Assembly (NCBI RefSeq): GCF_900106055.1
Contig: NZ_LT629792.1
Span: 1,178,001 to 1,242,000, forward strand
Direction of reading: 5' to 3'
Length of the DNA stretch: 64,000 nt
DNA from: Schaalia radingae
GTDB lineage: Bacteria > Actinomycetota > Actinomycetes > Actinomycetales > Actinomycetaceae
The notes beneath the pieces are model-generated. The model was given only the letters and a program-made list of their open reading frames with translations. It was not told the DNA's origin and did not search any database. Shown here piece after piece: positions 1 through 64,000 of this stretch (position 1 is its first letter; every line of letters begins with the position of its first letter). The position numbers were made by a program, and so were the translations under genes.

Positions 1-25
1 GACTGGACGTAGAGGTGTTTATCTC

Positions 26-961
26 TTGAACACCGTGGTTGCGGGGGTTGATGTTGGCGGTACGTCCATCAAGTCATTCCTGGTGGACTCAGCTGGACAC
101 GTCACCGATGCTGTACACCTGGACACGCGTCCGGGCAACGTGGTCGAACAAGCGTGCCACGTCGCCCGGACCATCGTGGACAAGTGGCCAGAGGTCGCCG
201 GAATCGGTGTCATCACACCTGGTGTGGTGGACGAAGAGGCCGGCGTTATCAAGTATGCGTCTAACCTCGAACTGAAGAACGTGAACCTTGCCCAGCGCAT
301 GCAGGAAGCATGCTTACGGCCGGTGCGCCTCGGACATGACGGGCGGGCAGCAGGATTGGCTGAAGGTCTCCTGGGCGCTGGCCAGGGCGCACCCACCTTC
401 ATCATGGTTCCCATCGGCACCGGCATTTCGGCAGCCATTTGCCACGGTAACCGACCGTGGGCAGGTGATGCCTTCAGCGCCGGAGAAGTTGGCCACACGC
501 CGGTCATTCCGAATGGTGAAACATGCACGTGCGGACAGCGAGGCTGCACGGAGGTGTACGCATCAGCAAAAGCCATCGCGCGACGCTTCACGCAGAAGAC
601 CGGCAAAGAGGCAACAGCTCGCACGGTAGAGGATCTGCTGGGAATCGACCCCATTGCAGATGAGGTATGGGATACCGCCACTTACGCGCTGGCCCTGTGT
701 TTCGCGCACCTCACCTTCGCCCTCGACCCCACCCGCTTCGTTGTCGGCGGGGGCCTGTCCAACGCCGGTGAGACGTTGCTGGAACCGGTGCGCCGTCACC
801 TGCGTGACCTGATGGCGTGGCGAACACCTCCCGAAATTGTGACCGCCCGCCTGGGCGCAGAGGCAGGGAAGTGGGGAGCCGCGATCCTGGGTGCCCAGGC
901 TGCGAACCGGCAGATGTGGAACGACTGGAAGATCAATGACGGTTATCGAGCTATGTGTTGA
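26..961 (+). CDS. ROK-family sugar kinase
   Basis: Cytoplasmic ATP-dependent sugar kinase of the ROK family (glucokinase, N-acetylmannosamine kinase and relatives); the exact sugar cannot be read from the sequence. The 311-residue product has the N-terminal phosphate-binding loop DVGGTSIK (residues 9-16), the catalytic aspartate region GHDGRAAGLAE (Asp105; most ROK kinases have NDA here), and the ROK zinc site His157 plus Cys167, Cys169 and Cys174 (CTCGQRGC). The start is a TTG with a weak AGAGG about 10 bases upstream, so it is less certain than the frame. The 3' end overlaps cutC by 26 bases, which suggests coupled translation. A DNA-binding N-terminal domain is absent, so this is a kinase and not a NagC/Mlc-type repressor. 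Confidence 0.88.
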   Translation: MNTVVAGVDVGGTSIKSFLVDSAGHVTDAVHLDTRPGNVVEQACHVARTIVDKWPEVAGIGVITPGVVDEEAGVIKYASNLELKNVNLAQRMQEACLRPVRLGHDGRAAGLAEGLLGAGQGAPTFIMVPIGTGISAAICHGNRPWAGDAFSAGEVGHTPVIPNGETCTCGQRGCTEVYASAKAIARRFTQKTGKEATARTVEDLLGIDPIADEVWDTATYALALCFAHLTFALDPTRFVVGGGLSNAGETLLEPVRRHLRDLMAWRTPPEIVTARLGAEAGKWGAAILGAQAANRQMWNDWKINDGYRAMC

Positions 962-1631
962 AGACACTGAGGGAGTGCAGATTGCCTCACAGATGGGCAT
1001 CGACAGAGTCGAGCTGTGCGATGACCTGAGCTGCGGAGGCCTGACTCCTTCTGATCGAGTGGTGGACAGCGCGCTCAGCGTCGCACCGTCAGGCGGGATG
1101 CAGGTGCTGATCCGCCCCCGTCCCGGCACATTCGTGATGCCCTCCGGTGAGGAACGCGACATTGCCGAGGCGATGCGACGCCTGCGTGAACGCACCGACC
1201 ACACCGACATACCGGTGGGTTTCGTCGTCGGTGGACTGACCAGTGACCACGAGATCGATCAGGACGTGCTGTCACTGTGGCGCGACGCGGCCGGGGAGAG
1301 ACCACTGACTTTCCACCGTGCCTTCGACACCGTGCAGAATATGGACCGAAGCCTCGACCAGCTTATTCGTGCGGGATTCGATCGAGTGCTCACCACCGGC
1401 GGTGATGCGTCTGTGGTCAACATGGAGAATATTCGCCACCTGACAGACCGCGCAGCTGGAGAGATGATCATCCTCGTGTCGGGCGGTTTGCGCTCGCACA
1501 ATGTCGCCTCCGTGATCCACCGCACCGGAGCGACCGAAGTGCATATGCGTGCTCCGGCACAGCAGCCAGGACGCACCGATCCTGACGAGGCGCAGCGAAT
1601 CGTCGCTGTGGTTCGCGGGCAGAATTTGTAA
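936..1631 (+). CDS. cutC: CutC family protein
   Basis: TIM-barrel protein of the CutC family (231 residues). The family is named for copper homeostasis in E. coli, but its biochemical role is disputed. Family hallmarks are visible in order: RVELCDDLSCGGLTPS (residues 24-39), LIRPRPG (58-64), GFVVGGLTSDHEID, TFHRAFDTV, DRVLTTGGDAS and EVHMRAPA near the end. The ATG at 936 is chosen because the family starts directly with a beta strand (MTVIELCVE); an extension to 891 would add 15 residues that do not belong to the family. It overlaps the upstream ROK kinase by 26 bases, so a role in sugar metabolism is worth considering. Confidence 0.9.
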   Translation: MTVIELCVEDTEGVQIASQMGIDRVELCDDLSCGGLTPSDRVVDSALSVAPSGGMQVLIRPRPGTFVMPSGEERDIAEAMRRLRERTDHTDIPVGFVVGGLTSDHEIDQDVLSLWRDAAGERPLTFHRAFDTVQNMDRSLDQLIRAGFDRVLTTGGDASVVNMENIRHLTDRAAGEMIILVSGGLRSHNVASVIHRTGATEVHMRAPAQQPGRTDPDEAQRIVAVVRGQNL

Positions 1632-1634
1632 AAT
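1629..1634 (+). promoter_or_regulatory. -10 element (TAAAAT), leaderless-type
   Basis: TAAAAT ends six bases before the ATG at 1641. It overlaps the cutC stop codon. The spacing would place +1 on the start codon. Confidence 0.45.
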
Positions 1635-1640
1635 CACCTC

Positions 1641-1841
1641 ATGTTGTGGTTTTTCGTCGTCCTTTTTGGCGCCCTTGGCCTCCTGATGGTCATCCGCCCG
1701 CAGATCATCTGGAAGCTTCTGGTACGCGGCACGCAAGCATCGGAACAGCCCGCCCCCTCGCGAGCACTGATCTCTCAGCGCATCGCCGGGGTCGGGCTGA
1801 TTCTCGTGGCCGTTTACCTGGGCAGCACCCTGGTCGGGTGA
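1641..1841 (+). CDS. small two-helix membrane protein (DUF6199-like)
   Basis: A 66-residue hydrophobic protein with two predicted membrane helices (about residues 1-19 and 46-64) joined by a short polar loop containing PQIIWKLLVRG and PSRALISQRIAG. This layout resembles the small actinobacterial DUF6199 proteins, whose function is unknown. No Shine-Dalgarno sequence is visible; TAAAAT lies six bases before the ATG. It ends 4 bases before the convergent glucosidase gene. A purely chance frame is unlikely because both helices are well formed. Confidence 0.6.
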   Translation: MLWFFVVLFGALGLLMVIRPQIIWKLLVRGTQASEQPAPSRALISQRIAGVGLILVAVYLGSTLVG

Positions 1842-1845
1842 GCAC

Positions 1846-3552
1846 TTAAGCTGGGTGGATCACCCACCGGACTTCCCACGGGGCCAGAGCCGCGTACTCC
1901 CAGTCATCCCCGTTGTCGTGACGACGGTTCGACAAGATCACGTCGCCGTCGGGGACAGCGCAGGCAATGGAATGCGAGGACATATTCGCCACCGCATCGA
2001 GCACCTGGCCGCCCAACGTGCGCCGCACCCACCACATTGATGGATCATCTGGCTCGACCAGCTCGAAGTCACCCTCGACCAGAATCGGATACTCCTTGCG
2101 CAGCGCGATCATCGCGCGGTAGAACTCGAACGTGGAGCCTGCCTGGTCAACCTGTGCCTGCGCGTTGACCGTCTCATAATTCGGGTTCACCGGCAGCCAC
2201 GGTTCACCGGTCGTGAATCCGGCGTTCTCGGTCGCATCCCACTGCATCGGGGTGCGGGCATTGTCGCGGCTCATCTTCACGATCGCCGGCCACACTGCCT
2301 GAGGATCCTGGCCGTCGAGGGTGACTGACTGGCGCCACTGACCAATCGTTTCCACATCCTTGAACTGGTCGATACCGGACCACGGGTAGTTCGACATGCC
2401 GATCTCTTCGCCTTCGAACACGAACGGTGTGCCCGGGTGAGCGTGCAGCATCGCGCCCCATGCGGTGGCTGAATGGTAGCGGTGATTCTCCTCATCGCCA
2501 TAGCGCGACAGGGGACGCGGCTGATCGTGGTTCGACAGGTACAGGGAGTTCCAGCCCTTTCCAGCCAGTTCCTGCGACCAGCGCGCAAGGTTGCGCTTCA
2601 TGTCAGGCAAATGCAGATCGCGAATGTGGTACTTGTCCCCGTCAGCACTGTCCAGCCCCATGTGCTCGAACTGGAAGATCATATCCAACTCGCGGCGCGC
2701 CGGATCAGAGGTCAAAATCGCATCATGGGGTGTGGCACCCGGTGTCTCACCGACGGTGAAGAACACGCGGTCGGGATAGCGGTCGAACACCTCGCGGTGC
2801 ATTTGCTGGATGTACTCGTGGAAGTGCGGGCCGAATGCGGCCGATGTGATAGAGCCTTCGCCAGGCTGGTCGAATCCTTCAGGCTTGGAAATCAGGTTGA
2901 TGACGTCCATGCGGAAGCCGTCAATGCTTCGGTCAAGCCACCAGCGCATCATCTCGAAGATCGCCTGGCGCAGCTGAGGGTTGTCCCAGTTCAAATCCGG
3001 CTGCTCAGGCGCAAACAGGTGCAGGTAGTATTGCTGGGAGGCTTCGTGCCACGTCCATGACGAGCCGTTAAACGCCGCAGTCCAGTCGTTAGGCTCATCA
3101 CCGCGGCGCTGCCCTGCCGGCACCTCGTGGGGGGTTGCTCCCGGGCGCGGGTCGCGCCAGATGTACCAGTCGCGCTTGTCTGATGCGGGGTCGAGCGCCT
3201 CCTGGAACCAGGGGTGCCGGTTAGAGGTGTGATTAACTACAAGATCCATGATCAGGCGCATGTCGTGTGCGTGCAGCTGCGTGATCAGCTCATCAAGATC
3301 ATCGAGGGTACCGAACATCGGATCAACATCCTGATAATCCGCAATATCGTATCCCATGTCGGCCATAGGGGAGCGGTACAGGGGAGACAGCCACACGATG
3401 TCAACACCGAGTTTCTTCAGATACGGCACTCGCGAGGTAATGCCGGGAATGTCACCGATGCCGTCACCGTTGGAGTCTTGAAAAGACCGAGGATAGATCT
3501 GGTAAACAGTCGAGGACTTCCACCATTGGGGCTGATCAGCAGTATGTGTCAC
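1846..3552 (-). CDS. GH13 alpha-glucosidase (oligo-1,6-glucosidase type)
   Basis: Intracellular glycoside hydrolase family 13 enzyme (568 residues, no signal peptide) that would release glucose from short alpha-glucosides. The catalytic triad is visible: nucleophile Asp216 in GFRMDVIN, acid/base Glu269 in FTVGETPG, and Asp343 in SNHDQPR. The residue after the nucleophile is Val217; in the GH13 oligo-1,6-glucosidase/dextran glucosidase group a valine here goes with alpha-1,6 activity, while alanine or threonine goes with alpha-1,4, so isomaltose-type substrates are inferred. N-terminal WWKSSTVYQIYPRSF is typical of the group. The start is GTG with AAGGTGGA upstream. An imperfect palindrome at 3603-3620 may be its operator. 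Confidence 0.92.
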   Translation of the reverse strand: MTHTADQPQWWKSSTVYQIYPRSFQDSNGDGIGDIPGITSRVPYLKKLGVDIVWLSPLYRSPMADMGYDIADYQDVDPMFGTLDDLDELITQLHAHDMRLIMDLVVNHTSNRHPWFQEALDPASDKRDWYIWRDPRPGATPHEVPAGQRRGDEPNDWTAAFNGSSWTWHEASQQYYLHLFAPEQPDLNWDNPQLRQAIFEMMRWWLDRSIDGFRMDVINLISKPEGFDQPGEGSITSAAFGPHFHEYIQQMHREVFDRYPDRVFFTVGETPGATPHDAILTSDPARRELDMIFQFEHMGLDSADGDKYHIRDLHLPDMKRNLARWSQELAGKGWNSLYLSNHDQPRPLSRYGDEENHRYHSATAWGAMLHAHPGTPFVFEGEEIGMSNYPWSGIDQFKDVETIGQWRQSVTLDGQDPQAVWPAIVKMSRDNARTPMQWDATENAGFTTGEPWLPVNPNYETVNAQAQVDQAGSTFEFYRAMIALRKEYPILVEGDFELVEPDDPSMWWVRRTLGGQVLDAVANMSSHSIACAVPDGDVILSNRRHDNGDDWEYAALAPWEVRWVIHPA

Positions 3553-3602
3553 GGTAATCCACCTTCATCGAAGACAACTCTGGTCTTATGGCGCATGCAG
3601 GC

Positions 3603-3620
3603 ACTCATATAGATACGAGT
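3603..3620. promoter_or_regulatory. imperfect palindrome, candidate operator
   Basis: An 18-base imperfect palindrome, ACTCATATA/GATACGAGT, in which 7 of 9 positions are symmetric. It lies 51 bases upstream of the glucosidase start and about 60 bases upstream of uvrB. The size and symmetry fit a LacI-type sugar regulator site, but no regulator gene is adjacent. Confidence 0.35.
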
Positions 3621-3668
3621 CTAGGACACTTGCTCCATGGGCGGGAAGCGGTAGCAGTCTGCAGCGAC

Positions 3669-3674
3669 TACGGT
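3669..3674 (+). promoter_or_regulatory. -10 element (TACGGT), leaderless-type
   Basis: TACGGT ends seven bases before the ATG at 3682. It overlaps an alternative in-frame GTG at 3673, which argues against that GTG as the start. Confidence 0.4.
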
Positions 3675-3681
3675 GGGACGT

Positions 3682-5790
3682 ATGAGCGGGCAACGAATCT
3701 TATGCCAGGAACATCCTTTCGAAGTGATCGCGGAGTATTCCCCTTCAGGCGACCAGCCACACGCGATTCGTGAGCTTGCCGAACGCATCAACGGTGGGGA
3801 ACAACATGTCGTGCTGCTGGGCGCGACCGGCACCGGCAAGACGGCAACAGCCGCCTGGCTCATCGAACAGATTCAGCGTCCCGCCCTGATCATGGAGCCG
3901 AACAAGACGCTGGCCGCTCAGCTCACCGCCGAGTTCCGCGAATTCCTGCCCAGGAACGCGGTCGAATACTTCGTGTCGTACTACGACTACTACCAGCCTG
4001 AAGCATACGTGCCCCAGACAGACACCTATATAGAAAAAGACTCCTCCATTAATGACGAGGTTGAACGCCTGCGACATTCGGCAACCAACTCATTGCTGAC
4101 GCGTCGGGACACGGTTGTGGTCTCATCGGTGTCCTGCATTTACGGCCTGGGCACGCCTGAAGAATACGTGGCACGTATGGTGGATTTGCAGCGAGGAATG
4201 GTCATTGACCGCGACGATTTGCTGCGCGCCTTCGTGGATATGCAGTACGTGCGCAACGACATGTCATTCACCCGCGGCACGTTCCGTGTGCGCGGGGACA
4301 CCATCGAGATCATCCCGGTGTACGAGGAACTCGCCATCCGCATCGAAATGTTCGGTGATGAAATCGACCAGCTCGCCGTATTGCACCCGCTGACAGGTGA
4401 CGTAATACGTGACGTTGACCAGATCTACCTGTTTCCGGCCTCTCACTATGTCGCTGGCGAAGAGCGTATGAAGCGTGCGATCAAGTCGATTGAGGATGAA
4501 CTGGCCGAACGCCTCGAATGGTTCGAATCTCAGGGCAAACTTCTCGAAGCGCAGCGACTACGCATGCGCACAACCTATGATCTGGAAATGCTCAAGGAAG
4601 TCGGCACCTGCTCGGGTGTGGAGAACTATTCACGCCATATTGACGGTCGCGGCCCCGGCACGCCGCCGCACACTCTCCTGGATTATTTCCCGGACGATTT
4701 CCTGCTCATTATCGATGAATCTCACGTCACGGTTCCGCAGATCGGTGCCATGTTCGAGGGTGACATGTCGCGTAAACGCACCCTCGTCGATCATGGTTTC
4801 CGTCTTCCCTCGGCAATGGACAACCGGCCACTGAAGTGGGATGAATTTGGTGAGCGCATCGGGCAGACCATGTATCTGTCGGCCACACCCGGCCCCTACG
4901 AGCTCGAGCGTTGCGACGGAGTTGTTGAACAGATCATTCGCCCAACTGGCCTGGTCGATCCGAAGGTGATTGTGAAGCCTACCTCGGGACAGATTGATGA
5001 CCTGCTCGAAGAAGTCCGGGTGCGTGTGGAACGCAATGAACGCGTCCTCGTCACCACATTGACCAAAAAAATGGCAGAAGACCTCACCACGTATCTGGCC
5101 GAACGCTCCGTTCGCGTCGAATATCTGCACTCGGATGTCGACACGTTGCGCCGCGTGGAACTGTTGCGGGAACTGCGTCAGGGCAAGTTCGACGTCCTTG
5201 TCGGGATCAACCTGCTTCGAGAAGGCCTCGACCTGCCCGAAGTATCGCTCGTGTCCATTCTGGATGCGGACAAGGAAGGGTTCCTGCGCTCAACGCGTTC
5301 CCTCATTCAGACGATTGGCCGCGCAGCCCGTAACGTGTCGGGCGAGGTTCACATGTACGCCGACAACATCACCGATTCGATGCGTGCGGCGATTGAGGAA
5401 ACCGAAAGGCGCAGAGCCAAGCAGATTGCCTATAACGAAAAACATCACATTGATCCGACACCTCTGCGCAAGAAGATCGCTGACGTGACAGACATGCTCG
5501 CACGCGAGGACATTGACACGGAATCACTGCTGGAAGGTGGGTACCGTCAGGAACGCTCCGGCAAGCCCATCGGACATGCCCGAGCCAGCGACGACGTGTT
5601 GCGCCACGCCAGGGATACCCGTGAACGACTGGGACTTCAGGCTGAAGCTGAACTGGCGCAGCTCATTGACGACCTGTCAGCGCAGATGCATGCGGCGGCA
5701 GGCGATCTTCAGTTCGAGCTGGCCGCCCGGCTGCGTGACGAGGTGGCGGATCTCAAACGTGAGCTTCGACAGATGAAGGAAGCAAACTGA
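3682..5790 (+). CDS. uvrB: excinuclease ABC subunit B
   Basis: UvrB, the damage-verifying helicase-like subunit of UvrABC nucleotide excision repair. Visible elements from the chosen start (702 residues): [15 protein letters not shown], Walker A GATGTGKT (47-54), the beta-hairpin [12 protein letters not shown] (about 100-111) that inserts at the lesion, the Walker B region [10 protein letters not shown], helicase motif [11 protein letters not shown], and a C-terminal UVR motif (about 656-691) that contacts UvrC/UvrA. Two in-frame starts are close together, GTG 3673 and ATG 3682; neither has a convincing Shine-Dalgarno sequence. ATG 3682 is preferred because TACGGT lies seven bases before it. 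uvrA and uvrC are also in this window but in separate units. Confidence 0.96.
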
Positions 5791-5819
5791 TTCCGGGGCG
5801 TCTGAACGCGGTAGTATGA

Positions 5820-5932
5820 GATCCACGAGGGGAGTAATCCTTTAACCCGGTATCGTCATCTCGGGACGCTACGTGCGCGCAGCGAACCCGGTACCGAGGC
5901 CTGTCGCAGACAGGCGGACCAGACCTCGGCTG
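5820..5932 (+). promoter_or_regulatory. yybP-ykoY manganese riboswitch
   Basis: This leader matches the yybP-ykoY class, which senses Mn2+. The 5' signature GAGGGGAGTA (5827-5836) and the 3' AGACCTCGG (5921-5929) are both present, and CGAGG (5826-5830) pairs with CCTCG (5924-5928) as P1. Between them lie the CGTCATC segment, a helix around CGCTACG...GCAGCG and a clean hairpin, GCCTGTC-GCA-GACAGGC (about 5899-5915). A TAGTAT -10-like box sits just upstream at about 5812. It ends 27 bases before the GTG of the TerC-family gene, whose products in other bacteria handle manganese. The motif and the neighbour gene agree; a covariance-model score was not computed. Confidence 0.85.
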
Positions 5933-5959
5933 TATCACCCCGAACACGGAAGGTTTTAC

Positions 5960-7063
5960 GTGGACGTTCACGCGCTCGGCTGGGTCGGCCTAGGCCTCGT
6001 CGTCATTGTGCTTATTTCTATCGACATCATCGGTCATGTCCGTACACCGCACGCCCCCACCATGAAAGAGGCGGCATTGTGGACTGTGGGCTACGTTTCT
6101 CTCGCGATGCTATTCGGAATCGGGATCTGGGCGATTTATGGCGGCCAGTATGCCGGAGAGTTCTACGGCGGCTGGATCACCGAATGGTCCCTGTCGCTCG
6201 ACAACTTGTTCGTCTTTGTCATCATTATGAATTCGTTTAGAGTGCCGCGAGAATATCAGCAAAAAGCGCTGCTCAGCGGCATCATCATTGCGCTCGTCAT
6301 GCGCCTGATCTTCATCCTGATCGGTGCCGCACTGATTGAGCGCTTCTCCTGGGTCTTCTTTATCTTCGGTGCATGGCTGCTATGGACGGCATACTCTCAG
6401 GCACGCCAGGGGACCGGCGGAGACGAGGAAGAATCCGAACAGGGTGAAAACGGGTTCATCCGCCTCGTGCGCCGCATCGTTCCCGTCACCGACGGGTATT
6501 ACTCGGACCGGTTCCTCTATCGCCATGGCGGAAGGACTGCTGTGACACCGCTGCTGCTGGTGGTCCTCGCTCTGGGGTCAGCCGACCTCATGTTTGCGTT
6601 TGACTCCATTCCGGCAATCTTCGGCCTCACGAAAGAGCCGTACCTGGTCTTCGCGTGCAACGCCTTCGCCCTGCTGGGCCTGCGTCAGCTCTACTTCCTG
6701 ATCGACGGACTGCTTGATCGTCTCGTGTACCTTCACTACGGCCTGGCCGTCATTCTTGGCTTCATCGGCGTGAAGCTCATTTTGCACGCCCTGCATGAGA
6801 ACACGTTGCCGTTCATTAACGGTGGACAGGGCTTCGAAAGCGTCCCCGAGGTGGGCACACCGCTCTCACTGGCCGTCATCGCCGGAACGCTGATCATCAC
6901 GGTGATCGCCTCGATCCTCAAGTCACGCCACTCAAACGTCCTGCGGGCACCTCAGCCGATTAATCGCAGTGCCAAGGCCGAGCAGGATGCGGCACGCTCC
7001 TCGGTGCGTGAGGTCGCTGACTCCGACGAGCAGCATACTGAGCCGCGTCCGTCAGTGGACTGA
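5960..7063 (+). CDS. TerC-family membrane protein (metal exporter type)
   Basis: Multi-helix membrane protein of the TerC/Alx family, 367 residues. The family signatures with membrane-embedded acidic residues are present: EWSLSLDNLFVFV and SADLMFAFDSIPAIFGLT. A charged cytoplasmic loop (GDEEESEQGENG) and a polar C-terminal tail follow the family plan. TerC proteins are linked to Mn2+ export and to metalation of secreted enzymes in Bacillus; here the preceding yybP-ykoY riboswitch supports a manganese role. The start is GTG 5960 with GGAAGG seven bases upstream; the longer frame from 5873 begins inside the riboswitch and is rejected. Its stop shares one base with the start of the downstream P-type ATPase gene. 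Confidence 0.9.
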   Translation: MDVHALGWVGLGLVVIVLISIDIIGHVRTPHAPTMKEAALWTVGYVSLAMLFGIGIWAIYGGQYAGEFYGGWITEWSLSLDNLFVFVIIMNSFRVPREYQQKALLSGIIIALVMRLIFILIGAALIERFSWVFFIFGAWLLWTAYSQARQGTGGDEEESEQGENGFIRLVRRIVPVTDGYYSDRFLYRHGGRTAVTPLLLVVLALGSADLMFAFDSIPAIFGLTKEPYLVFACNAFALLGLRQLYFLIDGLLDRLVYLHYGLAVILGFIGVKLILHALHENTLPFINGGQGFESVPEVGTPLSLAVIAGTLIITVIASILKSRHSNVLRAPQPINRSAKAEQDAARSSVREVADSDEQHTEPRPSVD

Positions 7064-9462
7064 TGCCAGCACCCGGGCCATCCGGCCTCACGGCCGCGCA
7101 AGTGGAAGAACGCACCCGTCAGGGTGAGGTCAACCATCACCATACGAAGACGTCCCGCTCGCTCGGATCAATAGCGCGAGCGAATGTTTTCACCCTGTTC
7201 AACACGATCCTTACCACCGCAATTGTTGTGGTACTGATTGTGGGGGACTGGCGGGACGCAGTGTTCGGCGGCGTGATGGTACTCAACGCCATCATCGGTA
7301 TCGCGGCGGAATACCGCGCGAAGAAAACGCTCGATTCCCTGGCGATTGTCGACGCGCCGCATTCGCTGGTGTGGCGGGATGGTGAAGAGCGCGAGGTCCT
7401 GTCGGAAGACGTGGTACGCGGCGACATCATCGAGCTGCGCCTGGGGGACCAGGTTCCCGTCGATGGAATCGTGCAGACTTCCCACAGCCTCGACATTGAC
7501 GAATCTTTGTTGACGGGCGAATCCGTACCGATCAGAAAAAAGCAGGGTGACCGCGTCCTGGCCGGCACCGCTGTCGTCTCAGGTGACGGCCTTATCGAAG
7601 CCACTGTTGTCGGCAACGCCGTTTACGCCCACACACTCACTGAACAGGTCCGCCGCTTCACGCGCACCACTTCCGAGATTCAGCAGGGCATTAACCGTGT
7701 CCTGCGGGTCATTTCGTGGCTGATTGTGCCCGTCACCGCGCTGATCGTATGGTCGCAGATCCGCCTCGATCCACTCAGCGGTGGATGGCGGCACGCACTC
7801 GTCCTGGCGGTCGCGGCAGTTGTCGGCATGATCCCGCAGGGCCTGGTTCTGCTGACCTCCATGAACTTCGCCCTCGGCGCGGCAACACTGGCACGGCGCA
7901 AAGTCCTCGTCAATGAGCTTCCCGCGGTGGAAGTCCTCGCGCGTGTGGATGCCCTCTGCGTTGACAAAACGGGAACGCTGACTACCGGCGGAGTGAGCGT
8001 CGATTCCATGATTCCCCTAGGCGCGGGTGACAGCGGTGACCGAATTGACGAGGGTGCCGCCCGCGCACTGTTGACACTCAATGCTTCCACACACAACGCA
8101 ACTGCGGAAGCGATCGTTGCTCATCTGAAGGCGCAGGCACTCGAGGTAGAGCCAGCTGGCCTGTCTGCTAACTGGAGCGTCCCATTCAATTCGACACGCA
8201 AATGGTCGGGATTCAGTGATGGAGAGCAGGCCTGGGTGCTGGGCGCTCCGGAAATGACGGTGACTGACGCGAACGTGCTGGATCACGTCACGCGCGTTGC
8301 CGACCAGGGACTTCGCGTTGTGGTGCTCAGCTGTGCGCCGGCAGCTCCCTCATCAATGGGGGAGGAACTGCCGCAGGGACTTCAGCCGAACACGCTGATC
8401 GTCCTGCGCGAACAGATCCGCCCTGACGCTGCTGACACAATGGAGTATTTCCGCCGGCAGGGCGTGCGGGTACGTGTGATATCAGGTGACAATCCCGCGA
8501 CTGTGCAGGCTATTGCGAACGTGGCCTCATTGCGTGAGGACCAAGCGACGATTCGCGGGATGGATGCGCGCACCCTGCCTGAGGACATGGACAGCGACGC
8601 GTTCGTGCAGGCCGTGATGGATCATGATGTGTTCGGACGTGTCACTCCGGAGCAAAAACGCGCAATGGTGCGGGCATTACAGTCTCGCGGGCATACTGTC
8701 GCGATGACGGGTGACGGCGTCAATGACGCACTTGCCCTGAAAGATGCTGACCTGGGGATCGCGATGGGCAGCGGTGCCCGCGCTACGAAAGCGGTGGCGC
8801 AGATCGTGCTGGTCGATGGAGCGTTTGCAGCTCTGCCAGGGGTCGTCGCTGAAGGGCGGCGCATCATGGCGAATATGGAACGTGTCTCCGCGCTCTTCCT
8901 GGCCAAGACGGTCTACGCCAGCCTCATTGCCGTCATCTGTGCCCTTGCCGCCTGGCACTACCCGTTCCTGCCCCGTCACTTCACTTACATTGATGCGCTG
9001 ACCATCGGAATCCCGGCATTCTTCATCGCGCTGGGACCGAACAGGCGACGATACGTCAGCGGATATTTGAAGCGCGTGCTCGGCCTGGCCGTTCCATCAG
9101 GGTGCGTGTTGGCTGCAGCTGCGTTGACTGCGTACTGGATGGTGGGCGTGGGAAAAGTGGAGGGCCAAACCGCTGCCGCGTTGTCGTTGATGTGTGGTGC
9201 ACTGTGGCTCCTGTCCATTACCGCACGCCCGGTCAATTCGTGGCGCGCCGGACTGATTGCACTCATGCTGACCTGCGCTGTCGCGGGAGTATTCATCCCA
9301 TTCGTCCGCAATTTCTTTGCGCTGGAGTGGCCGGCAGCGCACGACGGATGGGTGATCCTCGCGTGCGGCCTCACCGCCTGTATCCTCATCGAAGCGGCGC
9401 ATCGCGCATACTCATTGCGCCACCAGCGAAAGGCTGAAACGGACGGTGCGCCACTAGACTGA
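7063..9462 (+). CDS. cation-transporting P-type ATPase (CtpE-like)
   Basis: Integral membrane cation pump, 799 residues. All P-type hallmarks are visible: actuator TGES (151-154), phosphorylation site DKTGT (301-305, phospho-Asp301) and the hinge TGDGVND (549-555). The ion-site helix M4 reads MIPQGL (256-261), where Ca2+ and many other P2 pumps have PEGL. The overall arrangement resembles mycobacterial CtpE-type proteins: short N-terminus, no heavy-metal-binding domain, extra helices at the C-terminus. Substrate is inferred, not shown: co-transcription with TerC behind a Mn2+ riboswitch, with a one-base TGATG overlap, favours Mn2+ (or Ca2+) export. Confidence 0.88.
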   Translation: MPAPGPSGLTAAQVEERTRQGEVNHHHTKTSRSLGSIARANVFTLFNTILTTAIVVVLIVGDWRDAVFGGVMVLNAIIGIAAEYRAKKTLDSLAIVDAPHSLVWRDGEEREVLSEDVVRGDIIELRLGDQVPVDGIVQTSHSLDIDESLLTGESVPIRKKQGDRVLAGTAVVSGDGLIEATVVGNAVYAHTLTEQVRRFTRTTSEIQQGINRVLRVISWLIVPVTALIVWSQIRLDPLSGGWRHALVLAVAAVVGMIPQGLVLLTSMNFALGAATLARRKVLVNELPAVEVLARVDALCVDKTGTLTTGGVSVDSMIPLGAGDSGDRIDEGAARALLTLNASTHNATAEAIVAHLKAQALEVEPAGLSANWSVPFNSTRKWSGFSDGEQAWVLGAPEMTVTDANVLDHVTRVADQGLRVVVLSCAPAAPSSMGEELPQGLQPNTLIVLREQIRPDAADTMEYFRRQGVRVRVISGDNPATVQAIANVASLREDQATIRGMDARTLPEDMDSDAFVQAVMDHDVFGRVTPEQKRAMVRALQSRGHTVAMTGDGVNDALALKDADLGIAMGSGARATKAVAQIVLVDGAFAALPGVVAEGRRIMANMERVSALFLAKTVYASLIAVICALAAWHYPFLPRHFTYIDALTIGIPAFFIALGPNRRRYVSGYLKRVLGLAVPSGCVLAAAALTAYWMVGVGKVEGQTAAALSLMCGALWLLSITARPVNSWRAGLIALMLTCAVAGVFIPFVRNFFALEWPAAHDGWVILACGLTACILIEAAHRAYSLRHQRKAETDGAPLD
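9455..9460 (+). promoter_or_regulatory. -10 element (TAGACT) for the alpha/beta hydrolase
   Basis: TAGACT overlaps the end of the P-type ATPase gene and lies 34 bases before the ATG at 9495, leaving room for the visible AAGGAG. The same hexamer precedes other genes in this window. Confidence 0.35.
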
Positions 9463-9494
9463 CAGTGCGGAGATACCACGTGAAGGAGTTGAAG

Positions 9495-10280
9495 ATGACT
9501 GCATGGAAGCTGCCGCTGACGATCCTGGGAAACGAGGATGCTCCGGCGTTGGTGCTGGGACATTCACTGGGATCAAGCCACGACATGTGGGAGAGCGTCA
9601 TCCCTTTGATTCGCGACGATTTTGATATTGTCCTCTACGACCTGCCCGGACACGGGGGAACACCGATTGCTCCGGTCGGCCGCGAACTGAAGATGACCGA
9701 CGTTGTGGAAGCACTGCTTGGCGCCTTGGATGATCACGGCGTCGATACGTTTCATTGCGCCGGACTGTCACTGGGTGGCATGGTCGCCATGGCTACTGCA
9801 ATCACACATCCTCAGCGGGTGCGCAGCCTCACCGTCATGAGTGCCGGGCCGATCAATGGTCAGCCTGATCAGTGGTACGACAAAGCTGGGGCTGTGCGTC
9901 GCGACGGCACAGCAAGCCTGGTGGACGCAACGTTCGAGCGCTGGTTCATGCCTGAATTTGCTTCGGGGGAGGGTGCTGACCGCGTTGAGGCGATTCGCAG
10001 GATCTTCGAAAACTGTGACGACGAGGGATACGCGCAGTGCTGCGAGGTCCTCGCGAGTACGGACATGCGCGGCGACGTTGCGAGCATCCACACTCCAACC
10101 CTCCTGATCAGCGCTGAAGAGGACGGTTCACTGAACTGGGCGGGCGCTGACGAACTGGCCCGCACCATCCGCAGTGGAGGGGCGACTGTGCAGGTGGCAC
10201 GCATCCCTCAGGCGCGGCATATGAGCGCCGTTGAGAAGCCGGAGCTGGTGGCTCGGGCTCTCAAAGGGCTGGTCGACTAG
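9495..10280 (+). CDS. alpha/beta hydrolase
   Basis: Cytoplasmic alpha/beta-hydrolase-fold enzyme of 261 residues, closest in plan to 3-oxoadipate enol-lactonases, though the true substrate is unknown. The oxyanion region LGHSLGSS (21-28) and the catalytic triad are visible: nucleophile Ser92 in GLSLGG, acid Asp210 in SAEEDGSLNW, and His242 in QARHMSAVEKPE. The ATG at 9495 has AAGGAG six bases upstream and is preferred over an in-frame GTG at 9465. No beta-ketoadipate pathway genes are nearby, so a lactonase function in aromatic degradation is not supported by context. Confidence 0.82.
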   Translation: MTAWKLPLTILGNEDAPALVLGHSLGSSHDMWESVIPLIRDDFDIVLYDLPGHGGTPIAPVGRELKMTDVVEALLGALDDHGVDTFHCAGLSLGGMVAMATAITHPQRVRSLTVMSAGPINGQPDQWYDKAGAVRRDGTASLVDATFERWFMPEFASGEGADRVEAIRRIFENCDDEGYAQCCEVLASTDMRGDVASIHTPTLLISAEEDGSLNWAGADELARTIRSGGATVQVARIPQARHMSAVEKPELVARALKGLVD

Positions 10281-10293
10281 AGGCAGCCGAAAT

Positions 10294-10611
10294 CTACGAG
10301 TACGGGAACTTCGTGTCGAATTCTTCGGCTAGGCTGCCGATGGTCGGTTCCCACTGCATGATGCGCCGATCAATGATGAACCCCTGAACGTAGAACGGAT
10401 CATCCTCGAGGATCTTCAGCGCCACATTGGCGGACTCTGCCTTCAAGATGATGAGGGCACCCTCATGCATCGCATCGCGGAGCCAACCTGAGGACAGCAG
10501 AACATCTTTCGCATACAGATCCCGCAGGAAACGGCGGTGCGCCGGGCGGAAATCCTGCGTCAGAGAATTCAACTTGGTGTCATACGTGTACTCAACGACA
10601 TAGATACGCAT
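10294..10611 (-). CDS. YciI-like protein
   Basis: Small cytoplasmic protein (105 residues) of the YciI/ferredoxin-like-fold superfamily, whose members include dehydrochlorinase-like enzymes and many of unknown role. Visible family features are the N-terminal strand MRIYVVEYTY, the RPAHRRFLRDLYAKDVLLSSG segment containing the conserved histidine (His24), GALIILKAES, and DPFYVQGFI near residues 71-79. It is divergent from uvrA. No Shine-Dalgarno sequence is seen; GATAAT ends six bases before the ATG, so the mRNA is probably leaderless. Confidence 0.8.
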   Translation of the reverse strand: MRIYVVEYTYDTKLNSLTQDFRPAHRRFLRDLYAKDVLLSSGWLRDAMHEGALIILKAESANVALKILEDDPFYVQGFIIDRRIMQWEPTIGSLAEEFDTKFPYS

Positions 10612-10617
10612 AGGTCA

Positions 10618-10623
10618 ATTATC
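10618..10623 (-). promoter_or_regulatory. -10 element (GATAAT), leaderless-type
   Basis: On the minus strand GATAAT is followed by six bases and then the ATG of the YciI-like gene. It matches the TATAAT consensus at five of six positions. Confidence 0.55.
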
Positions 10624-10715
10624 CCAGCATTGCGATCGCGGCGCGCCTGAATGCATGAACAGATCCTGCGCACCCACCCACATGGAACAGATGTGCGAGA
10701 ATCGCGCCGGAGCCG

Positions 10716-10721
10716 TAGGAT
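10716..10721 (+). promoter_or_regulatory. -10 element (TAGGAT), leaderless-type
   Basis: TAGGAT ends six bases before the GTG start of uvrA. No separate Shine-Dalgarno site fits between them. Confidence 0.5.
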
Positions 10722-10727
10722 CGAGGG

Positions 10728-13574
10728 GTGTCAGACCAGTTGATCGTGCGCGGAGCGCGCCAGCACAACCTCAAAAGCGTCAACCTCGAGTTACCTCGCG
10801 ACGCGATGATCGTCTTTTCCGGCCTGTCCGGCTCCGGAAAGTCATCCCTCGCATTCGATACCATTTTTGCCGAGGGGCAGCGCCGCTACGTTGAATCCCT
10901 GTCGTCATATGCGCGCCAGTTCCTTGGTCAGATGGACAAACCTGACGTTGACTTCATCGAAGGCCTCTCTCCGGCAGTGTCCATCGATCAGAAATCCACC
11001 TCACGTAACCCGCGATCAACGGTGGGCACGATCACTGAAATCCACGACTACCTGCGTCTTTTGTTCGCACGGGCGGGCACTGCGCACTGTCCGACGTGTG
11101 GCGCTGAAATCACCGCCCAGACCCCGCAGCAGATCGTGGACAGTGTGCGCTCGATGGAGGAGGGCACCCGCTTCCAGGTCCTCGCACCCGTCGTGCGTGG
11201 CCGCAAGGGTGAGTACCGCGAATTACTTGACGATCTGCGCGCTGCCGGCTATTCACGCGCATTGATTGACGGTGAAGTGGTGCGTTTGGAGAACGCGCCG
11301 ACCCTTGAGAAGAAGCTGAAACACACCATCGAAGTCGTCATCGACCGACTGGTGGTGCGCGACGGTATGAAGCAGCGTCTGACTGACTCGGTAGAAACAG
11401 CGCTGGGGCTGTCGGAAGGCCTGGTCGTCATTGACGTCGTGGATCTGGACGCGGACGATCCGAACAGGCGGCGCCGCTACTCTGAAAAGCGCGCCTGCCC
11501 GAACGACCATCCACTTGCACTTGAAGAGATCGAGCCTCGCACATTCTCATTCAACGCTCCTTACGGTGCATGTCCTGAATGTATGGGAATCGGCTCGCGG
11601 CTGGAAGTCGACCCTGACCTCGTCGTTCCCGACGAAGAACTGTCCCTTGAGGATGGGGCTGTCGCACCGTGGAGCCGGAACGTTAAGTACCATGTACGCT
11701 TGCTGAAATCCCTCGGTAAGGAGCTCGGCTTTTCGACCAGGACTGCGTGGAAGGAGCTGCCGAGTGAGGCGCGCCAGGCGATCCTGTACGGCAAAGACTA
11801 CGAAGTGAAAGTCAAGTTCCGTAACAGGTGGGGGCGTGAGCGTTCCTACACGACTGGCTTCGAAGGCGCTGTCAACTACATCGAACGCAAGCGTGAGGAA
11901 ACTGAGTCGGATCGAACGTTGGAACGCCTGGAAGCGTACATGCGTGAGGTGCCATGTCCCGTGTGTCAGGGTGCCCGCCTGAAGCCGGAAGTGCTGGCTG
12001 TGCGCATCGGTGGCCTGAACATTGCCGAGGTGTCGAACCTGTCGATTGCTGATCTCGAGCGTTTCATGAGTGAGCTCGAGCTCGACCAGCGACAGCAGTT
12101 CATTGCGCGCCCCATTTTGCAGGAAATCATCGCCCGCTTGAAGTTTCTCAACGATGTGGGGTTGACGTACCTGACATTGTCAAGGGCGGCCGGAACCCTT
12201 TCCGGTGGTGAAGCTCAGCGTATCCGGCTGGCCACCCAGATCGGGTCGGGACTGGTCGGGGTTCTCTACGTCTTGGATGAGCCATCTATCGGCCTGCATC
12301 AACGTGATAACCAGCGCCTGATCGCCACCCTGAAGCGCCTTCGCGACCTCGGCAACACGCTGATCGTTGTCGAACATGACGAAGAAACGATTGAATCGGC
12401 CGACTGGGTCGTGGACATTGGACCGGGTGCCGGAGAAAACGGCGGATGGGTCGTGTACTCCGGAAGCGTGGAGGAGTTGAAGAAGAATCGGAACTCGTTG
12501 ACAGGGGAGTACCTGTCGGGGCGCCGGTCCATTGCCATTCCAACCGAACGCAGGCCGGTGGACCGCTCCCGCGTCATCACGGTGAAAGGCGCGCGTGAAA
12601 ACAACCTCGATAACCTCACCGTGTCATTCCCTCTCGGAGTGTTCATCGCCGTGACGGGCGTGTCAGGATCGGGCAAATCCACTCTGGTTAACCAGATTCT
12701 GTATCGGTCCCTCGCATCCCGCCTCAATGGGGCGCGCATGGTTCCGGGACGCCACCGCGCGATCACCGGTCTGGATCACCTCGACAAAGTGATTCATGTG
12801 GACCAGTCACCCATTGGACGCACCCCGCGTTCGAACCCAGCTACCTACACCGGGGTGTGGGACCTGATTCGCCAGCTTTTCGCACAAACGCATGAAGCCA
12901 AGGTTCGCGGCTACATGCCGGGACGTTTCTCCTTCAATGTCAAGGGCGGCAGGTGCGAAGCCTGCAAGGGCGACGGCACGATTCGCATTGAAATGAACTT
13001 CCTGCCCGACGTGTATGTGCCGTGCGAGGTGTGTCACGGCAAGCGGTACAACAGGGAGACACTGGAAGTCCACTACAAGGGCAAGACAGTGGCAGATGTT
13101 CTGGATATGTCCATCTCGGAAGCGGCGGAGTTCTTCCAGTCGCTGCCGCGTATCGCTCGTCATCTCAACACGCTCGTCGAGGTTGGCCTGGGGTACGTGC
13201 GGCTGGGACAGGCCGCCACGACACTGTCCGGTGGCGAAGCTCAGCGTGTAAAACTGGCGTCCGAACTGCAGCGACGCTCCTCAGGACGATCAGTGTATGT
13301 TCTGGACGAGCCGACGACGGGTCTGCATAGCGAAGACATTCGCAAGCTCTTGATGGTGTTGCAGACACTGGTTGATAAAGGCAATACGGTCATCGTGATT
13401 GAGCACAACCTGGATGTCATCAAGTGCGCGGATTGGATCATTGACATGGGCCCTGAAGGGGGATCCGGCGGTGGCCAGGTCGTGGCTGAGGGCACACCTG
13501 AAGATGTTGCCGCCGTCGACGAATCATTCACTGGTCAGTATTTAAGAAAAATTCTCGACTTCAGCGTAGAGTAG
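10728..13574 (+). CDS. uvrA: excinuclease ABC subunit A
   Basis: UvrA, the DNA-damage-recognising ATPase of nucleotide excision repair (948 residues, normal length). It has two ABC ATPase modules: Walker [10 protein letters not shown] near residue 32 and GVSGSGKST in the second half, each with an LSGGEAQR signature. The zinc modules are intact: CPTCGAEI, the CPNDH...CPEC pair, and CEACKGDG...CEVCHG in the C-terminal half. The GTG start at 10728 agrees with the family N-terminus ([20 protein letters not shown]) and directly follows a TAGGAT box. Its last codons overlap the promoter of the next gene. Confidence 0.97.
13567..13572 (+). promoter_or_regulatory. -10 element (TAGAGT), leaderless-type
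   Basis: TAGAGT overlaps the last codons and stop of uvrA and ends six bases before the ATG at 13579. Confidence 0.4.
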
Positions 13575-13578
13575 ATCT

Positions 13579-14565
13579 ATGAGTGGTGACCGGCGCATAA
13601 CAGTAGGTTTGGTCGGAGCTGGCGGCATTGCGCGATCCCACATGTCAGCGTGGCGGTCACTGGGCGTTGACATCCTCGTCTATTCGAAGGAAGACGCCAA
13701 CGAGCTGTGCGCGGAGTTCTCCACCGGACGCGTCGTTGACACGCTCGAGAACCTGGTCGCACAATCCCAGGTGATCGATGTCCTGACACCAACATACGCA
13801 CACGAGGAAGCTGTGCGCGCCGGACTGGACGCCGGGCGCCAGGTCATCTGTGAAAAACCGCTGGCACTGGACGCGCCGACAGCACAGCAGCTGCTTGAAT
13901 TGTCACGCGCACGCGACAACGCACTGTACGTCGCGCATGTCGTGCGGTATTTCCCGGAATATGCCACCCTCCACGATGCCGTCTCCAGCGGATATATCGG
14001 CCGCCCGGCGGTAGCACGTCTGAACCGGACCGGCACGTTCCCGCAATGGGCCTCATGGTTCGCTGACGAGGAAGAATCCGGTGGAATTGTCGATGATCTC
14101 ATGATCCATGACCTTGATATTGCCCGATGGGTGCTGGGAGAGGTACGCAGCGTGTATGCAACACTGCGCCATGCCACTGCTCCCGATGGGCGGCGCGTGA
14201 GCGTTGCTCAGGCGACATTGCGTCATGAGGACGAAGCGATCTCGAATGTGCGCGCGACGTGGGGGCCGGTGGGCACACCATTTCGCACTTCATTCTATGT
14301 TGCGGGAACCGACGGGTGTCTGGAGCACGATTCAACAGCTCACCCACCTCTGCAGGTCCGCAGCGACGCACCAACTGACGCATCAATGCTGCCGACCACA
14401 TCAGGATCCCCGGCCGACCCCTACTACGCAGAACTGAGCGACTTCATGGAGTCCATGTCCACCGGCTCAACGCCGAGGGCGAGTGCAGAAGACGCGGTCG
14501 AAGCGCTGAAGCTGGCAGACGCGGTTCGCCTGTCAGCCCATCGCGATGCGGTAGTGGAGTTGTGA
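13579..14565 (+). CDS. Gfo/Idh/MocA family oxidoreductase (first of tandem pair)
   Basis: NAD(P)-dependent sugar or polyol dehydrogenase of the Gfo/Idh/MocA family (328 residues). It has an N-terminal Rossmann loop GLVGAGGIARSH (9-20), the conserved CEKPLAL motif with the catalytic-type lysine, and the C-terminal alpha/beta domain with GGIVDDLMIHDLDIARWVLG, which carries the usual D...H/D pair. The substrate cannot be assigned. It starts 4 bases after uvrA and is followed within one base by a second, diverged family member, so the pair may handle one sugar pathway or form a complex. A TAGAGT box six bases before its ATG suggests its own promoter. Confidence 0.87.
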   Translation: MSGDRRITVGLVGAGGIARSHMSAWRSLGVDILVYSKEDANELCAEFSTGRVVDTLENLVAQSQVIDVLTPTYAHEEAVRAGLDAGRQVICEKPLALDAPTAQQLLELSRARDNALYVAHVVRYFPEYATLHDAVSSGYIGRPAVARLNRTGTFPQWASWFADEEESGGIVDDLMIHDLDIARWVLGEVRSVYATLRHATAPDGRRVSVAQATLRHEDEAISNVRATWGPVGTPFRTSFYVAGTDGCLEHDSTAHPPLQVRSDAPTDASMLPTTSGSPADPYYAELSDFMESMSTGSTPRASAEDAVEALKLADAVRLSAHRDAVVEL

Positions 14566-14566
14566 G

Positions 14567-15595
14567 ATGAAAACCATACGTATCGGATTGTTGTCGTTCG
14601 CACACATGCATGCCGAGGGATACGCCACAGCCCTCATGGGCATGGACGGCGTCGAATTGATGTGCACCGACCCGGATTCACACAGGTCAGGACGCCCCAG
14701 CCCTGCATGGCGCGGCAGAAAAGGAGCCCGCGCGCTCGGTGTGCCCTACGTCGACACTTGTGAGGAGTTAGAGCAATGGGGGCCGGACGCAGTGATCGTC
14801 TGCTCCGAAAATACCGAACACAGGCGCATGGTCGAATGGGCGGCTGAGCGTGGATATCACGTCCTGTGTGAGAAACCGATCGCCACCAGTCATGACGATG
14901 CTGTCGCCATGTGGGATGCATGCCGTCAGGCAGGAGTCTTCCTGATGACCGCTTATCCGGTGCGTTTTTCAACAGCGTGCCGAGAACTCAAGACGCGAGT
15001 TGATCACGGCCAGTTGGGCGATCTGGTGGGCTTCGCTGGCTCGAATAACGGGAAAATCCCCAGTGGTGGCCGCACCTGGTTCACTGATCCGGATCAGGCC
15101 GGTGGCGGTGCCCTCGTCGACCATGTCGTCCACATCGCTGACATTCTGGACATGATGCTCGACGGTGAACAGGCATCATCCGTGTGGGCTGCCGATAACC
15201 GGATTCTGGGCGCAGATAATCCCGACGTTCATGTGGAGACCAGCGGACTCGTCACGGTGCGCTATCCGTCAGGTCTGGTCGGCACAATTGACTGTTCATG
15301 GAGCATGCCGGAAGCGGCGCCAACATGGGGTGGCCTTACCCTCGACATTATCGGCACAAGAGGTACCGCGCGTTTCGCCCCCTTTGATGCGCGGGTGTCT
15401 GGTGCCGTCTGTGGGCAAGCCGCATGGCTGGGATACGGTGAAGATATGGATGGCGTCATGCTGCGCACGTTCACTGACGCTGTGCGCACCGGTCACACAC
15501 CTCAGCCGGACGCAGCATCGGCTATCCGGTCACTGGACATCATGCTGGCAGCACAGCAATCGGCACGCAGCGGCGCGGTAGTCCACCTCAACTAG
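14567..15595 (+). CDS. Gfo/Idh/MocA family oxidoreductase (second, atypical nucleotide loop)
   Basis: Second member of the Gfo/Idh/MocA family (342 residues). The family motif CEKPIATS and the C-terminal domain with GGGALVDHVVHIADILDMML are clear. The N-terminal loop reads GLLSFAHMHAEGYA in place of the usual GxGxxG, so dinucleotide binding must differ; this variant recurs in a recognisable subfamily of unknown substrate. It lies one base after the preceding paralogue and is almost certainly co-expressed with it. Its 3' end overlaps the convergent acyl-CoA synthetase gene by 4 bases. Confidence 0.85.
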   Translation: MKTIRIGLLSFAHMHAEGYATALMGMDGVELMCTDPDSHRSGRPSPAWRGRKGARALGVPYVDTCEELEQWGPDAVIVCSENTEHRRMVEWAAERGYHVLCEKPIATSHDDAVAMWDACRQAGVFLMTAYPVRFSTACRELKTRVDHGQLGDLVGFAGSNNGKIPSGGRTWFTDPDQAGGGALVDHVVHIADILDMMLDGEQASSVWAADNRILGADNPDVHVETSGLVTVRYPSGLVGTIDCSWSMPEAAPTWGGLTLDIIGTRGTARFAPFDARVSGAVCGQAAWLGYGEDMDGVMLRTFTDAVRTGHTPQPDAASAIRSLDIMLAAQQSARSGAVVHLN

Positions 15596-17496
15596 CGCCG
15601 CAGCCAGGACCGCAGTTTCCTGCTCACCGTGGACGCAGGTCTCGCGTGCGGCTGACGTGCACGTACAGTCGCATTACGCTCGGCCAGGCCTTCCTCGTAC
15701 AGAGCATCCACTTCCCGCGCGTAATCCTTCAGCACTTTCGAGCGACGAAGTTTCAACGAGGGGGTCAGGTACCCGTTCTCAACAGTAAAGACGGTGTCGA
15801 CGAGGCGGAAACGACGAATCGACTCAGCTCGCGAAACAGCGCGGTTGGCGCGGTCGATGGCCCGCTGCAAAGAACGCTGGACTTCCGGCATGCGCATTGC
15901 AACCGAGGGATCAACAACTGGCAGATTATGCGCGACCAGCCAGTTGGCGAGCATATCTGAATCGAGGGTGATGAGTGCACCAATGTAGGGCCGATTATCG
16001 CCCACCACGATCACATGTCCGATCAGCGGATGTGTCTGAAGCTGTTCTTCGAGTACCTCGGGCGACACGTTCTTGCCACCGGCCGTTACCAGGAGTTCCT
16101 TGCGGCGCCCTGTAATCGACAGGTGACCATTGCGCGGGTCGATCGTTCCTAGATCGCCCGTATGGAACCAGCCGTCCTCGAACGAGTCAGCGGTCTCGTC
16201 AGGCAAGCTGTGATAGCCAGTTGAAACAGATACGCCGCGCACCAGAATTTCACCGTGCTCGGAGATTTTCATTTCATTTCCGGGAACAACACTGCCGACC
16301 GTGTTGAACGGCGTGTAATCGGCATGCTGCACGGCGATCGGGCCGGTTGTCTCGGTCAGCCCGTAGCCTTGAATCAACGTGAGATCGAGGCCGGAGAAGA
16401 ACTCAGCAAGTTCCGGCGCCAGCGGCGCGCCACCGGAAATAATCAGCTCGATATTGGGACCGAGTGCCGCCTGGATCTTGCGTAACGCCAGAGCCGTCGC
16501 GATCCCATGATTGACTTTCAGCGTCAGGGGAGTGCTGGTTTCGGAGCGCTCTGCGCGTGCATACAGGCGGGACTGTCTGGCTGACCACTGGAAGATACGC
16601 AGCTTTGTGCCCTTCCCCGCCTTTGCTGACGCCGCGCTGTAAACTTTTTCAAGGACGCGAGGCACCGCCAGCAGAATCGATGGTTTAAAGGCCTGAATAT
16701 CGGGAAGCAGGTTCTTAATGTCCGGTGAGAAAGCAAGTCGCCCTCGGCCGCTCACGAAGGCATGCATGACCAGGCGCGCCAGGACGTGCGCGACCGGGAG
16801 GAACAGCAAGAGGCGTGAGTTCTCGTTGTACAGGTACTGCGGCAGGACTTGCCCCAGACCCAGCGTCGTGCCCACAAAGTTGTGATGCGTCAGCTCGACA
16901 CCTTTCGGGGTGCCGGTCGTGCCCGACGTGTAGACCAGAGTGGCCAGAGAATCGCCACGTACATCGCGGAAACGCTCCTCGACCTTCTCAGGCACAATAC
17001 GGCCCGCCGCGCGCGCCAGGTTACGCATTGCTCCGCGATCGAGGGAATGGATCGACTCGACGCATTCGGGGCGAACAGTTTCCACCAGATCTGCCTGCTG
17101 CACGGTTGCCGTGATGACGTGTCGGATGTGCGCGTCGGTCAAAATATGATCGATCTGTGCGGTTGAATCCGATTCGTAGATGGGCACAACTACGCCGCCA
17201 ACGGTCATTACTGCCAGGTCAAGGACCAGCCAGTCAAAACTGGTGGGCGACAAGATTGCCACCCGCTCACCGGCCTCCAGACCCCACGCAAGAAAACCTC
17301 GTGCGATCACCTCGACGCGATCCAGCAGGTCAGACGCGGTGATGGGAAGCGTTGCGCCCACCGAGGAGCGATCTTCAACCACGACATCAAAGGGGAACTC
17401 GTCGGCACGCTTGCGCAGCATTGACGGAATCGTCATCAATGGATCCACCGGCTGGGTGAGGTCAGCACGATATACGGTCTGATCTCGGTCAGACAT
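15592..17496 (-). CDS. long-chain acyl-CoA synthetase (AMP-forming)
   Basis: Fatty acid-CoA ligase of the ANL adenylating superfamily (634 residues). The P-loop LVYTSGTTGTPKGVELTH, the GYGLTETTGPIAV motif, the GWFHTGDLG motif and the C-terminal GRRKELLVTAGGKNVSPE, with the adenylation hinge, are all present. The length and the long C-terminal part (SLKLRRSKVLKDY) fit the long-chain FadD15-like actinobacterial group that activates fatty acids for lipid synthesis or recycling. The ATG has AAAGGGAA upstream. It is transcribed in the same direction as glnA further upstream, with a 91-base gap, so the two are probably separate units. Confidence 0.92.
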   Translation of the reverse strand: MSDRDQTVYRADLTQPVDPLMTIPSMLRKRADEFPFDVVVEDRSSVGATLPITASDLLDRVEVIARGFLAWGLEAGERVAILSPTSFDWLVLDLAVMTVGGVVVPIYESDSTAQIDHILTDAHIRHVITATVQQADLVETVRPECVESIHSLDRGAMRNLARAAGRIVPEKVEERFRDVRGDSLATLVYTSGTTGTPKGVELTHHNFVGTTLGLGQVLPQYLYNENSRLLLFLPVAHVLARLVMHAFVSGRGRLAFSPDIKNLLPDIQAFKPSILLAVPRVLEKVYSAASAKAGKGTKLRIFQWSARQSRLYARAERSETSTPLTLKVNHGIATALALRKIQAALGPNIELIISGGAPLAPELAEFFSGLDLTLIQGYGLTETTGPIAVQHADYTPFNTVGSVVPGNEMKISEHGEILVRGVSVSTGYHSLPDETADSFEDGWFHTGDLGTIDPRNGHLSITGRRKELLVTAGGKNVSPEVLEEQLQTHPLIGHVIVVGDNRPYIGALITLDSDMLANWLVAHNLPVVDPSVAMRMPEVQRSLQRAIDRANRAVSRAESIRRFRLVDTVFTVENGYLTPSLKLRRSKVLKDYAREVDALYEEGLAERNATVRARQPHARPASTVSRKLRSWLRR

Positions 17497-17587
17497 TGTG
17501 ATTCCCTTTCATGTGGACAGTCATGATGGACGACGGGGCGGCCATCATCTATGTTTCAGACAAGCTTACCGCAGGCGGGCGAGCACC

Positions 17588-19012
17588 TTACACGTTGAAG
17601 TACATGTCGAACTCTGCTGGGTGCGGGTAGGCACGCATCGGCGCGATCTCGTTGGCGATCTTGTACTCAATCCACGTGTCAATCAAATCCTGCGTAAAGA
17701 CGTCGTTTTCTGTCAGGAAGTCTGAATCGGCACGCAGGTGATCCAACGCCGCTTCAAGAGAGTGAGGCAGCTTGGCGATATCGGTGTATTCCTGCGGAGG
17801 CAGGTCGTACAGATCCTTATCGATGGGGGCGGCAGGCTCCACGCGGTTGCGAATACCGTCCAGGCCGGCCATCAGGCACGCCGAGAAGGACAGGTACGGG
17901 TTCGCTGACGGGTCAGGTACGCGGTACTCGACACGCTTGGCCTTTGGTGAGGTTCCTGACACCGGAATGCGGATACACGCTGACCTGTTGCGCGCCGAAT
18001 AAACGAGGTTGACCGGCGCTTCGAAGCCCGGCATGAGTCGACGGTAGGAGTTAATCGACGGGTTCGTAAAGGCGAGCAGGGCGGGCGCGTGCTCCAACAG
18101 GCCTCCGATGAACCAGCGCGCCAGGTCGGACAGGGAACCATATCCTCGTTCGTCATAGAACAGCGGGTCGCCGTCTTTCCACAGGGACAGGTGGGTGTGC
18201 ATACCAGAGCCGTTGTCACCGAAGAGTGGCTTAGGCATGAACGTGGCGGTCTTGCCGCATTCCCACGCGGAGTTGCGCACAATGTACTTGAACTTCATCA
18301 TGTCGTCGGCGGCCTGGCACAGAGGTGCAAAACGGTAGTTGATCTCATGCTGGCCGCCTGCACCGACCTCGTGGTGCGCGCGCTCAATGACGAGGCCCGC
18401 TTCAGCAAGATTGTGTGTCATGTGATCACGAACGTCAGCAAACATATCTATCGGGGAAACCGGCGCGTACCCGCCTTTCAGTGGCGTCTTGTAGCCCAGG
18501 TTCATGCCGTCCTCGTTGCGCGCGGTGTTCCAGTAGGCATCATCGCTGTCCAGTCGGAACATGCTGTGGTGAGGCTCGACTTTGTACTGCACGCTGTCAA
18601 ACATGTAGAACTCGGCTTCAGCGCCGATGAAGCACGTATCGGCAATGCCGGTCGACTTCAGATAGGCCTCAGCTTTTTGCGCCACCTGCCGCGGATCACG
18701 GGAGAACGGTTCAGAGGTGAACGGATCAACGACCGAAAAGACGACGACCAGTGTCTTGGCAGCGCGGAAAGGGTCGACGTAGGCGGTGGTGATGTCGGGG
18801 ACGAGCTTCATATCGGACTCGTGAATCGCGGAAAAGCCGCGCACAGATGAACCGTCGAACATCAGGCCGTCTGACAACGCGCCGTCGATGAACTCATTGG
18901 GAGGAACAATCATGTGCTGCTGAATGCCGAAAAGATCGCAGTAGCGTACATCGATGAATTCAATCTCTTCACGTGTGATGAAGTCGACTATTTCTTTCTC
19001 GCTGGTGAACAT
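17588..19012 (-). CDS. glnA: type I glutamine synthetase
   Basis: Glutamine synthetase (glutamate + NH3 + ATP to glutamine), dodecameric type I, 474 residues from ATG 19012, which has GGAAGGG upstream; longer in-frame starts are rejected because family members begin at [12 protein letters not shown]. Visible motifs: [10 protein letters not shown], the metal-site [22 protein letters not shown], the ATP-site [16 protein letters not shown] and [20 protein letters not shown] around Tyr402 matches the adenylylation loop of the GSI-beta group, so control by a GlnE-type adenylyltransferase is expected; that gene is not in this window. Confidence 0.97.
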
Positions 19013-19064
19013 TCGTGTGTCCCTTCCGGGTCGATTCATGAGATCACGGCAGTCGCCATGTCTG

Positions 19065-19070
19065 AGTGTA
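19065..19070 (-). promoter_or_regulatory. possible glnA -10 element (TACACT)
   Basis: TACACT on the minus strand lies about 52 bases upstream of the glnA ATG. A good -35 box was not found, and no GTNAC-type GlnR repeat was recognised in the glnA-uvrC interval. Confidence 0.25.
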
Positions 19071-19146
19071 CTCATTTGAACGCCCGCACTCACATCGCGT
19101 CCGTCCTGCGTGGTGCCGTTCAATTGGCGCCGTCGCTGCCGGAAGC

Positions 19147-19152
19147 TAGGCT
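19147..19152 (+). promoter_or_regulatory. -10 element (TAGGCT), leaderless-type
   Basis: TAGGCT ends six bases before the ATG of uvrC. An AAAGGA directly abuts the ATG, too close to act as a normal Shine-Dalgarno site. Confidence 0.5.
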
Positions 19153-19158
19153 AAAGGA

Positions 19159-21183
19159 ATGGCGAAGTTGGATCAGTGGCGCCCTCGGACGAGCGACATT
19201 CCCACGCAGCCGGGAGTGTACCGATTTCGTGACGACCAGGGCCGCGTCATCTATGTCGGTAAAGCGAAAAACCTTCGCAACCGGCTGACCAACTATTTTC
19301 AGGATCCTCAGGTTCTGCATCCGCGCACCCGCCACATGGTTGCAACAGCTGCCAGCGTGCAGTGGACAGTTGTGTCTAACGAGATCGAAGCGCTCTCCCT
19401 GGAATTCACGTGGATCAAGGAATTCGACCCGCGATTCAACGTGATGTATCGCGATGACAAGTCCTATCCGTACCTTGCGGTGACGATGTCAGAAAAGTTT
19501 CCGCGTGTCCACATCACGCGGCAGTCGCGCAGAAAAGGCACACGCTATTTTGGCCCCTACACGCAAGTGTGGGCGATCCGCGAAACCATCGACATGCTGC
19601 TGCGAGTTTTCCCTGTCAGAACATGTTCACCTGGTGTCTTCAAACGCTACCAGGCGCAGTGCAGGCCGTGTCTGCTGGGCGATATTGGCAAATGCTCTGC
19701 GCCGTGTGCCGGGCGCATCAGTGCCGACGCTCATCGTGAACTTGCGCAGAACCTGTGTGAGTTCATGCAGGGCAAGGCTGCGCCGGTTATTCGCTCCCTT
19801 GAGGAACAGATGAAGCAGGCTGCCGCCGAACTCGACTTTGAGAAAGCCGCCAGGCTGCGTGACGATCTGAAAGCCATGACGACGGTGCTGGAGCGTAACA
19901 CGATGGTCCTGGAGGACGGAACTGACGCTGACGTATTCGCCCTGGCGTGTGATGAACTGGACGCTGCCGTGTATGTCTTCCACGTGCGGGGAGGTCGCGT
20001 ACGAGGCACACGCGGCTGGGTAGTAGACCGCGTTGACGATGCGAGTGAGGCAGATCTGATGAGCGCTCTGCTCGAGCAAGTTTACGGAGACGTTCCTGCC
20101 GCCGAACAACCTTTACGAGGGCGGCCGCGCGGCCAGGCTGAAGCCCGGTCGGTCGACGATGTGGCACATACGCCCACATCAGCGCTTCCCCGGGAAGTTC
20201 TGGTGTCAGTGGAGCCTGCGGATCGCGACGCCCTGGAGAAGTGGCTCACCACGTTGCGCGGTGCGCGTGTGCGTGTGCGTGTGCCTCAGCGCGGAACCGC
20301 GGCTTCCTTGATGAAAACGGTGCAGGAAAACGCGCAGCAGTCGCTGGTTCTTCACCGCACGAAACGTGCCAGTGACCTCACCCAGCGGTCCCGGGCGCTC
20401 GAAGAACTGGCTGAGAACCTCGGCCTGGAAGCAGCACCGCTGCGTATCGAGTGCTACGACATTTCCCACACAGCCGGCCAGCAGCAGGTTGCTTCGATGG
20501 TGGTATTTGAAGATGGTGCCCCGCGTAAGTCGGACTACCGCACGTTCAATATCCGACCGCGCTCCGACGGCACACCGCCTGACGATACGGCGGCAATGAC
20601 GCAGGTATTGCAGCGGCGCTTCACCCGCCTGCTGGCGGAAGAGGCCGGCATTGAAGGTGAAGACGATGATGGTGTGGAGTTCGCTACTGGACCGATCGAT
20701 CCGCACACGGGACGCCCTCGTCGATTTTCCTACCGGCCGGATCTTGTGGTGGTTGACGGCGCACTGGCGCAGGTGAATGCGGCCGAAAAGGCTTTAACAG
20801 GGGTGGGGGTTGACCTGCCGGTTGTAGGACTGGCCAAACGTCTGGAGGAAGTGTGGGTGCCTGGTGATGAGTTTCCACTGATTTTGCCTCGCACCTCGGC
20901 TGCTCTGTATTTGCTGCAGTATTTGCGCGATGAATCTCACCGTTTTGCGATTACGCACCATCGGCGTCGACGCACGAAAGCACAGACGCGGTCTGTCCTG
21001 GACGGAATTGAGGGACTGGGGCCCGTACGTCAAAAAGCGTTGCTGGCTCATTTCGGCTCGGTGAAGCGCCTGCGGGCTGCCAGCGCTGAGCAGATTGAAC
21101 ACGTCCAGGGTATCGGACCAGCATTGGCCGCTACTATTGTGGAATCGCTTGGCACTGACCGTGAGGAGACTCGCAATGACTGA
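19159..21183 (+). CDS. uvrC: excinuclease ABC subunit C
   Basis: UvrC, the dual-incision nuclease of nucleotide excision repair (674 residues). The N-terminal GIY-YIG nuclease (GVYRFRDDQGRVIYVGKAKN, about 20-39) makes the 3' cut. A UVR motif follows around residues 215-250, then the RNase H-like domain (ECYDISH and DLVVVDGALAQ) makes the 5' cut, and helix-hairpin-helix repeats lie at the C-terminus (IEGLGPVRQKALLAHFGS, VQGIGPALAATIV). It heads the series uvrC-purT-rapZ-yvcK-whiA. Its stop overlaps the purT start region by 8 bases. Confidence 0.97.
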   Translation: MAKLDQWRPRTSDIPTQPGVYRFRDDQGRVIYVGKAKNLRNRLTNYFQDPQVLHPRTRHMVATAASVQWTVVSNEIEALSLEFTWIKEFDPRFNVMYRDDKSYPYLAVTMSEKFPRVHITRQSRRKGTRYFGPYTQVWAIRETIDMLLRVFPVRTCSPGVFKRYQAQCRPCLLGDIGKCSAPCAGRISADAHRELAQNLCEFMQGKAAPVIRSLEEQMKQAAAELDFEKAARLRDDLKAMTTVLERNTMVLEDGTDADVFALACDELDAAVYVFHVRGGRVRGTRGWVVDRVDDASEADLMSALLEQVYGDVPAAEQPLRGRPRGQAEARSVDDVAHTPTSALPREVLVSVEPADRDALEKWLTTLRGARVRVRVPQRGTAASLMKTVQENAQQSLVLHRTKRASDLTQRSRALEELAENLGLEAAPLRIECYDISHTAGQQQVASMVVFEDGAPRKSDYRTFNIRPRSDGTPPDDTAAMTQVLQRRFTRLLAEEAGIEGEDDDGVEFATGPIDPHTGRPRRFSYRPDLVVVDGALAQVNAAEKALTGVGVDLPVVGLAKRLEEVWVPGDEFPLILPRTSAALYLLQYLRDESHRFAITHHRRRRTKAQTRSVLDGIEGLGPVRQKALLAHFGSVKRLRAASAEQIEHVQGIGPALAATIVESLGTDREETRND

Positions 21184-22441
21184 ATCGACGTCGCCCCTTC
21201 CTACACCGCTTCCGGCGCGGGTATTGCTGCTGGGATCGGGGGAACTGGGGCGTGAACTGACGATTTCGCTCAAGCGCCTGGGCGCCCATGTGACTGCGGT
21301 CGATGCCTATGCGCATGCTCCCGCGATGCAGGTTGCGGATGACTATCGTGTGATCGACATGAGCGATCCGGACTCTTTGCGTGACGTGCTCAGCAGCGTG
21401 CACGTTGACCTGATTGTGCCCGAACTGGAAGCAATTGCCACGCACGTGCTGGCCGAATTTGAACAGGCTGGGAGCGCACGCGTCGTTCCGAACGCGTTCG
21501 CGGTGCAGGCAACGATGGATCGCGAACGCATACGTAGCGTGGCGAGTGCTGTTCCAGGGGTGCGCACATCGAAGTTTCGCTTCGCATCCAGTGTCGACGA
21601 GGTGCGCAGCGCGCTGGAATATACGGGCGTACCGGCCTTCATTAAACCCACGATGTCCTCGTCGGGACATGGACAGTCGCGAGTTGAATCCGTTGACGAG
21701 GCTGAATCGGCGTGGACATGTGCCCAGGACGATGCGCGGGCCACCACAGGGCGCGTCATCGTTGAGGAGGGCGTGACATTCGACTGTGAAATCACTCTGC
21801 TCACCGTGCGGTGGTGGGACGACGAGGCAGGCGAGGTTCGAACCAGCGTGTGTGAACCGATCGGTCACCGGCAGGTCAGCGGTGACTACGTTGAATCGTG
21901 GCAAAGCGCCGACATTTCACCGCCTGCACGTGAGCGAGCCGAGGAGATGGCTATTGCCGTCACCGACGCTCTGGCAGAGCACGGGGCGGAGCCATGTCTG
22001 GGACTGTTTGGAGTGGAGTTCTTCATTCAGGGCGACGACGTGTGGTTCTCCGAGTTGTCACCGCGCCCACATGACACCGGCATGGTGACCATGATGACGC
22101 AGGACCAATCTGAATTCGACATTCATGCTCGCGCGATCCTTGGCCTGCCCGTCGACACGACGATGCGCCGCACTGGAGCATCTGCAGTTGTGAAGGCGCC
22201 ACGAGCGTTCTCCCTTGCCGGTTACGAGGGTGTCGCCCGCGCGCTACGTGACGGAGGAGATTTGAGAATCTTCTCGAAATCCGCCACGCGTGCCGGCCGC
22301 AGGCTGGCGGTGGCGCTGGCATGGGGCGACTCGGTGCCGGAAGCACGTGAACGTGCTCAGGCGATTGCGAGCGAAGTGACGGTAGTCGAACGTGATGACT
22401 CAGCACAAAATACCGATGAAGATGGCATCCTAGTTTCATGA
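21176..22441 (+). CDS. purT: formate-dependent GAR transformylase
   Basis: PurT, the ATP-grasp enzyme that formylates glycinamide ribonucleotide with free formate in purine synthesis, bypassing 10-formyl-tetrahydrofolate. It is 421 residues, slightly longer than the usual 390 or so. Visible parts: N-terminal LLLGSGELGRELTISLKRLG, VPELEAIATHVL, the ATP-grasp core FIKPTMSSSGHGQSRV with VEEGVTFDCEITLLTVR, the metal/ATP site LGLFGVEFF...SPRPHDTGMVTM, and GLPVDTTMRRTGASAVV. ATG 21176 has GAGGAG seven bases upstream and overlaps the uvrC stop. Its own stop overlaps the rapZ ATG (ATGA). Confidence 0.93.
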   Translation: MTESTSPLPTPLPARVLLLGSGELGRELTISLKRLGAHVTAVDAYAHAPAMQVADDYRVIDMSDPDSLRDVLSSVHVDLIVPELEAIATHVLAEFEQAGSARVVPNAFAVQATMDRERIRSVASAVPGVRTSKFRFASSVDEVRSALEYTGVPAFIKPTMSSSGHGQSRVESVDEAESAWTCAQDDARATTGRVIVEEGVTFDCEITLLTVRWWDDEAGEVRTSVCEPIGHRQVSGDYVESWQSADISPPARERAEEMAIAVTDALAEHGAEPCLGLFGVEFFIQGDDVWFSELSPRPHDTGMVTMMTQDQSEFDIHARAILGLPVDTTMRRTGASAVVKAPRAFSLAGYEGVARALRDGGDLRIFSKSATRAGRRLAVALAWGDSVPEARERAQAIASEVTVVERDDSAQNTDEDGILVS

Positions 22442-23403
22442 CGACAACGCACAACAGTGACGACGTGGATCCGCTGACAGTTCCTCAGGGCATTCCACTG
22501 CTAGATCGTGACACGCCTCCGCCGGAAGAAGCGGAGGAGGACACGAACGAAGTCCTCATTATCACCGGCCGTTCAGGTGCTGGCCGCTCTCAGGCTGCGC
22601 GTGCGTTAGAGGACCTCGACTGGTACGTGGTCGATAATCTGCCTCCCTCGATGCTGCCGGCACTGGTCGGCATGATGTCTCCACGCGGAGGTGCGGGCGT
22701 ACACCGCCTGGCCGCCGTGGTAGATGTGCGCTCAGGCGCCTTTTTCGCTGACTTGACATCCACACTGGAAAAGATGCGCGACAGCGGAATCATGTACCGC
22801 CTCATTTTCCTGGAAGCCAACGAACCGACACTGGTGCGCCGATATGAGTCGAACAGGCGGCCGCACCCTCTTCAGGGGGACGGGACACTACTGGACGGCA
22901 TCACACGTGAAATGGAGTTGTTGGCACCGCTGCGCGAACACGCGGATGAAGTGATCGATACGTCCGCTATGTCAGTGCATGACCTGTCGCGACACATCCG
23001 CGACGTCATTGCAGGGGAAGGAGAGCGTCCCCTGCAGCTCACAGTTGAATCTTTCGGATTCAAGTACGGACTGCCGCTGGATGCCGACCATGTCGTGGAC
23101 GTCCGCTTCCTGAAGAACCCGTACTGGGTGGGGGAGCTGCGCCACTTGACGGGGCGCGACGAACCGGTCGCACAGTATGTGCTCGATCAGCCCGGAGCTC
23201 GCGAATTTGCCGAGAATTATGTTGACCTGCTGCTGCCCATCATGGAGGGCTATGTCAGTGAGCTGAAGCCTTTCGTGACGATTGCCGTCGGGTGCACAGG
23301 TGGTCGGCACCGGTCGGTCGCGATCGCAGAACTGATCGCTCAGCGTTTCCGTAGCCACCAATTGACGGTGCGAGTCCTTCACCGCGACATAGGCAGGGAC
23401 TGA
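22438..23403 (+). CDS. rapZ: RapZ-family nucleotide-binding protein
   Basis: P-loop protein of the RapZ/YvcJ family (321 residues). E. coli RapZ is an adaptor that directs RNase E to a small RNA controlling glucosamine-6-phosphate synthase; the role in actinobacteria is less clear. Walker A is GRSGAGRSQAARAL (about 44-57), followed by DLDWYVVDNLPPSMLP, VDVRSG, the FLEA(N)...RRYESNRRPHPL segment, FGFKYGLPLDADHVVDVRFLKNP and IAVGCTGGRHRSVAIAE at the C-terminus. The first 38 residues are an acidic extension. ATG overlaps the purT stop, and yvcK starts 2 bases after its end. Confidence 0.95.
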   Translation: MTTTHNSDDVDPLTVPQGIPLLDRDTPPPEEAEEDTNEVLIITGRSGAGRSQAARALEDLDWYVVDNLPPSMLPALVGMMSPRGGAGVHRLAAVVDVRSGAFFADLTSTLEKMRDSGIMYRLIFLEANEPTLVRRYESNRRPHPLQGDGTLLDGITREMELLAPLREHADEVIDTSAMSVHDLSRHIRDVIAGEGERPLQLTVESFGFKYGLPLDADHVVDVRFLKNPYWVGELRHLTGRDEPVAQYVLDQPGAREFAENYVDLLLPIMEGYVSELKPFVTIAVGCTGGRHRSVAIAELIAQRFRSHQLTVRVLHRDIGRD

Positions 23404-23405
23404 TT

Positions 23406-24413
23406 ATGGCGGGATATCTGGATGCAGAAGGATGGGCACAGCGCGGTGAATCCGGCTCACGTGTCGTTGCTTTGGGGGGTGGACACGGGCTGTCCGCAAC
23501 CCTGCGGGCTCTGCGACACATCACGCATCAGCTCACAGCGATCGTCACAGTAGCCGACGATGGGGGATCCTCAGGACGTCTGCGTTCTGAAACAGATCTT
23601 CTACCTCCAGGAGATCTGCGAATGGCTCTGGCCAGTTTGTGCGAGGAAACCGAATGGGGACTGACCTGGCGCGATGTGATGCAGCTGCGTCTGCGTACCA
23701 ACGGGCCATTGAATGGCCATGCCCTTGGGAACCTGCTGATCTCCGGCCTGTGGCAGCTTCTGGGCGACCCCGTTGAGGGTTTGGAATGGGTCGGCCGGCT
23801 CCTGGGCGCTCAGGGCCGGGTCCTGCCGATGGCATCAGTTCCACTGGACATTGAAGCCGATATGGAAAACGAAGGCGAGCTGTACACGGTACGGGGCCAG
23901 TCACGCGTCGCCGTCGCGCCCGGACGTGTGCGCCACGTGCGCCTTATCCCTGAGGATCCGCCCGTCCCAGAGGCTGCAATGCACGCCATCCAGGAAGCTG
24001 AATGGGTCGTGCTCGGTCCAGGGTCGTGGTACACCTCGTTAATTCCGCACCTGCTGGTTTCACAGTTGCACCGGGCACTGGTCACAACAGATGCCCACAG
24101 GGCACTGGTCCTGAATCTGGCCCGCCAGCGTGGTGAAACAGACACGATGAGCGCTGCCGATCACGTGCGCGTCCTACGCGACCATGCACCTGATCTCAAG
24201 CTGGACGTTGTCATTGCCGACCCGACTGCCACGGATGATATTGATACGCTCATTCAGGCAGCGCAGGACGTGGGCGCTCGAGTCATGTTGCGCCAGGTGC
24301 GAACGGGCGACGGGAAGCCCCATCATGATCCGTTGCGTCTGGCTGCGGCTCTGCGAGATGCATTCGATGGATTCATGGGAGAGGTGGGACGATCGGAACC
24401 GTGGTTAGCATGA
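23406..24413 (+). CDS. yvcK: YvcK/CofD-like protein (gluconeogenesis/cell-shape factor)
   Basis: YvcK-family protein (335 residues) with a CofD-like fold that binds UDP-sugars in Bacillus and mycobacteria (CuvA) and links carbon metabolism to cell wall growth. Signature segments are [18 protein letters not shown] (20-37), [39 protein letters not shown], and [16 protein letters not shown] near residue 203. It lies in the conserved rapZ-yvcK-whiA group, with whiA starting 43 bases after its stop. Confidence 0.95.
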
Positions 24414-24456
24414 GCAGTTGTCATCAAGGCGCTCTACACGACACGAGGAGGCGATC

Positions 24457-25437
24457 ATGTCTTTAACGATGGACATGAAAGAGGAGCTTGCTCACCTGGT
24501 TCCTGCACGTCAATCGACAATGGCGGCCGAGGCTGCTGTGATGCTCCGATTTGCCGGAGGTCTGCACCTCGTGTCTGGTCGAATTATCATCGAGGCTGAA
24601 CTGGATTCCCCACTTGTCGCTCGACGCCTGCGAGCCTTCCTCACCTCGCTGTACGGTACGGAATCATCTGTTGTTGTCGTGTCAGGTGGTGCGCTGCGTC
24701 GCGGTGACCGATACGTGGTGCGCGTCGTCAAGGAAGCAGACGCCCTGGCACGCGTGACAGGACTGGTCGATCAACTGGGACGCCCGGTCAGAGGCTTGGC
24801 GCCGCACCTGGTCAGCGCCGGAAAAGACGAAGCAGCAGCAGGATGGCGAGGAGCCTTTCTGGCACGAGGATCCCTGCTGGAACCGGGTCGATCAACGTCG
24901 ATGGAAGTGACCTGTCCCGGCCCTGAAGCGGCAATGGCCCTTGTCGGGTGTGCACGACGACTGGGAGCGACGGGGAAGTCGCGCGAAATCCGCGGAGCTG
25001 ATCGGGTTGTCATCCGGGAGGCGGACTCGATTTCCACGCTCATCAATGCGATGGGTGCCGTCAAGACGTTTGAGGTGTGGAAAGAACGCCGCGAACGTCG
25101 CGAAGCGCGAGGCAGCGCCAACCGCCTGGCCAACTTTGATGATGCGAACCTTCGGCGCTCGGCTCGTGCGGCAGTAGCCGCAGGTGCCAGGGTTCGACGT
25201 GCCTTTGAGATTCTGGGCGACTCCGTGCCGCCGCATCTGCGTGAGGCGGGCGAACTGCGCATCCAATACCGCCAGGCTTCATTGGAAGAACTGGGTAAGC
25301 ACATTGATCCACCCTTGACTAAGGACGCCGTGGCGGGGCGCATCCGTAGACTGCTGGCAATGGCCGATAAGGCTGCACACGAGCAGGGGATACCCGACAC
25401 TGAGTCTGCACTCACGCTCGAAATGTTCGATGATTAG
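24457..25437 (+). CDS. whiA: sporulation/division transcription factor WhiA
   Basis: WhiA, a DNA-binding regulator found across Gram-positive bacteria: it controls cell division genes in Streptomyces development and nucleoid/division coupling in Bacillus. The 326-residue protein has the N-terminal degenerate LAGLIDADG homing-endonuclease-like part ([23 protein letters not shown], where active nucleases have acidic residues) and the C-terminal helix-turn-helix ([26 protein letters not shown] split over about residues 280-305). ATG 24457 with GAGGAG six bases upstream is preferred over a longer frame. A Whi-type sporulation life cycle should not be inferred from this gene alone. Confidence 0.95.
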
Positions 25438-25478
25438 AAGTGTCACGAACAGCCTGTTCGCTTGACGCAAACTTCTTG

Positions 25479-25521
25479 TAGGCCATTCGACCCTGACTAA
25501 ATGGCCTATGGGGTGTACATT
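25479..25521 (+). promoter_or_regulatory. gap promoter with overlapping perfect inverted repeat
   Basis: A perfect 9-base inverted repeat, TAGGCCATT (25479-25487) and AATGGCCTA (25500-25508), has a 12-base spacer. A promoter CTGACT (25493-25498), 17 bases, TACATT (25516-25521) lies across it, so a protein bound to the repeat would cover the -35 region. This fits an operator controlling the glycolytic cluster. It could instead be a whiA terminator stem, but no T-run follows. Confidence 0.5.
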
Positions 25522-25523
25522 GA

Positions 25524-26636
<1,113 letters not shown>

Positions 26637-26658
26637 GCACGACGTTAGAATGAGGAGA

Positions 26659-26696
26659 GGCGCCCGCATGCATATCTCTGCGTGCGGGCGCCTTTT
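26659..26696 (+). terminator. rho-independent terminator after gap
   Basis: A 14-base stem, GGCGCCCGCATGCA with TGCGTGCGGGCGCC (one G-U pair), six-base loop, followed by TTTT. It lies 22 bases after the gap stop codon and probably lowers read-through into pgk. Confidence 0.88.
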
Positions 26697-26769
26697 CCAT
26701 GGTGGCTCAACGAGCCGCCCCCATCGACGAATTTGACATACCCTGCACTGCACAATCAAGGGAGGTTCA

Positions 26770-27960
26770 ATGAGGACCATAGAAACATTGGGTGACCTGC
26801 GCGGCAAGCGCGTCCTCGTCCGCTCGGACTTCAATGTCCCGATCAAGGACGGCGAAATCACCGACGACGGACGTATCCGGGCAGCTCTACCGACACTGAA
26901 CAAGCTTGTTGACGAAGGAGCACGCATCCTCGTCATGGCACACATGGGTCGACCGAAAGGCGAAGTGAAGCCTGAATTCTCACTCAAGCCCGTTGCCGCA
27001 CGTCTGGCAGAGCTGATCGATGCCCCCGTCAGCCTCGCAGAGGACACAACGGGCCCCTCGGCACACGAGGCGGCAGAAAAGATCAAGGACGGCGAGATCG
27101 TCCTGCTGGAGAATGTTCGATTCGACCCCCGCGAAACCTCGAAGGATGACGCGGAGCGTGAAGCCTTCGCCAAGGAAATGGCTGAACTGGCCGACGCATT
27201 CGTCTCCGACGGATTCGGCGTAGTCCACCGCAAGCAGGCATCCGTATACGACATCGCCAAGCTCCTGCCCTCCGCAGCCGGCCTCCTGGTCGTCAAGGAA
27301 ATTGAATCCCTGTCACGCGTGACAGGCGATCCTGAGCGTCCCTACGCCGTTGTGCTGGGAGGCTCGAAAGTCTCCGACAAGCTCGGCGTCATCGAGAATC
27401 TGCTGACCAAGGCCGATATGCTGCTCATCGGCGGTGGCATGTCGTTCACCTTCCTGGCCGCGAAAGGCTACGAGGTGGGCAAGTCCCTGCTCGAGGAAGA
27501 TCAGATCGATACAGTCAAGGAATACATCGACGAGGCCGACAAGCGCGGCGTCAAGCTGGTTCTCCCAGTCGACGTCGTTGCGGCGCCCGAATTCAAGGCT
27601 GACGCGCCGGCAACGGTTGTTGACGCCGACAAGATGCCCGCTGACCAGATGGGTCTGGACATCGGACCGAAGTCCGGCGAATTGTTCGCACAGACACTGG
27701 CCGAGGCCAAGACTGTGGCGTGGAACGGCCCGATGGGCGTATTCGAGTTCGAGGCATTCGCAGAGGGCACCCGCGCCGTGGCGCAGGCACTGTCATCAGG
27801 CTCAATGTTCTCGGTGGTCGGTGGCGGCGACTCGGCAGCAGCCATTCGTCAACTCGGATTCGACGAATCCACTTTCTCTCACATTTCCACAGGCGGTGGA
27901 GCGTCCCTCGAACTCCTCGAAGGCAAGACTCTGCCCGGTATCGCAGTTCTGGAGGACTGA
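26770..27960 (+). CDS. pgk: phosphoglycerate kinase
   Basis: Phosphoglycerate kinase (1,3-bisphosphoglycerate + ADP to 3-phosphoglycerate + ATP), 396 residues. Substrate-binding [11 protein letters not shown] (18-28), MAHMGRPKG (56-64), [21 protein letters not shown], the nucleotide site [14 protein letters not shown] and [13 protein letters not shown] near the C-terminus are all present. ATG follows GGGAGG. tpiA starts 3 bases after the stop, so pgk-tpiA are co-transcribed. Confidence 0.98.
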
Positions 27961-27963
27961 AAC

Positions 27964-28743
27964 ATGGCACGTACACCTTTGATGGCCGGAAACTGGAAGA
28001 TGAACCTCAACCACCTTGAGGCTGTTCATTTGGTCCAGGGCCTCGCAATGGCGTTGGATGACGCGAATTTCACCTATGACGACGTTGAAGTTGTGGTCAT
28101 CCCACCGTTTACCGATATCCGCTCCGTTCAGACTGTCGTTGAGGGTGACAACCTCAAGATCAAGTACGGCGCGCAGGACATCTCAACGCACGAATCCGGC
28201 GCATACACCGGTGAAGTGTCAGCTGAAATGCTCGCCAAGCTGGGTGTCAGCTATGTTGTCGTCGGCCACTCCGAACGTCGCGAATACCACGGCGAAAGCG
28301 ATGCATTGGTGGGCGAGAAGGCCCGCGTTGCACTGGCAGCCGGGATGACCCCGATCATCTGCTGCGGTGAGGGCCTCGAGGTCCGCAAGGAAGGCCGTCA
28401 CGTCGAGCACGTCCTGGCTCAGATCGACGGTGCACTCGATGGGATGGACGCCGAGCAGGCTGCCAAGATCGTCATTGCCTACGAGCCCATCTGGGCGATC
28501 GGCACCGGCGAGGTTGCGACACCTGAAGATGCCCAGGAGGTGTGCGGTGCGATCCGCGCACGTCTGGCAGAGCTGTACACACCGGAACTGGCTGACAGCG
28601 TCCGCGTTCTGTACGGCGGCTCCGTGAAGTCGACGAACGTTGCTGACATTATGGCTCAGCCTGATGTTGACGGCGGACTGGTCGGCGGCGCCTCTCTGAA
28701 GGCGGAGGAGTTCTCGAAGATCGCTCTGTACAAGAACGCCTGA
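27964..28743 (+). CDS. tpiA: triosephosphate isomerase
   Basis: Triosephosphate isomerase (dihydroxyacetone phosphate to glyceraldehyde 3-phosphate), 259 residues. AGNWKMNLN (8-16) holds the catalytic lysine, [10 protein letters not shown] the catalytic histidine, and [15 protein letters not shown] the catalytic glutamate with the flexible loop 6; [29 protein letters not shown] forms the phosphate site. GGAGG in the last codons of pgk acts as its ribosome site. It is followed by a long hairpin at 28766-28808. Confidence 0.98.
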
Positions 28744-28765
28744 TCGGCTCGCGCCGGTCTTCTGA

Positions 28766-28808
28766 CAGTTCGCCTGGCGCGCCCTACTCAGGACGGCCAG
28801 GCGAACTG
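28766..28808 (+). terminator. long perfect hairpin after tpiA
   Basis: CAGTTCGCCTGGC and GCCAGGCGAACTG form a perfect 13-base stem with a 17-base loop. No T-run follows on the plus strand, so it is either a poor intrinsic terminator or an mRNA-stabilising stem at the 3' end of the glycolytic message. Confidence 0.55.
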
Positions 28809-28910
28809 CGGCAGAGATGTGAGGTAACGCGCCGCGTGCCCAACTGGTGTTGGACGGCCTTATACCACTACACTGCCTACTGTTATCCCCAGCATGTGAA
28901 TGGAAAACCA

Positions 28911-29162
28911 GTGACTGCTCTGAAAATAATCCTTGTCGTACTGACCGTTTTGGCCAGCATCCTGCTTGTATTGACAGTGCTGATGCACAAAGGGCGCGGC
29001 GGCGGCCTGTCAGATATGTTCGGCGGCGGCATTTCCACTACTGCGGGATCATCAGGCGTGGCAGAACGTAACCTGAATCGCATTACCTTGGCAATTCTGA
29101 TCGTGTGGGTGGTGTGCATCGTAGCCTACGCGCTCCTGACCAAGATCACGGTCGCCAGCTAA
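28911..29162 (+). CDS. secG: preprotein translocase subunit SecG
   Basis: SecG, the small two-helix subunit of the SecYEG translocon (83 residues). Helix 1 is LKIILVVLTVLASILLVLTV; the conserved cytoplasmic loop is HKGRGGGLSDMFGGG; helix 2 is about residues 55-77. GTG 28911 is chosen because SecG begins directly with the first helix; GTG 28896 and a longer frame from 28836 would add non-family sequence. Its place after tpiA is the standard actinobacterial arrangement. Confidence 0.9.
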   Translation: MTALKIILVVLTVLASILLVLTVLMHKGRGGGLSDMFGGGISTTAGSSGVAERNLNRITLAILIVWVVCIVAYALLTKITVAS

Positions 29163-29190
29163 GATACGGCCTTACGCTCAAGCTTTCGGT

Positions 29191-29233
29191 AATCGCACGT
29201 GAGACGTGAACGTCCCACGTGCGATTTCTCTAT
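29191..29233. terminator. hairpin between convergent secG and pgl
   Basis: AATCGCACGTG and CACGTGCGATT form a perfect 11-base stem with a 14-base loop that can itself pair (GACGTGAACGTC), followed by TCTCTATT. It terminates secG; part of the symmetry could also serve the opposite strand. Confidence 0.7.
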
Positions 29234-29273
29234 TGACTGTGCGCGCAGTGGGCTGAGACCACGACCCGGTGAT

Positions 29274-30023
29274 TCAGCGAACTTCCAGGCCGCGCGCCGA
29301 ATCCGTATCAAGCCAGAACGTGGTTCGATCGCGTGGAAGACCGGCAATCGGTCGATCCTGCTCATGCGCGCCCAACACCAGTGCCTCCGCCAGTGCGTCA
29401 GCCTTCGAATCACCGGGCGCGACAACCCAGATATCACGGGCACTGGCAATAGTCGACATCGGCAGCGACAGCCTCAACGGCGGCATTTTCGGTGAATCGC
29501 GCACTACCAGAACAGGCGCGCCATCAGCTTCGTGCGCGCGGCCCGGGAAGAGGGAGGCAATGTGCCCATCCGGTCCCATCCCGATCAGCGCAAAGTCAAG
29601 CACCCCGTCACCGATATCTGAGCGCCACAGATCTGCATAGTCCTCAGCCGCCTGATCGAGTCCCTGACCGCGGTCGGAGGGCATGGGGCGCAGCTGAATG
29701 CCGGGCAGTTGCGCGAACAGCGCGGATACGGCCTGCTGGTCATTACGCTCGGAGTGGGTGGCCTGAACGAAGCGTTCATCGACCCACCACACTCGAATAT
29801 GCGACCAGTCGGCATCGAGGTCGTCCTCGTCAGCGATGATCGAAGCGAGATCGGCGAGAACGTCGTGCACGACGCCGCCTGCGATAGCCCACTGGAAGGG
29901 ACGGTCAGCGCTGTGTTCACGCGCGTCCTGCACGAGGATTGGCAACAATTCGCGCGCAACAGCGCTGGCCAGATTCTTACGGTCAGAAGCGGTGACGATA
30001 CGGGGCAGGGGAGAAGAAGTCAT
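29274..30023 (-). CDS. pgl: 6-phosphogluconolactonase
   Basis: 6-phosphogluconolactonase (DevB type), second step of the oxidative pentose phosphate pathway, 249 residues. Family segments: FQWAIAGG (45-52), WWVDERFV, SERNDQQ, DFALIGMGPDGHIASLFPG with the catalytic histidine, and DRPIAGLPRDRTTFWLD at the C-terminus. ATG 30023 has AAGGA six bases upstream and overlaps the opcA stop (ATGA), so the two are translationally coupled. An in-frame TTG at 30038 is less likely. Confidence 0.94.
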   Translation of the reverse strand: MTSSPLPRIVTASDRKNLASAVARELLPILVQDAREHSADRPFQWAIAGGVVHDVLADLASIIADEDDLDADWSHIRVWWVDERFVQATHSERNDQQAVSALFAQLPGIQLRPMPSDRGQGLDQAAEDYADLWRSDIGDGVLDFALIGMGPDGHIASLFPGRAHEADGAPVLVVRDSPKMPPLRLSLPMSTIASARDIWVVAPGDSKADALAEALVLGAHEQDRPIAGLPRDRTTFWLDTDSARGLEVR

Positions 30024-30970
30024 GACTGGTCCTTGCAATCGCGACGAACGTCGTGCAGGAAATTGCCGATCACGTGCTGATACATGAGGTCAGGATCTAA
30101 GCGTCTGAGTTCTTCCATCACGCAGTCCTGAATACTGCGCCGCGGAAGATTAACCGCGACAGGATCAAGACCCGAACGCTTGACATGCGCGACAGACGAG
30201 CCGGCAGGGCGCGTTAACGAGGCTTCCTCGGCATCATCAAACGTGAAGTGCACACCCGTAATGGTTTGAGCTGTCGGATCAGTGTCGACGCGTGCAGGAA
30301 TACCCGTCACATCGGCAAGCCACGCTGCCACTAGATACGACGACGGATGAGTGTGGTGGCCGCGAACGGTCACAGCGGTGGGTACCGACTTGAACCCCTC
30401 GACCATTGTGGCGATCAGTGCGCGCCACAACGTGACGCCGGACCACGCCAAGTCAGTGTCCCCAGGGGTGTACACCTCGGACAGGCGCAACAGTGTATCG
30501 ATGGGCGTATCGGTCTCCCGTGAATCCGAAATGCGACGCACGGCCAGTCGCCCCAGCGGATGCTCGGCAGGATTTTCAGGCGGTATGCTGGGCCAGAATG
30601 TCACCACCGGCGTATCGGCCAGTAACAGCGGCATAACCAGGGTATCCAGATCCTGACCAGCGTCGCCGCGAGGCTCCAGGACGATGACTTCAGACGGCCC
30701 CTCGTCCTTGCCCATGCGAATCTGTGCATTGACCCGCGGGGAGCTGGAGCGTTCTGCCTGCACCGGCTCCACCACCACGATGACGCGGCAGGGATGCTCG
30801 TGAGAAGCAGCCTGCGAAATTTCAATCGCATGGTCAACGTCGATCCGGTCGTCAACCACGACGATCAGCGTCAACACGCGGCCCAGCGCCGAAGCCCCCT
30901 GTTCCTGACGAATCTGCAGAAGCTGCGAGGCGATATCGAGGGCTGATGTGTCGTTGAGGGTGATAATCAC
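30020..30970 (-). CDS. opcA: glucose-6-phosphate dehydrogenase assembly protein
   Basis: OpcA, an actinobacterial/cyanobacterial partner that activates or assembles glucose-6-phosphate dehydrogenase (316 residues). Recognised from VTFWPSIPPENPAEHPLG (about residues 125-143), LRLSEVYTPGDTDLAWSGVTLWRALIA and the C-terminal LDPDLMYQHVIG, plus its place between zwf and pgl. GTG 30970 is chosen: it has GGAGG five bases upstream and forms a GTGA overlap with the zwf stop. A TTG at 30982 would lie over that ribosome site. Confidence 0.93.
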   Translation of the reverse strand: MIITLNDTSALDIASQLLQIRQEQGASALGRVLTLIVVVDDRIDVDHAIEISQAASHEHPCRVIVVVEPVQAERSSSPRVNAQIRMGKDEGPSEVIVLEPRGDAGQDLDTLVMPLLLADTPVVTFWPSIPPENPAEHPLGRLAVRRISDSRETDTPIDTLLRLSEVYTPGDTDLAWSGVTLWRALIATMVEGFKSVPTAVTVRGHHTHPSSYLVAAWLADVTGIPARVDTDPTAQTITGVHFTFDDAEEASLTRPAGSSVAHVKRSGLDPVAVNLPRRSIQDCVMEELRRLDPDLMYQHVIGNFLHDVRRDCKDQS

Positions 30971-32505
30971 GGCAACCTCCAAGCGCGGCTGGAGCGGGCC
31001 AGCATCTGGTGAGCTGATTCAGGTCCCCATGTTCCGGGACGATACTGGTCGGGAGGGCCCTGCTGTGCCCAGAAATCCAGCACCGGATCGAGGATTTTCC
31101 ACGAGGCCTCAACCTCATCCTGATCGGGGAACAGTGGCGCGGAGCCGACCAGCGCATCAAGGATGAGGCGCTCGTAGGCTTCCGGGGAATCCTCAGTGAA
31201 CGCATGGCCGTAGCCAAAATCCATCGTCACGTCGCGCACTTGCATCTCTGTTGCGGGAACCTTCGCACCGAAACGAATCGTCATTCCCTCATCGGGCTGG
31301 ATACGGATGACGAGGACGTTGTGCCCGGTTTCTCCCATCTCAAAGTGCTGGAACGGGACGTGCGAGGCACGTTTGAAGACAACTGCAATCTCCGTGACAC
31401 GTTTGCCCAGGCGTTTGCCGGTTCGCAGATAGAACGGAACACCGGCCCACCGGCGCGTATCCACGTGCAATGTCAATGCGGCATATGTTTCGGTGTGCGA
31501 ATCGGCGGGAATATTGTCCTCGTCGAGATACCCCTTGACAAATTGACCGGCTTGCCAACCTGACTGGTATTGACCGCGTGCTGTTGAGGTCGCCAGATCC
31601 TCGGGAAGACGAATAGCGGACAGGACCTTCAGCTTTTCAGCCCTGAGCGCCTCAGGTGACAAATTGATGGGCTCCTCCATCGCGGTGAGCGCCACGAGCT
31701 GGAGCAGATGGTTCTGGATGACGTCCCGCGCCGCGCCGATACCGTCGTAATAGCCGGCGCGAGTACCGATGCCGATATCCTCCGCCATCGTGATCTGCAC
31801 GTGATCCACATAATGCGCATTCCACAGTGGTTCGAACATCGTGTTGGCGAAACGCATCGCCAAAATGTTCTGAACGGTTTCCTTGCCCAAATAGTGGTCG
31901 ATACGGAACACGTCCTGCTCATCGAAGACGCGCGAGACGGAGTCCGACAGTTCGCGGGCAGATTCAAGGTCGTGACCGAACGGCTTCTCGATGATCACCC
32001 GGCGCCACTCACTATCCTGACGCTCGTTCAGACCGGTATTCGCCAGGTGCTGACAGACAACCGGGAACCACTTTGGGGGAATGGACAAGTAGAAAGCGTG
32101 ATTGCCGCCGGTGCCGCGCGATTCATCGAGTTCACGCACCGTCTGCGCCAACTCCTCGTATGCGTCAGTGTCGTCGAATGAGCCGGACACGAAGCGCAAG
32201 CCGGATGCAAAATGCTTCCACGTTCCCTCGTCGAACCCTGTCCGAGAGTGCTGCTCAATAGAGGTGCGCACGAAATCTTCAAAATCCTCACGATCCCACT
32301 CACGTCTGCCGAATCCGGTCAGCGCGAACGCAGGGTTGAGGAGGCCGCGGTGTGCCAGGTCGTAGATAGCGGGCAGCAACTTCGTGCGCGCCAGATCGCC
32401 GGTAATGCCGAAAACGACCAGGCCGCAAGGAGGCGCAATTCGGGGCAGCCTCCGATCCATGGAGCTTCGTATCTGCATCGTCGCGTCATCCGATGAAGGG
32501 TCCAT
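30967..32505 (-). CDS. zwf: glucose-6-phosphate 1-dehydrogenase
   Basis: Glucose-6-phosphate dehydrogenase, entry step of the oxidative pentose phosphate pathway (512 residues). NADP-binding VVFGITGDLARTKLLPAI, IIEKPFGHDL, the active-site RIDHYLGKETVQN with the catalytic histidine, and YLRTGKRLGKRVTEIAVVF are visible. ATG 32505 has GAGGAG five bases upstream; a GTG at 32511 overlaps that site. It is the first gene of a tightly coupled zwf-opcA-pgl unit (4-base overlaps); tkt lies 147 bases upstream on the same strand. Confidence 0.97.
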   Translation of the reverse strand: MDPSSDDATMQIRSSMDRRLPRIAPPCGLVVFGITGDLARTKLLPAIYDLAHRGLLNPAFALTGFGRREWDREDFEDFVRTSIEQHSRTGFDEGTWKHFASGLRFVSGSFDDTDAYEELAQTVRELDESRGTGGNHAFYLSIPPKWFPVVCQHLANTGLNERQDSEWRRVIIEKPFGHDLESARELSDSVSRVFDEQDVFRIDHYLGKETVQNILAMRFANTMFEPLWNAHYVDHVQITMAEDIGIGTRAGYYDGIGAARDVIQNHLLQLVALTAMEEPINLSPEALRAEKLKVLSAIRLPEDLATSTARGQYQSGWQAGQFVKGYLDEDNIPADSHTETYAALTLHVDTRRWAGVPFYLRTGKRLGKRVTEIAVVFKRASHVPFQHFEMGETGHNVLVIRIQPDEGMTIRFGAKVPATEMQVRDVTMDFGYGHAFTEDSPEAYERLILDALVGSAPLFPDQDEVEASWKILDPVLDFWAQQGPPDQYRPGTWGPESAHQMLARSSRAWRLP

Positions 32506-32587
32506 GCACACTCCTCAATCGATCATGTGTCAGGTCACCATCGTATCGAGATCGCCGTGATTCAGCTTGTCATGCCCACGACGTGAT

Positions 32588-32626
32588 CGACGCGGGGCGT
32601 CGGCCATGTGCCGTCACCCCGCGCCG
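32588..32626 (-). terminator. GC-rich hairpin downstream of tkt
   Basis: Two 17-base arms pair at 14 positions around a 5-base loop, with a GCGGGG/CCCCGC core, between the tkt stop and the zwf start. No T-run follows on the minus strand, so it may attenuate rather than fully terminate tkt transcription. Confidence 0.45.
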
Positions 32627-32652
32627 ATACCTCATGTCAGCACAAATCAGTA

Positions 32653-34734
32653 TTACTTGGCTGCAGCATCCAGTGATTCGTGAGCAGCGCTCACCACTGC
32701 CTCAGCAGTGAAGCCGAACTCCTCGAACAGACGGGCGCCATCAGCTGACTCACCGAAGTGCTCGATGCACACGGCTCGGCCTGCGTCGCCGATCCAGCGG
32801 TGCCACGGCATCGCAATGCCAGCCTCGACGGAGACGCGGGCACGCACACTGTTGGGCAGGACCGATTCCTTGTAATCCTCGTCCTGCTCGTCGAACCATT
32901 CCATGCAGGGAACCGACACGACGCGCACGCTACGACCTTCTTCGCGCAACGTGGCAGCAGCGTCAAGGGCGATCGACACCTCAGAACCCGATGCCAGGAG
33001 GATGACATCCGGATCGCCGTCACAGCTCAGCACATAGGCGCCGCGATCCAGGCCCTCCGCAGCGGCCAGGCCGGCCTCGTCGCCGCGGGCAGGGTTTGGC
33101 AGACCCTGACGCGACAAGATCAGCGCGGCGGGGTGCTGACGTTCCAGGATCGATTTCCATGCCTGAGCCGTTTCTGCAGCATCCGCCGGGCGCACAACCG
33201 CGAGGTTCGGGATCGCGCGGCAGGCTGCCAGATGCTCGATGGGCTGGTGCGTCGGGCCGTCTTCGCCCACACCGATCGAATCGTGGGTCCACACGTAGGT
33301 CACGGGCAGATCCATGATGGACGCCAGGCGCACCGCACCGCGCATGAAATCCGAAAAGACGAAGAATGTCGCACCGTACACCCGGGTGAGGTGATCGGCG
33401 GCAATACCGTTCATCACGGCACCCATGCCGAACTCGCGTACACCGAAGTGCAGGTTACGGCCAAACGGGTTGCCCGGGAACTTCTCAGAGGAGCGATCCT
33501 CGGGAAGGAATGACGGGTAGCCGTCCATGTAGGTGTTGTTCGATCCAGCCAGATCAGCGGAACCGCCCCACAGTTCAGGCAAAACGTCCTTGATGGCATT
33601 GAGTACCTGACCGGAGGCTGCGCGGGTGGCCAGTGCTTTGCCTTCTTCGAACACGGGCAGGGCTGATTCCCACCCATCCGGAAGACCGCCCGCCAGGACA
33701 CGGTCCAGCATCGCTGCGCGTTCAGGCTGGGCCTCACGCCACGCGTTGAAACGCTCATCCCACTGCTCACGTGCCTCACGTGCGCGCTTCGCGGTGGCTT
33801 CCCGCACTGCGTTGACAGCTTCTTCATCGGCGGCAAACATCGCCTCTGGATCAAAGCCGAGCGCCTCCTTCAGGCCGCGCAGCGCTTCATCCCCCAGCTT
33901 GGATCCGTGGATCCCGCCGGTGTTCTGCTTCTTCGGAGTCGGCCAGCCGATGATGGTCCGCAGCGCAATGATGGAGGGACGGTCGGTGACCTTCTCAGCT
34001 TCATTCAGTGCATGATCCAGGGCCTGGATGTCCTCGACGTAGGAGCCGTCATCCTTGAGCCAGTCAACGCGCTGGACATGCCAGCCGTAGGATTCGTAGC
34101 GCGCCAGAACGTCCTCGTTAAACGCGATATTCGTGTCGTCTTCAATCGAGATGTGGTTGTCATCGTAAATAACCGTCAGGTTGCCCAGACGCTGCGTTCC
34201 GGCCAATGAGGCGGCCTCAGACTGGACGCCTTCCTGCATGCAACCGTCACCGGCAATGACGTACACGTTGTGATCGAAGACGGATTCACCCATCGGTGTT
34301 TCCGGATCATACAGGCCGTGGCTGCGGCGAGCCGACATGGCGAAACCGACGGCCGCACCGATGCCGGTACCCAGCGGTCCAGTGGTCACTTCCACGCCCC
34401 TGGTGTGCTTGAATTCGGGGTGACCGGGCGTCTTTGACTTAAACGTGCGCAGTGACTTCAGATCCTCCAGTTCCAAGTCCATACCAGCCAGATACAGCTG
34501 CACATACTGTGTCAGCGATGAATGGCCTGCTGACAGGACGAAACGGTCGCGGCCCAGCCAATGCTCATCAGTTGGGTCAAACTTCATATGGCGCTGGTAG
34601 AGCAGATATGCGGCAGGTGTCAGCGAAATAGCGGTGCCTGGGTGGCCATTGCCCACTTTCTCCACGGCATCGGCTGCTAGCACGCGGGCAGTCGCAACTG
34701 CTCGATCATCGATTGAGTCCCACTTCAATGTCAC
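32653..34734 (-). CDS. tkt: transketolase
   Basis: Thiamine diphosphate-dependent transketolase of the non-oxidative pentose phosphate pathway (693 residues). Visible: GNGHPGTAISLTP (substrate/ThDP), GPLGTGIGAAVGFAMS, the ThDP-metal motif GDGCMQEGVQSEAASLAG...NHIS, IGWPTPKKQNTGGIHGS, the pyrimidine-domain FGVREFGMGAVMNGIA, and THDSIGVGEDGPTHQPIEHL. The start is GTG with TGGAGG seven bases upstream. In many actinobacteria transaldolase (tal) follows tkt before zwf; here only 147 bases separate tkt from zwf and no tal is present. Confidence 0.97.
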   Translation of the reverse strand: MTLKWDSIDDRAVATARVLAADAVEKVGNGHPGTAISLTPAAYLLYQRHMKFDPTDEHWLGRDRFVLSAGHSSLTQYVQLYLAGMDLELEDLKSLRTFKSKTPGHPEFKHTRGVEVTTGPLGTGIGAAVGFAMSARRSHGLYDPETPMGESVFDHNVYVIAGDGCMQEGVQSEAASLAGTQRLGNLTVIYDDNHISIEDDTNIAFNEDVLARYESYGWHVQRVDWLKDDGSYVEDIQALDHALNEAEKVTDRPSIIALRTIIGWPTPKKQNTGGIHGSKLGDEALRGLKEALGFDPEAMFAADEEAVNAVREATAKRAREAREQWDERFNAWREAQPERAAMLDRVLAGGLPDGWESALPVFEEGKALATRAASGQVLNAIKDVLPELWGGSADLAGSNNTYMDGYPSFLPEDRSSEKFPGNPFGRNLHFGVREFGMGAVMNGIAADHLTRVYGATFFVFSDFMRGAVRLASIMDLPVTYVWTHDSIGVGEDGPTHQPIEHLAACRAIPNLAVVRPADAAETAQAWKSILERQHPAALILSRQGLPNPARGDEAGLAAAEGLDRGAYVLSCDGDPDVILLASGSEVSIALDAAATLREEGRSVRVVSVPCMEWFDEQDEDYKESVLPNSVRARVSVEAGIAMPWHRWIGDAGRAVCIEHFGESADGARLFEEFGFTAEAVVSAAHESLDAAAK

Positions 34735-34872
34735 AACATCCTCCAGAATTTCTGCGCCCCAACGTTGAGCGACGCAGGTCAGAACAACACTGATATTGGC
34801 TGCAGGATTAGTCTACGTGAATACTGCGACCCCTGACGAGGACTTTCAGCCGCGCACCTGGGCCTGATCGTC

Positions 34873-34878
34873 TAGCAT
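34873..34878 (+). promoter_or_regulatory. -10 element (TAGCAT), leaderless-type
   Basis: TAGCAT ends six bases before the GTG of xerD; no Shine-Dalgarno sequence is visible. Confidence 0.5.
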
Positions 34879-34884
34879 TCACAC

Positions 34885-35820
34885 GTGGACGCTTTGGACA
34901 GTATTGCCGAGGAGTGGCTGAGCTACCTGCAGGTGGAAAAAGGCGCATCGGTGCACACGGTGACGAATTATCGCCGGGACATCGAGGGCTATATTCAGGC
35001 CTTGCATCAACGTGGGGTCACGGATCTGAAGGCGGTCACCCCCGACAACGTCGCAGATTATCTGTCCACCCTGTCCCATCCTCACGGTAAAACGGCACCG
35101 AAGGCTCCCTCGTCAATTGCGCGCGCACTGGCAGCGATTCGAGGGTTTCATCGTTTCGCGATCCGTGAAAAATACGGTGCGGTCGACCCGACGCAGGATG
35201 TGCACTCACCGAGAATGGGGGAGCGCCTGCCCAAAGCCCTCAGTATTGACGAGGTGACACGCCTGCTGGATATGGCGGCGCGCGACGACTCGGCGCGCGG
35301 CATTCGAGACCATGCGCTGCTCGAAGTCCTCTACGCCACCGGGGCACGCGTGTCAGAGGCTTTGGCAATGGCTGTCGATGACATCGACCTGGATGAGGAA
35401 CTACCGGTCGTGCGTCTGTTCGGCAAGGGACGTAAGGAACGTCTGGTGCCGGTGGGACACGCTGCACGTCAGGCAGTGGGCAATTATCTGGTGCGTGCTC
35501 GCCCGGAGCTTGCCTCCCGAGGACGAGGCGATTCGCATTTGTTCCTGAATTTACGAGGGCGACCCATGTCGCGCCAATCGGCGTGGGAATCGATTCAACG
35601 GGTAGCCTGTGAGGCCGGCCTGGAATCGAAAGTATCGCCCCACACTCTGCGTCATTCCTTTGCCACGCATCTGCTGGAGGGTGGAGCGAGCGTGCGTGAC
35701 GTGCAGGAACTGCTCGGACATGCCAGCGTTCAGACCACGCAGATCTATACCCGGTTGACGGCGACGACGCTGCGTGAAGTGTACCGATCCGCTCATCCAC
35801 GTGCCCAGCTGCGCAACTGA
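34885..35820 (+). CDS. xerD: site-specific tyrosine recombinase XerD
   Basis: XerD-type tyrosine recombinase that resolves chromosome dimers at dif with XerC (311 residues). It has an N-terminal SAM-like core-binding domain (about 6-95) and a C-terminal catalytic domain with the complete active site: Arg155 (TGARVSEAL), Lys181 (FGKGRKER), His253 and Arg256 (HTLRHSFATH), His279 (LLGHAS) and nucleophile Tyr288 (IYTRLT). It is not flanked by integrase-type att sites, and its position ahead of parA-scpA-scpB is the conserved housekeeping context, so it is not a phage integrase. GTG start, leaderless-type. Confidence 0.94.
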   Translation: MDALDSIAEEWLSYLQVEKGASVHTVTNYRRDIEGYIQALHQRGVTDLKAVTPDNVADYLSTLSHPHGKTAPKAPSSIARALAAIRGFHRFAIREKYGAVDPTQDVHSPRMGERLPKALSIDEVTRLLDMAARDDSARGIRDHALLEVLYATGARVSEALAMAVDDIDLDEELPVVRLFGKGRKERLVPVGHAARQAVGNYLVRARPELASRGRGDSHLFLNLRGRPMSRQSAWESIQRVACEAGLESKVSPHTLRHSFATHLLEGGASVRDVQELLGHASVQTTQIYTRLTATTLREVYRSAHPRAQLRN

Positions 35821-35835
35821 CGCGGCACAATGAAC

Positions 35836-35841
35836 TAGGCT
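35836..35841 (+). promoter_or_regulatory. -10 element (TAGGCT), leaderless-type
   Basis: TAGGCT ends six bases before the GTG of the ParA gene, the same hexamer and spacing as at uvrC and the acetyltransferase. Confidence 0.5.
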
Positions 35842-35847
35842 AAGAGC

Positions 35848-36720
35848 GTGACTCATGATGATCAACCTGCATTGGTAACGGATTTGGGTGGCACCACCAA
35901 CGAGGAAGAAGATTTCCCTGTTCCTGAGCCGCTCAAAGGGCACGGCCCTGCACGCATTATTGCCATGTGCAACCAGAAGGGCGGCGTCGGCAAGACCACG
36001 ACGACCATCAACCTGGGTGCCGCGCTTGCTGAATACGGCAGGCGTGTGCTGATCGTCGACTTTGATCCGCAAGGTGCCGCATCGGTGGGTCTGGGCATCA
36101 ATGCCCTGGAACTGGACCAGACGATTTACACGCTGCTGATGGCGTCCAAACCGGATGCACATACGGCGATCGTGCCCACGGCGGTGGACAATCTTGACGT
36201 CCTGCCGGCGAATATCGACCTGTCTGCTGCGGAAGTCCAACTGGTCAACGAAGTGGCGCGCGAATCCGCTCTTGCACGTGTGCTGCGTTCGGTGGCTGAT
36301 GAATACGACGTCATCCTCATTGACTGCCAGCCGTCACTGGGCCTGCTGACCGTGAACGCGTTGAGCGCTTCCCACGGCGTGATCGTGCCGGTAGAGGCTG
36401 AGTTTTTTGCCCTGCGAGGTGTGGCGCTACTGGTCGAGACCATTGAGACGGTGCGTGACCGGATCAACCCGCGGCTGAACATTGACGGAATCGTGGCCAC
36501 GATGGTCGATACTCGCACGCTGCACACGCGTGAGGTTCTGGAGCGGCTCAGTGAAGCATTCGGTGACCTGGTGTTTTCGACCAGGATCCGTCGCACGGTG
36601 AAATTCCCTGACGCGTCGGTGGCGACTGAACCGATCACCACGTATGCACCAACGCATCCTGGAGCGCAAGCGTACCGCCGCCTGGCTCGAGAAGTGGTTG
36701 CTCGTGGTGGCGTCGCCTGA
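35848..36720 (+). CDS. parA: ParA/Soj-family ATPase
   Basis: ParA-type partition ATPase (290 residues), the paralogue that accompanies scpAB in actinobacteria and probably assists chromosome organisation. The deviant Walker A KGGVGKTTTTINLG starts at residue 44, with signature Lys44. IVDFDPQGAASVGLG is the Walker A' motif and VILIDCQPSLG the Walker B motif. A polar 30-residue N-terminal extension precedes the ATPase fold. No parB is adjacent, unlike the origin-proximal parAB pair. Its end overlaps the inferred scpA start. Confidence 0.93.
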   Translation: MTHDDQPALVTDLGGTTNEEEDFPVPEPLKGHGPARIIAMCNQKGGVGKTTTTINLGAALAEYGRRVLIVDFDPQGAASVGLGINALELDQTIYTLLMASKPDAHTAIVPTAVDNLDVLPANIDLSAAEVQLVNEVARESALARVLRSVADEYDVILIDCQPSLGLLTVNALSASHGVIVPVEAEFFALRGVALLVETIETVRDRINPRLNIDGIVATMVDTRTLHTREVLERLSEAFGDLVFSTRIRRTVKFPDASVATEPITTYAPTHPGAQAYRRLAREVVARGGVA

Positions 36721-37525
36721 GATCATTGACGAAGGGACCATCGATCAATTTCGAGTCACACTGGACGTATTCGAAGGTCCCTTTGATCTGCTGCTGCAGC
36801 TGATTTCACGCAAGCGCCTCGACATTACCGAGGTCGCCTTGGCAGAAGTGACCGACGAGTTCATCGCTCACATGAGCGCATTCCCGGACCTGTCACGCAC
36901 CACGGAATTCCTCGTCGTGGCGGCCACGCTGCTTAACATGAAGGCGGCACACCTTCTCCCGCGTGACGTCGATGAAACAGATGTCGACCTGGAAGATCTG
37001 GAAGCACGCGACCTGCTGTTTTCGCGCCTGCTGCAATACCGGGCATTCAAAATGGCCGCCGGTAGCATCGCTTCACGACTGGGAGATTTCGACGGGTCAT
37101 ACGCCCGGGACGTCGCACTGGAACCGCATTTCGCTGCACTGCTGCCTGAACTGGTGTGGACCATTAGTGCCGAAGATCTTGCGCGCCTAGCGGCCGATGC
37201 GCTCAGCAACCGCCCACCTGCTGTGCAGATCGCCCACCTGCACGACCCGGTGATCCCGGTCGCCACGCAGGTTCCGATCCTCATGAATAAACTGCGCGCC
37301 CAGCCGGTGATGACGTTCCACGCGCTCATCGCAGATGCTGAGAGCACAGCTGTCGTGGTGTCGCGGTTTCTGGCGGTCCTGGAACTTTTCCGCCGCACTA
37401 TTATTGAGTTTGATCAGGCCGAAGCACTGGGCGAACTGACGGTGAAATGGAACGGAACCACATTGGACGAGGTGCCGATCGATGACTACGAGGGGGAGAC
37501 GCCCTCGTCAATGGAGGAACAATGA
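36704..37525 (+). CDS. scpA: segregation and condensation protein A
   Basis: ScpA, the kleisin that bridges SMC heads and binds ScpB in the condensin complex (about 273 residues). The N-terminal signature FRVTLDVFEGPFDLLLQLIS...KRLDITEVALAEVTDEFI and the acidic central part are clear; the C-terminal winged-helix ends near EALGELTVKWN. The start is uncertain. GTG 36704, GTG 36707 or TTG 36698 inside the parA 3' end are all possible, none with a strong ribosome site. GTG 36704 is given as the best estimate. The stop overlaps the scpB ATG (ATGA). Confidence 0.92.
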   Translation: MVASPEIIDEGTIDQFRVTLDVFEGPFDLLLQLISRKRLDITEVALAEVTDEFIAHMSAFPDLSRTTEFLVVAATLLNMKAAHLLPRDVDETDVDLEDLEARDLLFSRLLQYRAFKMAAGSIASRLGDFDGSYARDVALEPHFAALLPELVWTISAEDLARLAADALSNRPPAVQIAHLHDPVIPVATQVPILMNKLRAQPVMTFHALIADAESTAVVVSRFLAVLELFRRTIIEFDQAEALGELTVKWNGTTLDEVPIDDYEGETPSSMEEQ

Positions 37526-38103
37526 GTGAGCCGTCCGACGCGCTGTACTGCGCACTGGAAGCGATCTTGATGGTCGCCGACGCACCCGTCAGTGCCGCTC
37601 AACTCGCTGATGCGTTAGACACTGATGAAGATGATGTGACCACCGCGCTGGAACACCTCGCCCACGAGTATGCGGGCCGAATCCCCGGCACGAGGGCGCG
37701 TGGATTCGAACTGCGCCACGCCGCTGGAGGGTGGCGCATCTATTCCTCATCTCAGTGGGCATCCATGGTGGGCCGCTTCATCGTCGGCTCCGAATCATCC
37801 AAACTCAGTCAGGCCGCATTGGAAACACTGGCGGTGGTGGCATACCGCCAGCCGGTGACGCGGGCGCGAATCTCACACATTCGAGGCGTGAATGTTGACT
37901 CGGTTGTGCGTACGCTGGTGGCACGCGGGTTGATTGAAGAAGTGGGGCTGGCGCCGTCAGGTGCCCGAATGTACGGGACAACTGACATGTTCCTGGAGCG
38001 CATGGGGATGAACTCTCTGGACGAGCTGGTGCCCTTGGCACCCTACCTGCCCGAAAGCGACGAGCTTGACGAATTGGCTCATGACATGGAGGAGACACTG
38101 TGA
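37522..38103 (+). CDS. scpB: segregation and condensation protein B
   Basis: ScpB, a double winged-helix dimer that binds ScpA in the SMC complex (193 residues). CALEAILMVADAPVSAAQLADAL starts the first domain; SKLSQAALETLAVVAYRQPVTRARISHIRGVNVD is the family signature in the second. RGLIEEVG, YGTTDMFLERMGM and a short acidic tail follow. It overlaps scpA by four bases and its stop overlaps the rluB GTG. Confidence 0.95.
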   Translation: MSEPSDALYCALEAILMVADAPVSAAQLADALDTDEDDVTTALEHLAHEYAGRIPGTRARGFELRHAAGGWRIYSSSQWASMVGRFIVGSESSKLSQAALETLAVVAYRQPVTRARISHIRGVNVDSVVRTLVARGLIEEVGLAPSGARMYGTTDMFLERMGMNSLDELVPLAPYLPESDELDELAHDMEETL

Positions 38104-38849
38104 GAAACGATCCACACGTACAAGGTGGAATTCGGCTGCAAAAGGTCTTGTCTCAAGCAGGAATCGCCTCGCGGCGCGCTGCCGAAGAGCTGATCCGCGA
38201 GGGACGCGTGAGCGTGGACGGCCATGTAGTAACTGCGATGGGCACGCGTGTCGACCCCGGCCATCAGGTTATCCACGTAGACGGCGATCTGGTGATCACA
38301 GACGAGTCGAAACACATCGTCATGGCGCTGAACAAGCCGGTCGGCATGGTCTCAACGATGGATGACCCTGAGGGGCGTCCCTGTCTGACCGACATCATTG
38401 GAGACTACCCGGAGCGCCTCTATCACGTCGGACGCCTGGACATTGATACGTCAGGACTGTTGCTGTTGACCAATGACGGTGAGTTGGCCAACCGTTTGAC
38501 ACATCCGAGCTATGAGGTGCCCAAGACATACGTGGCGCGCGTCCACGGTGAGGTCAAGCCTCAGGTGTGCAAGCAGCTGCTCAAGGGAATTGAACTCGAA
38601 GACGGTCCGATTGCCGTTGACGGTTTCAGGGTTGTTGAAACCTTCGGCGACATCACGGCTGTTGAGATCCGCGTGCACGAGGGGCGCAACCGTCTGGTGC
38701 GTCGACTCATGGATGCGGTCGGCTTCCCAGTGCGCGAACTGGTACGCACCGAGTTCGGCCCTATTCGCCTCGAGCGCCTGCAACCAGGCACGACGCGCCG
38801 CGTGAAGGGGAACATGCTCGTCGGCCTGTACTCCTGCGTAGGCCTGTAA
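38100..38849 (+). CDS. rluB: rRNA pseudouridine synthase (RluB/RsuA family)
   Basis: Pseudouridine synthase of the RsuA/RluB/E/F family (249 residues). It has an N-terminal S4 RNA-binding domain (RLQKVLSQAGIASRRAAEELI, about 12-32) and the catalytic domain with NKPVGMVSTMDDPEGRP, VGRLDIDTSGLLLLTNDGELANRL holding the catalytic aspartate, and VRRLMDAVGFPVRELVRTEFGP. Its place after scpB, plus family similarity, favours RluB-type modification of 23S rRNA. GTG start in a GTGA overlap with scpB. Confidence 0.92.
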   Translation: MRNDPHVQGGIRLQKVLSQAGIASRRAAEELIREGRVSVDGHVVTAMGTRVDPGHQVIHVDGDLVITDESKHIVMALNKPVGMVSTMDDPEGRPCLTDIIGDYPERLYHVGRLDIDTSGLLLLTNDGELANRLTHPSYEVPKTYVARVHGEVKPQVCKQLLKGIELEDGPIAVDGFRVVETFGDITAVEIRVHEGRNRLVRRLMDAVGFPVRELVRTEFGPIRLERLQPGTTRRVKGNMLVGLYSCVGL

Positions 38850-39991
38850 TGGCAGGCGCAGTCGGGACGCATGGCCCAGTTCTGATTATTGGATCTGGTC
38901 TGTTGGGCGCCTCCCTCGGCCTCGCGTTGAGCAGGGGAGGGATCGACGTATTTCTCAGCGATGCATCTCCCACCTCTGAGCAGCTTGCCGTTGACATGGG
39001 AGCGGGCCGAGCCCTGCAGACGGTGAGGACCGTCGAGCCGCTCCTTGTCGTCGTGGCGACCCCACCTGACGTGGCAGGGGAGTGCGTGGTGCGCGCTTTG
39101 CAGGACTACCCTGAAGCCGTTGTCACGGACGTGGCGTCCGTTAAGAGCGCTGTGCAGCAGGAGGTCCTGGAGCTGGCCACATCCACAGGTGATGCCACGT
39201 TGGCAGCGCGATACGTTGGTTCGCACCCGATGGCAGGTCGTGAACGCTCCGGCGCGGGGGCGGCAGATCCCGACCTGTTTATCGGCAGGCCCTGGGTGGT
39301 GGTCGCGCACGAGGCCTCATCGAACAAGGCGATCGTCGCGGTCCGCACGTTGGCGACGGATGTTGGGGCGGTTGTTGTGCAGCTGGATGCTTCCACCCAT
39401 GATCATGCAGTTGCTCTGGTGTCTCATGTGCCGCAATTGGTGTCCTCGCTGCTTGCCGCGCGCTTGGCGGACGCGCCCAGTGAAGCATTGTCCCTAGCTG
39501 GCCAGGGATTGCGTGATACGACCAGGATTGCAGCGTCGGACCCTCGGTTGTGGACCGTCATCCTGGCTGGCAACGCTGGTCCAATCACGCAGGTTTTGGA
39601 TGCACTCAGTGACGATTTAAACGCCCTTCGCGAGCATCTGCATCGCGCCGCCCAAGGCGGTCCGCTGACGGGTGGATCGGTCGGTGCGGTAAACCGCGTC
39701 ATGGAAGCAGGCAACCGTGGAGTCGAACGTATTCCGGGCAAGCACGGTGGCGTTCCTGTCCATTTCGCCGAGGTTGAGGTTCTGGTGCCAGATGAGCCTG
39801 GCGAGCTTGGGCACCTGTTTACGGAACTGGGGTCGATCGGCGTGAACATTGAAGACTTCACGGTTGACCATGCTGCCCGCCAGCGGGTTGGTGTGGCTCG
39901 CATCATGGTGGATCCGACGCGTGCGCGTGAGGCGGAGGTCGAGTTGGTTAAACGCGGATGGCGCATTATTGCGCATGCGAGTACAGAGTAG
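38849..39991 (+). CDS. tyrA: prephenate dehydrogenase
   Basis: NAD(P)-dependent prephenate dehydrogenase of tyrosine synthesis (380 residues). The Rossmann loop LIIGSGLLGASLGLALSRGG is at residues 12-31, VTDVASVK, the active-site GSHPMAGRERSG, STHDHAVALVSHVPQL and LAGQGLRDTTRIAASDP follow. A C-terminal ACT-type domain (VEVLVPDEPGELGHLF..., from about residue 310) suggests allosteric control by an aromatic amino acid. It is fused into the condensin/cmk operon: TAATG overlap with rluB, and cmk starts 10 bases after its stop. Confidence 0.94.
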   Translation: MAGAVGTHGPVLIIGSGLLGASLGLALSRGGIDVFLSDASPTSEQLAVDMGAGRALQTVRTVEPLLVVVATPPDVAGECVVRALQDYPEAVVTDVASVKSAVQQEVLELATSTGDATLAARYVGSHPMAGRERSGAGAADPDLFIGRPWVVVAHEASSNKAIVAVRTLATDVGAVVVQLDASTHDHAVALVSHVPQLVSSLLAARLADAPSEALSLAGQGLRDTTRIAASDPRLWTVILAGNAGPITQVLDALSDDLNALREHLHRAAQGGPLTGGSVGAVNRVMEAGNRGVERIPGKHGGVPVHFAEVEVLVPDEPGELGHLFTELGSIGVNIEDFTVDHAARQRVGVARIMVDPTRAREAEVELVKRGWRIIAHASTE

Positions 39992-40001
39992 GAGCAGTGT
40001 G

Positions 40002-40760
40002 ATGGGCGACCAGGACGCACCAGTTGTTACAGATTTCGATGCAGCGTTGCGTGAGGGAATTGAACGTGTCGGCGTCACGGTTGCCATCGACGGCAGCGCA
40101 GGGTCTGGAAAATCAACTGTCTCCAGACGCGTGGCGTCGCGCGTGGGCATCGGATACCTCGACACGGGTGCGATGTATCGTGCGCTCACGTGGTTCGCCC
40201 TGGAATCTGGGGTGGACCTGGCTGACCATCACGCAGTCACGGCTGCAGCAGACCAAATGCCGCTTCGTATGGACTCTGATCCACAGGATCCCCACTTCTT
40301 CATGGGGGAACGGGAGATTACCCTCGATATCCGCACGCCCCGGATCTCTGGCGTGGTGTCCCAGGTGGCAACCAATATGGAAGTGCGTCACTGGATGGCG
40401 CGTGAGCAGCGCCGCCGCATGATGGAAGCACGCGCAAACGGTCACGGTATGGTCGCTGAAGGCCGTGACATCACAACGGTGGTGTGCCCGGATGCCGATG
40501 TCAGGGTGCTGCTGAGTGCCGACCCCGAAGCACGGCTGCGCAGGCGGACACTGGAACTGTATGGTCGTGTGGATGCCGAGGCTTTGGAAGCAACGCGTGC
40601 ACAGGTCCAGGGGCGCGACGCCGCGGATTCAACAGTGTCGGAGTTCATGACACCGGCGGCCGGTGTGACGCCGATCGACACCTCTGATCTGACAATTGAT
40701 CAAGTGGTCGATCAGTTGGTGGAGTTGATCGACCGGGATGTGCGATCGCGCCTGAAGTGA
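40002..40760 (+). CDS. cmk: cytidylate kinase
   Basis: CMP/dCMP kinase (252 residues). Walker A is DGSAGSGKSTVSRRVA, followed by YLDTGAMYRALTW, the long NMP-binding insert typical of bacterial Cmk, and MVAEGRDITTVVCPDADVRVLLSAD. ATG 40002 has AGGAG seven bases upstream; GTG 39999 is a close alternative. In many actinobacteria the GTPase gene der follows directly; here the next gene is convergent and overlaps the last 49 bases of cmk. Confidence 0.95.
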   Translation: MGDQDAPVVTDFDAALREGIERVGVTVAIDGSAGSGKSTVSRRVASRVGIGYLDTGAMYRALTWFALESGVDLADHHAVTAAADQMPLRMDSDPQDPHFFMGEREITLDIRTPRISGVVSQVATNMEVRHWMAREQRRRMMEARANGHGMVAEGRDITTVVCPDADVRVLLSADPEARLRRRTLELYGRVDAEALEATRAQVQGRDAADSTVSEFMTPAAGVTPIDTSDLTIDQVVDQLVELIDRDVRSRLK

Positions 40761-41698
40761 CGGGAACGCGGCGACTTTCTGCGGCGACGTTTGATCCATG
40801 GACGAGCTGGGAAGGCACGCCAGCGTTCACGGTGCACAATTGCCAACAGGCCGTCCACACCCAACAGGCCAACAGCGGTGTAGATTCCGATATACAAGAT
40901 GATTTCGCCAGGACTGATGCGCTCTCCAGCTGCCATAGCGAGCAGGGAGACCAGGACGGGTTCGACGTAGGTCATCAACCCGAACACACTGTACGGCAGC
41001 ATCCGCGCAGACAATGCGTACACGATCATGGCGACCACTGAGACAGCGCCGATCAGCAGAATGATCCAGATCAGTCGGGGATTTTCTCGTGGGACATTGA
41101 CGCCACCGCGTGCCAGTGCGAACCATAGTGCCAGTGGAGAGGCGAGGATCATTTCCCACGTGAGCGCGGAGACACCCTCGGTATGGAAATACTTATGAAC
41201 CATGAAGTACAGGGGGTATCCCAGAGCGACGATGAGAGCGACCCACCCGAGCTGCCCTGTCGAGGCGACCTGATAGATGACGGCGCATCCGGCCAGTACA
41301 GCCGCAAGAGCCGAGAGGGGACTCATGCGTTCCTTGTACACGAAACGCCCCGCCAACACCATAACGACCGGCATGAGGAAGTATCCCAGTGCCAGTTCAA
41401 GCGTCCTGCCCATTTGTGGTGCCCACCCAAAAAGCAGCATTTGCACTGCCAGCATGGGCGCGCAAAAGGCGTAGCTGAGCAGTCGGGATGGATTTTCCCG
41501 TACGGTCTGTATTTCACGAACGAGGGAGCGTCCGCGACCGGTCACGATGAAAGTGAGGATGATTCCGGGTACTGTCAGCATGATGCGCCAGCCCCACAAC
41601 TGTGTGCCGCTCAATGGCGGCGTAAATTTGGCAATATACGTGAAAGCGGCGAACGTGACGGATGCCAATAAGGACACACCGATGCCAACCTTGTTCAT
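40712..41698 (-). CDS. EamA/RarD-type drug/metabolite transporter
   Basis: Inner-membrane transporter of the EamA superfamily, RarD-like (328 residues, about ten helices). MNKVGIGVSLLASVTFAAFTY, ALGYFLMPVVMVLAGRFVYKERMSPL and VFGLMTYVEPVLVSLLAM show the internal duplicated EamA plan. Substrate unknown; RarD relatives are mostly uncharacterised. The start has GAGGAG upstream. The last 25 or so residues are an arginine/serine-rich tail encoded opposite cmk, outside the usual family length, as if an earlier stop codon was lost. Confidence 0.85.
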   Translation of the reverse strand: MNKVGIGVSLLASVTFAAFTYIAKFTPPLSGTQLWGWRIMLTVPGIILTFIVTGRGRSLVREIQTVRENPSRLLSYAFCAPMLAVQMLLFGWAPQMGRTLELALGYFLMPVVMVLAGRFVYKERMSPLSALAAVLAGCAVIYQVASTGQLGWVALIVALGYPLYFMVHKYFHTEGVSALTWEMILASPLALWFALARGGVNVPRENPRLIWIILLIGAVSVVAMIVYALSARMLPYSVFGLMTYVEPVLVSLLAMAAGERISPGEIILYIGIYTAVGLLGVDGLLAIVHRERWRAFPARPWIKRRRRKSPRSRHFRRDRTSRSINSTN

Positions 41699-41825
41699 GC
41701 CAGTGGACTCCTCAAGCCAAGACGCGCGACCATTCCCGCTATGGAGTCTAGGGACAACAGCGGCGAATTGGCAGGGCGCGCGTCGACATGTGATGTACAG
41801 ATCGTTTGCGCTGGAAATATGGGGT

Positions 41826-42434
41826 CTATTCCAGGCGGGTATCCTCCGGATCGAGGTCTTTCACTACGCGTGCAGGTGTCCCCACTGCGACGACATTCGC
41901 CGGCAGATCTCGCGTCACAACCGAACCGGCACCAACAACTGTGTTATCGCCAATTGTCACTCCTGGACACACGATGACACCGCCTCCGAGCCAGACATTG
42001 TCGCCCAGTCGGATGGAGCGCGCGGCCTCTAGTTTGTCGCGCCGAGGAATGGGTGCCAGTGGGTGAATGGGCGTCAGGAGTTGAACGTTCGGGCCAATTT
42101 GACAGTCATCACCGATGTAGATGGCGGCAACGTCAAGGGCAACCAGATTCATATTGATGAATGTGCGGTCACCGACATGCAGGTTCTCACCATAGTCGAC
42201 GCTCAGAGGCGGCCTAATGTAGGAACCTGCGCCAAACGAGCCGAGTAATTCGCACAAAATCTCACGTGCCTGCGCGTTGCCCGCAATGATCGCGAGGCGA
42301 TACTGCTCAGATAGCTCAATGGCTTTCTGGGCGATTCGAGCGTTCTCCGGATCGTCGCCGATATAGAAGTCTTCATCAAGCATACGCTGGCGGTTCGTAC
42401 GCGAATCGTTGGCAAAGTAATCTGGCGATGACAT
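41826..42434 (-). CDS. sugar O-acetyltransferase (maltose/galactoside type)
   Basis: Acetyl-CoA-dependent sugar acetyltransferase with a left-handed beta-helix (202 residues), of the Maa/LacA/NodL group. The N-terminal maltose-acetyltransferase domain is about residues 10-65; hexapeptide repeats follow (INMNLVALDVAAIYIGDDCQIGPNVQLLT, NVWLGGGVIVCPGVTIGDNTVVGAGSVVT). The catalytic histidine is in LLTPIHPL. It may detoxify excess sugars by acetylation. TAGGCT ends six bases before the ATG and no Shine-Dalgarno sequence is visible. Confidence 0.9.
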   Translation of the reverse strand: MSSPDYFANDSRTNRQRMLDEDFYIGDDPENARIAQKAIELSEQYRLAIIAGNAQAREILCELLGSFGAGSYIRPPLSVDYGENLHVGDRTFINMNLVALDVAAIYIGDDCQIGPNVQLLTPIHPLAPIPRRDKLEAARSIRLGDNVWLGGGVIVCPGVTIGDNTVVGAGSVVTRDLPANVVAVGTPARVVKDLDPEDTRLE

Positions 42435-42440
42435 GAGTGG

Positions 42441-42446
42441 AGCCTA
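42441..42446 (-). promoter_or_regulatory. -10 element (TAGGCT), leaderless-type
   Basis: On the minus strand TAGGCT is followed by six bases and the acetyltransferase ATG. Confidence 0.5.
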
Positions 42447-42506
42447 TCGAACGGTGCGGGGCTGAACAAGACACCGCGCGATGTGATCGGCATCAAGTCG
42501 GTCAAC

Positions 42507-42536
42507 TTGGAAAGGACTGCTTTCGTGAGCTAAAGT
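42507..42536 (+). promoter_or_regulatory. promoter of tRNA-Pro
   Basis: TTGGAA (42507-42512), 18 bases, TAAAGT (42531-42536), with the mature tRNA starting 27 bases further on. Confidence 0.5.
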
Positions 42537-42562
42537 AGTCAGGTCGCCGTGACGGCGAACTT

Positions 42563-42636
<74 letters not shown>

Positions 42637-42644
42637 CGGTTTTT

Positions 42645-42673
42645 CCCGGAAATTGCAGGTTTCCGGGTTTTTT
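42645..42673 (+). terminator. rho-independent terminator of tRNA-Pro
   Basis: CCCGGAAA and TTTCCGGG form an 8-base stem with a 7-base loop, followed by six T. Confidence 0.9.
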
Positions 42674-42767
42674 CTTGTCGTGGATTGTGCTCATACATGC
42701 GTCAATGGGCTCCGAGCCACTAACGTGGAATAAGAGCCGCGAGCTTGACGTACGAGGAAGTGGCAGC

Positions 42768-43356
42768 GTGAAGGACTGTCGCAGAGCATTACTGGAACGC
42801 CTATGGGAAGAAGGACGTCAGTTTGACGCCCAACAAGAAAACCGGCTCGACCGACGCCGTAACCTTGAGCCTGCCAGTGCCGAACTGCTCAACATCATCG
42901 TTCAAACTGTGGCACCGGCATCCGTAGTCGAGATCGGAACCTCCAACGGATTCTCAGCGATGTGGATAGCGGAAGCACTCGAATCCAGTGGCGGCACCCT
43001 GCTCACTGTGGACAATGACGCCGGCCGTGCGGTAGAGGTAGCCGCAAACCTTGACGAAGCCGGCCCTGTCGCACCTAGTCGACCAACGCGTTGCAAATGC
43101 AGCAGATGTTCTTGCACAACTGCGCGATGAATCGTGCGGGCTGATCTTTCTGGATGCTGAACGCTCTGCAGACGTCGATTACTGGCCCTATCTGGACAGG
43201 GTCCTGATGCCGTGAGGACTGCTCGTAGTGGACAACTGTCTGTCTCACACCGATGAGGTCGCGGAGTTTCGAGACCTGGTCGGCACATGCCTGCACTACC
43301 GACAGGTACTGGTACCTATTGGTGCGCGAATGCTTTTGATCAGTAAGGATCGGTGA
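42768..43356 (+). pseudogene. SAM-dependent O-methyltransferase, disrupted
   Basis: Remnant of a class I O-methyltransferase (COG4122-like). From GTG 42768 the frame encodes LERLWEEGRQFDAQQENRLDRRRNLEP-type N-terminal sequence and the SAM motif VVEIGTSNGFSAMWIAEAL. At about 43062-43078 the reading frame shifts: the next family segments (GLIFLDAERSADVDYWPYLDRVLMP) continue in another frame. A TGA at 43213-43215 then sits where the family has a glycine or similar residue, before GLLVVDNCLSH and the C-terminal VLVPIGARMLLISKD, ending with TGA 43354-43356. One frameshift plus one nonsense codon indicate a decayed gene; a sequencing error alone would not explain both. Confidence 0.82.
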
Positions 43357-43387
43357 ACTGACCGACTGGCCTAGATCGACGAATGAG

Positions 43388-44425
43388 TCAGTAGCGGTTG
43401 TGGACGTCCTCGGCAAAACACACGATATCGCGCAGTTCGAGGTCTGTGCCGTCGTCGAGTACGACGTGTCCGCTCATGCGTCCGAAAACCTGGTGCTGCT
43501 CGGTGGCGACAGGGCCAACCGACATGCTCGCGCTGCGATCGATGATCGGCTCAAAGACTGTTTCGAAGCGGTGGTCGCTAGACGTGAATTGCCACGGATC
43601 GGTGTAGGAATGAGGTATCTGGAATAACACGTCATCAAGTTTGTGCGCGACGCCATCATAAAATATGACGTTTTCGCTGGCGGCCGAGGTATCGCCGAAA
43701 CCATAACCGATGTTGAATCCGAAGGGAACGCCGTCGATGCGTGCATTCCCTGAACCCCAGTACCAGCGATTGTCGTAGGTCCACACCCCGCGCCCCCAGT
43801 CAAGGGTGCAAAAATCCGTCGCCGCATCGAAGTCGACGCGGCGCGAACCCCATGTTGCGCTTCCACGAACCGGCATACAGTTGACCTTCTGGTTGTAGTA
43901 GAAGGCACGGGGATCTTCAGCCCAGGGCGTGGCAATCACCAGTGAATCCATGCCCAGTTGCTCCATGGTCAGCACGCACTTGAAGTCCTCACTCTCGCTG
44001 AAGTTCTTCATGTGGCAGCGAATCTTTCGACCTGTAGAAGTCGTCTCGAAGCGTATCCGGACGCGAGAATTGACAAACTGGCTTACCCCTGCAGTGGAGG
44101 AGCGGGGAAGTTTGAGCCGTCCCATGGGCAGAGGTATCAGAACGGTTTCAGTGTGTTCACTTGGAGCAGTCAGATCCACCCACGACACCGACACCATACC
44201 GAAGTAGCCGCCGTCGCACACAGTGAAGGCAAGGGCGGTGGTATCTGTGAGCGCAATGTAGTAGTCCCATTCCTTGATGCGCCACCGGGGAGCAGTGATT
44301 GCCTGCCGGTCGTAGTCCAGCAGAGGGGAGCGTGCCCAGCCAGGTTCCCTCAACGTTCCGCCAGGCACAAGCAGCGGTCCTGGAGCGGTGATTTCATGAT
44401 TGCGTGTATCGACAGGGGGAGTCAT
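43388..44425 (-). CDS. DUF2804 family protein
   Basis: A 345-residue protein of the DUF2804 family, function unknown. The N-terminal part reads HEITAPGPLLVPGGTLREPGWARSPLLDYDR, a recurring family opening, followed by KEWDYYIALTD, and later CTLDWGRGVWTYDNRWYWGS and FGFNIGYGFGDTSAASEN, which look like a beta-rich fold related to AttH/lipocalin-like enzymes. No signal peptide is seen, so it is probably cytoplasmic. TAGACT ends six bases before the ATG, with no ribosome site, suggesting a leaderless mRNA. Confidence 0.85.
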   Translation of the reverse strand: MTPPVDTRNHEITAPGPLLVPGGTLREPGWARSPLLDYDRQAITAPRWRIKEWDYYIALTDTTALAFTVCDGGYFGMVSVSWVDLTAPSEHTETVLIPLPMGRLKLPRSSTAGVSQFVNSRVRIRFETTSTGRKIRCHMKNFSESEDFKCVLTMEQLGMDSLVIATPWAEDPRAFYYNQKVNCMPVRGSATWGSRRVDFDAATDFCTLDWGRGVWTYDNRWYWGSGNARIDGVPFGFNIGYGFGDTSAASENVIFYDGVAHKLDDVLFQIPHSYTDPWQFTSSDHRFETVFEPIIDRSASMSVGPVATEQHQVFGRMSGHVVLDDGTDLELRDIVCFAEDVHNRY

Positions 44426-44431
44426 TCGTTC

Positions 44432-44437
44432 AGTCTA
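44432..44437 (-). promoter_or_regulatory. -10 element (TAGACT), leaderless-type
   Basis: On the minus strand TAGACT is followed by six bases and the DUF2804 ATG. Confidence 0.5.
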
Positions 44438-44535
44438 TGCAGTGCGCGTCGCGCGTGCGGATAAACGAGCCTGCAAGGAGAGGCTGCCCACATCCGGAAC
44501 GCTCACAATGCGTGAAGCGCGCGGCACTCATAACA

Positions 44536-44555
44536 TGAACCTAGATTCACGTTCA
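44536..44555. promoter_or_regulatory. candidate TetR operator
   Basis: TGAAC (44536-44540) and GTTCA (44551-44555) form an inverted repeat over a 20-base span that also holds a TAGATT -10-like box. It lies just upstream of the TetR gene, where an autoregulatory site would be expected. Confidence 0.4.
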
Positions 44556-44590
44556 CCGAAATGATCACGACATGGGAGAGAAATGACACC

Positions 44591-45214
44591 ATGCACACGG
44601 CAGCGTTAACTATTGACGAGGGCGGCCCGACCCGTTCGGATGCGCGCCTGAATCTGCAGCGCATCTTGTCAACGGCCGGTGAACAGATCAAGAAACACGG
44701 TCCAGGTGTTTCCATGAAACAGATCGCGAGGGAAGCCGGAGTGGCAGTTGGAACGCTTTACCGGCATTTCCCGACAAAAGAGGCGCTTGTCCGCGCCGTT
44801 GCAGTGCAGGCTCTGACCCATCTATGTGATCTCTTCACTGAGACTGCCAAGCGTGTCGCAGATGGTCAGGTCCGTGGGGGAGACGCCCTGTCCCATCTGC
44901 TCTCTGTGATTGTGACTGAGGCGGCCGGCAACGGCGCCAACCGGCAGGCAGTTGCCGAATATCTCCAATCTTTTTCAGATCTACGCGATCGGGAAATCGC
45001 CCACACACGTGAAAGAATTGTTCACAACCTCACTGAAATCATTGACGCCGGGCGCCGCGACCACTCGCTGCGTACCGACTTCATGGTCAAGGATTTCGGC
45101 ATCCTGCTGTGCAGCGCCCCCATCGCTTTCGACCACTCCATCCGCTCGCGCTGGCTCGAATTGGTCAGCACCGGCCTGATGCCCCAGGAGGCAGACAATG
45201 CTTCAGCTCAATAA
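44591..45214 (+). CDS. TetR-family transcriptional regulator
   Basis: TetR-type repressor (207 residues). The N-terminal helix-turn-helix is clear: NLQRILSTAGEQIKKHGPGVSMKQIAREAGVAVGTLYRHFPTKEALVRAV (about residues 18-67, in several helices). The ligand domain has no recognisable specificity. ATG 44591 has GGAGAG ten bases upstream; an in-frame ATG at 44561 is possible but longer than usual. It overlaps the start of the ABC transporter gene by 17 bases, so it almost certainly controls that transporter, probably through the TGAAC...GTTCA site upstream. Confidence 0.88.
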   Translation: MHTAALTIDEGGPTRSDARLNLQRILSTAGEQIKKHGPGVSMKQIAREAGVAVGTLYRHFPTKEALVRAVAVQALTHLCDLFTETAKRVADGQVRGGDALSHLLSVIVTEAAGNGANRQAVAEYLQSFSDLRDREIAHTRERIVHNLTEIIDAGRRDHSLRTDFMVKDFGILLCSAPIAFDHSIRSRWLELVSTGLMPQEADNASAQ

Positions 45215-48200
45215 CGTCACCAAGTCCTACACGACAGGCGACTTGACGCAACAGGCGCTCGACGATGTCTCAATTGAGTTCCGCGACAACGAATTTGTCG
45301 CGATCCTGGGTCCGTCGGGTTCAGGCAAGACGACGCTACTCAACATTGTCGGCGGCCTGGATCATTACGACAGTGGCTCCATCATCGTCGACGACGTTGA
45401 CACTTCCACCTATTCCGACCACGACTGGGACACGTACCGCAATAACCGGATCGGCTTCGTTTTTCAAAGCTACAACCTCATCACACACCAGAGCGTGCTC
45501 GCTAACGTGGAGTTGGCGTTGACCCTGTCCGGTGTCTCCCGTTCCGATCGGCGTCAACGCGCTTTGGCAGCGCTTCGCGATGTCGGCCTCGAGGAGCACG
45601 CCCACAAACGCCCCAACCAGCTGTCAGGCGGCCAGATGCAGCGCGTGGCCATCGCCCGTGCATTGGTCAACGACCCGGAGATTGTTCTGGCTGACGAGCC
45701 GACAGGCGCCCTGGACTCGGTGACGAGCGAACAGATCATGCATCTGCTCACCGGCATTGCACAAGACCGCCTGGTGATTATGGTGACGCACAATCCCGAC
45801 CTTGCTGACCGATACGCAACCCGCATCGTGACACTCAAGGACGGCACAGTATCGGACGACTCCAACCCGATTGAGGAGCATACTCGCAGTCAGATCACTC
45901 AAAGTAGCGAGAATGCGAAGACCTCGATGGGGTTCCTCACCGCTCTGGGACTGTCCTTCAACAACTTGATGACCAAGAAGGGCCGTACCCTGATGACATC
46001 CTTCGCCGGCAGTATCGGCATCATTGGGATTGCATTGATTTTGGCTCTTGCCAACGGCGTGAACAGTTATATCAAGAACGTCGAGGAAGACACGCTCTCC
46101 GTCTATCCTCTCCAGATCTTCAACCAGGGACTGAACATGTCGTCCATGCTCGAGGCGTCCGCGGAAATGTCAGAAAAATCAGACAGCGCGGACAGTGTGC
46201 AGAGTGGACACGTGGGCGAAATGCCGATGGTGACCAACATGTTCAAAACGGTTGACTCAAATGATCTGACCACGCTCAAGAGATACCTGGATTCCGATCC
46301 AGACAACCTCGATCAGTACGCCCGCTCCATCGAGTATCGCTACAACGTCAGGCCTCAGATTTTTGCGGACGATATGGAATCGGGGCCACGCCAGGTCAAC
46401 CCGGACACAACTTTCGCTTCCCTCGGCATCGGCGCAGGCACCACCTCGAATGCCTTCATGAACCAGGCGATGAACACTGACGTATTCAACGAACTGGGCG
46501 ACGACCTCTCCCTCATCGAGCAACAGTACGACATGGTTGCCGGTCACTGGCCAACGGAATCGAACGAGGCGCTGGCCGTCCTCACTCCCTCAGGAAAGAT
46601 GAGCGACTTCGCGCTGTACGCGCTCGGACTGCGCGATCCGGAAGAACTCAAGACAATGGTGGCACAATTCGTCAACCAGGAAGACATTGATGCCCCTGAT
46701 GACTCAATCGACGTCAGCTACGACGACATCATGGGTGTCGCGTTCAAGGTTGTGAATGCTGCCGACTACTACGTCTATGACGAGACGCACAAGGTGTGGA
46801 CCGATAAGCGCAAGGATCAGGATTTTGTGTCCGGTCTGGTCGACAAGGGGAAGGATCTGCGAGTTGTCGGCATCGTGCAGCCCGCTGAATCAGTCACGGC
46901 CACAGCCCTGCAACCCGGCATCTACTACACGTCGAGCCTGGTCAGGGACCTGATGGACGAGGCGGCCGGCTCCGACGTGGTCGCCGCACAACTGGACCAG
47001 CAGTCAGTCAATATTCTCACGGGGCGTACCTTTGCCGATGAACAGAACAATCCGCGCAACAGCGGGGTGGATTTCAAGTCATTGATCAGCGTGGACCAGG
47101 ACGCCCTGGCCGAGGCGTTCACATTTGACGAATCGCAGCTGGCAATCGATCCGTCGGCACTGAACCTGAACCTGAATATGCCGGGACTGACTATTGACCC
47201 GTCGATGCTGCCGACTCTCAGTATCGAGGACATGCTCGGATCAGTGGACATGAGCTCACTGATGGACGGTATTGACATTGAGCGCGCGATGGCCAGCGTG
47301 GACTGGCAGAACCTGGGCATGGATGCGGCTAGTGCGATCGAGCCTGAACGCTTGAACTCACTGGTCGAGCAGGTGATGACAGGCTACTTCCAGTACTGCA
47401 TGGTGCATGGGCTCGACGCCAGCGACGTGGCAACGAACTTCGCCGTCTTCCTCGACTCGGAGGAGGGAAAGGCATTGCTCGCCCAGAACGAGGACAACCT
47501 GAACGGAACACAGGCCGATCTGAGCGGCGTGGCGGACTTGGCCATTGGGCAGATCAGCGAGTCGATCGGGCAACAGATGGACGAACAGATGGCAGCTCAA
47601 GGCCCGGCTCTCGCTGAGCAGATGAATGCCGCCATGAGTGCCTACATGAACGACGCCATGACGGCTGTGTCGGACCAGATTTCAGCGCAGGTGGGCTCCA
47701 TCCTCGAAAATTCAATTGGCACTGCCATCTCCAACCAGATGAGCCAGCTCAGTCAGAACATGTCGGCAGCGATGGGAATTGACGAGGACGCTCTAGCTCG
47801 CGCCTTTAACTTCACCATGGATGAGAAGGAACTGAGCGAGCTGATCGCTCAAATGATGATGACCGAGCCAACCTCATACGACGCGAATCTGTCGAAGATG
47901 GGGTATGCCGATCCGGCCAGTCCCTCACGTATCGACATTTTCCCGGCGGATTTTGAATCCAAGGGTGAAATCATCACCATTCTGGATAGCTACAACGAGC
48001 AGCAACGAGCCGACGGGCATGAGGAAAAGGTCATCCACTACAGTGACCTGGTTGGCACGCTTATGTCATCGGTGACCACCATCATCAACGTGGTGAGTTA
48101 CGTGCTGATCGCATTTGTGGCGATTTCACTGATTGTCTCGTCCATCATGATCGGCGTGATCACCTATATTTCGGTGCTCGAACGCAAGAAAGAGATCGGC

Positions 48201-48494
48201 ATTCTGCGCGCCATCGGCGCATCCAAGCGGGATATTCGTCGCGTATTCAATGCGGAAACCCTGATCGTGGGTCTGGTTGCGGGCCTGCTGGGTATCGGCA
48301 TCTCCGCGCTGCTGACCATACCGGCCAACCTCATTGTGGGAGCGAACTTCGGGATCTATAATGTGGCGATCCTGCCGGTGGGTGCGGCAGCGATACTGGT
48401 GGCGATCTCCATGTTCCTGACCTTCATTGCAGGCTTGATCCCGTCCTCAGCAGCCTCACGTAAGGACCCGGTCGAAGCACTCAGGAGTGAATAG
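45198..48494 (+). CDS. ABC transporter: fused ATPase, FtsX-type permease and large extracellular domain
   Basis: MacB/FtsX-like ABC protein of 1098 residues with ATPase and permease in one chain. The ATPase (about 1-230) has Walker A GPSGSGKTT at 38-46, signature LSGGQMQR and Walker B VLADEPTGALD. One membrane helix follows (about 268-292), then an extracellular region of roughly 660 residues, then three further helices (about 960-1090) with the FtsX motif RKKEIGILRAIGASKRDI. The extracellular part is rich in Met, Gln, Asp and Ser and repeats a motif: VDQDALAEAFTF (632-643) and IDEDALARAFNF (861-872). Such proteins export or extract lipids or peptides rather than import; the cargo is unknown. 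AGGAGG precedes the ATG, and TetR lies directly upstream. Confidence 0.9.
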   Translation: MLQLNNVTKSYTTGDLTQQALDDVSIEFRDNEFVAILGPSGSGKTTLLNIVGGLDHYDSGSIIVDDVDTSTYSDHDWDTYRNNRIGFVFQSYNLITHQSVLANVELALTLSGVSRSDRRQRALAALRDVGLEEHAHKRPNQLSGGQMQRVAIARALVNDPEIVLADEPTGALDSVTSEQIMHLLTGIAQDRLVIMVTHNPDLADRYATRIVTLKDGTVSDDSNPIEEHTRSQITQSSENAKTSMGFLTALGLSFNNLMTKKGRTLMTSFAGSIGIIGIALILALANGVNSYIKNVEEDTLSVYPLQIFNQGLNMSSMLEASAEMSEKSDSADSVQSGHVGEMPMVTNMFKTVDSNDLTTLKRYLDSDPDNLDQYARSIEYRYNVRPQIFADDMESGPRQVNPDTTFASLGIGAGTTSNAFMNQAMNTDVFNELGDDLSLIEQQYDMVAGHWPTESNEALAVLTPSGKMSDFALYALGLRDPEELKTMVAQFVNQEDIDAPDDSIDVSYDDIMGVAFKVVNAADYYVYDETHKVWTDKRKDQDFVSGLVDKGKDLRVVGIVQPAESVTATALQPGIYYTSSLVRDLMDEAAGSDVVAAQLDQQSVNILTGRTFADEQNNPRNSGVDFKSLISVDQDALAEAFTFDESQLAIDPSALNLNLNMPGLTIDPSMLPTLSIEDMLGSVDMSSLMDGIDIERAMASVDWQNLGMDAASAIEPERLNSLVEQVMTGYFQYCMVHGLDASDVATNFAVFLDSEEGKALLAQNEDNLNGTQADLSGVADLAIGQISESIGQQMDEQMAAQGPALAEQMNAAMSAYMNDAMTAVSDQISAQVGSILENSIGTAISNQMSQLSQNMSAAMGIDEDALARAFNFTMDEKELSELIAQMMMTEPTSYDANLSKMGYADPASPSRIDIFPADFESKGEIITILDSYNEQQRADGHEEKVIHYSDLVGTLMSSVTTIINVVSYVLIAFVAISLIVSSIMIGVITYISVLERKKEIGILRAIGASKRDIRRVFNAETLIVGLVAGLLGIGISALLTIPANLIVGANFGIYNVAILPVGAAAILVAISMFLTFIAGLIPSSAASRKDPVEALRSE

Positions 48495-49401
48495 CGGTCA
48501 GGACTTCGATGCACTGATCGCACTGGTCAGGCGTCATCACCAGCGGTAGGCACAGCAGGTCGCTCGGCCACTCCAGCCGGCTGCTGGCGGGGCGATCCCA
48601 ATGAATTGGTCCGACAATGCCGCGCGAATACAGTGCGTCGGCCGCCTTGTCGGCGTGATTGGTGCGCACAACGAGGGGAGCGCACACGCCCTCGTTGACT
48701 ACTGTGCACCCCGGTGGCAGACCCACTTCCACTCGTGTGCGCGTGCGGCGCACATCTGCACGGAGCCCGGCCATATCGACCGCTTCCAGCGCCGTCATAG
48801 CGTCCTGAGACGGCGACACCGGCGTCCACAGCTCATCTGCCAGATCCTCAACGGCTTCAAACGTTGCAACCGACGGAGTGGAAAGAAACTGTTGGCGAGC
48901 TCGCGTCAGCGCATTGTCAGCCTCGCTTCGTCGAGAGGGCTGGTCGACCTTGCCATCGACCCACGCGATCTCCGGAATCGACAGGAGCTTGCGGGCAGAA
49001 ACAACCTCCATGTCAGCGGCGCACACCGAATCGCACAGCACACTGTGGGTTCTGTCTGCAACAACTCGGACACCGCGCCCGCGTGTTTCACCGAGTACAT
49101 CGCTGAGCGCGCGCGAGGGCTGACAGCCGAAAGTCTCGCAGTAGAACACCACTGTTTCGTCAGCTGAGCACCTGGCAAGGGCTCGTTCAAGGTCTGCGGG
49201 ATCCATCATCACCGGATCGCACGCCACCTGTTCGATGCGCATGCCTTCCAATTGCCACGGCACGATCATCGTCAGGCAGGCATAGGTCGGAACAATGACA
49301 GTACGGCGCCCCTCGCGCACCATCTGGCGTGCTATCAAAGCGATGGCCTGACGGCCCAGAGCCGTGAAAGTCCGGGGCCTACGTGGTGGAGCGGCGTGCA
49401 T
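48481..49401 (-). CDS. DegT/DnrJ-like PLP-dependent enzyme
   Basis: Fold-type I PLP enzyme of the DegT/DnrJ/EryC1/StrS sugar aminotransferase group or a related branch (306 residues, shorter than the usual 370 or so). PTYACLTMIVPWQLEG corresponds to the region that forms the cofactor pocket. Asp116 in VVADRTHSVL would bind the pyridine nitrogen, and Lys138 in VVSARKLLSIPE the cofactor as a Schiff base. The amino donor and substrate are unknown. It starts 11 bases after the 2-hydroxyacid dehydrogenase gene and belongs to the tesB operon. Its 3' end overlaps the ABC transporter gene by 14 bases on the other strand. Confidence 0.7.
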   Translation of the reverse strand: MHAAPPRRPRTFTALGRQAIALIARQMVREGRRTVIVPTYACLTMIVPWQLEGMRIEQVACDPVMMDPADLERALARCSADETVVFYCETFGCQPSRALSDVLGETRGRGVRVVADRTHSVLCDSVCAADMEVVSARKLLSIPEIAWVDGKVDQPSRRSEADNALTRARQQFLSTPSVATFEAVEDLADELWTPVSPSQDAMTALEAVDMAGLRADVRRTRTRVEVGLPPGCTVVNEGVCAPLVVRTNHADKAADALYSRGIVGPIHWDRPASSRLEWPSDLLCLPLVMTPDQCDQCIEVLTAIHS

Positions 49402-49412
49402 GGGTCGAGGTG

Positions 49413-50465
49413 CTAGTAAAACTCGATGGTGTTGACAACGTTGCGGAGCGGACGACCATCCAGGAAGCGCACCGCATTGTCCATGAAGAGTTCAACGATA
49501 CGCTCTCCTTCATGCGCTGAGAGCGCAGCCGTGTGAGGACTGATCAGGACACGGGGATGATCCCACAGGGCAGAGTCATCCTGAAGAGGTTCGGTCTCCG
49601 TTACGTCAAGTGCAGCAAAAGCTACGCGCTGCCCATCCAGGGCATCGACGAGGGCGCCCTCGTCAATCACCGTTCCTCGACCCACATTGACCAGGATCAT
49701 CCCCGGTTTCATTGACGCGAACGCGGCGGCATCAATCATATGGCGGGTGGCTGATGTGCCAGGCAGAGTGATCACCAGGCCATCGCACTGACCCAGAGCA
49801 TCGTGCAGGTCATCCATCGCGATGAGCCGATCCACACCCTCGACCGGTGTGCCCGAACGCGAGGTTGCCCATACGGTTGCACCGAAAGCGTGAAGGCGGT
49901 TCGCGACGACGCGCCCGATGCCACCAGTGCCCATGATCAGAACGGTCATTTCAGATAAGTGGCGCATCGGGTAGCGGTCAGGCCAGTGGTGCGCGCGTTG
50001 ATCAGAGTGCAGTCGGGGCAGATCTTTCGCGCCGGCGAGCAGGCCAAACAGTGCGAACTCAGCGAGCGTCGTGCCGTGCACACCTGCGCTGGTGGTGAAG
50101 GTGACGCGCTGGAGGTCATCTTCAGACAGGCCGGCAGCCTTGACTTGTGCGCCGCCTCCGGCTGCCATTGTGTGCACCCATCGAAGTTTCGGGTTGTGCT
50201 CGACAACCTCGCGCAGCAGGCGAGCGGAGGAATCAGGAATACCCAGAAGAATGTCAGCGTGGGTGAGCATCTGGACGTACTCGGCGTGCTCCTGGTCGGT
50301 GCGGGTGACGCTCGAGTCACCACCCCAGTCACCGACCCAGCGCTGAGGCAGCAGCAAATGGGGGCGGTAATCCACCAGCAAGCGCGGATCGCACTGCATG
50401 AGTGGTTCAACCAGGTCAGAGGGCAGCGGCGTGGCGACCGCAATGGTCAGGGCAGAGATGCTCAT
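49413..50465 (-). CDS. D-2-hydroxyacid dehydrogenase
   Basis: NAD-dependent D-isomer-specific 2-hydroxyacid dehydrogenase (350 residues). The Rossmann loop VLIMGTGGIGRVVANRL is near residue 175, and the active-site elements are SAGVHGTTLAEFALFGLLA, LVNVGRGTVIDEGALVDAL, LDVTETEPLQDDSALWDHPRVLISPHTAA with catalytic Arg, Glu and His. The particular hydroxy acid (glycerate, lactate, isocaproate and so on) is not clear. ATG 50465 has GGAG seven bases upstream; ATG 50477 is an alternative. It lies 15 bases after tesB. Confidence 0.88.
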   Translation of the reverse strand: MSISALTIAVATPLPSDLVEPLMQCDPRLLVDYRPHLLLPQRWVGDWGGDSSVTRTDQEHAEYVQMLTHADILLGIPDSSARLLREVVEHNPKLRWVHTMAAGGGAQVKAAGLSEDDLQRVTFTTSAGVHGTTLAEFALFGLLAGAKDLPRLHSDQRAHHWPDRYPMRHLSEMTVLIMGTGGIGRVVANRLHAFGATVWATSRSGTPVEGVDRLIAMDDLHDALGQCDGLVITLPGTSATRHMIDAAAFASMKPGMILVNVGRGTVIDEGALVDALDGQRVAFAALDVTETEPLQDDSALWDHPRVLISPHTAALSAHEGERIVELFMDNAVRFLDGRPLRNVVNTIEFY

Positions 50466-50480
50466 ATTGGACTCCATTTC

Positions 50481-51440
50481 TTAAGCAGGTGCGACCGTGG
50501 CCGTGTCGCCATCCATGAACTCCCATCGGCCCGAGCCATGCACACCGCCACTTGGCACACGCATCATGCCCTGCTGATTGGCATCGGCAACGAGCCTGCC
50601 ATCGGAGGAGAAAATCTGCATATGGGTCAGGACTCTGCCGCTGTTGACATTGGTGCACGTGCCGTCAAAAAGCAGCCAGTCGTTGATGTCAACATCGTGA
50701 TGGAACCACATGGCGTGGTCCAGGGAAGCTGCCGACAGACCTGGAGTCATCCAGCACAATGAGGTGGCGCGCATGGCTGGTTCTAACATGACTTGGTCGA
50801 CGACGTATGCCAGAAGCGCGCGGTGAATGAGCTGACTGACCTGGGAGGGGATCGGAGAGCGCGGACGCATCCAAAGCTGCTGGCGATTCGTGGGGTGAGG
50901 GTCGGGTTTGACATACAAACTGTCCTGGACATGACGAACATCGAATGCAGCAGTCTTGCCGAGGAATCGGCCCACCGGGTGATTCATCATGCGGAAGAGC
51001 TCCAATGCTGAGTCGCAGGAGTCGGGGCCGGGCACATCAGGCGCTTCAATGTCGTATGTCAGACCGGATTCAGGGCCCTGGAAGGATGCGGCGAGTGTGA
51101 GAATTTCGCGTTCAGACTGCCTGCATGTCACGGAACGCGACGAAAAGGAACGGCCATTGCGCAGACGGTTGACGTGCAGTGTAAACGGAGCTTCCGGGTC
51201 ACCGCCGCGCAGAAAGTAGGCATGGAAGGAATGGGGAAGCCGATCGTCCTGGTCAATGGTGGCCATTGACGCCAGCAACGACTGTGCGATGACTTGTCCT
51301 CCGTATACGCGCCTCACCTGCGGCAGGGAGTGAGCAGTGAAGGTGTCCTCGTGCTCGGCATCTTCAGTCAATCGCAGAATACGCAGGACAGATGCCACGG
51401 GCTCATCGGTGGTCAACGGTACGTCGATCGGTGTCGTCAT
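50481..51440 (-). CDS. tesB: acyl-CoA thioesterase II
   Basis: Double hot-dog acyl-CoA thioesterase of the TesB family (319 residues). RRVYGGQVIAQSLLAS, HSFHAYFLRGGDP and GRSFSSRSVTCRQ are N-terminal signatures. The C-terminal half has ASLDHAMWFHHDVDINDWLLFD with the conserved Asp (SLDH) and GRVLTHMQIFSSDGRLVA; the Thr/Gln active-site pair lies in this region. It hydrolyses medium or long acyl-CoAs to free acid. GACAAT ends six bases before the ATG. It is the first gene of a three-gene operon with a 2-hydroxyacid dehydrogenase and a DegT-like enzyme. Confidence 0.92.
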   Translation of the reverse strand: MTTPIDVPLTTDEPVASVLRILRLTEDAEHEDTFTAHSLPQVRRVYGGQVIAQSLLASMATIDQDDRLPHSFHAYFLRGGDPEAPFTLHVNRLRNGRSFSSRSVTCRQSEREILTLAASFQGPESGLTYDIEAPDVPGPDSCDSALELFRMMNHPVGRFLGKTAAFDVRHVQDSLYVKPDPHPTNRQQLWMRPRSPIPSQVSQLIHRALLAYVVDQVMLEPAMRATSLCWMTPGLSAASLDHAMWFHHDVDINDWLLFDGTCTNVNSGRVLTHMQIFSSDGRLVADANQQGMMRVPSGGVHGSGRWEFMDGDTATVAPA

Positions 51441-51446
51441 AATTCT

Positions 51447-51452
51447 ATTGTC
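51447..51452 (-). promoter_or_regulatory. -10 element (GACAAT), leaderless-type
   Basis: On the minus strand GACAAT is followed by six bases and the tesB ATG. It faces a divergent -10 box at 51503-51508. Confidence 0.35.
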
Positions 51453-51502
51453 CGTTCATGCGGCGTTTTGTGCACAGCAGGTGCGCATCGTGGGCAATCT
51501 TC

Positions 51503-51508
51503 TACGAT
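51503..51508 (+). promoter_or_regulatory. -10 element (TACGAT), leaderless-type
   Basis: TACGAT ends six bases before the ATG of the EIIB-like gene. Confidence 0.45.
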
Positions 51509-51514
51509 GGACAC

Positions 51515-51808
51515 ATGGTGCACAAAAATCGTCAGGCAGGCGTGGATCGCGAATGGACAGCTGAGACATCCTTGCCGCAACGATGCCGGGAAATACTTCA
51601 GGGGCTGGGCGGATGCGACAACGTTGTCGATCTTGAACCGTGCGCATTGAGAATCCGCGTGCAGGTCCGCGACCAAGATAGCATCGATGAACACCTACTG
51701 AGACAACCGCCGGTTATCGCGGTGGTGCGCTCAGGCGATGTCGTGCAGCTGGTCACTGGAATAGATGCGGAACGTGTGATGGGCGAACTGCGTCAACTGT
51801 GTTCATGA
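51515..51808 (+). CDS. stand-alone PTS EIIB-like domain protein
   Basis: Single-domain protein of the glucose-type PTS EIIB fold (97 residues). It has LGGCDNVVDLEPCALRIRVQV, where Cys43 is the phosphorylated cysteine position (classic form LxxCxTRLR), then DSIDEHLLRQPPVIAVVRSGDVVQLVTG. The threonine after the cysteine is replaced (CALR in place of CxTR). A 25-residue N-terminal extension is unlike ordinary EIIB. ATG 51515 is preferred over a longer frame because TACGAT lies six bases upstream. No EIIC membrane component is nearby; it lies 52 bases before malQ, so a regulatory or phosphorelay role is possible. Confidence 0.75.
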   Translation: MVHKNRQAGVDREWTAETSLPQRCREILQGLGGCDNVVDLEPCALRIRVQVRDQDSIDEHLLRQPPVIAVVRSGDVVQLVTGIDAERVMGELRQLCS

Positions 51809-51860
51809 CGTGTACGATCGGTAGCAGTACCGCTGTGGATGAGATGAGTCGGAGACCTTC

Positions 51861-54035
51861 ATGGATCTAGCTGCACCAGCACACACCGAGATTGACCTGT
51901 TGCGCTCGGTGGCCGAAGCCAATGGAGTGGCGACGCACTTTTGGGATTGGTATGGCAACCTTGTTGACGTCGAAGCCGCATCTTTGCTGAAGGTTCTCCA
52001 CGCACTGGGATTGCCTCTCGATGAGGATTCCACTGTCCATGACCTTCAACGCGCCATTGAATTCACCGAGGATCAACAATGGTCCACGACCCTGCCTGAC
52101 TGCACCGTTGTGCGCGAGCATTGCGCCCGCGACGTACCCGTCCACGTGCCGCACGGCCGCAGGGTGACAGTCAGCTACGAACTCGAAAGTGGCGAGGGGG
52201 GACAGTGCCCCCAGCTCGACCGATGGGTGCCGCCACGTCAGATTGGCGATCAGCTAGTGGGACGTGCAACGTTCGAAATCCCAGCCTCACTGCCATTGGG
52301 ATGGCACCGCCTTGTCGCAACCGTTGAGGGCGGAACAGTGTTTTCCGCGCCGCTGATCGTCGTTCCCGACCGAATCGATCCACCTGCGCTGACGCAGTCC
52401 GATCAGCAGTGGGGCACCTCCGCGCAGTTTTATTCGGTACGTTCTGCCTCCTCGTGGGGTATCGGCGACACCGCGGATCTGCAGGACATCGTGTCGGTCA
52501 GTGCTGCGCGCGGTGCGCAGTTTGTGCTGATTAACCCCGTTCACGCGTGTGCGCCCATCTCGCCATTGGAGAACTCGCCCTACCTGCCGGTGACACGCAG
52601 GTGGGTGAACCCGCTGTACATTCATCCTGAATCGCTGCCGGAATATGCGCAGTTGTCTGAACGGGACCGCAGCCGAGTTGATGCTCTGCGCGAGGAGTCT
52701 TGGGGCGCATCACGCACGGATCTGATTGACCGTGACACTTCCTGGCGGGCGAAGGTTCAGGCACTCGCAATCCTCCATGCGCAACCCATGCGCCCATCGC
52801 GCCGCGCACAGTTCCTCCGTTTCACGAACGAAGGAGGCGATGCGCTGGCGGACTTTTCCTTGTGGTGCGCGCTCATCGAAGCGTCCGGGTCGTCTGTGGC
52901 AGGCAATCTGGAACGCGACGATCAGCCCTTGATTCCTGAAATGCTCACTGATACTGATCAGATTGAACGCGCACGAGTTGAACTGGCCGATCGCATCGAC
53001 TTTTATTCATGGTGTCAGTGGGTCGCCCTCGAACAGTTGCGAGATACGCAGGCACTGGCCACAGAACTGGGCATGAGCATCGGCATTATGGCTGACCTGG
53101 CCGTTGGCGTTCACCCGAAAGGCTCCGACGTGTGGGCCACGCCCACGTTGTTTGCACCGGGAATGACGGTGGGAGCACCCCCGGATATGTATTCTCAGCA
53201 AGGCCAGAACTGGTCGCAGCCTCCGTGGTCACCACGTGAACTGGCGCGGTGCGGGTACCGGCCTCTGCGCGACATGATTCGAACCGTGCTGTCCCACGCC
53301 GGAGCAGTGCGCATTGACCACATCATGGGATTGTTCAGACTGTGGTGGATTCCCGAGGGAGAACCAGCGTCGCATGGAACATACGTGTCCTGCGACCATG
53401 AAGCGATGGTTGGTGTGCTGTTGCTTGAAGCCCAGCGCGCCGGAGCAGTGCTGATCGGTGAGGACCTTGGCACGGTTGAACCGTGGGTGCGCGGCTACCT
53501 CAATGATCGAGGAATCCTGGGAACATCGGTGCTGTGGTTCGAAAAGGAGGACTCTGGCTGGCCGCTGCATGCGGATCAATACCGGCGCGACGTTCTTGCG
53601 ACAGTGAACACTCATGATCTGCCACCCACTTCGGGATACCTTGACGGCGTGCAGACCACGCTGCGTGACCAGTTGGGCTTACTGGTCGATCCTGTTGATG
53701 TGGTGCGCGCGGGGGAGGAAATCGAGCGCGAACGCATGCTGGTGCGTCTGCGCGAATACGGATTGCTGGACTCGCCAGAGCCCAGCAAGGAAGAAATCGT
53801 GACAGCTTTGCATCGCTTCATTACGATGACACCTTCGCGTCTGGTGGGTGTGGCATTGGTGGACGCTGTGGGAGATATCCGCCCTCAGAATCTACCGGGC
53901 ACCAATACGGAATACCCGAACTGGTGTGTCCCGCTGTGCGATGGTTCGGGCAGGGAAGTCAGTACTGAGCGCCTGGCATCCGACCATCACATGACTGAAC
54001 TGTTCGATGTGGTCAACGAGGCGTTGCCCAAGTAG
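51861..54035 (+). CDS. malQ: 4-alpha-glucanotransferase (amylomaltase)
   Basis: MalQ of GH77 (724 residues), which moves glucan chains between maltodextrins and releases glucose. The N-terminal 150 or so residues form the beta-sandwich extension common in actinobacterial MalQ. Catalytic residues are Asp486 (VRIDHIMGLFRLWWIPEG), Glu534 (IGEDLGTV) and Asp586 (VNTHDLPPTSGY). ATG 51861 has GGAGA five bases upstream. It follows a lone EIIB-like gene on the same strand and complements the GH13 glucosidase at the start of the window for maltodextrin or glycogen use. Confidence 0.96.
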   Translation: MDLAAPAHTEIDLLRSVAEANGVATHFWDWYGNLVDVEAASLLKVLHALGLPLDEDSTVHDLQRAIEFTEDQQWSTTLPDCTVVREHCARDVPVHVPHGRRVTVSYELESGEGGQCPQLDRWVPPRQIGDQLVGRATFEIPASLPLGWHRLVATVEGGTVFSAPLIVVPDRIDPPALTQSDQQWGTSAQFYSVRSASSWGIGDTADLQDIVSVSAARGAQFVLINPVHACAPISPLENSPYLPVTRRWVNPLYIHPESLPEYAQLSERDRSRVDALREESWGASRTDLIDRDTSWRAKVQALAILHAQPMRPSRRAQFLRFTNEGGDALADFSLWCALIEASGSSVAGNLERDDQPLIPEMLTDTDQIERARVELADRIDFYSWCQWVALEQLRDTQALATELGMSIGIMADLAVGVHPKGSDVWATPTLFAPGMTVGAPPDMYSQQGQNWSQPPWSPRELARCGYRPLRDMIRTVLSHAGAVRIDHIMGLFRLWWIPEGEPASHGTYVSCDHEAMVGVLLLEAQRAGAVLIGEDLGTVEPWVRGYLNDRGILGTSVLWFEKEDSGWPLHADQYRRDVLATVNTHDLPPTSGYLDGVQTTLRDQLGLLVDPVDVVRAGEEIERERMLVRLREYGLLDSPEPSKEEIVTALHRFITMTPSRLVGVALVDAVGDIRPQNLPGTNTEYPNWCVPLCDGSGREVSTERLASDHHMTELFDVVNEALPK

Positions 54036-54149
54036 GAGCGTTCGCGTTCGTACCGTCTTTGTCTGGCAGCGAACGTGGCAGCGGAAGTCTTTCAAATGAG
54101 GGTGCGCCCTTGTATGTTAGAAGAATCACTGAGTAGAAAGGACTCCAAA

Positions 54150-54593
54150 ATGGCAGAACAACTCGTGATCGATGCGCTCCAGCGCGCACTGGTGGACCTG
54201 ACCGACCTGTCATTGCAGGCAAAGCAGTACCACTGGAATATTCAAGGCGATCGTTTCCGCGCTCTTCACCTGGCGCTCGATGAGATCGTCGATCAGGTAC
54301 GTGAAGACCTCGACGAGGTTGCCGAACGTATTTCGACCCTGGGTGGTACTCCCGATGGCCGCGCCGCCACGGTTGCCAGGGACTCCGGAATCGGTGACGT
54401 GGCTGAAGGCACCATTTCGGTTGCCGACGCCTACAAGCAGATGGAAAGCAAGCTGATGGCTGCATCCGAGCGCATCAAGTCGGATCTTGAAAAGGTCGAT
54501 GATGCCGATTCACTCAGTGGCGACATCCTGGTCGGTGCTGCACGCGGACTCGAAAAGCAGGCGTGGTTCCTGCGCGCCGCGATCGAGAAGTAA
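54150..54593 (+). CDS. dps: Dps/ferritin-like DNA-binding protein
   Basis: Dps-type ferritin-like protein (147 residues) that stores iron and protects DNA from oxidative damage. The inter-subunit ferroxidase motif is present: KQYHWNIQGDRFRALHLALDEIVDQVREDLDEVAERI, in which the His of YHWN and the downstream His/Asp/Glu are the expected ligands. ATG 54150 has AAAGGA seven bases upstream; a GTG at 54075 would lie before the promoter-like TATGTT (about 54112) and is rejected. The 3' side carries a long imperfect hairpin shared with the convergent EIIA gene. Confidence 0.92.
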   Translation: MAEQLVIDALQRALVDLTDLSLQAKQYHWNIQGDRFRALHLALDEIVDQVREDLDEVAERISTLGGTPDGRAATVARDSGIGDVAEGTISVADAYKQMESKLMAASERIKSDLEKVDDADSLSGDILVGAARGLEKQAWFLRAAIEK

Positions 54594-54613
54594 CGTAACA
54601 GGCGCTCATCACC

Positions 54614-54665
54614 GCACGTTCAGGCGGGGAGAATTTCAAACAGGAAATCTCCCGCTTGGACGTGC
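54614..54665. repeat. long imperfect hairpin at the dps/EIIA convergent ends
   Basis: GCACGT and ACGTGC (outer arms), then GCGGG and CCCGC with wobble-paired segments between, and TTTC/GAAA around a short loop. It lies 20 bases after dps and is mostly inside the last codons of the EIIA gene. It can terminate dps transcription, though no T-run follows. Confidence 0.45.
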
Positions 54666-55090
54666 GTTCCATATTCAGCGTGTGACCCGATCATCGCGTC
54701 CGAACTGTCCATGACAATGACGGGGGTGGTCAGGTCGAAACCACCGTCGACAAGATGCGCGGGCCTCCATGAAACAACTGGCTGAGCGGTCTCTACAGTG
54801 CTGTGGTCACCCTCGACGACCATGAATGACGAGGTGTCGGCCTTGACGGTATCGAGCCCCACGTGAACCAGAACAGCGGGGCCGTCGGCTGACCGGACGA
54901 CAAATGCGTGGGGGAGAGCCTTAATGATTGTTCCCGCGATCGGACTGACCACGTCTGAGTGCCCATGCGCGGTCAAGGTATCGGGAATAATTGCCAGACC
55001 TGAGCCGACGATTTTCTCTGCGAAGACGGGGTCATTCACGTCAGATAAGGGAATCACTTGCCCAGCAAGTGGAGCAAGTACACGGGTCAC
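54620..55090 (-). CDS. PTS EIIA, glucose type, stand-alone
   Basis: Soluble PTS EIIA of the glucose family (156 residues), which takes phosphate from HPr-P. The phosphorylated His76 is in AVLVHVGLDTVK and the supporting His61 in ALPHAFVV; VLAPLAGQVIPLSDVNDPVFAEK opens the domain and TPVIVMDSSD closes it. In some bacteria the free EIIA also regulates sugar uptake. It overlaps the EIIB gene by 4 bases. No EIIC gene is adjacent, so the partner permease must be elsewhere. Confidence 0.93.
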   Translation of the reverse strand: MTRVLAPLAGQVIPLSDVNDPVFAEKIVGSGLAIIPDTLTAHGHSDVVSPIAGTIIKALPHAFVVRSADGPAVLVHVGLDTVKADTSSFMVVEGDHSTVETAQPVVSWRPAHLVDGGFDLTTPVIVMDSSDAMIGSHAEYGTHVQAGDFLFEILPA

Positions 55091-55317
55091 TTGAGTTTCT
55101 CAATCTCCTCAACGATGCTGTCAGCCTGCGGCCCCATGACAACCTGGATGGACGTTCCCACCGACACGACACCAAAGGCGCCCGCATTCTTCAGGGCATC
55201 CTCATCCACGAGTTCTTCGTCACCAACCGAAACACGGATGCGGGTAATGCAGGCTTCGAGATCCTTGATATTGTCCCAACCGCCTAATGCTCCCAGTATT
55301 TGTTCTGCCTGGCCCAT
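55087..55317 (-). CDS. PTS EIIB, glucose type, stand-alone
   Basis: Single-domain PTS EIIB (76 residues): ILGALGGWDNIKDLEACITRIRVSVGDEELVDEDALK with the phosphorylated Cys23, then GAFGVVSVGTSIQVVMGPQAD. This is the complete canonical domain, in contrast to the diverged EIIB-like protein at 51515. The ATG has GAGGAG upstream. It is the first gene of a two-gene EIIB-EIIA unit without a membrane component. Confidence 0.93.
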   Translation of the reverse strand: MGQAEQILGALGGWDNIKDLEACITRIRVSVGDEELVDEDALKNAGAFGVVSVGTSIQVVMGPQADSIVEEIEKLK

Positions 55318-55413
55318 GGGGAACTCCTCTGAACGTCCTGTGTACTGATGCCCTTACTCGAAGATTAACACGCACCAGCTGTTTACGGCCGGGCAACTGG
55401 CCGCTATGCAGAC

Positions 55414-55451
55414 AAAATGTCGGTAGGGCTCATGATGGAGCCCTACCGACA
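55414..55451 (-). terminator. rho-independent terminator of pepN
   Basis: TGTCGGTAGGGCTC and GAGCCCTACCGACA form a perfect 14-base stem with a 6-base loop; on the minus strand TTTT follows. It lies 30 bases after the pepN stop. Confidence 0.92.
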
Positions 55452-55480
55452 CTCGGTCGTTCAATCCGGAAGAGGAAGGG

Positions 55481-58063
55481 TTAAATGTCCGCTTTCTGTG
55501 CCGCCATCATGCGCTCAACAACCGCGACGCGTTCACGAATAATACGCGTGAGTGCGGCAGAGACATCAGGATGATCGTTCATCCACTGGCGACCGCGTTC
55601 AGCCAAGTCGAGCCCATCAACGTAGCCTGCCAAGGCGGTCGGGAACATCAATGTGACGATGTCTTCGGCCATGTGGAAGGTGAACTCTGACCAGACCTTT
55701 TCGATCGAGGCGAAATAATCGTCGACAAAGGCGGTGTAAGTATCCGGTGCAGTGTGTGCCTGAGCCCAGAAACCGGAGACCATTGCCCAGCGCGTATCGT
55801 TCGCGATTGACACGTTGTGCATGACTTCGTCCCATACGCGAGCCTTCACTTGCGGATCTGCAACCGCCGCGCGAGCCTGAGCTGCGCGCTGCCGGCCTGT
55901 CATCGTGTCATCCGCCTGCTCACGTTCGGCAATATCTGCCTCTGATGCGTGGCCAGCTCGGACCTGAGCGATAAGCAAATCCCACATCACATCGACATCG
56001 AGATCAAGGCCAGACAAGGTCTGCTCGCCTGTGTACAGAGCCTTGACAGCACCCACCTGATCGTCGGTCACTGCGTGGCGGGCCGCCGCCTGGATCAGGA
56101 TCTGCTGCTGGTCACTGCCGGACGCTGCCGAACGGGCCTGCAGGAGCAGGCGGCTGCCGACCATCGCCTGCGCGTCGGCACGATCAGCAGGAGCAACATA
56201 GCTCGACACTGCGGTGGCAATGTGTGCCAACGTCAGACGGAGCATCGACATATTGTCCTCAACGGGCAGTGCAGCAAGCGCCAGGTCGATGAAAGCGCGC
56301 GCAGGCATCTTGGCATCGCGCGTCATATCCCATGCAGAAGCCAGGATCACATTGCGCAGCAGAGAATCAGCGCAGCGCGTGATATTTTCGGTGGCGAACG
56401 CAAGGGAACGATCATCGAGGCGGATCTTCGCATAAGCCAGATCGCCATCATTAATAACAATGAGGTCGGGGCGAGGCTGGCCGACGACACTGCTGACCTC
56501 GGTCAGCTCACCGTCGACATCGAGCTCCTCGTGGAAAACCTGCTCAACAGGTGTCGTTCGGTTCGAGCCGGAATCATCCTGTGCGGCAGAACGCGAATAG
56601 CCTGCCACTGCCAGGCGGTGAGGACGCAGCGAGGAACCCGGCGTGAACGGCTCTTGGCGGATTGCCAGTCGGGTCATGCGGTCCTCGTCATCTGTTTCGA
56701 CGACCGTGCTCAACGTGGTGATGCCCGCTTCTTCGAGCCATACGCGGGACCAATGGTCAAGGTCGCGTCCGGATGCTGCTTCGAGTTCGCCCAAAAGGTC
56801 ATCCAGCGTTGCATTGTCGTAGGAGTGCTTGGTCAAATACTCGTGCAGCCCGGCGAAGAACTCGTCACGGCCGACGTAGGAGACTAGCTGACGAAGAACG
56901 GATGCACCCTTGGCGTAAGTGATGCCATCGAAGTTCACTTCCACGTCAGCAAGGTCACGAATCTCAGCCTTGATCGGGTGGGTCGTGGGCATCTGGTCTT
57001 GACGCATACCCCAGTCTTTACGGGACATAAAGCCGGTCCAGGCGTCGGTGTATTCGGTTCCTTCTGCCAGGCAGTAGTGAGACATGAACTCAGCGAAAGA
57101 CTCGTTGAGCCACAGGTCATTCCACCACTTCATGGTGACCAGATCACCGAACCACATATGAGCCAGTTCGTGCAGGATCGTATTGGCACGCTTCTCCAGG
57201 TCATCGTGGGTGGGGCGTGCACGGAAGATGTACTGATCGCGGAAGGTAATGCATCCGGCATTTTCCATCGCGCCTGCATTGTATTCGGGAACGAAAATCT
57301 GGTCGTACTTGGTGAAGGGGTAGGGGATACCGTAGTTGGCTTCATAGAATGCAAAGCCCTTGCGGGTGACGTCGATGACGCGGTCGGCGTCCAGGAATTC
57401 GCGCAACGAGGCGCGGCACCACACACCGAGCGGAATCTCGCGCCCATCACTGCTGGTCAGTGAATCAGTGACACCCTCGTACGGTCCGGCAATGATCGCC
57501 GTGATGTAGGTGGAAATACGCTGAGTTTCCTCAAAGTGATAGGTCCATTTTCCATCGCGTTCTTCCGGTGAGGGTGTGACGGAGTTGGAGAACACCTTCC
57601 ACCCTTGCGGAACTGTCACGGTGAAGGTAAATGTTGCCTTGAGATCGGGCTGCTCGAAGGTTGCGAAAACTCGTCGGGCATCGGGAACTTCAAACTGCGA
57701 GTAGCAGTACGCCTTGTTATCAGCGGGGTCAACAAAGCGGTGCAGTCCCTCGCCGGTGTGCATGTACTGGCAGTCCGCGTCGACGATGAGCGTATTGGAC
57801 TGAGCCAGTTCCTGCAGGTCGATGCGGTTGTCCTGATGTGCTCCGACTGACACGTCGCGTCCATTCAGCGTGATGGAATGGACATTGTTGGAGACCAGAT
57901 CAACGAACGTTGAGGCGCCTTCAGTGGCATCAAAGGTCAAGGTGGTGCGGGAGCGGAAGTCAGTGTCACCGCACGTCAAATCCAGTTCAACGTCATAGTG
58001 GTGAACTGAGATTATGCGTGCCCGCTCAGCCGCTTCATCACGCGTGAGGTTAAGACCCGGCAT
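55481..58063 (-). CDS. pepN: aminopeptidase N
   Basis: M1-family zinc aminopeptidase N (860 residues), cytoplasmic, removing N-terminal amino acids from peptides. The exopeptidase motif GAMEN (YNAGAMENAGCITF) and the zinc site HELAH (298-302) with the third ligand Glu321 in LWLNESFAEF are intact; the C-terminal ERAP1-like helical domain fills the remainder. ATG 58063 has AAAGG upstream and matches the family start (MPGLNLTRDEAAERARI), so a longer frame to 58144 is rejected. It lies 143 bases after a second metallopeptidase gene on the same strand. Confidence 0.96.
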   Translation of the reverse strand: MPGLNLTRDEAAERARIISVHHYDVELDLTCGDTDFRSRTTLTFDATEGASTFVDLVSNNVHSITLNGRDVSVGAHQDNRIDLQELAQSNTLIVDADCQYMHTGEGLHRFVDPADNKAYCYSQFEVPDARRVFATFEQPDLKATFTFTVTVPQGWKVFSNSVTPSPEERDGKWTYHFEETQRISTYITAIIAGPYEGVTDSLTSSDGREIPLGVWCRASLREFLDADRVIDVTRKGFAFYEANYGIPYPFTKYDQIFVPEYNAGAMENAGCITFRDQYIFRARPTHDDLEKRANTILHELAHMWFGDLVTMKWWNDLWLNESFAEFMSHYCLAEGTEYTDAWTGFMSRKDWGMRQDQMPTTHPIKAEIRDLADVEVNFDGITYAKGASVLRQLVSYVGRDEFFAGLHEYLTKHSYDNATLDDLLGELEAASGRDLDHWSRVWLEEAGITTLSTVVETDDEDRMTRLAIRQEPFTPGSSLRPHRLAVAGYSRSAAQDDSGSNRTTPVEQVFHEELDVDGELTEVSSVVGQPRPDLIVINDGDLAYAKIRLDDRSLAFATENITRCADSLLRNVILASAWDMTRDAKMPARAFIDLALAALPVEDNMSMLRLTLAHIATAVSSYVAPADRADAQAMVGSRLLLQARSAASGSDQQQILIQAAARHAVTDDQVGAVKALYTGEQTLSGLDLDVDVMWDLLIAQVRAGHASEADIAEREQADDTMTGRQRAAQARAAVADPQVKARVWDEVMHNVSIANDTRWAMVSGFWAQAHTAPDTYTAFVDDYFASIEKVWSEFTFHMAEDIVTLMFPTALAGYVDGLDLAERGRQWMNDHPDVSAALTRIIRERVAVVERMMAAQKADI

Positions 58064-58206
58064 TGAGTAGCCTTTCTCATGTAACTCAGGGATAGCGCAA
58101 CAAGCGCATATGACACTTCTTAGTCTTTCACTAATTGGACCCAAACGCCTAAGTGAGAGGCCACAAATGGCGTCGAATGCGTAAGAGGTTACATTTCAGG
58201 GGGCTG

Positions 58207-60219
58207 CTACGACCAGATTTCCACCCTCTGACTCGGATCTAACCACATGCCGTCCGACTCCGTGACATCGAATGTTGTCGCAAATTCCGGAAAATTGCGA
58301 AGCACCTGGTTGCATCGAAATTCTGCCGGCGAATGAGGGTCAATAACGAGCATCTGCTGGGCGAACTCGTCGCGCGACTTGGATCGCCAGATTCGAGCCC
58401 ATGAGTAGAAGAATCGCTGCGGCCCGGTCAAGCCGTCGATTACGGGCGCATCGTGAGGGCGATCGATGCCCTGGTCGCGAAGCGAAGCACACCACGCCCT
58501 CCACGCGATTGCCAGACCACCCAGATCTCCGATATTTTCACCGATGGTTAAGGCGCCGTTGACGTGTACCTCGGCGGGAGCTGCTTCTAGCTGACGGGGG
58601 ACAAGAGCCTCGTATTGTTCGATGAGGTGGTGCGTGCGCGATTCAAATTCGTTGCGATCTTCATCAGTCCACCAGTTACGCAGTGCGCCGTCTGCGTCGT
58701 AGCGCGATCCCTGGTCATCGAAACCATGTCCGATTTCGTGGCCAATGACGGCACCGATTGCACCGAAGTTCACTGCGGCATCAGCATCTGGATCAAAGAA
58801 GGGAGGCTGCAGGATAGCGGCGGGGAATACGATCTCGTTGAGTGACGGGTTGTAGTAGGCGTTCACCGTTTGAGGCGTCATAAACCATTCGTCGCGGTCC
58901 ACCGGCCGTGACAGCTTGGCCCATTCATAGTCCAGTTCATATGCGTTTGCCTTGCGCACGTTGTCCACCAGTGACGCATTCTCATCAAGATCGAGACCTG
59001 AATAGTCACGCCATGTGTCGGGGTAGGCAATCTTGGGATTGAAGGTATCGAGCTTTGCCAGCGCCTTGGTGCGCGTCTCCTCGCTCATCCAGCTCAGTGT
59101 GGAAATAGACGTACGATAGGCCTCCAACAGGCGTTGGACGAGTGCTTCCATCTGTTCCTTATAGTCAGCGGGGAAGTGTCGCTGAATATACAGGCGTCCC
59201 AGGGCGTCACCCAGTGTGCCCTCCACCAGGCCCAAACCGCGCTTCCATCGCTGTCGGAGTTCTTCGGTGCCGGCAAGCGTGCGTGAGTAGAAATCGAAAT
59301 TGGCTTCAACGAACTCGTGTGACAGCAGTGAAGCGTGGGCGCTGATGATCTTGCGGCTCTGCCACAGTTTGAGCGTGCGAAGGTCCTCCGATGCCCACAT
59401 CGACGCCGCGGTTGCCAGATAATCGGGCTGATTGACGTTCACATTCGCAATTGATTCGAGTTGAAGGCCAACCTGTTGTGCCCAGCTTCGCCAATCGAAA
59501 CCGGGATTGTCGTCAATGAGCTCCGAGGTGGTGCGATGGTTGGTTGTCTTGTGAGGATCTCGGTTTGTGACGGAATCCCAGTGGTGTGCGGCTAAGCGTG
59601 TCTCCCAGTCCATGACGCGCTGAGCGCATGAAGCAGCGTCGCCCTCGTCGTCGCCAATGTGGGCGAGGGTAAACAGGCGCTCAATGTGAGAGCAGTAGGC
59701 CTGGCGGATTGGCTCGTACTGGTCTTCGCGATAGAAGGATTCGTCCGGAAGACCCAAACCGGCCTGCTGGAAGTACAGCATGTAGCGTGAGGTGTCATCG
59801 GTGTCGGTGTTGACGTAAGGCACAAAAAACGTGGAGATGCCTCCGCGCATGAGCTGGCCGGAGAGTGTGGCGAGCTCGTCGTGGGATGTCGTGGCGGCTA
59901 CCGCCTCGAGCAGTGGAATGATGGGGGAGGCGCCCTGTTCCTCAATGCTGTCCTCATCCATGAATTGGCGGTACATGATGGCGATCTTGTGAGCTTCCGG
60001 ATCGTCGATCTGTCCGGCCAGCGCATCCTCAACAATTGCGCGTCCACGTTTTTCCGACAGATCGCGCAGCGTGTAGAAGGCGCCATCGATGGGGCGGTCA
60101 GCTGGAATGTTGTGGTCCGCGAGCCAGGCTCCATTCACATGGCCGTAGAAGTCATCCTGCGGGCGAACGCTGGGATCGGTCAGGGACTGGTCGAGGACGT
60201 GTGCAAGAAGTTCAGTCAT
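58207..60219 (-). CDS. M13-family metallopeptidase (neprilysin/PepO type)
   Basis: Zinc endopeptidase of family M13 (670 residues). The zinc site HEIGH is at 494-498 (IGAVIGHEIGHGFDDQGSRYD), the third-ligand region is GENIGDLGG, VNAYYNPSLNEIVFPAAILQPPFF is a substrate-cleft signature, and the C-terminus ends EIWS in the family style (usually CRVW). No signal peptide or N-terminal helix is present, so it is probably cytoplasmic like lactococcal PepO. ATG 60219 is chosen; TACAGT ends seven bases upstream. It may work with PepN in peptide use. Confidence 0.94.
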   Translation of the reverse strand: MTELLAHVLDQSLTDPSVRPQDDFYGHVNGAWLADHNIPADRPIDGAFYTLRDLSEKRGRAIVEDALAGQIDDPEAHKIAIMYRQFMDEDSIEEQGASPIIPLLEAVAATTSHDELATLSGQLMRGGISTFFVPYVNTDTDDTSRYMLYFQQAGLGLPDESFYREDQYEPIRQAYCSHIERLFTLAHIGDDEGDAASCAQRVMDWETRLAAHHWDSVTNRDPHKTTNHRTTSELIDDNPGFDWRSWAQQVGLQLESIANVNVNQPDYLATAASMWASEDLRTLKLWQSRKIISAHASLLSHEFVEANFDFYSRTLAGTEELRQRWKRGLGLVEGTLGDALGRLYIQRHFPADYKEQMEALVQRLLEAYRTSISTLSWMSEETRTKALAKLDTFNPKIAYPDTWRDYSGLDLDENASLVDNVRKANAYELDYEWAKLSRPVDRDEWFMTPQTVNAYYNPSLNEIVFPAAILQPPFFDPDADAAVNFGAIGAVIGHEIGHGFDDQGSRYDADGALRNWWTDEDRNEFESRTHHLIEQYEALVPRQLEAAPAEVHVNGALTIGENIGDLGGLAIAWRAWCASLRDQGIDRPHDAPVIDGLTGPQRFFYSWARIWRSKSRDEFAQQMLVIDPHSPAEFRCNQVLRNFPEFATTFDVTESDGMWLDPSQRVEIWS

Positions 60220-60226
60220 GTCTGAC

Positions 60227-60232
60227 ACTGTA
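60227..60232 (-). promoter_or_regulatory. -10 element (TACAGT), leaderless-type
   Basis: On the minus strand TACAGT is followed by seven bases and the ATG of the M13 peptidase. Confidence 0.4.
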
Positions 60233-60301
60233 CGTGCCGACAGTGTGATGATCCAGTGGCAGAAGCGGCGGCGCCCATTAAATAAGTATATGCAATACAT
60301 A

Positions 60302-60354
60302 ACTTGTGTTCATAATGGTATTAGCTCTATACTGATTGATGTCATCACACAAGT
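60302..60354 (+). promoter_or_regulatory. promoter and paired inverted sites of the mannosidase operon
   Basis: TTGTGT (60304-60309), 18 bases, TATACT (60328-60333) is the best promoter in this AT-rich stretch. A perfect inverted repeat, ACTTGTGT (60302-60309) and ACACAAGT (60347-60354), brackets it: one arm covers the -35, the other lies in the early leader. This arrangement fits control by a sugar-responsive repressor, but no regulator gene is within the window. Confidence 0.5.
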
Positions 60355-60367
60355 GAGGGAGAGCATA

Positions 60368-61690
60368 GTGGCTCGAGCAGATTCGACGTGGATGGAACAC
60401 ATCATTGCCACCGTGAAGGAGCGCGTTGATGCGCGCGTTGGCGAGGTTTTTGAGGACTGTTTCGTCAACACCATCAGTTCGACAATTGAGCGTTACGACG
60501 ACGGCAGCGCATTCGTTCTGACCGGTGACATTCCGGCGATGTGGTTGCGCGATTCCACATGGCAGATGATTCCGTACGTGCATTTCTCCGGTGATTACCC
60601 CGAGATTGCCGAGCTGATCGGTGGGGTGCTCCAACGTCAGTTGATGTATATCGATATGGATCCGTACGCAAACGCCTTCAATGCCGAGCCCAACGGCGCC
60701 GGCCACCATGACGATCTCACCGAGATGAGCCCGTGGATCTGGGAACGCAAGTACGAGGTTGACTCTTTGAGCGCTCCCTTGTTCCTGGCTGGTCATCTGT
60801 GGGACCGAACCCATGAGGACGCGCATCTGGGTGGCCTGGAGAAGGCTCTGGAAACAGTCGTCGATGTCTTTGCACGCGAACAACGTCACGAAACATCTGA
60901 CTACCGTTTTGAACGCCCCGGCGCTCAGGTAGCGACCGAAACTCTGTCTCACGGTGGAAAAGGCGCTCCGGTGGGATACACCGGAATGACGTGGAGCGGA
61001 TTCCGTCCCAGTGACGATGCGAACAGCTACGGATATAACGTTCCGGGCAATGCATTTGCTGTGGTTGTTCTGCGAACGGCGGCCAGGGTTCTTGAACAGA
61101 TGAATGCTGCAACTGGCGCCACTTCAAGCCCGGTTATTTCTCGGGCTCGTGACCTTGCAGACCAGATCAGCGCCGGTATCTACGAGCACGGCGTCATTGA
61201 TCATCCGCAGTGGGGGAAGGTATTTGCCTATGAAGTAGATGGTCTGGGACAGACTTTGACCATGGATGACGCCAACATGCCCAGCTTGTTGTCGCTTCCG
61301 TATATTGGCTTCCTCGAAGCGGATGATCCAATTTACCTCAACACTCGAGCCATGGTGCTCTCCGATACCAACCCGTTCTACTTCAACGGGTCGCGTGCGC
61401 AGGGAATTGGCAGCCCTCACACGCCGCACGAGTACATCTGGCCAATCGCATTGGCGGTGCAGGCACTGACAAGTACGTCAGCTCACGAAGTTGACCAGAT
61501 AATCGACACTCTGATTCACACGACGGGCGGAACTGGCCTGATGCATGAATCTTTCCATAAGGATGACGATGCCCTGTTTACCCGTGAGTGGTTCTCGTGG
61601 GCAAACGCCATGTTCTGCGAGTTGGTTCTGGCCTACTGCTCGCTTACCCAGTCGAACGATATTTCGAGAAAGGAGGCAAGCAATGGATGA
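60368..61690 (+). CDS. GH125 exo-alpha-1,6-mannosidase
   Basis: Metal-independent glycoside hydrolase of family GH125 (440 residues), which removes terminal alpha-1,6-linked mannose, as in host N-glycans or yeast mannan. Family motifs include FVLTGDIPAMWLRDSTWQMIPY (in two parts near residues 50-75), NAFNAEPNGAGHHDD, GMTWSGFRPSDD, YGYNVPGNAFA and GSPHTPHEYIWPIAL. No signal peptide, so substrates are cleaved after import. GTG 60368 with GGGAGAG about six bases upstream is preferred; a longer frame would cross the promoter. It overlaps the first permease gene by 8 bases and heads an ABC sugar-transport operon. Confidence 0.92.
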   Translation: MARADSTWMEHIIATVKERVDARVGEVFEDCFVNTISSTIERYDDGSAFVLTGDIPAMWLRDSTWQMIPYVHFSGDYPEIAELIGGVLQRQLMYIDMDPYANAFNAEPNGAGHHDDLTEMSPWIWERKYEVDSLSAPLFLAGHLWDRTHEDAHLGGLEKALETVVDVFAREQRHETSDYRFERPGAQVATETLSHGGKGAPVGYTGMTWSGFRPSDDANSYGYNVPGNAFAVVVLRTAARVLEQMNAATGATSSPVISRARDLADQISAGIYEHGVIDHPQWGKVFAYEVDGLGQTLTMDDANMPSLLSLPYIGFLEADDPIYLNTRAMVLSDTNPFYFNGSRAQGIGSPHTPHEYIWPIALAVQALTSTSAHEVDQIIDTLIHTTGGTGLMHESFHKDDDALFTREWFSWANAMFCELVLAYCSLTQSNDISRKEASNG

Positions 61691-62648
61691 GGCTCAGACA
61701 ACGCAGGCAACCGTTTCTGCCAAAGAAGACGCGCCGACGCGCAAGAAGAAGGACAGAGGAGCCAATCGCGATCTCAAAGCTGCTTTGGCGTTCATGGCTC
61801 CCGCAATCTGCGGTTTCAGCATTTTTGTTGTCTACCCGCTCATCAGCGCAGCCTATTTATCACTGACACGGTACAACGGAATCACCCCGCCGAAATTTGT
61901 GGGTCTGAAGAACTTTATCCGAATGTTCACCGCTGATCCGTCGTTCCTGAAGACGCTGTCGGCAACTGGATATCTGGTTCTTCTCTACGTACCCGCATCG
62001 ATGGCACTCGGACTTGCGCTGGCTGTCTTTGTCAACGTCAGGCTCCCAGCCGTATCGGTGATCCGAACCATCTTGTACTTGCCGGCAGTTCTTCCCATCG
62101 TCGCCACGGTCACGCTGTGGAAATTCATCTTTGACCCGCAGGTCGGTCTGGCTAACCAGGTGCTGGGATTCTTTGGAATTCCACCAATTGCATGGCTGAG
62201 TAATGAGCACACAGCGATGCCGTCGATTGTGATCGTCATGCTGTGGGGGGTAGGGTCAACAATGATCATCCTGCTCGCAGCATTGCAGGCAGTGCCCAAC
62301 GAAATCTACGAGGCAGCCAAAGTTGATGGTGCGGGACCATTCCGCATCTTCTTTTCGATCACTCTGCCGTCGATTGTCCCGATCCTGATTCTCCAGTTCG
62401 TCATGCAGATGAACGGTGCTATGCAGACCTTCGTTCAGCCGCAGATCCTCACCGGCGGTGGCCCCAGCTGGGCGACGAATACGCTCATGCTGTCGATCTA
62501 CAACCACGGTTTCCCGCCGCTGGGACGAGTTCCGGAACTGGGATACGCGACCGCTCAGGTGTGGATTCTGTTCTTCCTGATCATTATCTGCCTGGCTTTC
62601 GCAGCTCGATTCACCAAAGCCTGGAGGTACGACGATGTCCAAGTCTGA
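61683..62648 (+). CDS. ABC sugar transporter permease 1 (MalF type)
   Basis: Membrane permease of a CUT1-family carbohydrate ABC transporter (321 residues, six helices). A charged N-terminal tail precedes AALAFMAPAICGFSIFVVYPLISAAYLSLTRYNG. The ATPase-contact EAA loop is EAAKVDGAGPFRIFFSITLP. ATG 61683 has GGAGG upstream. It overlaps the second permease by 14 bases. Linked to GH125, it probably imports mannose-containing oligosaccharides. No ATPase gene is seen in the window; CUT1 systems often share one encoded elsewhere. Confidence 0.94.
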   Translation: MDEAQTTQATVSAKEDAPTRKKKDRGANRDLKAALAFMAPAICGFSIFVVYPLISAAYLSLTRYNGITPPKFVGLKNFIRMFTADPSFLKTLSATGYLVLLYVPASMALGLALAVFVNVRLPAVSVIRTILYLPAVLPIVATVTLWKFIFDPQVGLANQVLGFFGIPPIAWLSNEHTAMPSIVIVMLWGVGSTMIILLAALQAVPNEIYEAAKVDGAGPFRIFFSITLPSIVPILILQFVMQMNGAMQTFVQPQILTGGGPSWATNTLMLSIYNHGFPPLGRVPELGYATAQVWILFFLIIICLAFAARFTKAWRYDDVQV

Positions 62649-63552
62649 GCTGGTTGAAGCACCTGAACTCGTGACAAGTGTGGCGAAGAAGCCTCGGCGC
62701 ACACATTTGAAGAAGCGTCCAGGGCGTGCGGTGATGTGGTATGCATGCGCAATTGTCGCGTGCTCCACGATGCTGCTTCCGCTGTTGTGGATGATCACGA
62801 TCTCGTTGAAGTCGAATTCCACCGTCTTCGAAGTTCCGCCCTCATTCCTCCCGGATGAATGGGTCTGGTCCAACTTCATCGAAGGCCCACGAATCATCAA
62901 GTTCCCACGCCTGTTCGTCAATACGCTGATCATTTCCCTGCTCAGCACCTTCGGCGGCGTTCTGACCTCGATGATGGCTGGCTACGCGCTGGCACGCCTG
63001 CGCTTCAAGGGCCGCAGAGTGTTCTTCTACATCTTTGTTGGTTCCATGCTGCTGCCCGGAATTGTTGGCATCATCCCCCTGTTCCAGCTGTTCAGGGATA
63101 TCGGATGGTATGACACGTGGTTCCCGCTGATCGTACCTGCATTCCTGGGCGGTAACCCACTCTTCATCTTCCTGGCTCGTCAGTACTTCCTAGCGATTCC
63201 CATGCAGATTGATGAATCTGCAAAGGTCGATGGAGCAGGACACATTCGAATCTTCTTTTCGATCATGTTGCCCATGACGAAGCCGGCGTGGATCGCAATG
63301 GTCATCATGGCCTTCCAGGGAGCATGGAACGATTATCTCAATCCACTCATTTACCTGAACTCCACTGACAAGTGGACACTGGCGCTGGGCATGTCATCAT
63401 TCGTGTCGGGTTTCGCAAGTGAAGCTCCGGACTGGTCGAAGTACATGGCAACCAACCTGTTGTACATGCTTCCACCTCTTCTGATCTTCCTCTTCGCTCA
63501 GCGTTACTTCATTGAAGGCTTGAGCGCCCTCGGAAACACATCTCAAAAGTAG
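62635..63552 (+). CDS. ABC sugar transporter permease 2 (MalG type)
   Basis: Second CUT1-family permease (305 residues, six helices), forming a heterodimer with the preceding protein. MLLPLLWMITISLKS is the first-helix signature, ESAKVDGAGHIRIFFSIMLP the EAA loop, and WNDYLNPLIYL a recurring MalG-type motif. GGAGG precedes the ATG by about seven bases, inside the first permease gene. Confidence 0.95.
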   Translation: MSKSELVEAPELVTSVAKKPRRTHLKKRPGRAVMWYACAIVACSTMLLPLLWMITISLKSNSTVFEVPPSFLPDEWVWSNFIEGPRIIKFPRLFVNTLIISLLSTFGGVLTSMMAGYALARLRFKGRRVFFYIFVGSMLLPGIVGIIPLFQLFRDIGWYDTWFPLIVPAFLGGNPLFIFLARQYFLAIPMQIDESAKVDGAGHIRIFFSIMLPMTKPAWIAMVIMAFQGAWNDYLNPLIYLNSTDKWTLALGMSSFVSGFASEAPDWSKYMATNLLYMLPPLLIFLFAQRYFIEGLSALGNTSQK

Positions 63553-63587
63553 AAGTCCAATCACAGGAAATATGAAAGGAGTCGACG

Positions 63588-64000
63588 ATGACAATCCGAC
63601 GCACAGGACGGAGGATGGCCGCTGTCGGCACAGCCATCGCTCTTCCACTCACCATGGTTGCCTGCAGCTCAGGAGGCAGTGAATCCGGCGAAAGCGGTGA
63701 ACCGCCTGCATCAGCTGAAGGCACCGTCAACTACATGACGTGGGAATCCATCGAAACCAACAACTTGTTCGACAAGATTGTGGCAGAAAAGTGGGACAAC
63801 CCGGACATCACTATCAACCGTGTTGACGCGCCTTCCGGCGACTACTCGCAGAAACTCGGTTCACTGGCTCAGGCCCAGAAACTGCCCGATATCTTCTGGT
63901 GCGGTAACGATACTGAGCAGCAGTACACCAAGATGGGAATCCTGACAGACTGGACCGACAAGATTGCGTCCGACTTTAAGGAAGGCGAGCTGGGCTTCCT
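63588..64000 (+). CDS. sugar ABC transporter substrate-binding lipoprotein (partial)
   Basis: Start of an extracellular solute-binding protein; the 3' end lies beyond the window (about 137 codons visible). The signal peptide MTIRRTGRRMAAVGTAIALP ends in a lipobox-like LTMVAC, so Cys26 would be lipid-modified, followed by a Ser/Gly/Glu linker. GTVNYMTWESIE...FDKIVAEKW and QKLGSLAQAQKLPDIFW are typical of CUT1 binding proteins. AAAGGAG precedes the ATG by seven bases, 35 bases after the permease. Together with GH125 and the two permeases it forms the mannoside uptake operon. Confidence 0.92.
   Translation, partial: MTIRRTGRRMAAVGTAIALPLTMVACSSGGSESGESGEPPASAEGTVNYMTWESIETNNLFDKIVAEKWDNPDITINRVDAPSGDYSQKLGSLAQAQKLPDIFWCGNDTEQQYTKMGILTDWTDKIASDFKEGELGF

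What the first reader, a model, noticed from the sequence alone, without database searches (positions are those of the whole stretch)
5820..9462. Manganese riboswitch controlling a TerC protein and a P-type ATPase in one operon
The leader carries the conserved ends and P1 pairing of yybP-ykoY (GGGGAGTA ... AGACCTC). Its downstream genes are TerC-family and a P-type ATPase joined by a one-base TGATG overlap. TerC and ATPases have each been linked to Mn2+ export in Firmicutes; the two behind one riboswitch suggest a two-part manganese efflux or exoenzyme-metalation system in an actinobacterium. The riboswitch also fixes the TerC start at GTG 5960; a start at 5873 would lie inside the aptamer.
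Basis: partly seen in the sequence, partly recalled or inferred. Interest (0 to 1): 0.8.

Follow-up and report, generated by a model that had tools for sequence, protein, structure and literature searches.

The report
Manganese riboswitch before TerC and pump
In this actinobacterium an RNA switch that most likely senses manganese sits in front of a known kind of manganese exporter (TerC) and a little-studied ion pump; in the genomes read here, pumps with the same two unusual residues in their ion-binding helix nearly always sit beside TerC, which makes this pump a testable candidate for a new manganese pump.

Summary
Rfam's RF00080 gives no hit, but that negative says little: the same model misses E. 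coli alx and scores mntP below its cut-off. A covariance model from 26 relatives, without the window, finds the leader at 5824-5930 (55.7 bits, E 9e-12) and E. coli alx (45.8 bits); the helices covary. It is a yybP-ykoY aptamer, almost surely Mn2+-sensing, probably controlling translation.

Of 68 pump loci read in its family, 29 have CtpE's TM4 residues (PEGL...A), none beside TerC; 39 have PQGL...N, 36 beside TerC, 2 more at 3.7 kb. Best reading: TerC and a P6-type pump form a Mn2+ efflux operon, the pump having an ion site unlike CtpE's. Against it: transport is untested; one tree branch separates the two types, so the association is about one event and its polarity is open; in 10 of 39 loci the pump lies upstream of the riboswitch; CtpE itself imports Ca2+.

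The parts
5824..5930 (+). yybP-ykoY (Mn2+) riboswitch aptamer, three-way-junction form (no P2 hairpin)
   Evidence: R2 (window not in training) 55.7 bits E 9e-12; R1 66.9 bits, window in training; the one R1 match in the genome at E<=1e-3
5826..5830 (+). 5' strand of switch helix P1.1 (CGAGG), pairs with 5924-5928
   Evidence: sequence; pairs counted; present in the unconstrained fold of 5824-5965
5829..5836 (+). L1 motif GGGGAGTA
   Evidence: sequence; in A1 invariant by construction, as leaders were picked by it
5838..5840 (+). TCC of the inner P1 helix, pairs with GGA 5916-5918
   Evidence: helix 2
5848..5852 (+). P3 5' strand CGGTA, pairs with TACCG 5892-5896
   Evidence: helix 3: 7 of 7 pairs with a two-sided change, 68.7% of cells paired
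5858..5858 (+). candidate Mn2+ discriminator adenosine (last A of TCGTCA; equivalent of Llac A41 / Xory A48)
   Evidence: invariant in 29 of 29 rows, not a selection criterion; equivalence inferred from the UCA/ACA context in PMC6754395 (passages)
5899..5915 (+). P4 hairpin GCCTGT...ACAGGC
   Evidence: sequence; fold
5921..5926 (+). AGACCT at the P1.1 3' side, which could instead pair with AGGTTT 5951-5956 over the ribosome-binding site
   Evidence: weak in the window (27 of 200 shuffles as good)
5948..5953 (+). likely ribosome-binding site GGAAGG of terC
   Evidence: sequence
5960..7063 (+). TerC protein, Alx subfamily, 367 aa, GTG start
   Evidence: PF03741 4e-51; TIGR03718 370.5 bits, cut-off 246.4
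7063..9462 (+). P-type ATPase of the CtpE/P6 clade, PQGL...N type, 799 aa
7837..7839 (+). codon of Gln259 in TM4 PQGL (Glu in CtpE)
7864..7866 (+). codon of Asn268 in TM4 (Ala in CtpE)
9004..9006 (+). codon of Ile648 in TM6 TIGIP, where Ca2+ efflux pumps have Asp
   Evidence: feature described in PMC10654040 (passages)

Best explanation
A Mn2+-responsive yybP-ykoY riboswitch turns on a two-gene Mn2+ efflux operon. When cytosolic Mn2+ is high, the L1 and L3 loops dock, P1.1 is stabilised and holds AGACCTC, the ribosome-binding site is freed and TerC is made; the pump is made with it through the one-base stop/start overlap. TerC (Alx-type) and the ATPase then lower cytosolic Mn2+. The ATPase is of a type within the P6/CtpE clade whose TM4 differs from CtpE's at two places (Gln259 for Glu, Asn268 for Ala), which I read as an ion site suited to Mn2+ rather than to CtpE's Ca2+. 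Shown here: aptamer family, gene order, clade, the residue pair, linkage to TerC. Inferred: Mn2+ as ligand, direction of the switch, Mn2+ as pump substrate, outward direction, and which TM4 state is older.
For: Aptamer; invariant discriminator A; R1 and R2 also find E. coli alx, not in training. Context: TerC directly follows 28 of the 30 best class-wide R1 hits whose loci were fetched; the model was itself built from terC leaders, so this is not fully independent. Pump: own-genome best hit of a ctpE-locus protein, 45%, E 1e-178, next hit E 1e-18; P6 clade apart from three E. coli pumps with SH-aLRT 99. Gln259/Asn268 in 39 of 39 of the one type and 0 of 61 others (for L243 my pattern failed and I read E/A from the printed sequence). 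In the same first pass TerC is beside 36 of 39 Q/N loci and 0 of 29 E/A loci of the same family. The genome has no match to MntP or GDT1/UPF0016 and one CDF that looks Zn-type by a recalled motif. No terminator-like site in 5700-6000 and 29 nt from aptamer to start, so translational control is likelier.
Against: No transport or ligand data. CtpE imports Ca2+, and Mn2+ did not compete (PMC5615198, passages). In 10 of 39 Q/N loci the pump lies upstream of the riboswitch, and 3 Gleimia-type loci keep TerC-pump without a riboswitch. One branch separates Q/N from the rest, so the link with TerC is about one event plus inheritance; with E. coli pumps as outgroup (branches at the length limit) the root falls inside the Q/N set, so E-to-Q is not shown to be the direction of change. 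The anti-RBS pairing is weak in the window. Gln at the place of SERCA Glu309 (recalled) could equally just weaken the site.
Confidence: 0.5

Rival explanations
1. The pump still handles Ca2+ (uptake like CtpE, or efflux) and is co-induced by Mn2+ to rebalance Ca2+ while TerC exports Mn2+.
For: CtpE is a Ca2+ importer; Ca2+ rescues a Mn2+-sensitive pneumococcal mutant (PMC11434433, title and passages); TM6 keeps the Ile of P6 pumps.
Against: Gln259/Asn268 go with TerC linkage; the 29 E/A loci of the same family have CtpE's residues and none sits by TerC in the flanks read.
Confidence: 0.2
2. The pair supplies exported enzymes with Mn2+ (exoenzyme metalation as for MeeF/MeeY) rather than detoxifying the cell.
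For: B. subtilis TerC proteins MeeF and MeeY metalate exoenzymes, and meeY is under a Mn2+ riboswitch (PMC10550928, passages).
Against: This TerC is of the Alx subfamily (TIGR03718 370.5 bits; YkoY model 73.1 bits, below its cut-off of 138.5), and Alx is described as mediating Mn2+ efflux (PMC13274385, passages). No target enzyme was sought here.
Confidence: 0.15
3. The pump is a bystander: it sits next to terC by ancestral gene order (near uvrB) without shared function.
For: A uvrB match lies in 56 of 80 named loci; the pump is in front of or behind the riboswitch in different genera.
Against: Linkage survives reordering (26 TerC-pump, 10 pump-riboswitch-TerC, 2 at 3.7 kb, 1 unlinked) and follows the TM4 residue pair.
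Confidence: 0.15

Closest known systems
E. coli alx riboswitch and Alx
   Same: Found by models R1 and R2 built from actinobacterial leaders; TerC-family product 38% identical.
   Different: The gene after alx in the 5 kb seen is sstT, not a pump.
S. pneumoniae mgtA (formerly caxP) riboswitch and ATPase
   Same: A yybP-ykoY aptamer controlling a P-type ATPase; the aptamer is described as having a three-way junction (PMC9495176, passages).
   Different: No TerC is mentioned in the passages seen. That MgtA is a P2A-type pump is recalled (the paper calls it P1B). I had no MgtA sequence to compare. The window pump's best PDB sequence match is a Listeria Ca2+-ATPase, in two separate stretches.
CtpE of M. 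smegmatis (P6 ATPase)
   Same: Same clade as pumps of ctpE-like loci; similar length (791 aa per PMC5615198; 796 aa in L181); TM6 Ile.
   Different: PQGL...N instead of PEGL...A in TM4; TerC and a Mn2+ riboswitch beside it. The ctpE-like locus L181 has an enoyl-CoA hydratase, a metallo-beta-lactamase-fold and a beta-lactamase-like protein instead and no R1 match.
C. glutamicum yybP-ykoY-terC (cg2157)
   Same: Riboswitch before terC in an actinobacterium, already annotated from an older Rfam (PMC3890552, passages).
   Different: No pump is named with it in the passage seen.

Membership tests
yybP-ykoY (Mn2+) riboswitch | Conserved L1 GGGGAGUA and closing AGACC with P1 pairing | tested here: met
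yybP-ykoY (Mn2+) riboswitch | P3/L3 core with invariant discriminator adenosine | tested here: met
   A5858; invariant in 29 of 29 rows
yybP-ykoY (Mn2+) riboswitch | Homology to an experimentally shown member by covariance model | tested here: met
   R1 49.5 and R2 45.8 bits on E. coli alx, not in training; mntP found by neither
yybP-ykoY (Mn2+) riboswitch | RF00080 gathering score | tested here: not met
   the test is insensitive (alx missed, mntP below cut-off). It is a search threshold, not a feature of the RNA, so I still file the leader here
yybP-ykoY (Mn2+) riboswitch | P2 helix / four-way junction | tested here: not met
   only 7 nt (5841-5847) between inner P1 and P3 strands; not obligatory, since mgtA is described as three-way
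yybP-ykoY (Mn2+) riboswitch | Mn2+-dependent folding and gene control | not testable with these tools
   needs in-line probing or a reporter
TerC family, Alx subfamily | PF03741 and TIGR03718 above cut-off | tested here: met
P6 (CtpE) P-type ATPases | Clade with CtpE | tested here: met
P6 (CtpE) P-type ATPases | TM6 Asp replaced by Ile | tested here: met
   TIGIP
P6 (CtpE) P-type ATPases | PEGL in TM4 | tested here: not met
   PQGL: described as a divergent type within the clade, not filed as a CtpE
P6 (CtpE) P-type ATPases | Ca2+ uptake | not testable with these tools
   -

The most novel reading that the evidence does not exclude
A type of P6 ATPase is a Mn2+ pump: Gln259/Asn268 in TM4 make an ion site unlike CtpE's, and the type is kept together with TerC, in most cases behind a Mn2+ riboswitch, the first genetic link of a P6 pump to manganese that I could find.
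Probability: 0.4. Interest if true: 0.7.

Novelty: new variant of a known kind. Interest (0 to 1): 0.55.

Why it matters
P6 ATPases occur in many phyla, and a review asks why a pump with PEGL and a TM6 Ile should import Ca2+ (PMC10654040, passages). Two pump types inside one bacterial family, differing at two TM4 sites and in linkage to a Mn2+ operon, give matched pairs for testing what sets substrate and direction. It also shows that the held Rfam model misses the Mn2+ riboswitch in much of the class: 0 of 296 genomes over cut-off and 7 of 296 at E<=1e-3, against 186 of 296 with R1 (both run with the tool's stricter filters, so both are lower bounds).

Tried and rejected
Rfam as the deciding test: rejected after E. 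coli alx and mntP also failed it. Folding energy of the lone leader: not informative (z -0.68). Novelty of the missing P2 helix: dropped, since the pneumococcal mgtA aptamer is described as three-way. 'New actinobacterial riboswitch-TerC link': dropped, already annotated in C. glutamicum. Promoter and terminator scan of 5700-6000: none found; a TAGTAT at 5811-5816 was seen by eye only. Alpha/beta hydrolase after the pump as a third member: a match in 11 of 80 named loci, but many loci end 0.5-1.5 kb after the pump, so this undercounts. PDB sequence search for TerC: no match. AlphaFold model of the pump (mean pLDDT 78.2): TM4 helix broken at 257-258 just before Gln259; Foldseek ranks Listeria Ca2+-ATPase, SPCA1 and SERCA among the first, about 20% identity; neither identifies the ion.

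Dropped rows: A1 used 29 of 37 non-redundant leaders; A4 26 of 37; A3 (15 leaders) aligned badly and was not used. The anti-RBS script used 44 of 67 leaders (66 loci with an R1 match plus the window). The first pump tree used 27 TerC-linked loci plus the window and left out near-copies. Of 82 family genomes with a pump match, one locus each was read in 68; 14 genomes were not read. Class pumps outside the family: 29 loci, the best of 57 other genomes with a match. The flank searched for TerC was 1.5 kb in L152-L180 and L192-L220 and 1.9-4.0 kb in L221-L258 (all 29 E/A loci are in the latter); the longer look for TerC was made for three Q/N loci only.
Full report
1. What is there. The window lies in a genome of 2.43 Mb in one contig; its closest named relatives are mostly Actinomyces, Schaalia and other Actinomycetaceae. 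Upstream is uvrB by eye (3673-5790), then a leader, TerC (5960-7063) and a P-type ATPase (7063-9462), with a one-base overlap.

2. The leader is a yybP-ykoY aptamer. RF00080 gives nothing, but the held model fails on E. coli alx and scores mntP under its cut-off. I therefore used relatives. GGGGAGTA stands within 260 nt upstream of TerC in 62 of 80 named loci. 29 leaders (A1, window included) support P1.1, an inner P1 helix, P3 in two parts and P4: 21 of 24 pairs change on both sides in at least one row, covariation 0.452 against 0.102-0.135 when partners are slid. Related rows inflate shuffle tests, so the slid controls matter more; the leaders were picked by GGGGAGTA and partly by P1 pairing. 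Model R1 matches 66 of 80 named loci, one place in the genome, E. coli alx at 49.5 bits, and all 7 weak RF00080 places of the class. It does not find mntP. Model R2, made without the window, finds the window at 55.7 bits and alx at 45.8. The adenosine that gives Mn2+ its N7 contact in solved structures (A41/A48; PMC6754395, passages) corresponds to A5858, invariant in the alignment.

3. Gene context from an RNA-anchored scan. R1 run on 296 genomes of the class matches 186. Of the 30 best places, which were fetched, 28 have TerC directly downstream; the model came from terC leaders, which favours such places. The other two, in Mycobacterium-type genomes, run into a very long P-type ATPase. RF00080, also on 296 class genomes, matched 7, none over its cut-off.

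4. How the switch may work. The aptamer ends 29 nt before GTG 5960, with no terminator-like site. In many relatives the P1.1 3' strand can pair instead with the ribosome-binding site, for example CCTCCGGTAC with GTACCGGAGG; 24 of 44 leaders tested do so better than 95% of shuffles (many are close kin). In the window the pairing is AGACCT/AGGTTT and 27 of 200 shuffles do as well, so it is only suggestive. Mn2+ binding is reported to stabilise P1.1 (PMC6754395 and PMC11087558, passages), which would free the site: an ON switch for translation. This is inferred.

5. TerC. Alx subfamily, 370.5 bits; 38% identical to E. coli Alx. Alx and other TerC proteins are described as Mn2+ exporters, and MeeF/MeeY as exoenzyme metalation factors (PMC13274385 and PMC10550928, passages).

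6. The pump. Pfam and NCBIfam see only a general P-type ATPase. Two features point to P6: TM6 TIGIP (Ile where Ca2+ efflux pumps have Asp; PMC10654040, passages) and the clade. Locus L181, from an unnamed Mycobacterium-type genome, has an enoyl-CoA hydratase, a metallo-beta-lactamase-fold protein, a beta-lactamase-like protein and then a pump, the order described for the ctpE operon (PMC5615198, passages). Its pump finds the window pump as best match in the window's genome (45%, E 1e-178; next E 1e-18). In a tree with three E. coli pumps the clade has SH-aLRT 99; no P2A pump was included and the outgroup branches are at the length limit.

7. The two types. Comparing 28 TerC-linked pumps with 30 others, 17 sites passed my filter; of these only position 268 separates every row (Asn 28 of 28, Ala 30 of 30), and 259 is Gln in 28 of 28 against Glu in 28 and Leu in 2 of 30. 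Both lie in TM4. To remove the TerC bias I searched the family with the pump itself: 82 of 121 genomes match, and 68 loci were read. 39 carry Q/N and 29 E/A (28 by script, L243 by eye). TerC is beside 36 of the 39: 26 directly upstream (L197 with overlapping alignments) and 10 after the riboswitch downstream of the pump. Two more have TerC 3.7 kb upstream on the same strand, and one (L213/L261) has none within 8.9 kb upstream. No E/A locus has TerC within its 1.9-4.0 kb flanks. R1 occurs in 25 of these 67 loci besides the window's, all Q/N. Of 29 class loci outside the family, 27 are E/A and 2 L/A, none with TerC or R1 within 1.5 kb. A branch with support 99 separates all Q/N from all others, so the association counts as about one event, kept through rearrangement. 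With the distant E. coli outgroup the root falls inside the Q/N set, so which state is older is open.

8. What speaks against an operon-wide Mn2+ story. In the 10 loci with pump-riboswitch-TerC order, and in 5 of 80 named loci, the pump is not behind the riboswitch. Three Gleimia-type loci keep both genes without a riboswitch match. CtpE is reported as Ca2+-specific.

9. Other exporters. Of three families searched, the genome has no MntP, no GDT1/UPF0016 and one CDF with a His-containing TM2 motif that I recall as Zn-type.

10. Print. The listings of searches of the held open-access library (titles and abstract starts; some lists capped) showed no paper on a CtpE/P6 pump with a Mn2+ riboswitch or TerC. 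Subscription papers, including the two 2015 papers on this riboswitch, were not seen. Riboswitch-TerC and riboswitch-ATPase pairs are each known.

11. Verdict. Observation confirmed; interpretation partly supported. Riboswitch identity about 0.97; Mn2+ export by both genes about 0.5. New variant of a known kind.

Noticed in passing
L262 715-814 (+) and L263 6924-7021 (-): R1 riboswitch (71 and 70 bits) directly before a roughly 1,500-aa P-type ATPase in two Mycobacterium-type genomes; CtpH/CtpI-like by recall, pumps that PMC10654040 calls not yet characterised.
   Followed up: partly
class-wide: The held RF00080 model finds 7 of 296 genomes (0 over cut-off) where R1 finds 186 of 296, and it misses E. 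coli alx.
   Followed up: yes
L020, L021, L023-L027, L029, L031, L032, L034, L035, L037: Tandem terC-terC behind one riboswitch, then the pump, in 13 of 80 named loci; L022 has the riboswitch and two terC but no pump in its flank.
   Followed up: partly
L004, L005, L010: TerC copies without riboswitch or pump match, from assemblies that hold a second TerC locus with both (L002, L003, L007); L010 ends right after TerC.
   Followed up: no
L011, L018, L072: Gleimia-type loci keep terC-pump behind uvrB but show no riboswitch match.
   Followed up: no
L024, L034, L040: Records titled Sanguibacter, Xylanimonas and Tissierella carry Actinomycetaceae-type loci (tree for L024 and L040); probably mislabelled. 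The Tissierella contig has the same length as a contig of G383, which the tool places in the window's family.
   Followed up: partly
L156, L172: P6-type pumps of the same order with PLGL in TM4, next to the Q/N set in the midpoint-rooted tree.
   Followed up: no
9465-10280: 3-oxoadipate enol-lactonase-like alpha/beta hydrolase two bases after the pump; a match in 11 of 80 named loci, an undercount.
   Followed up: partly
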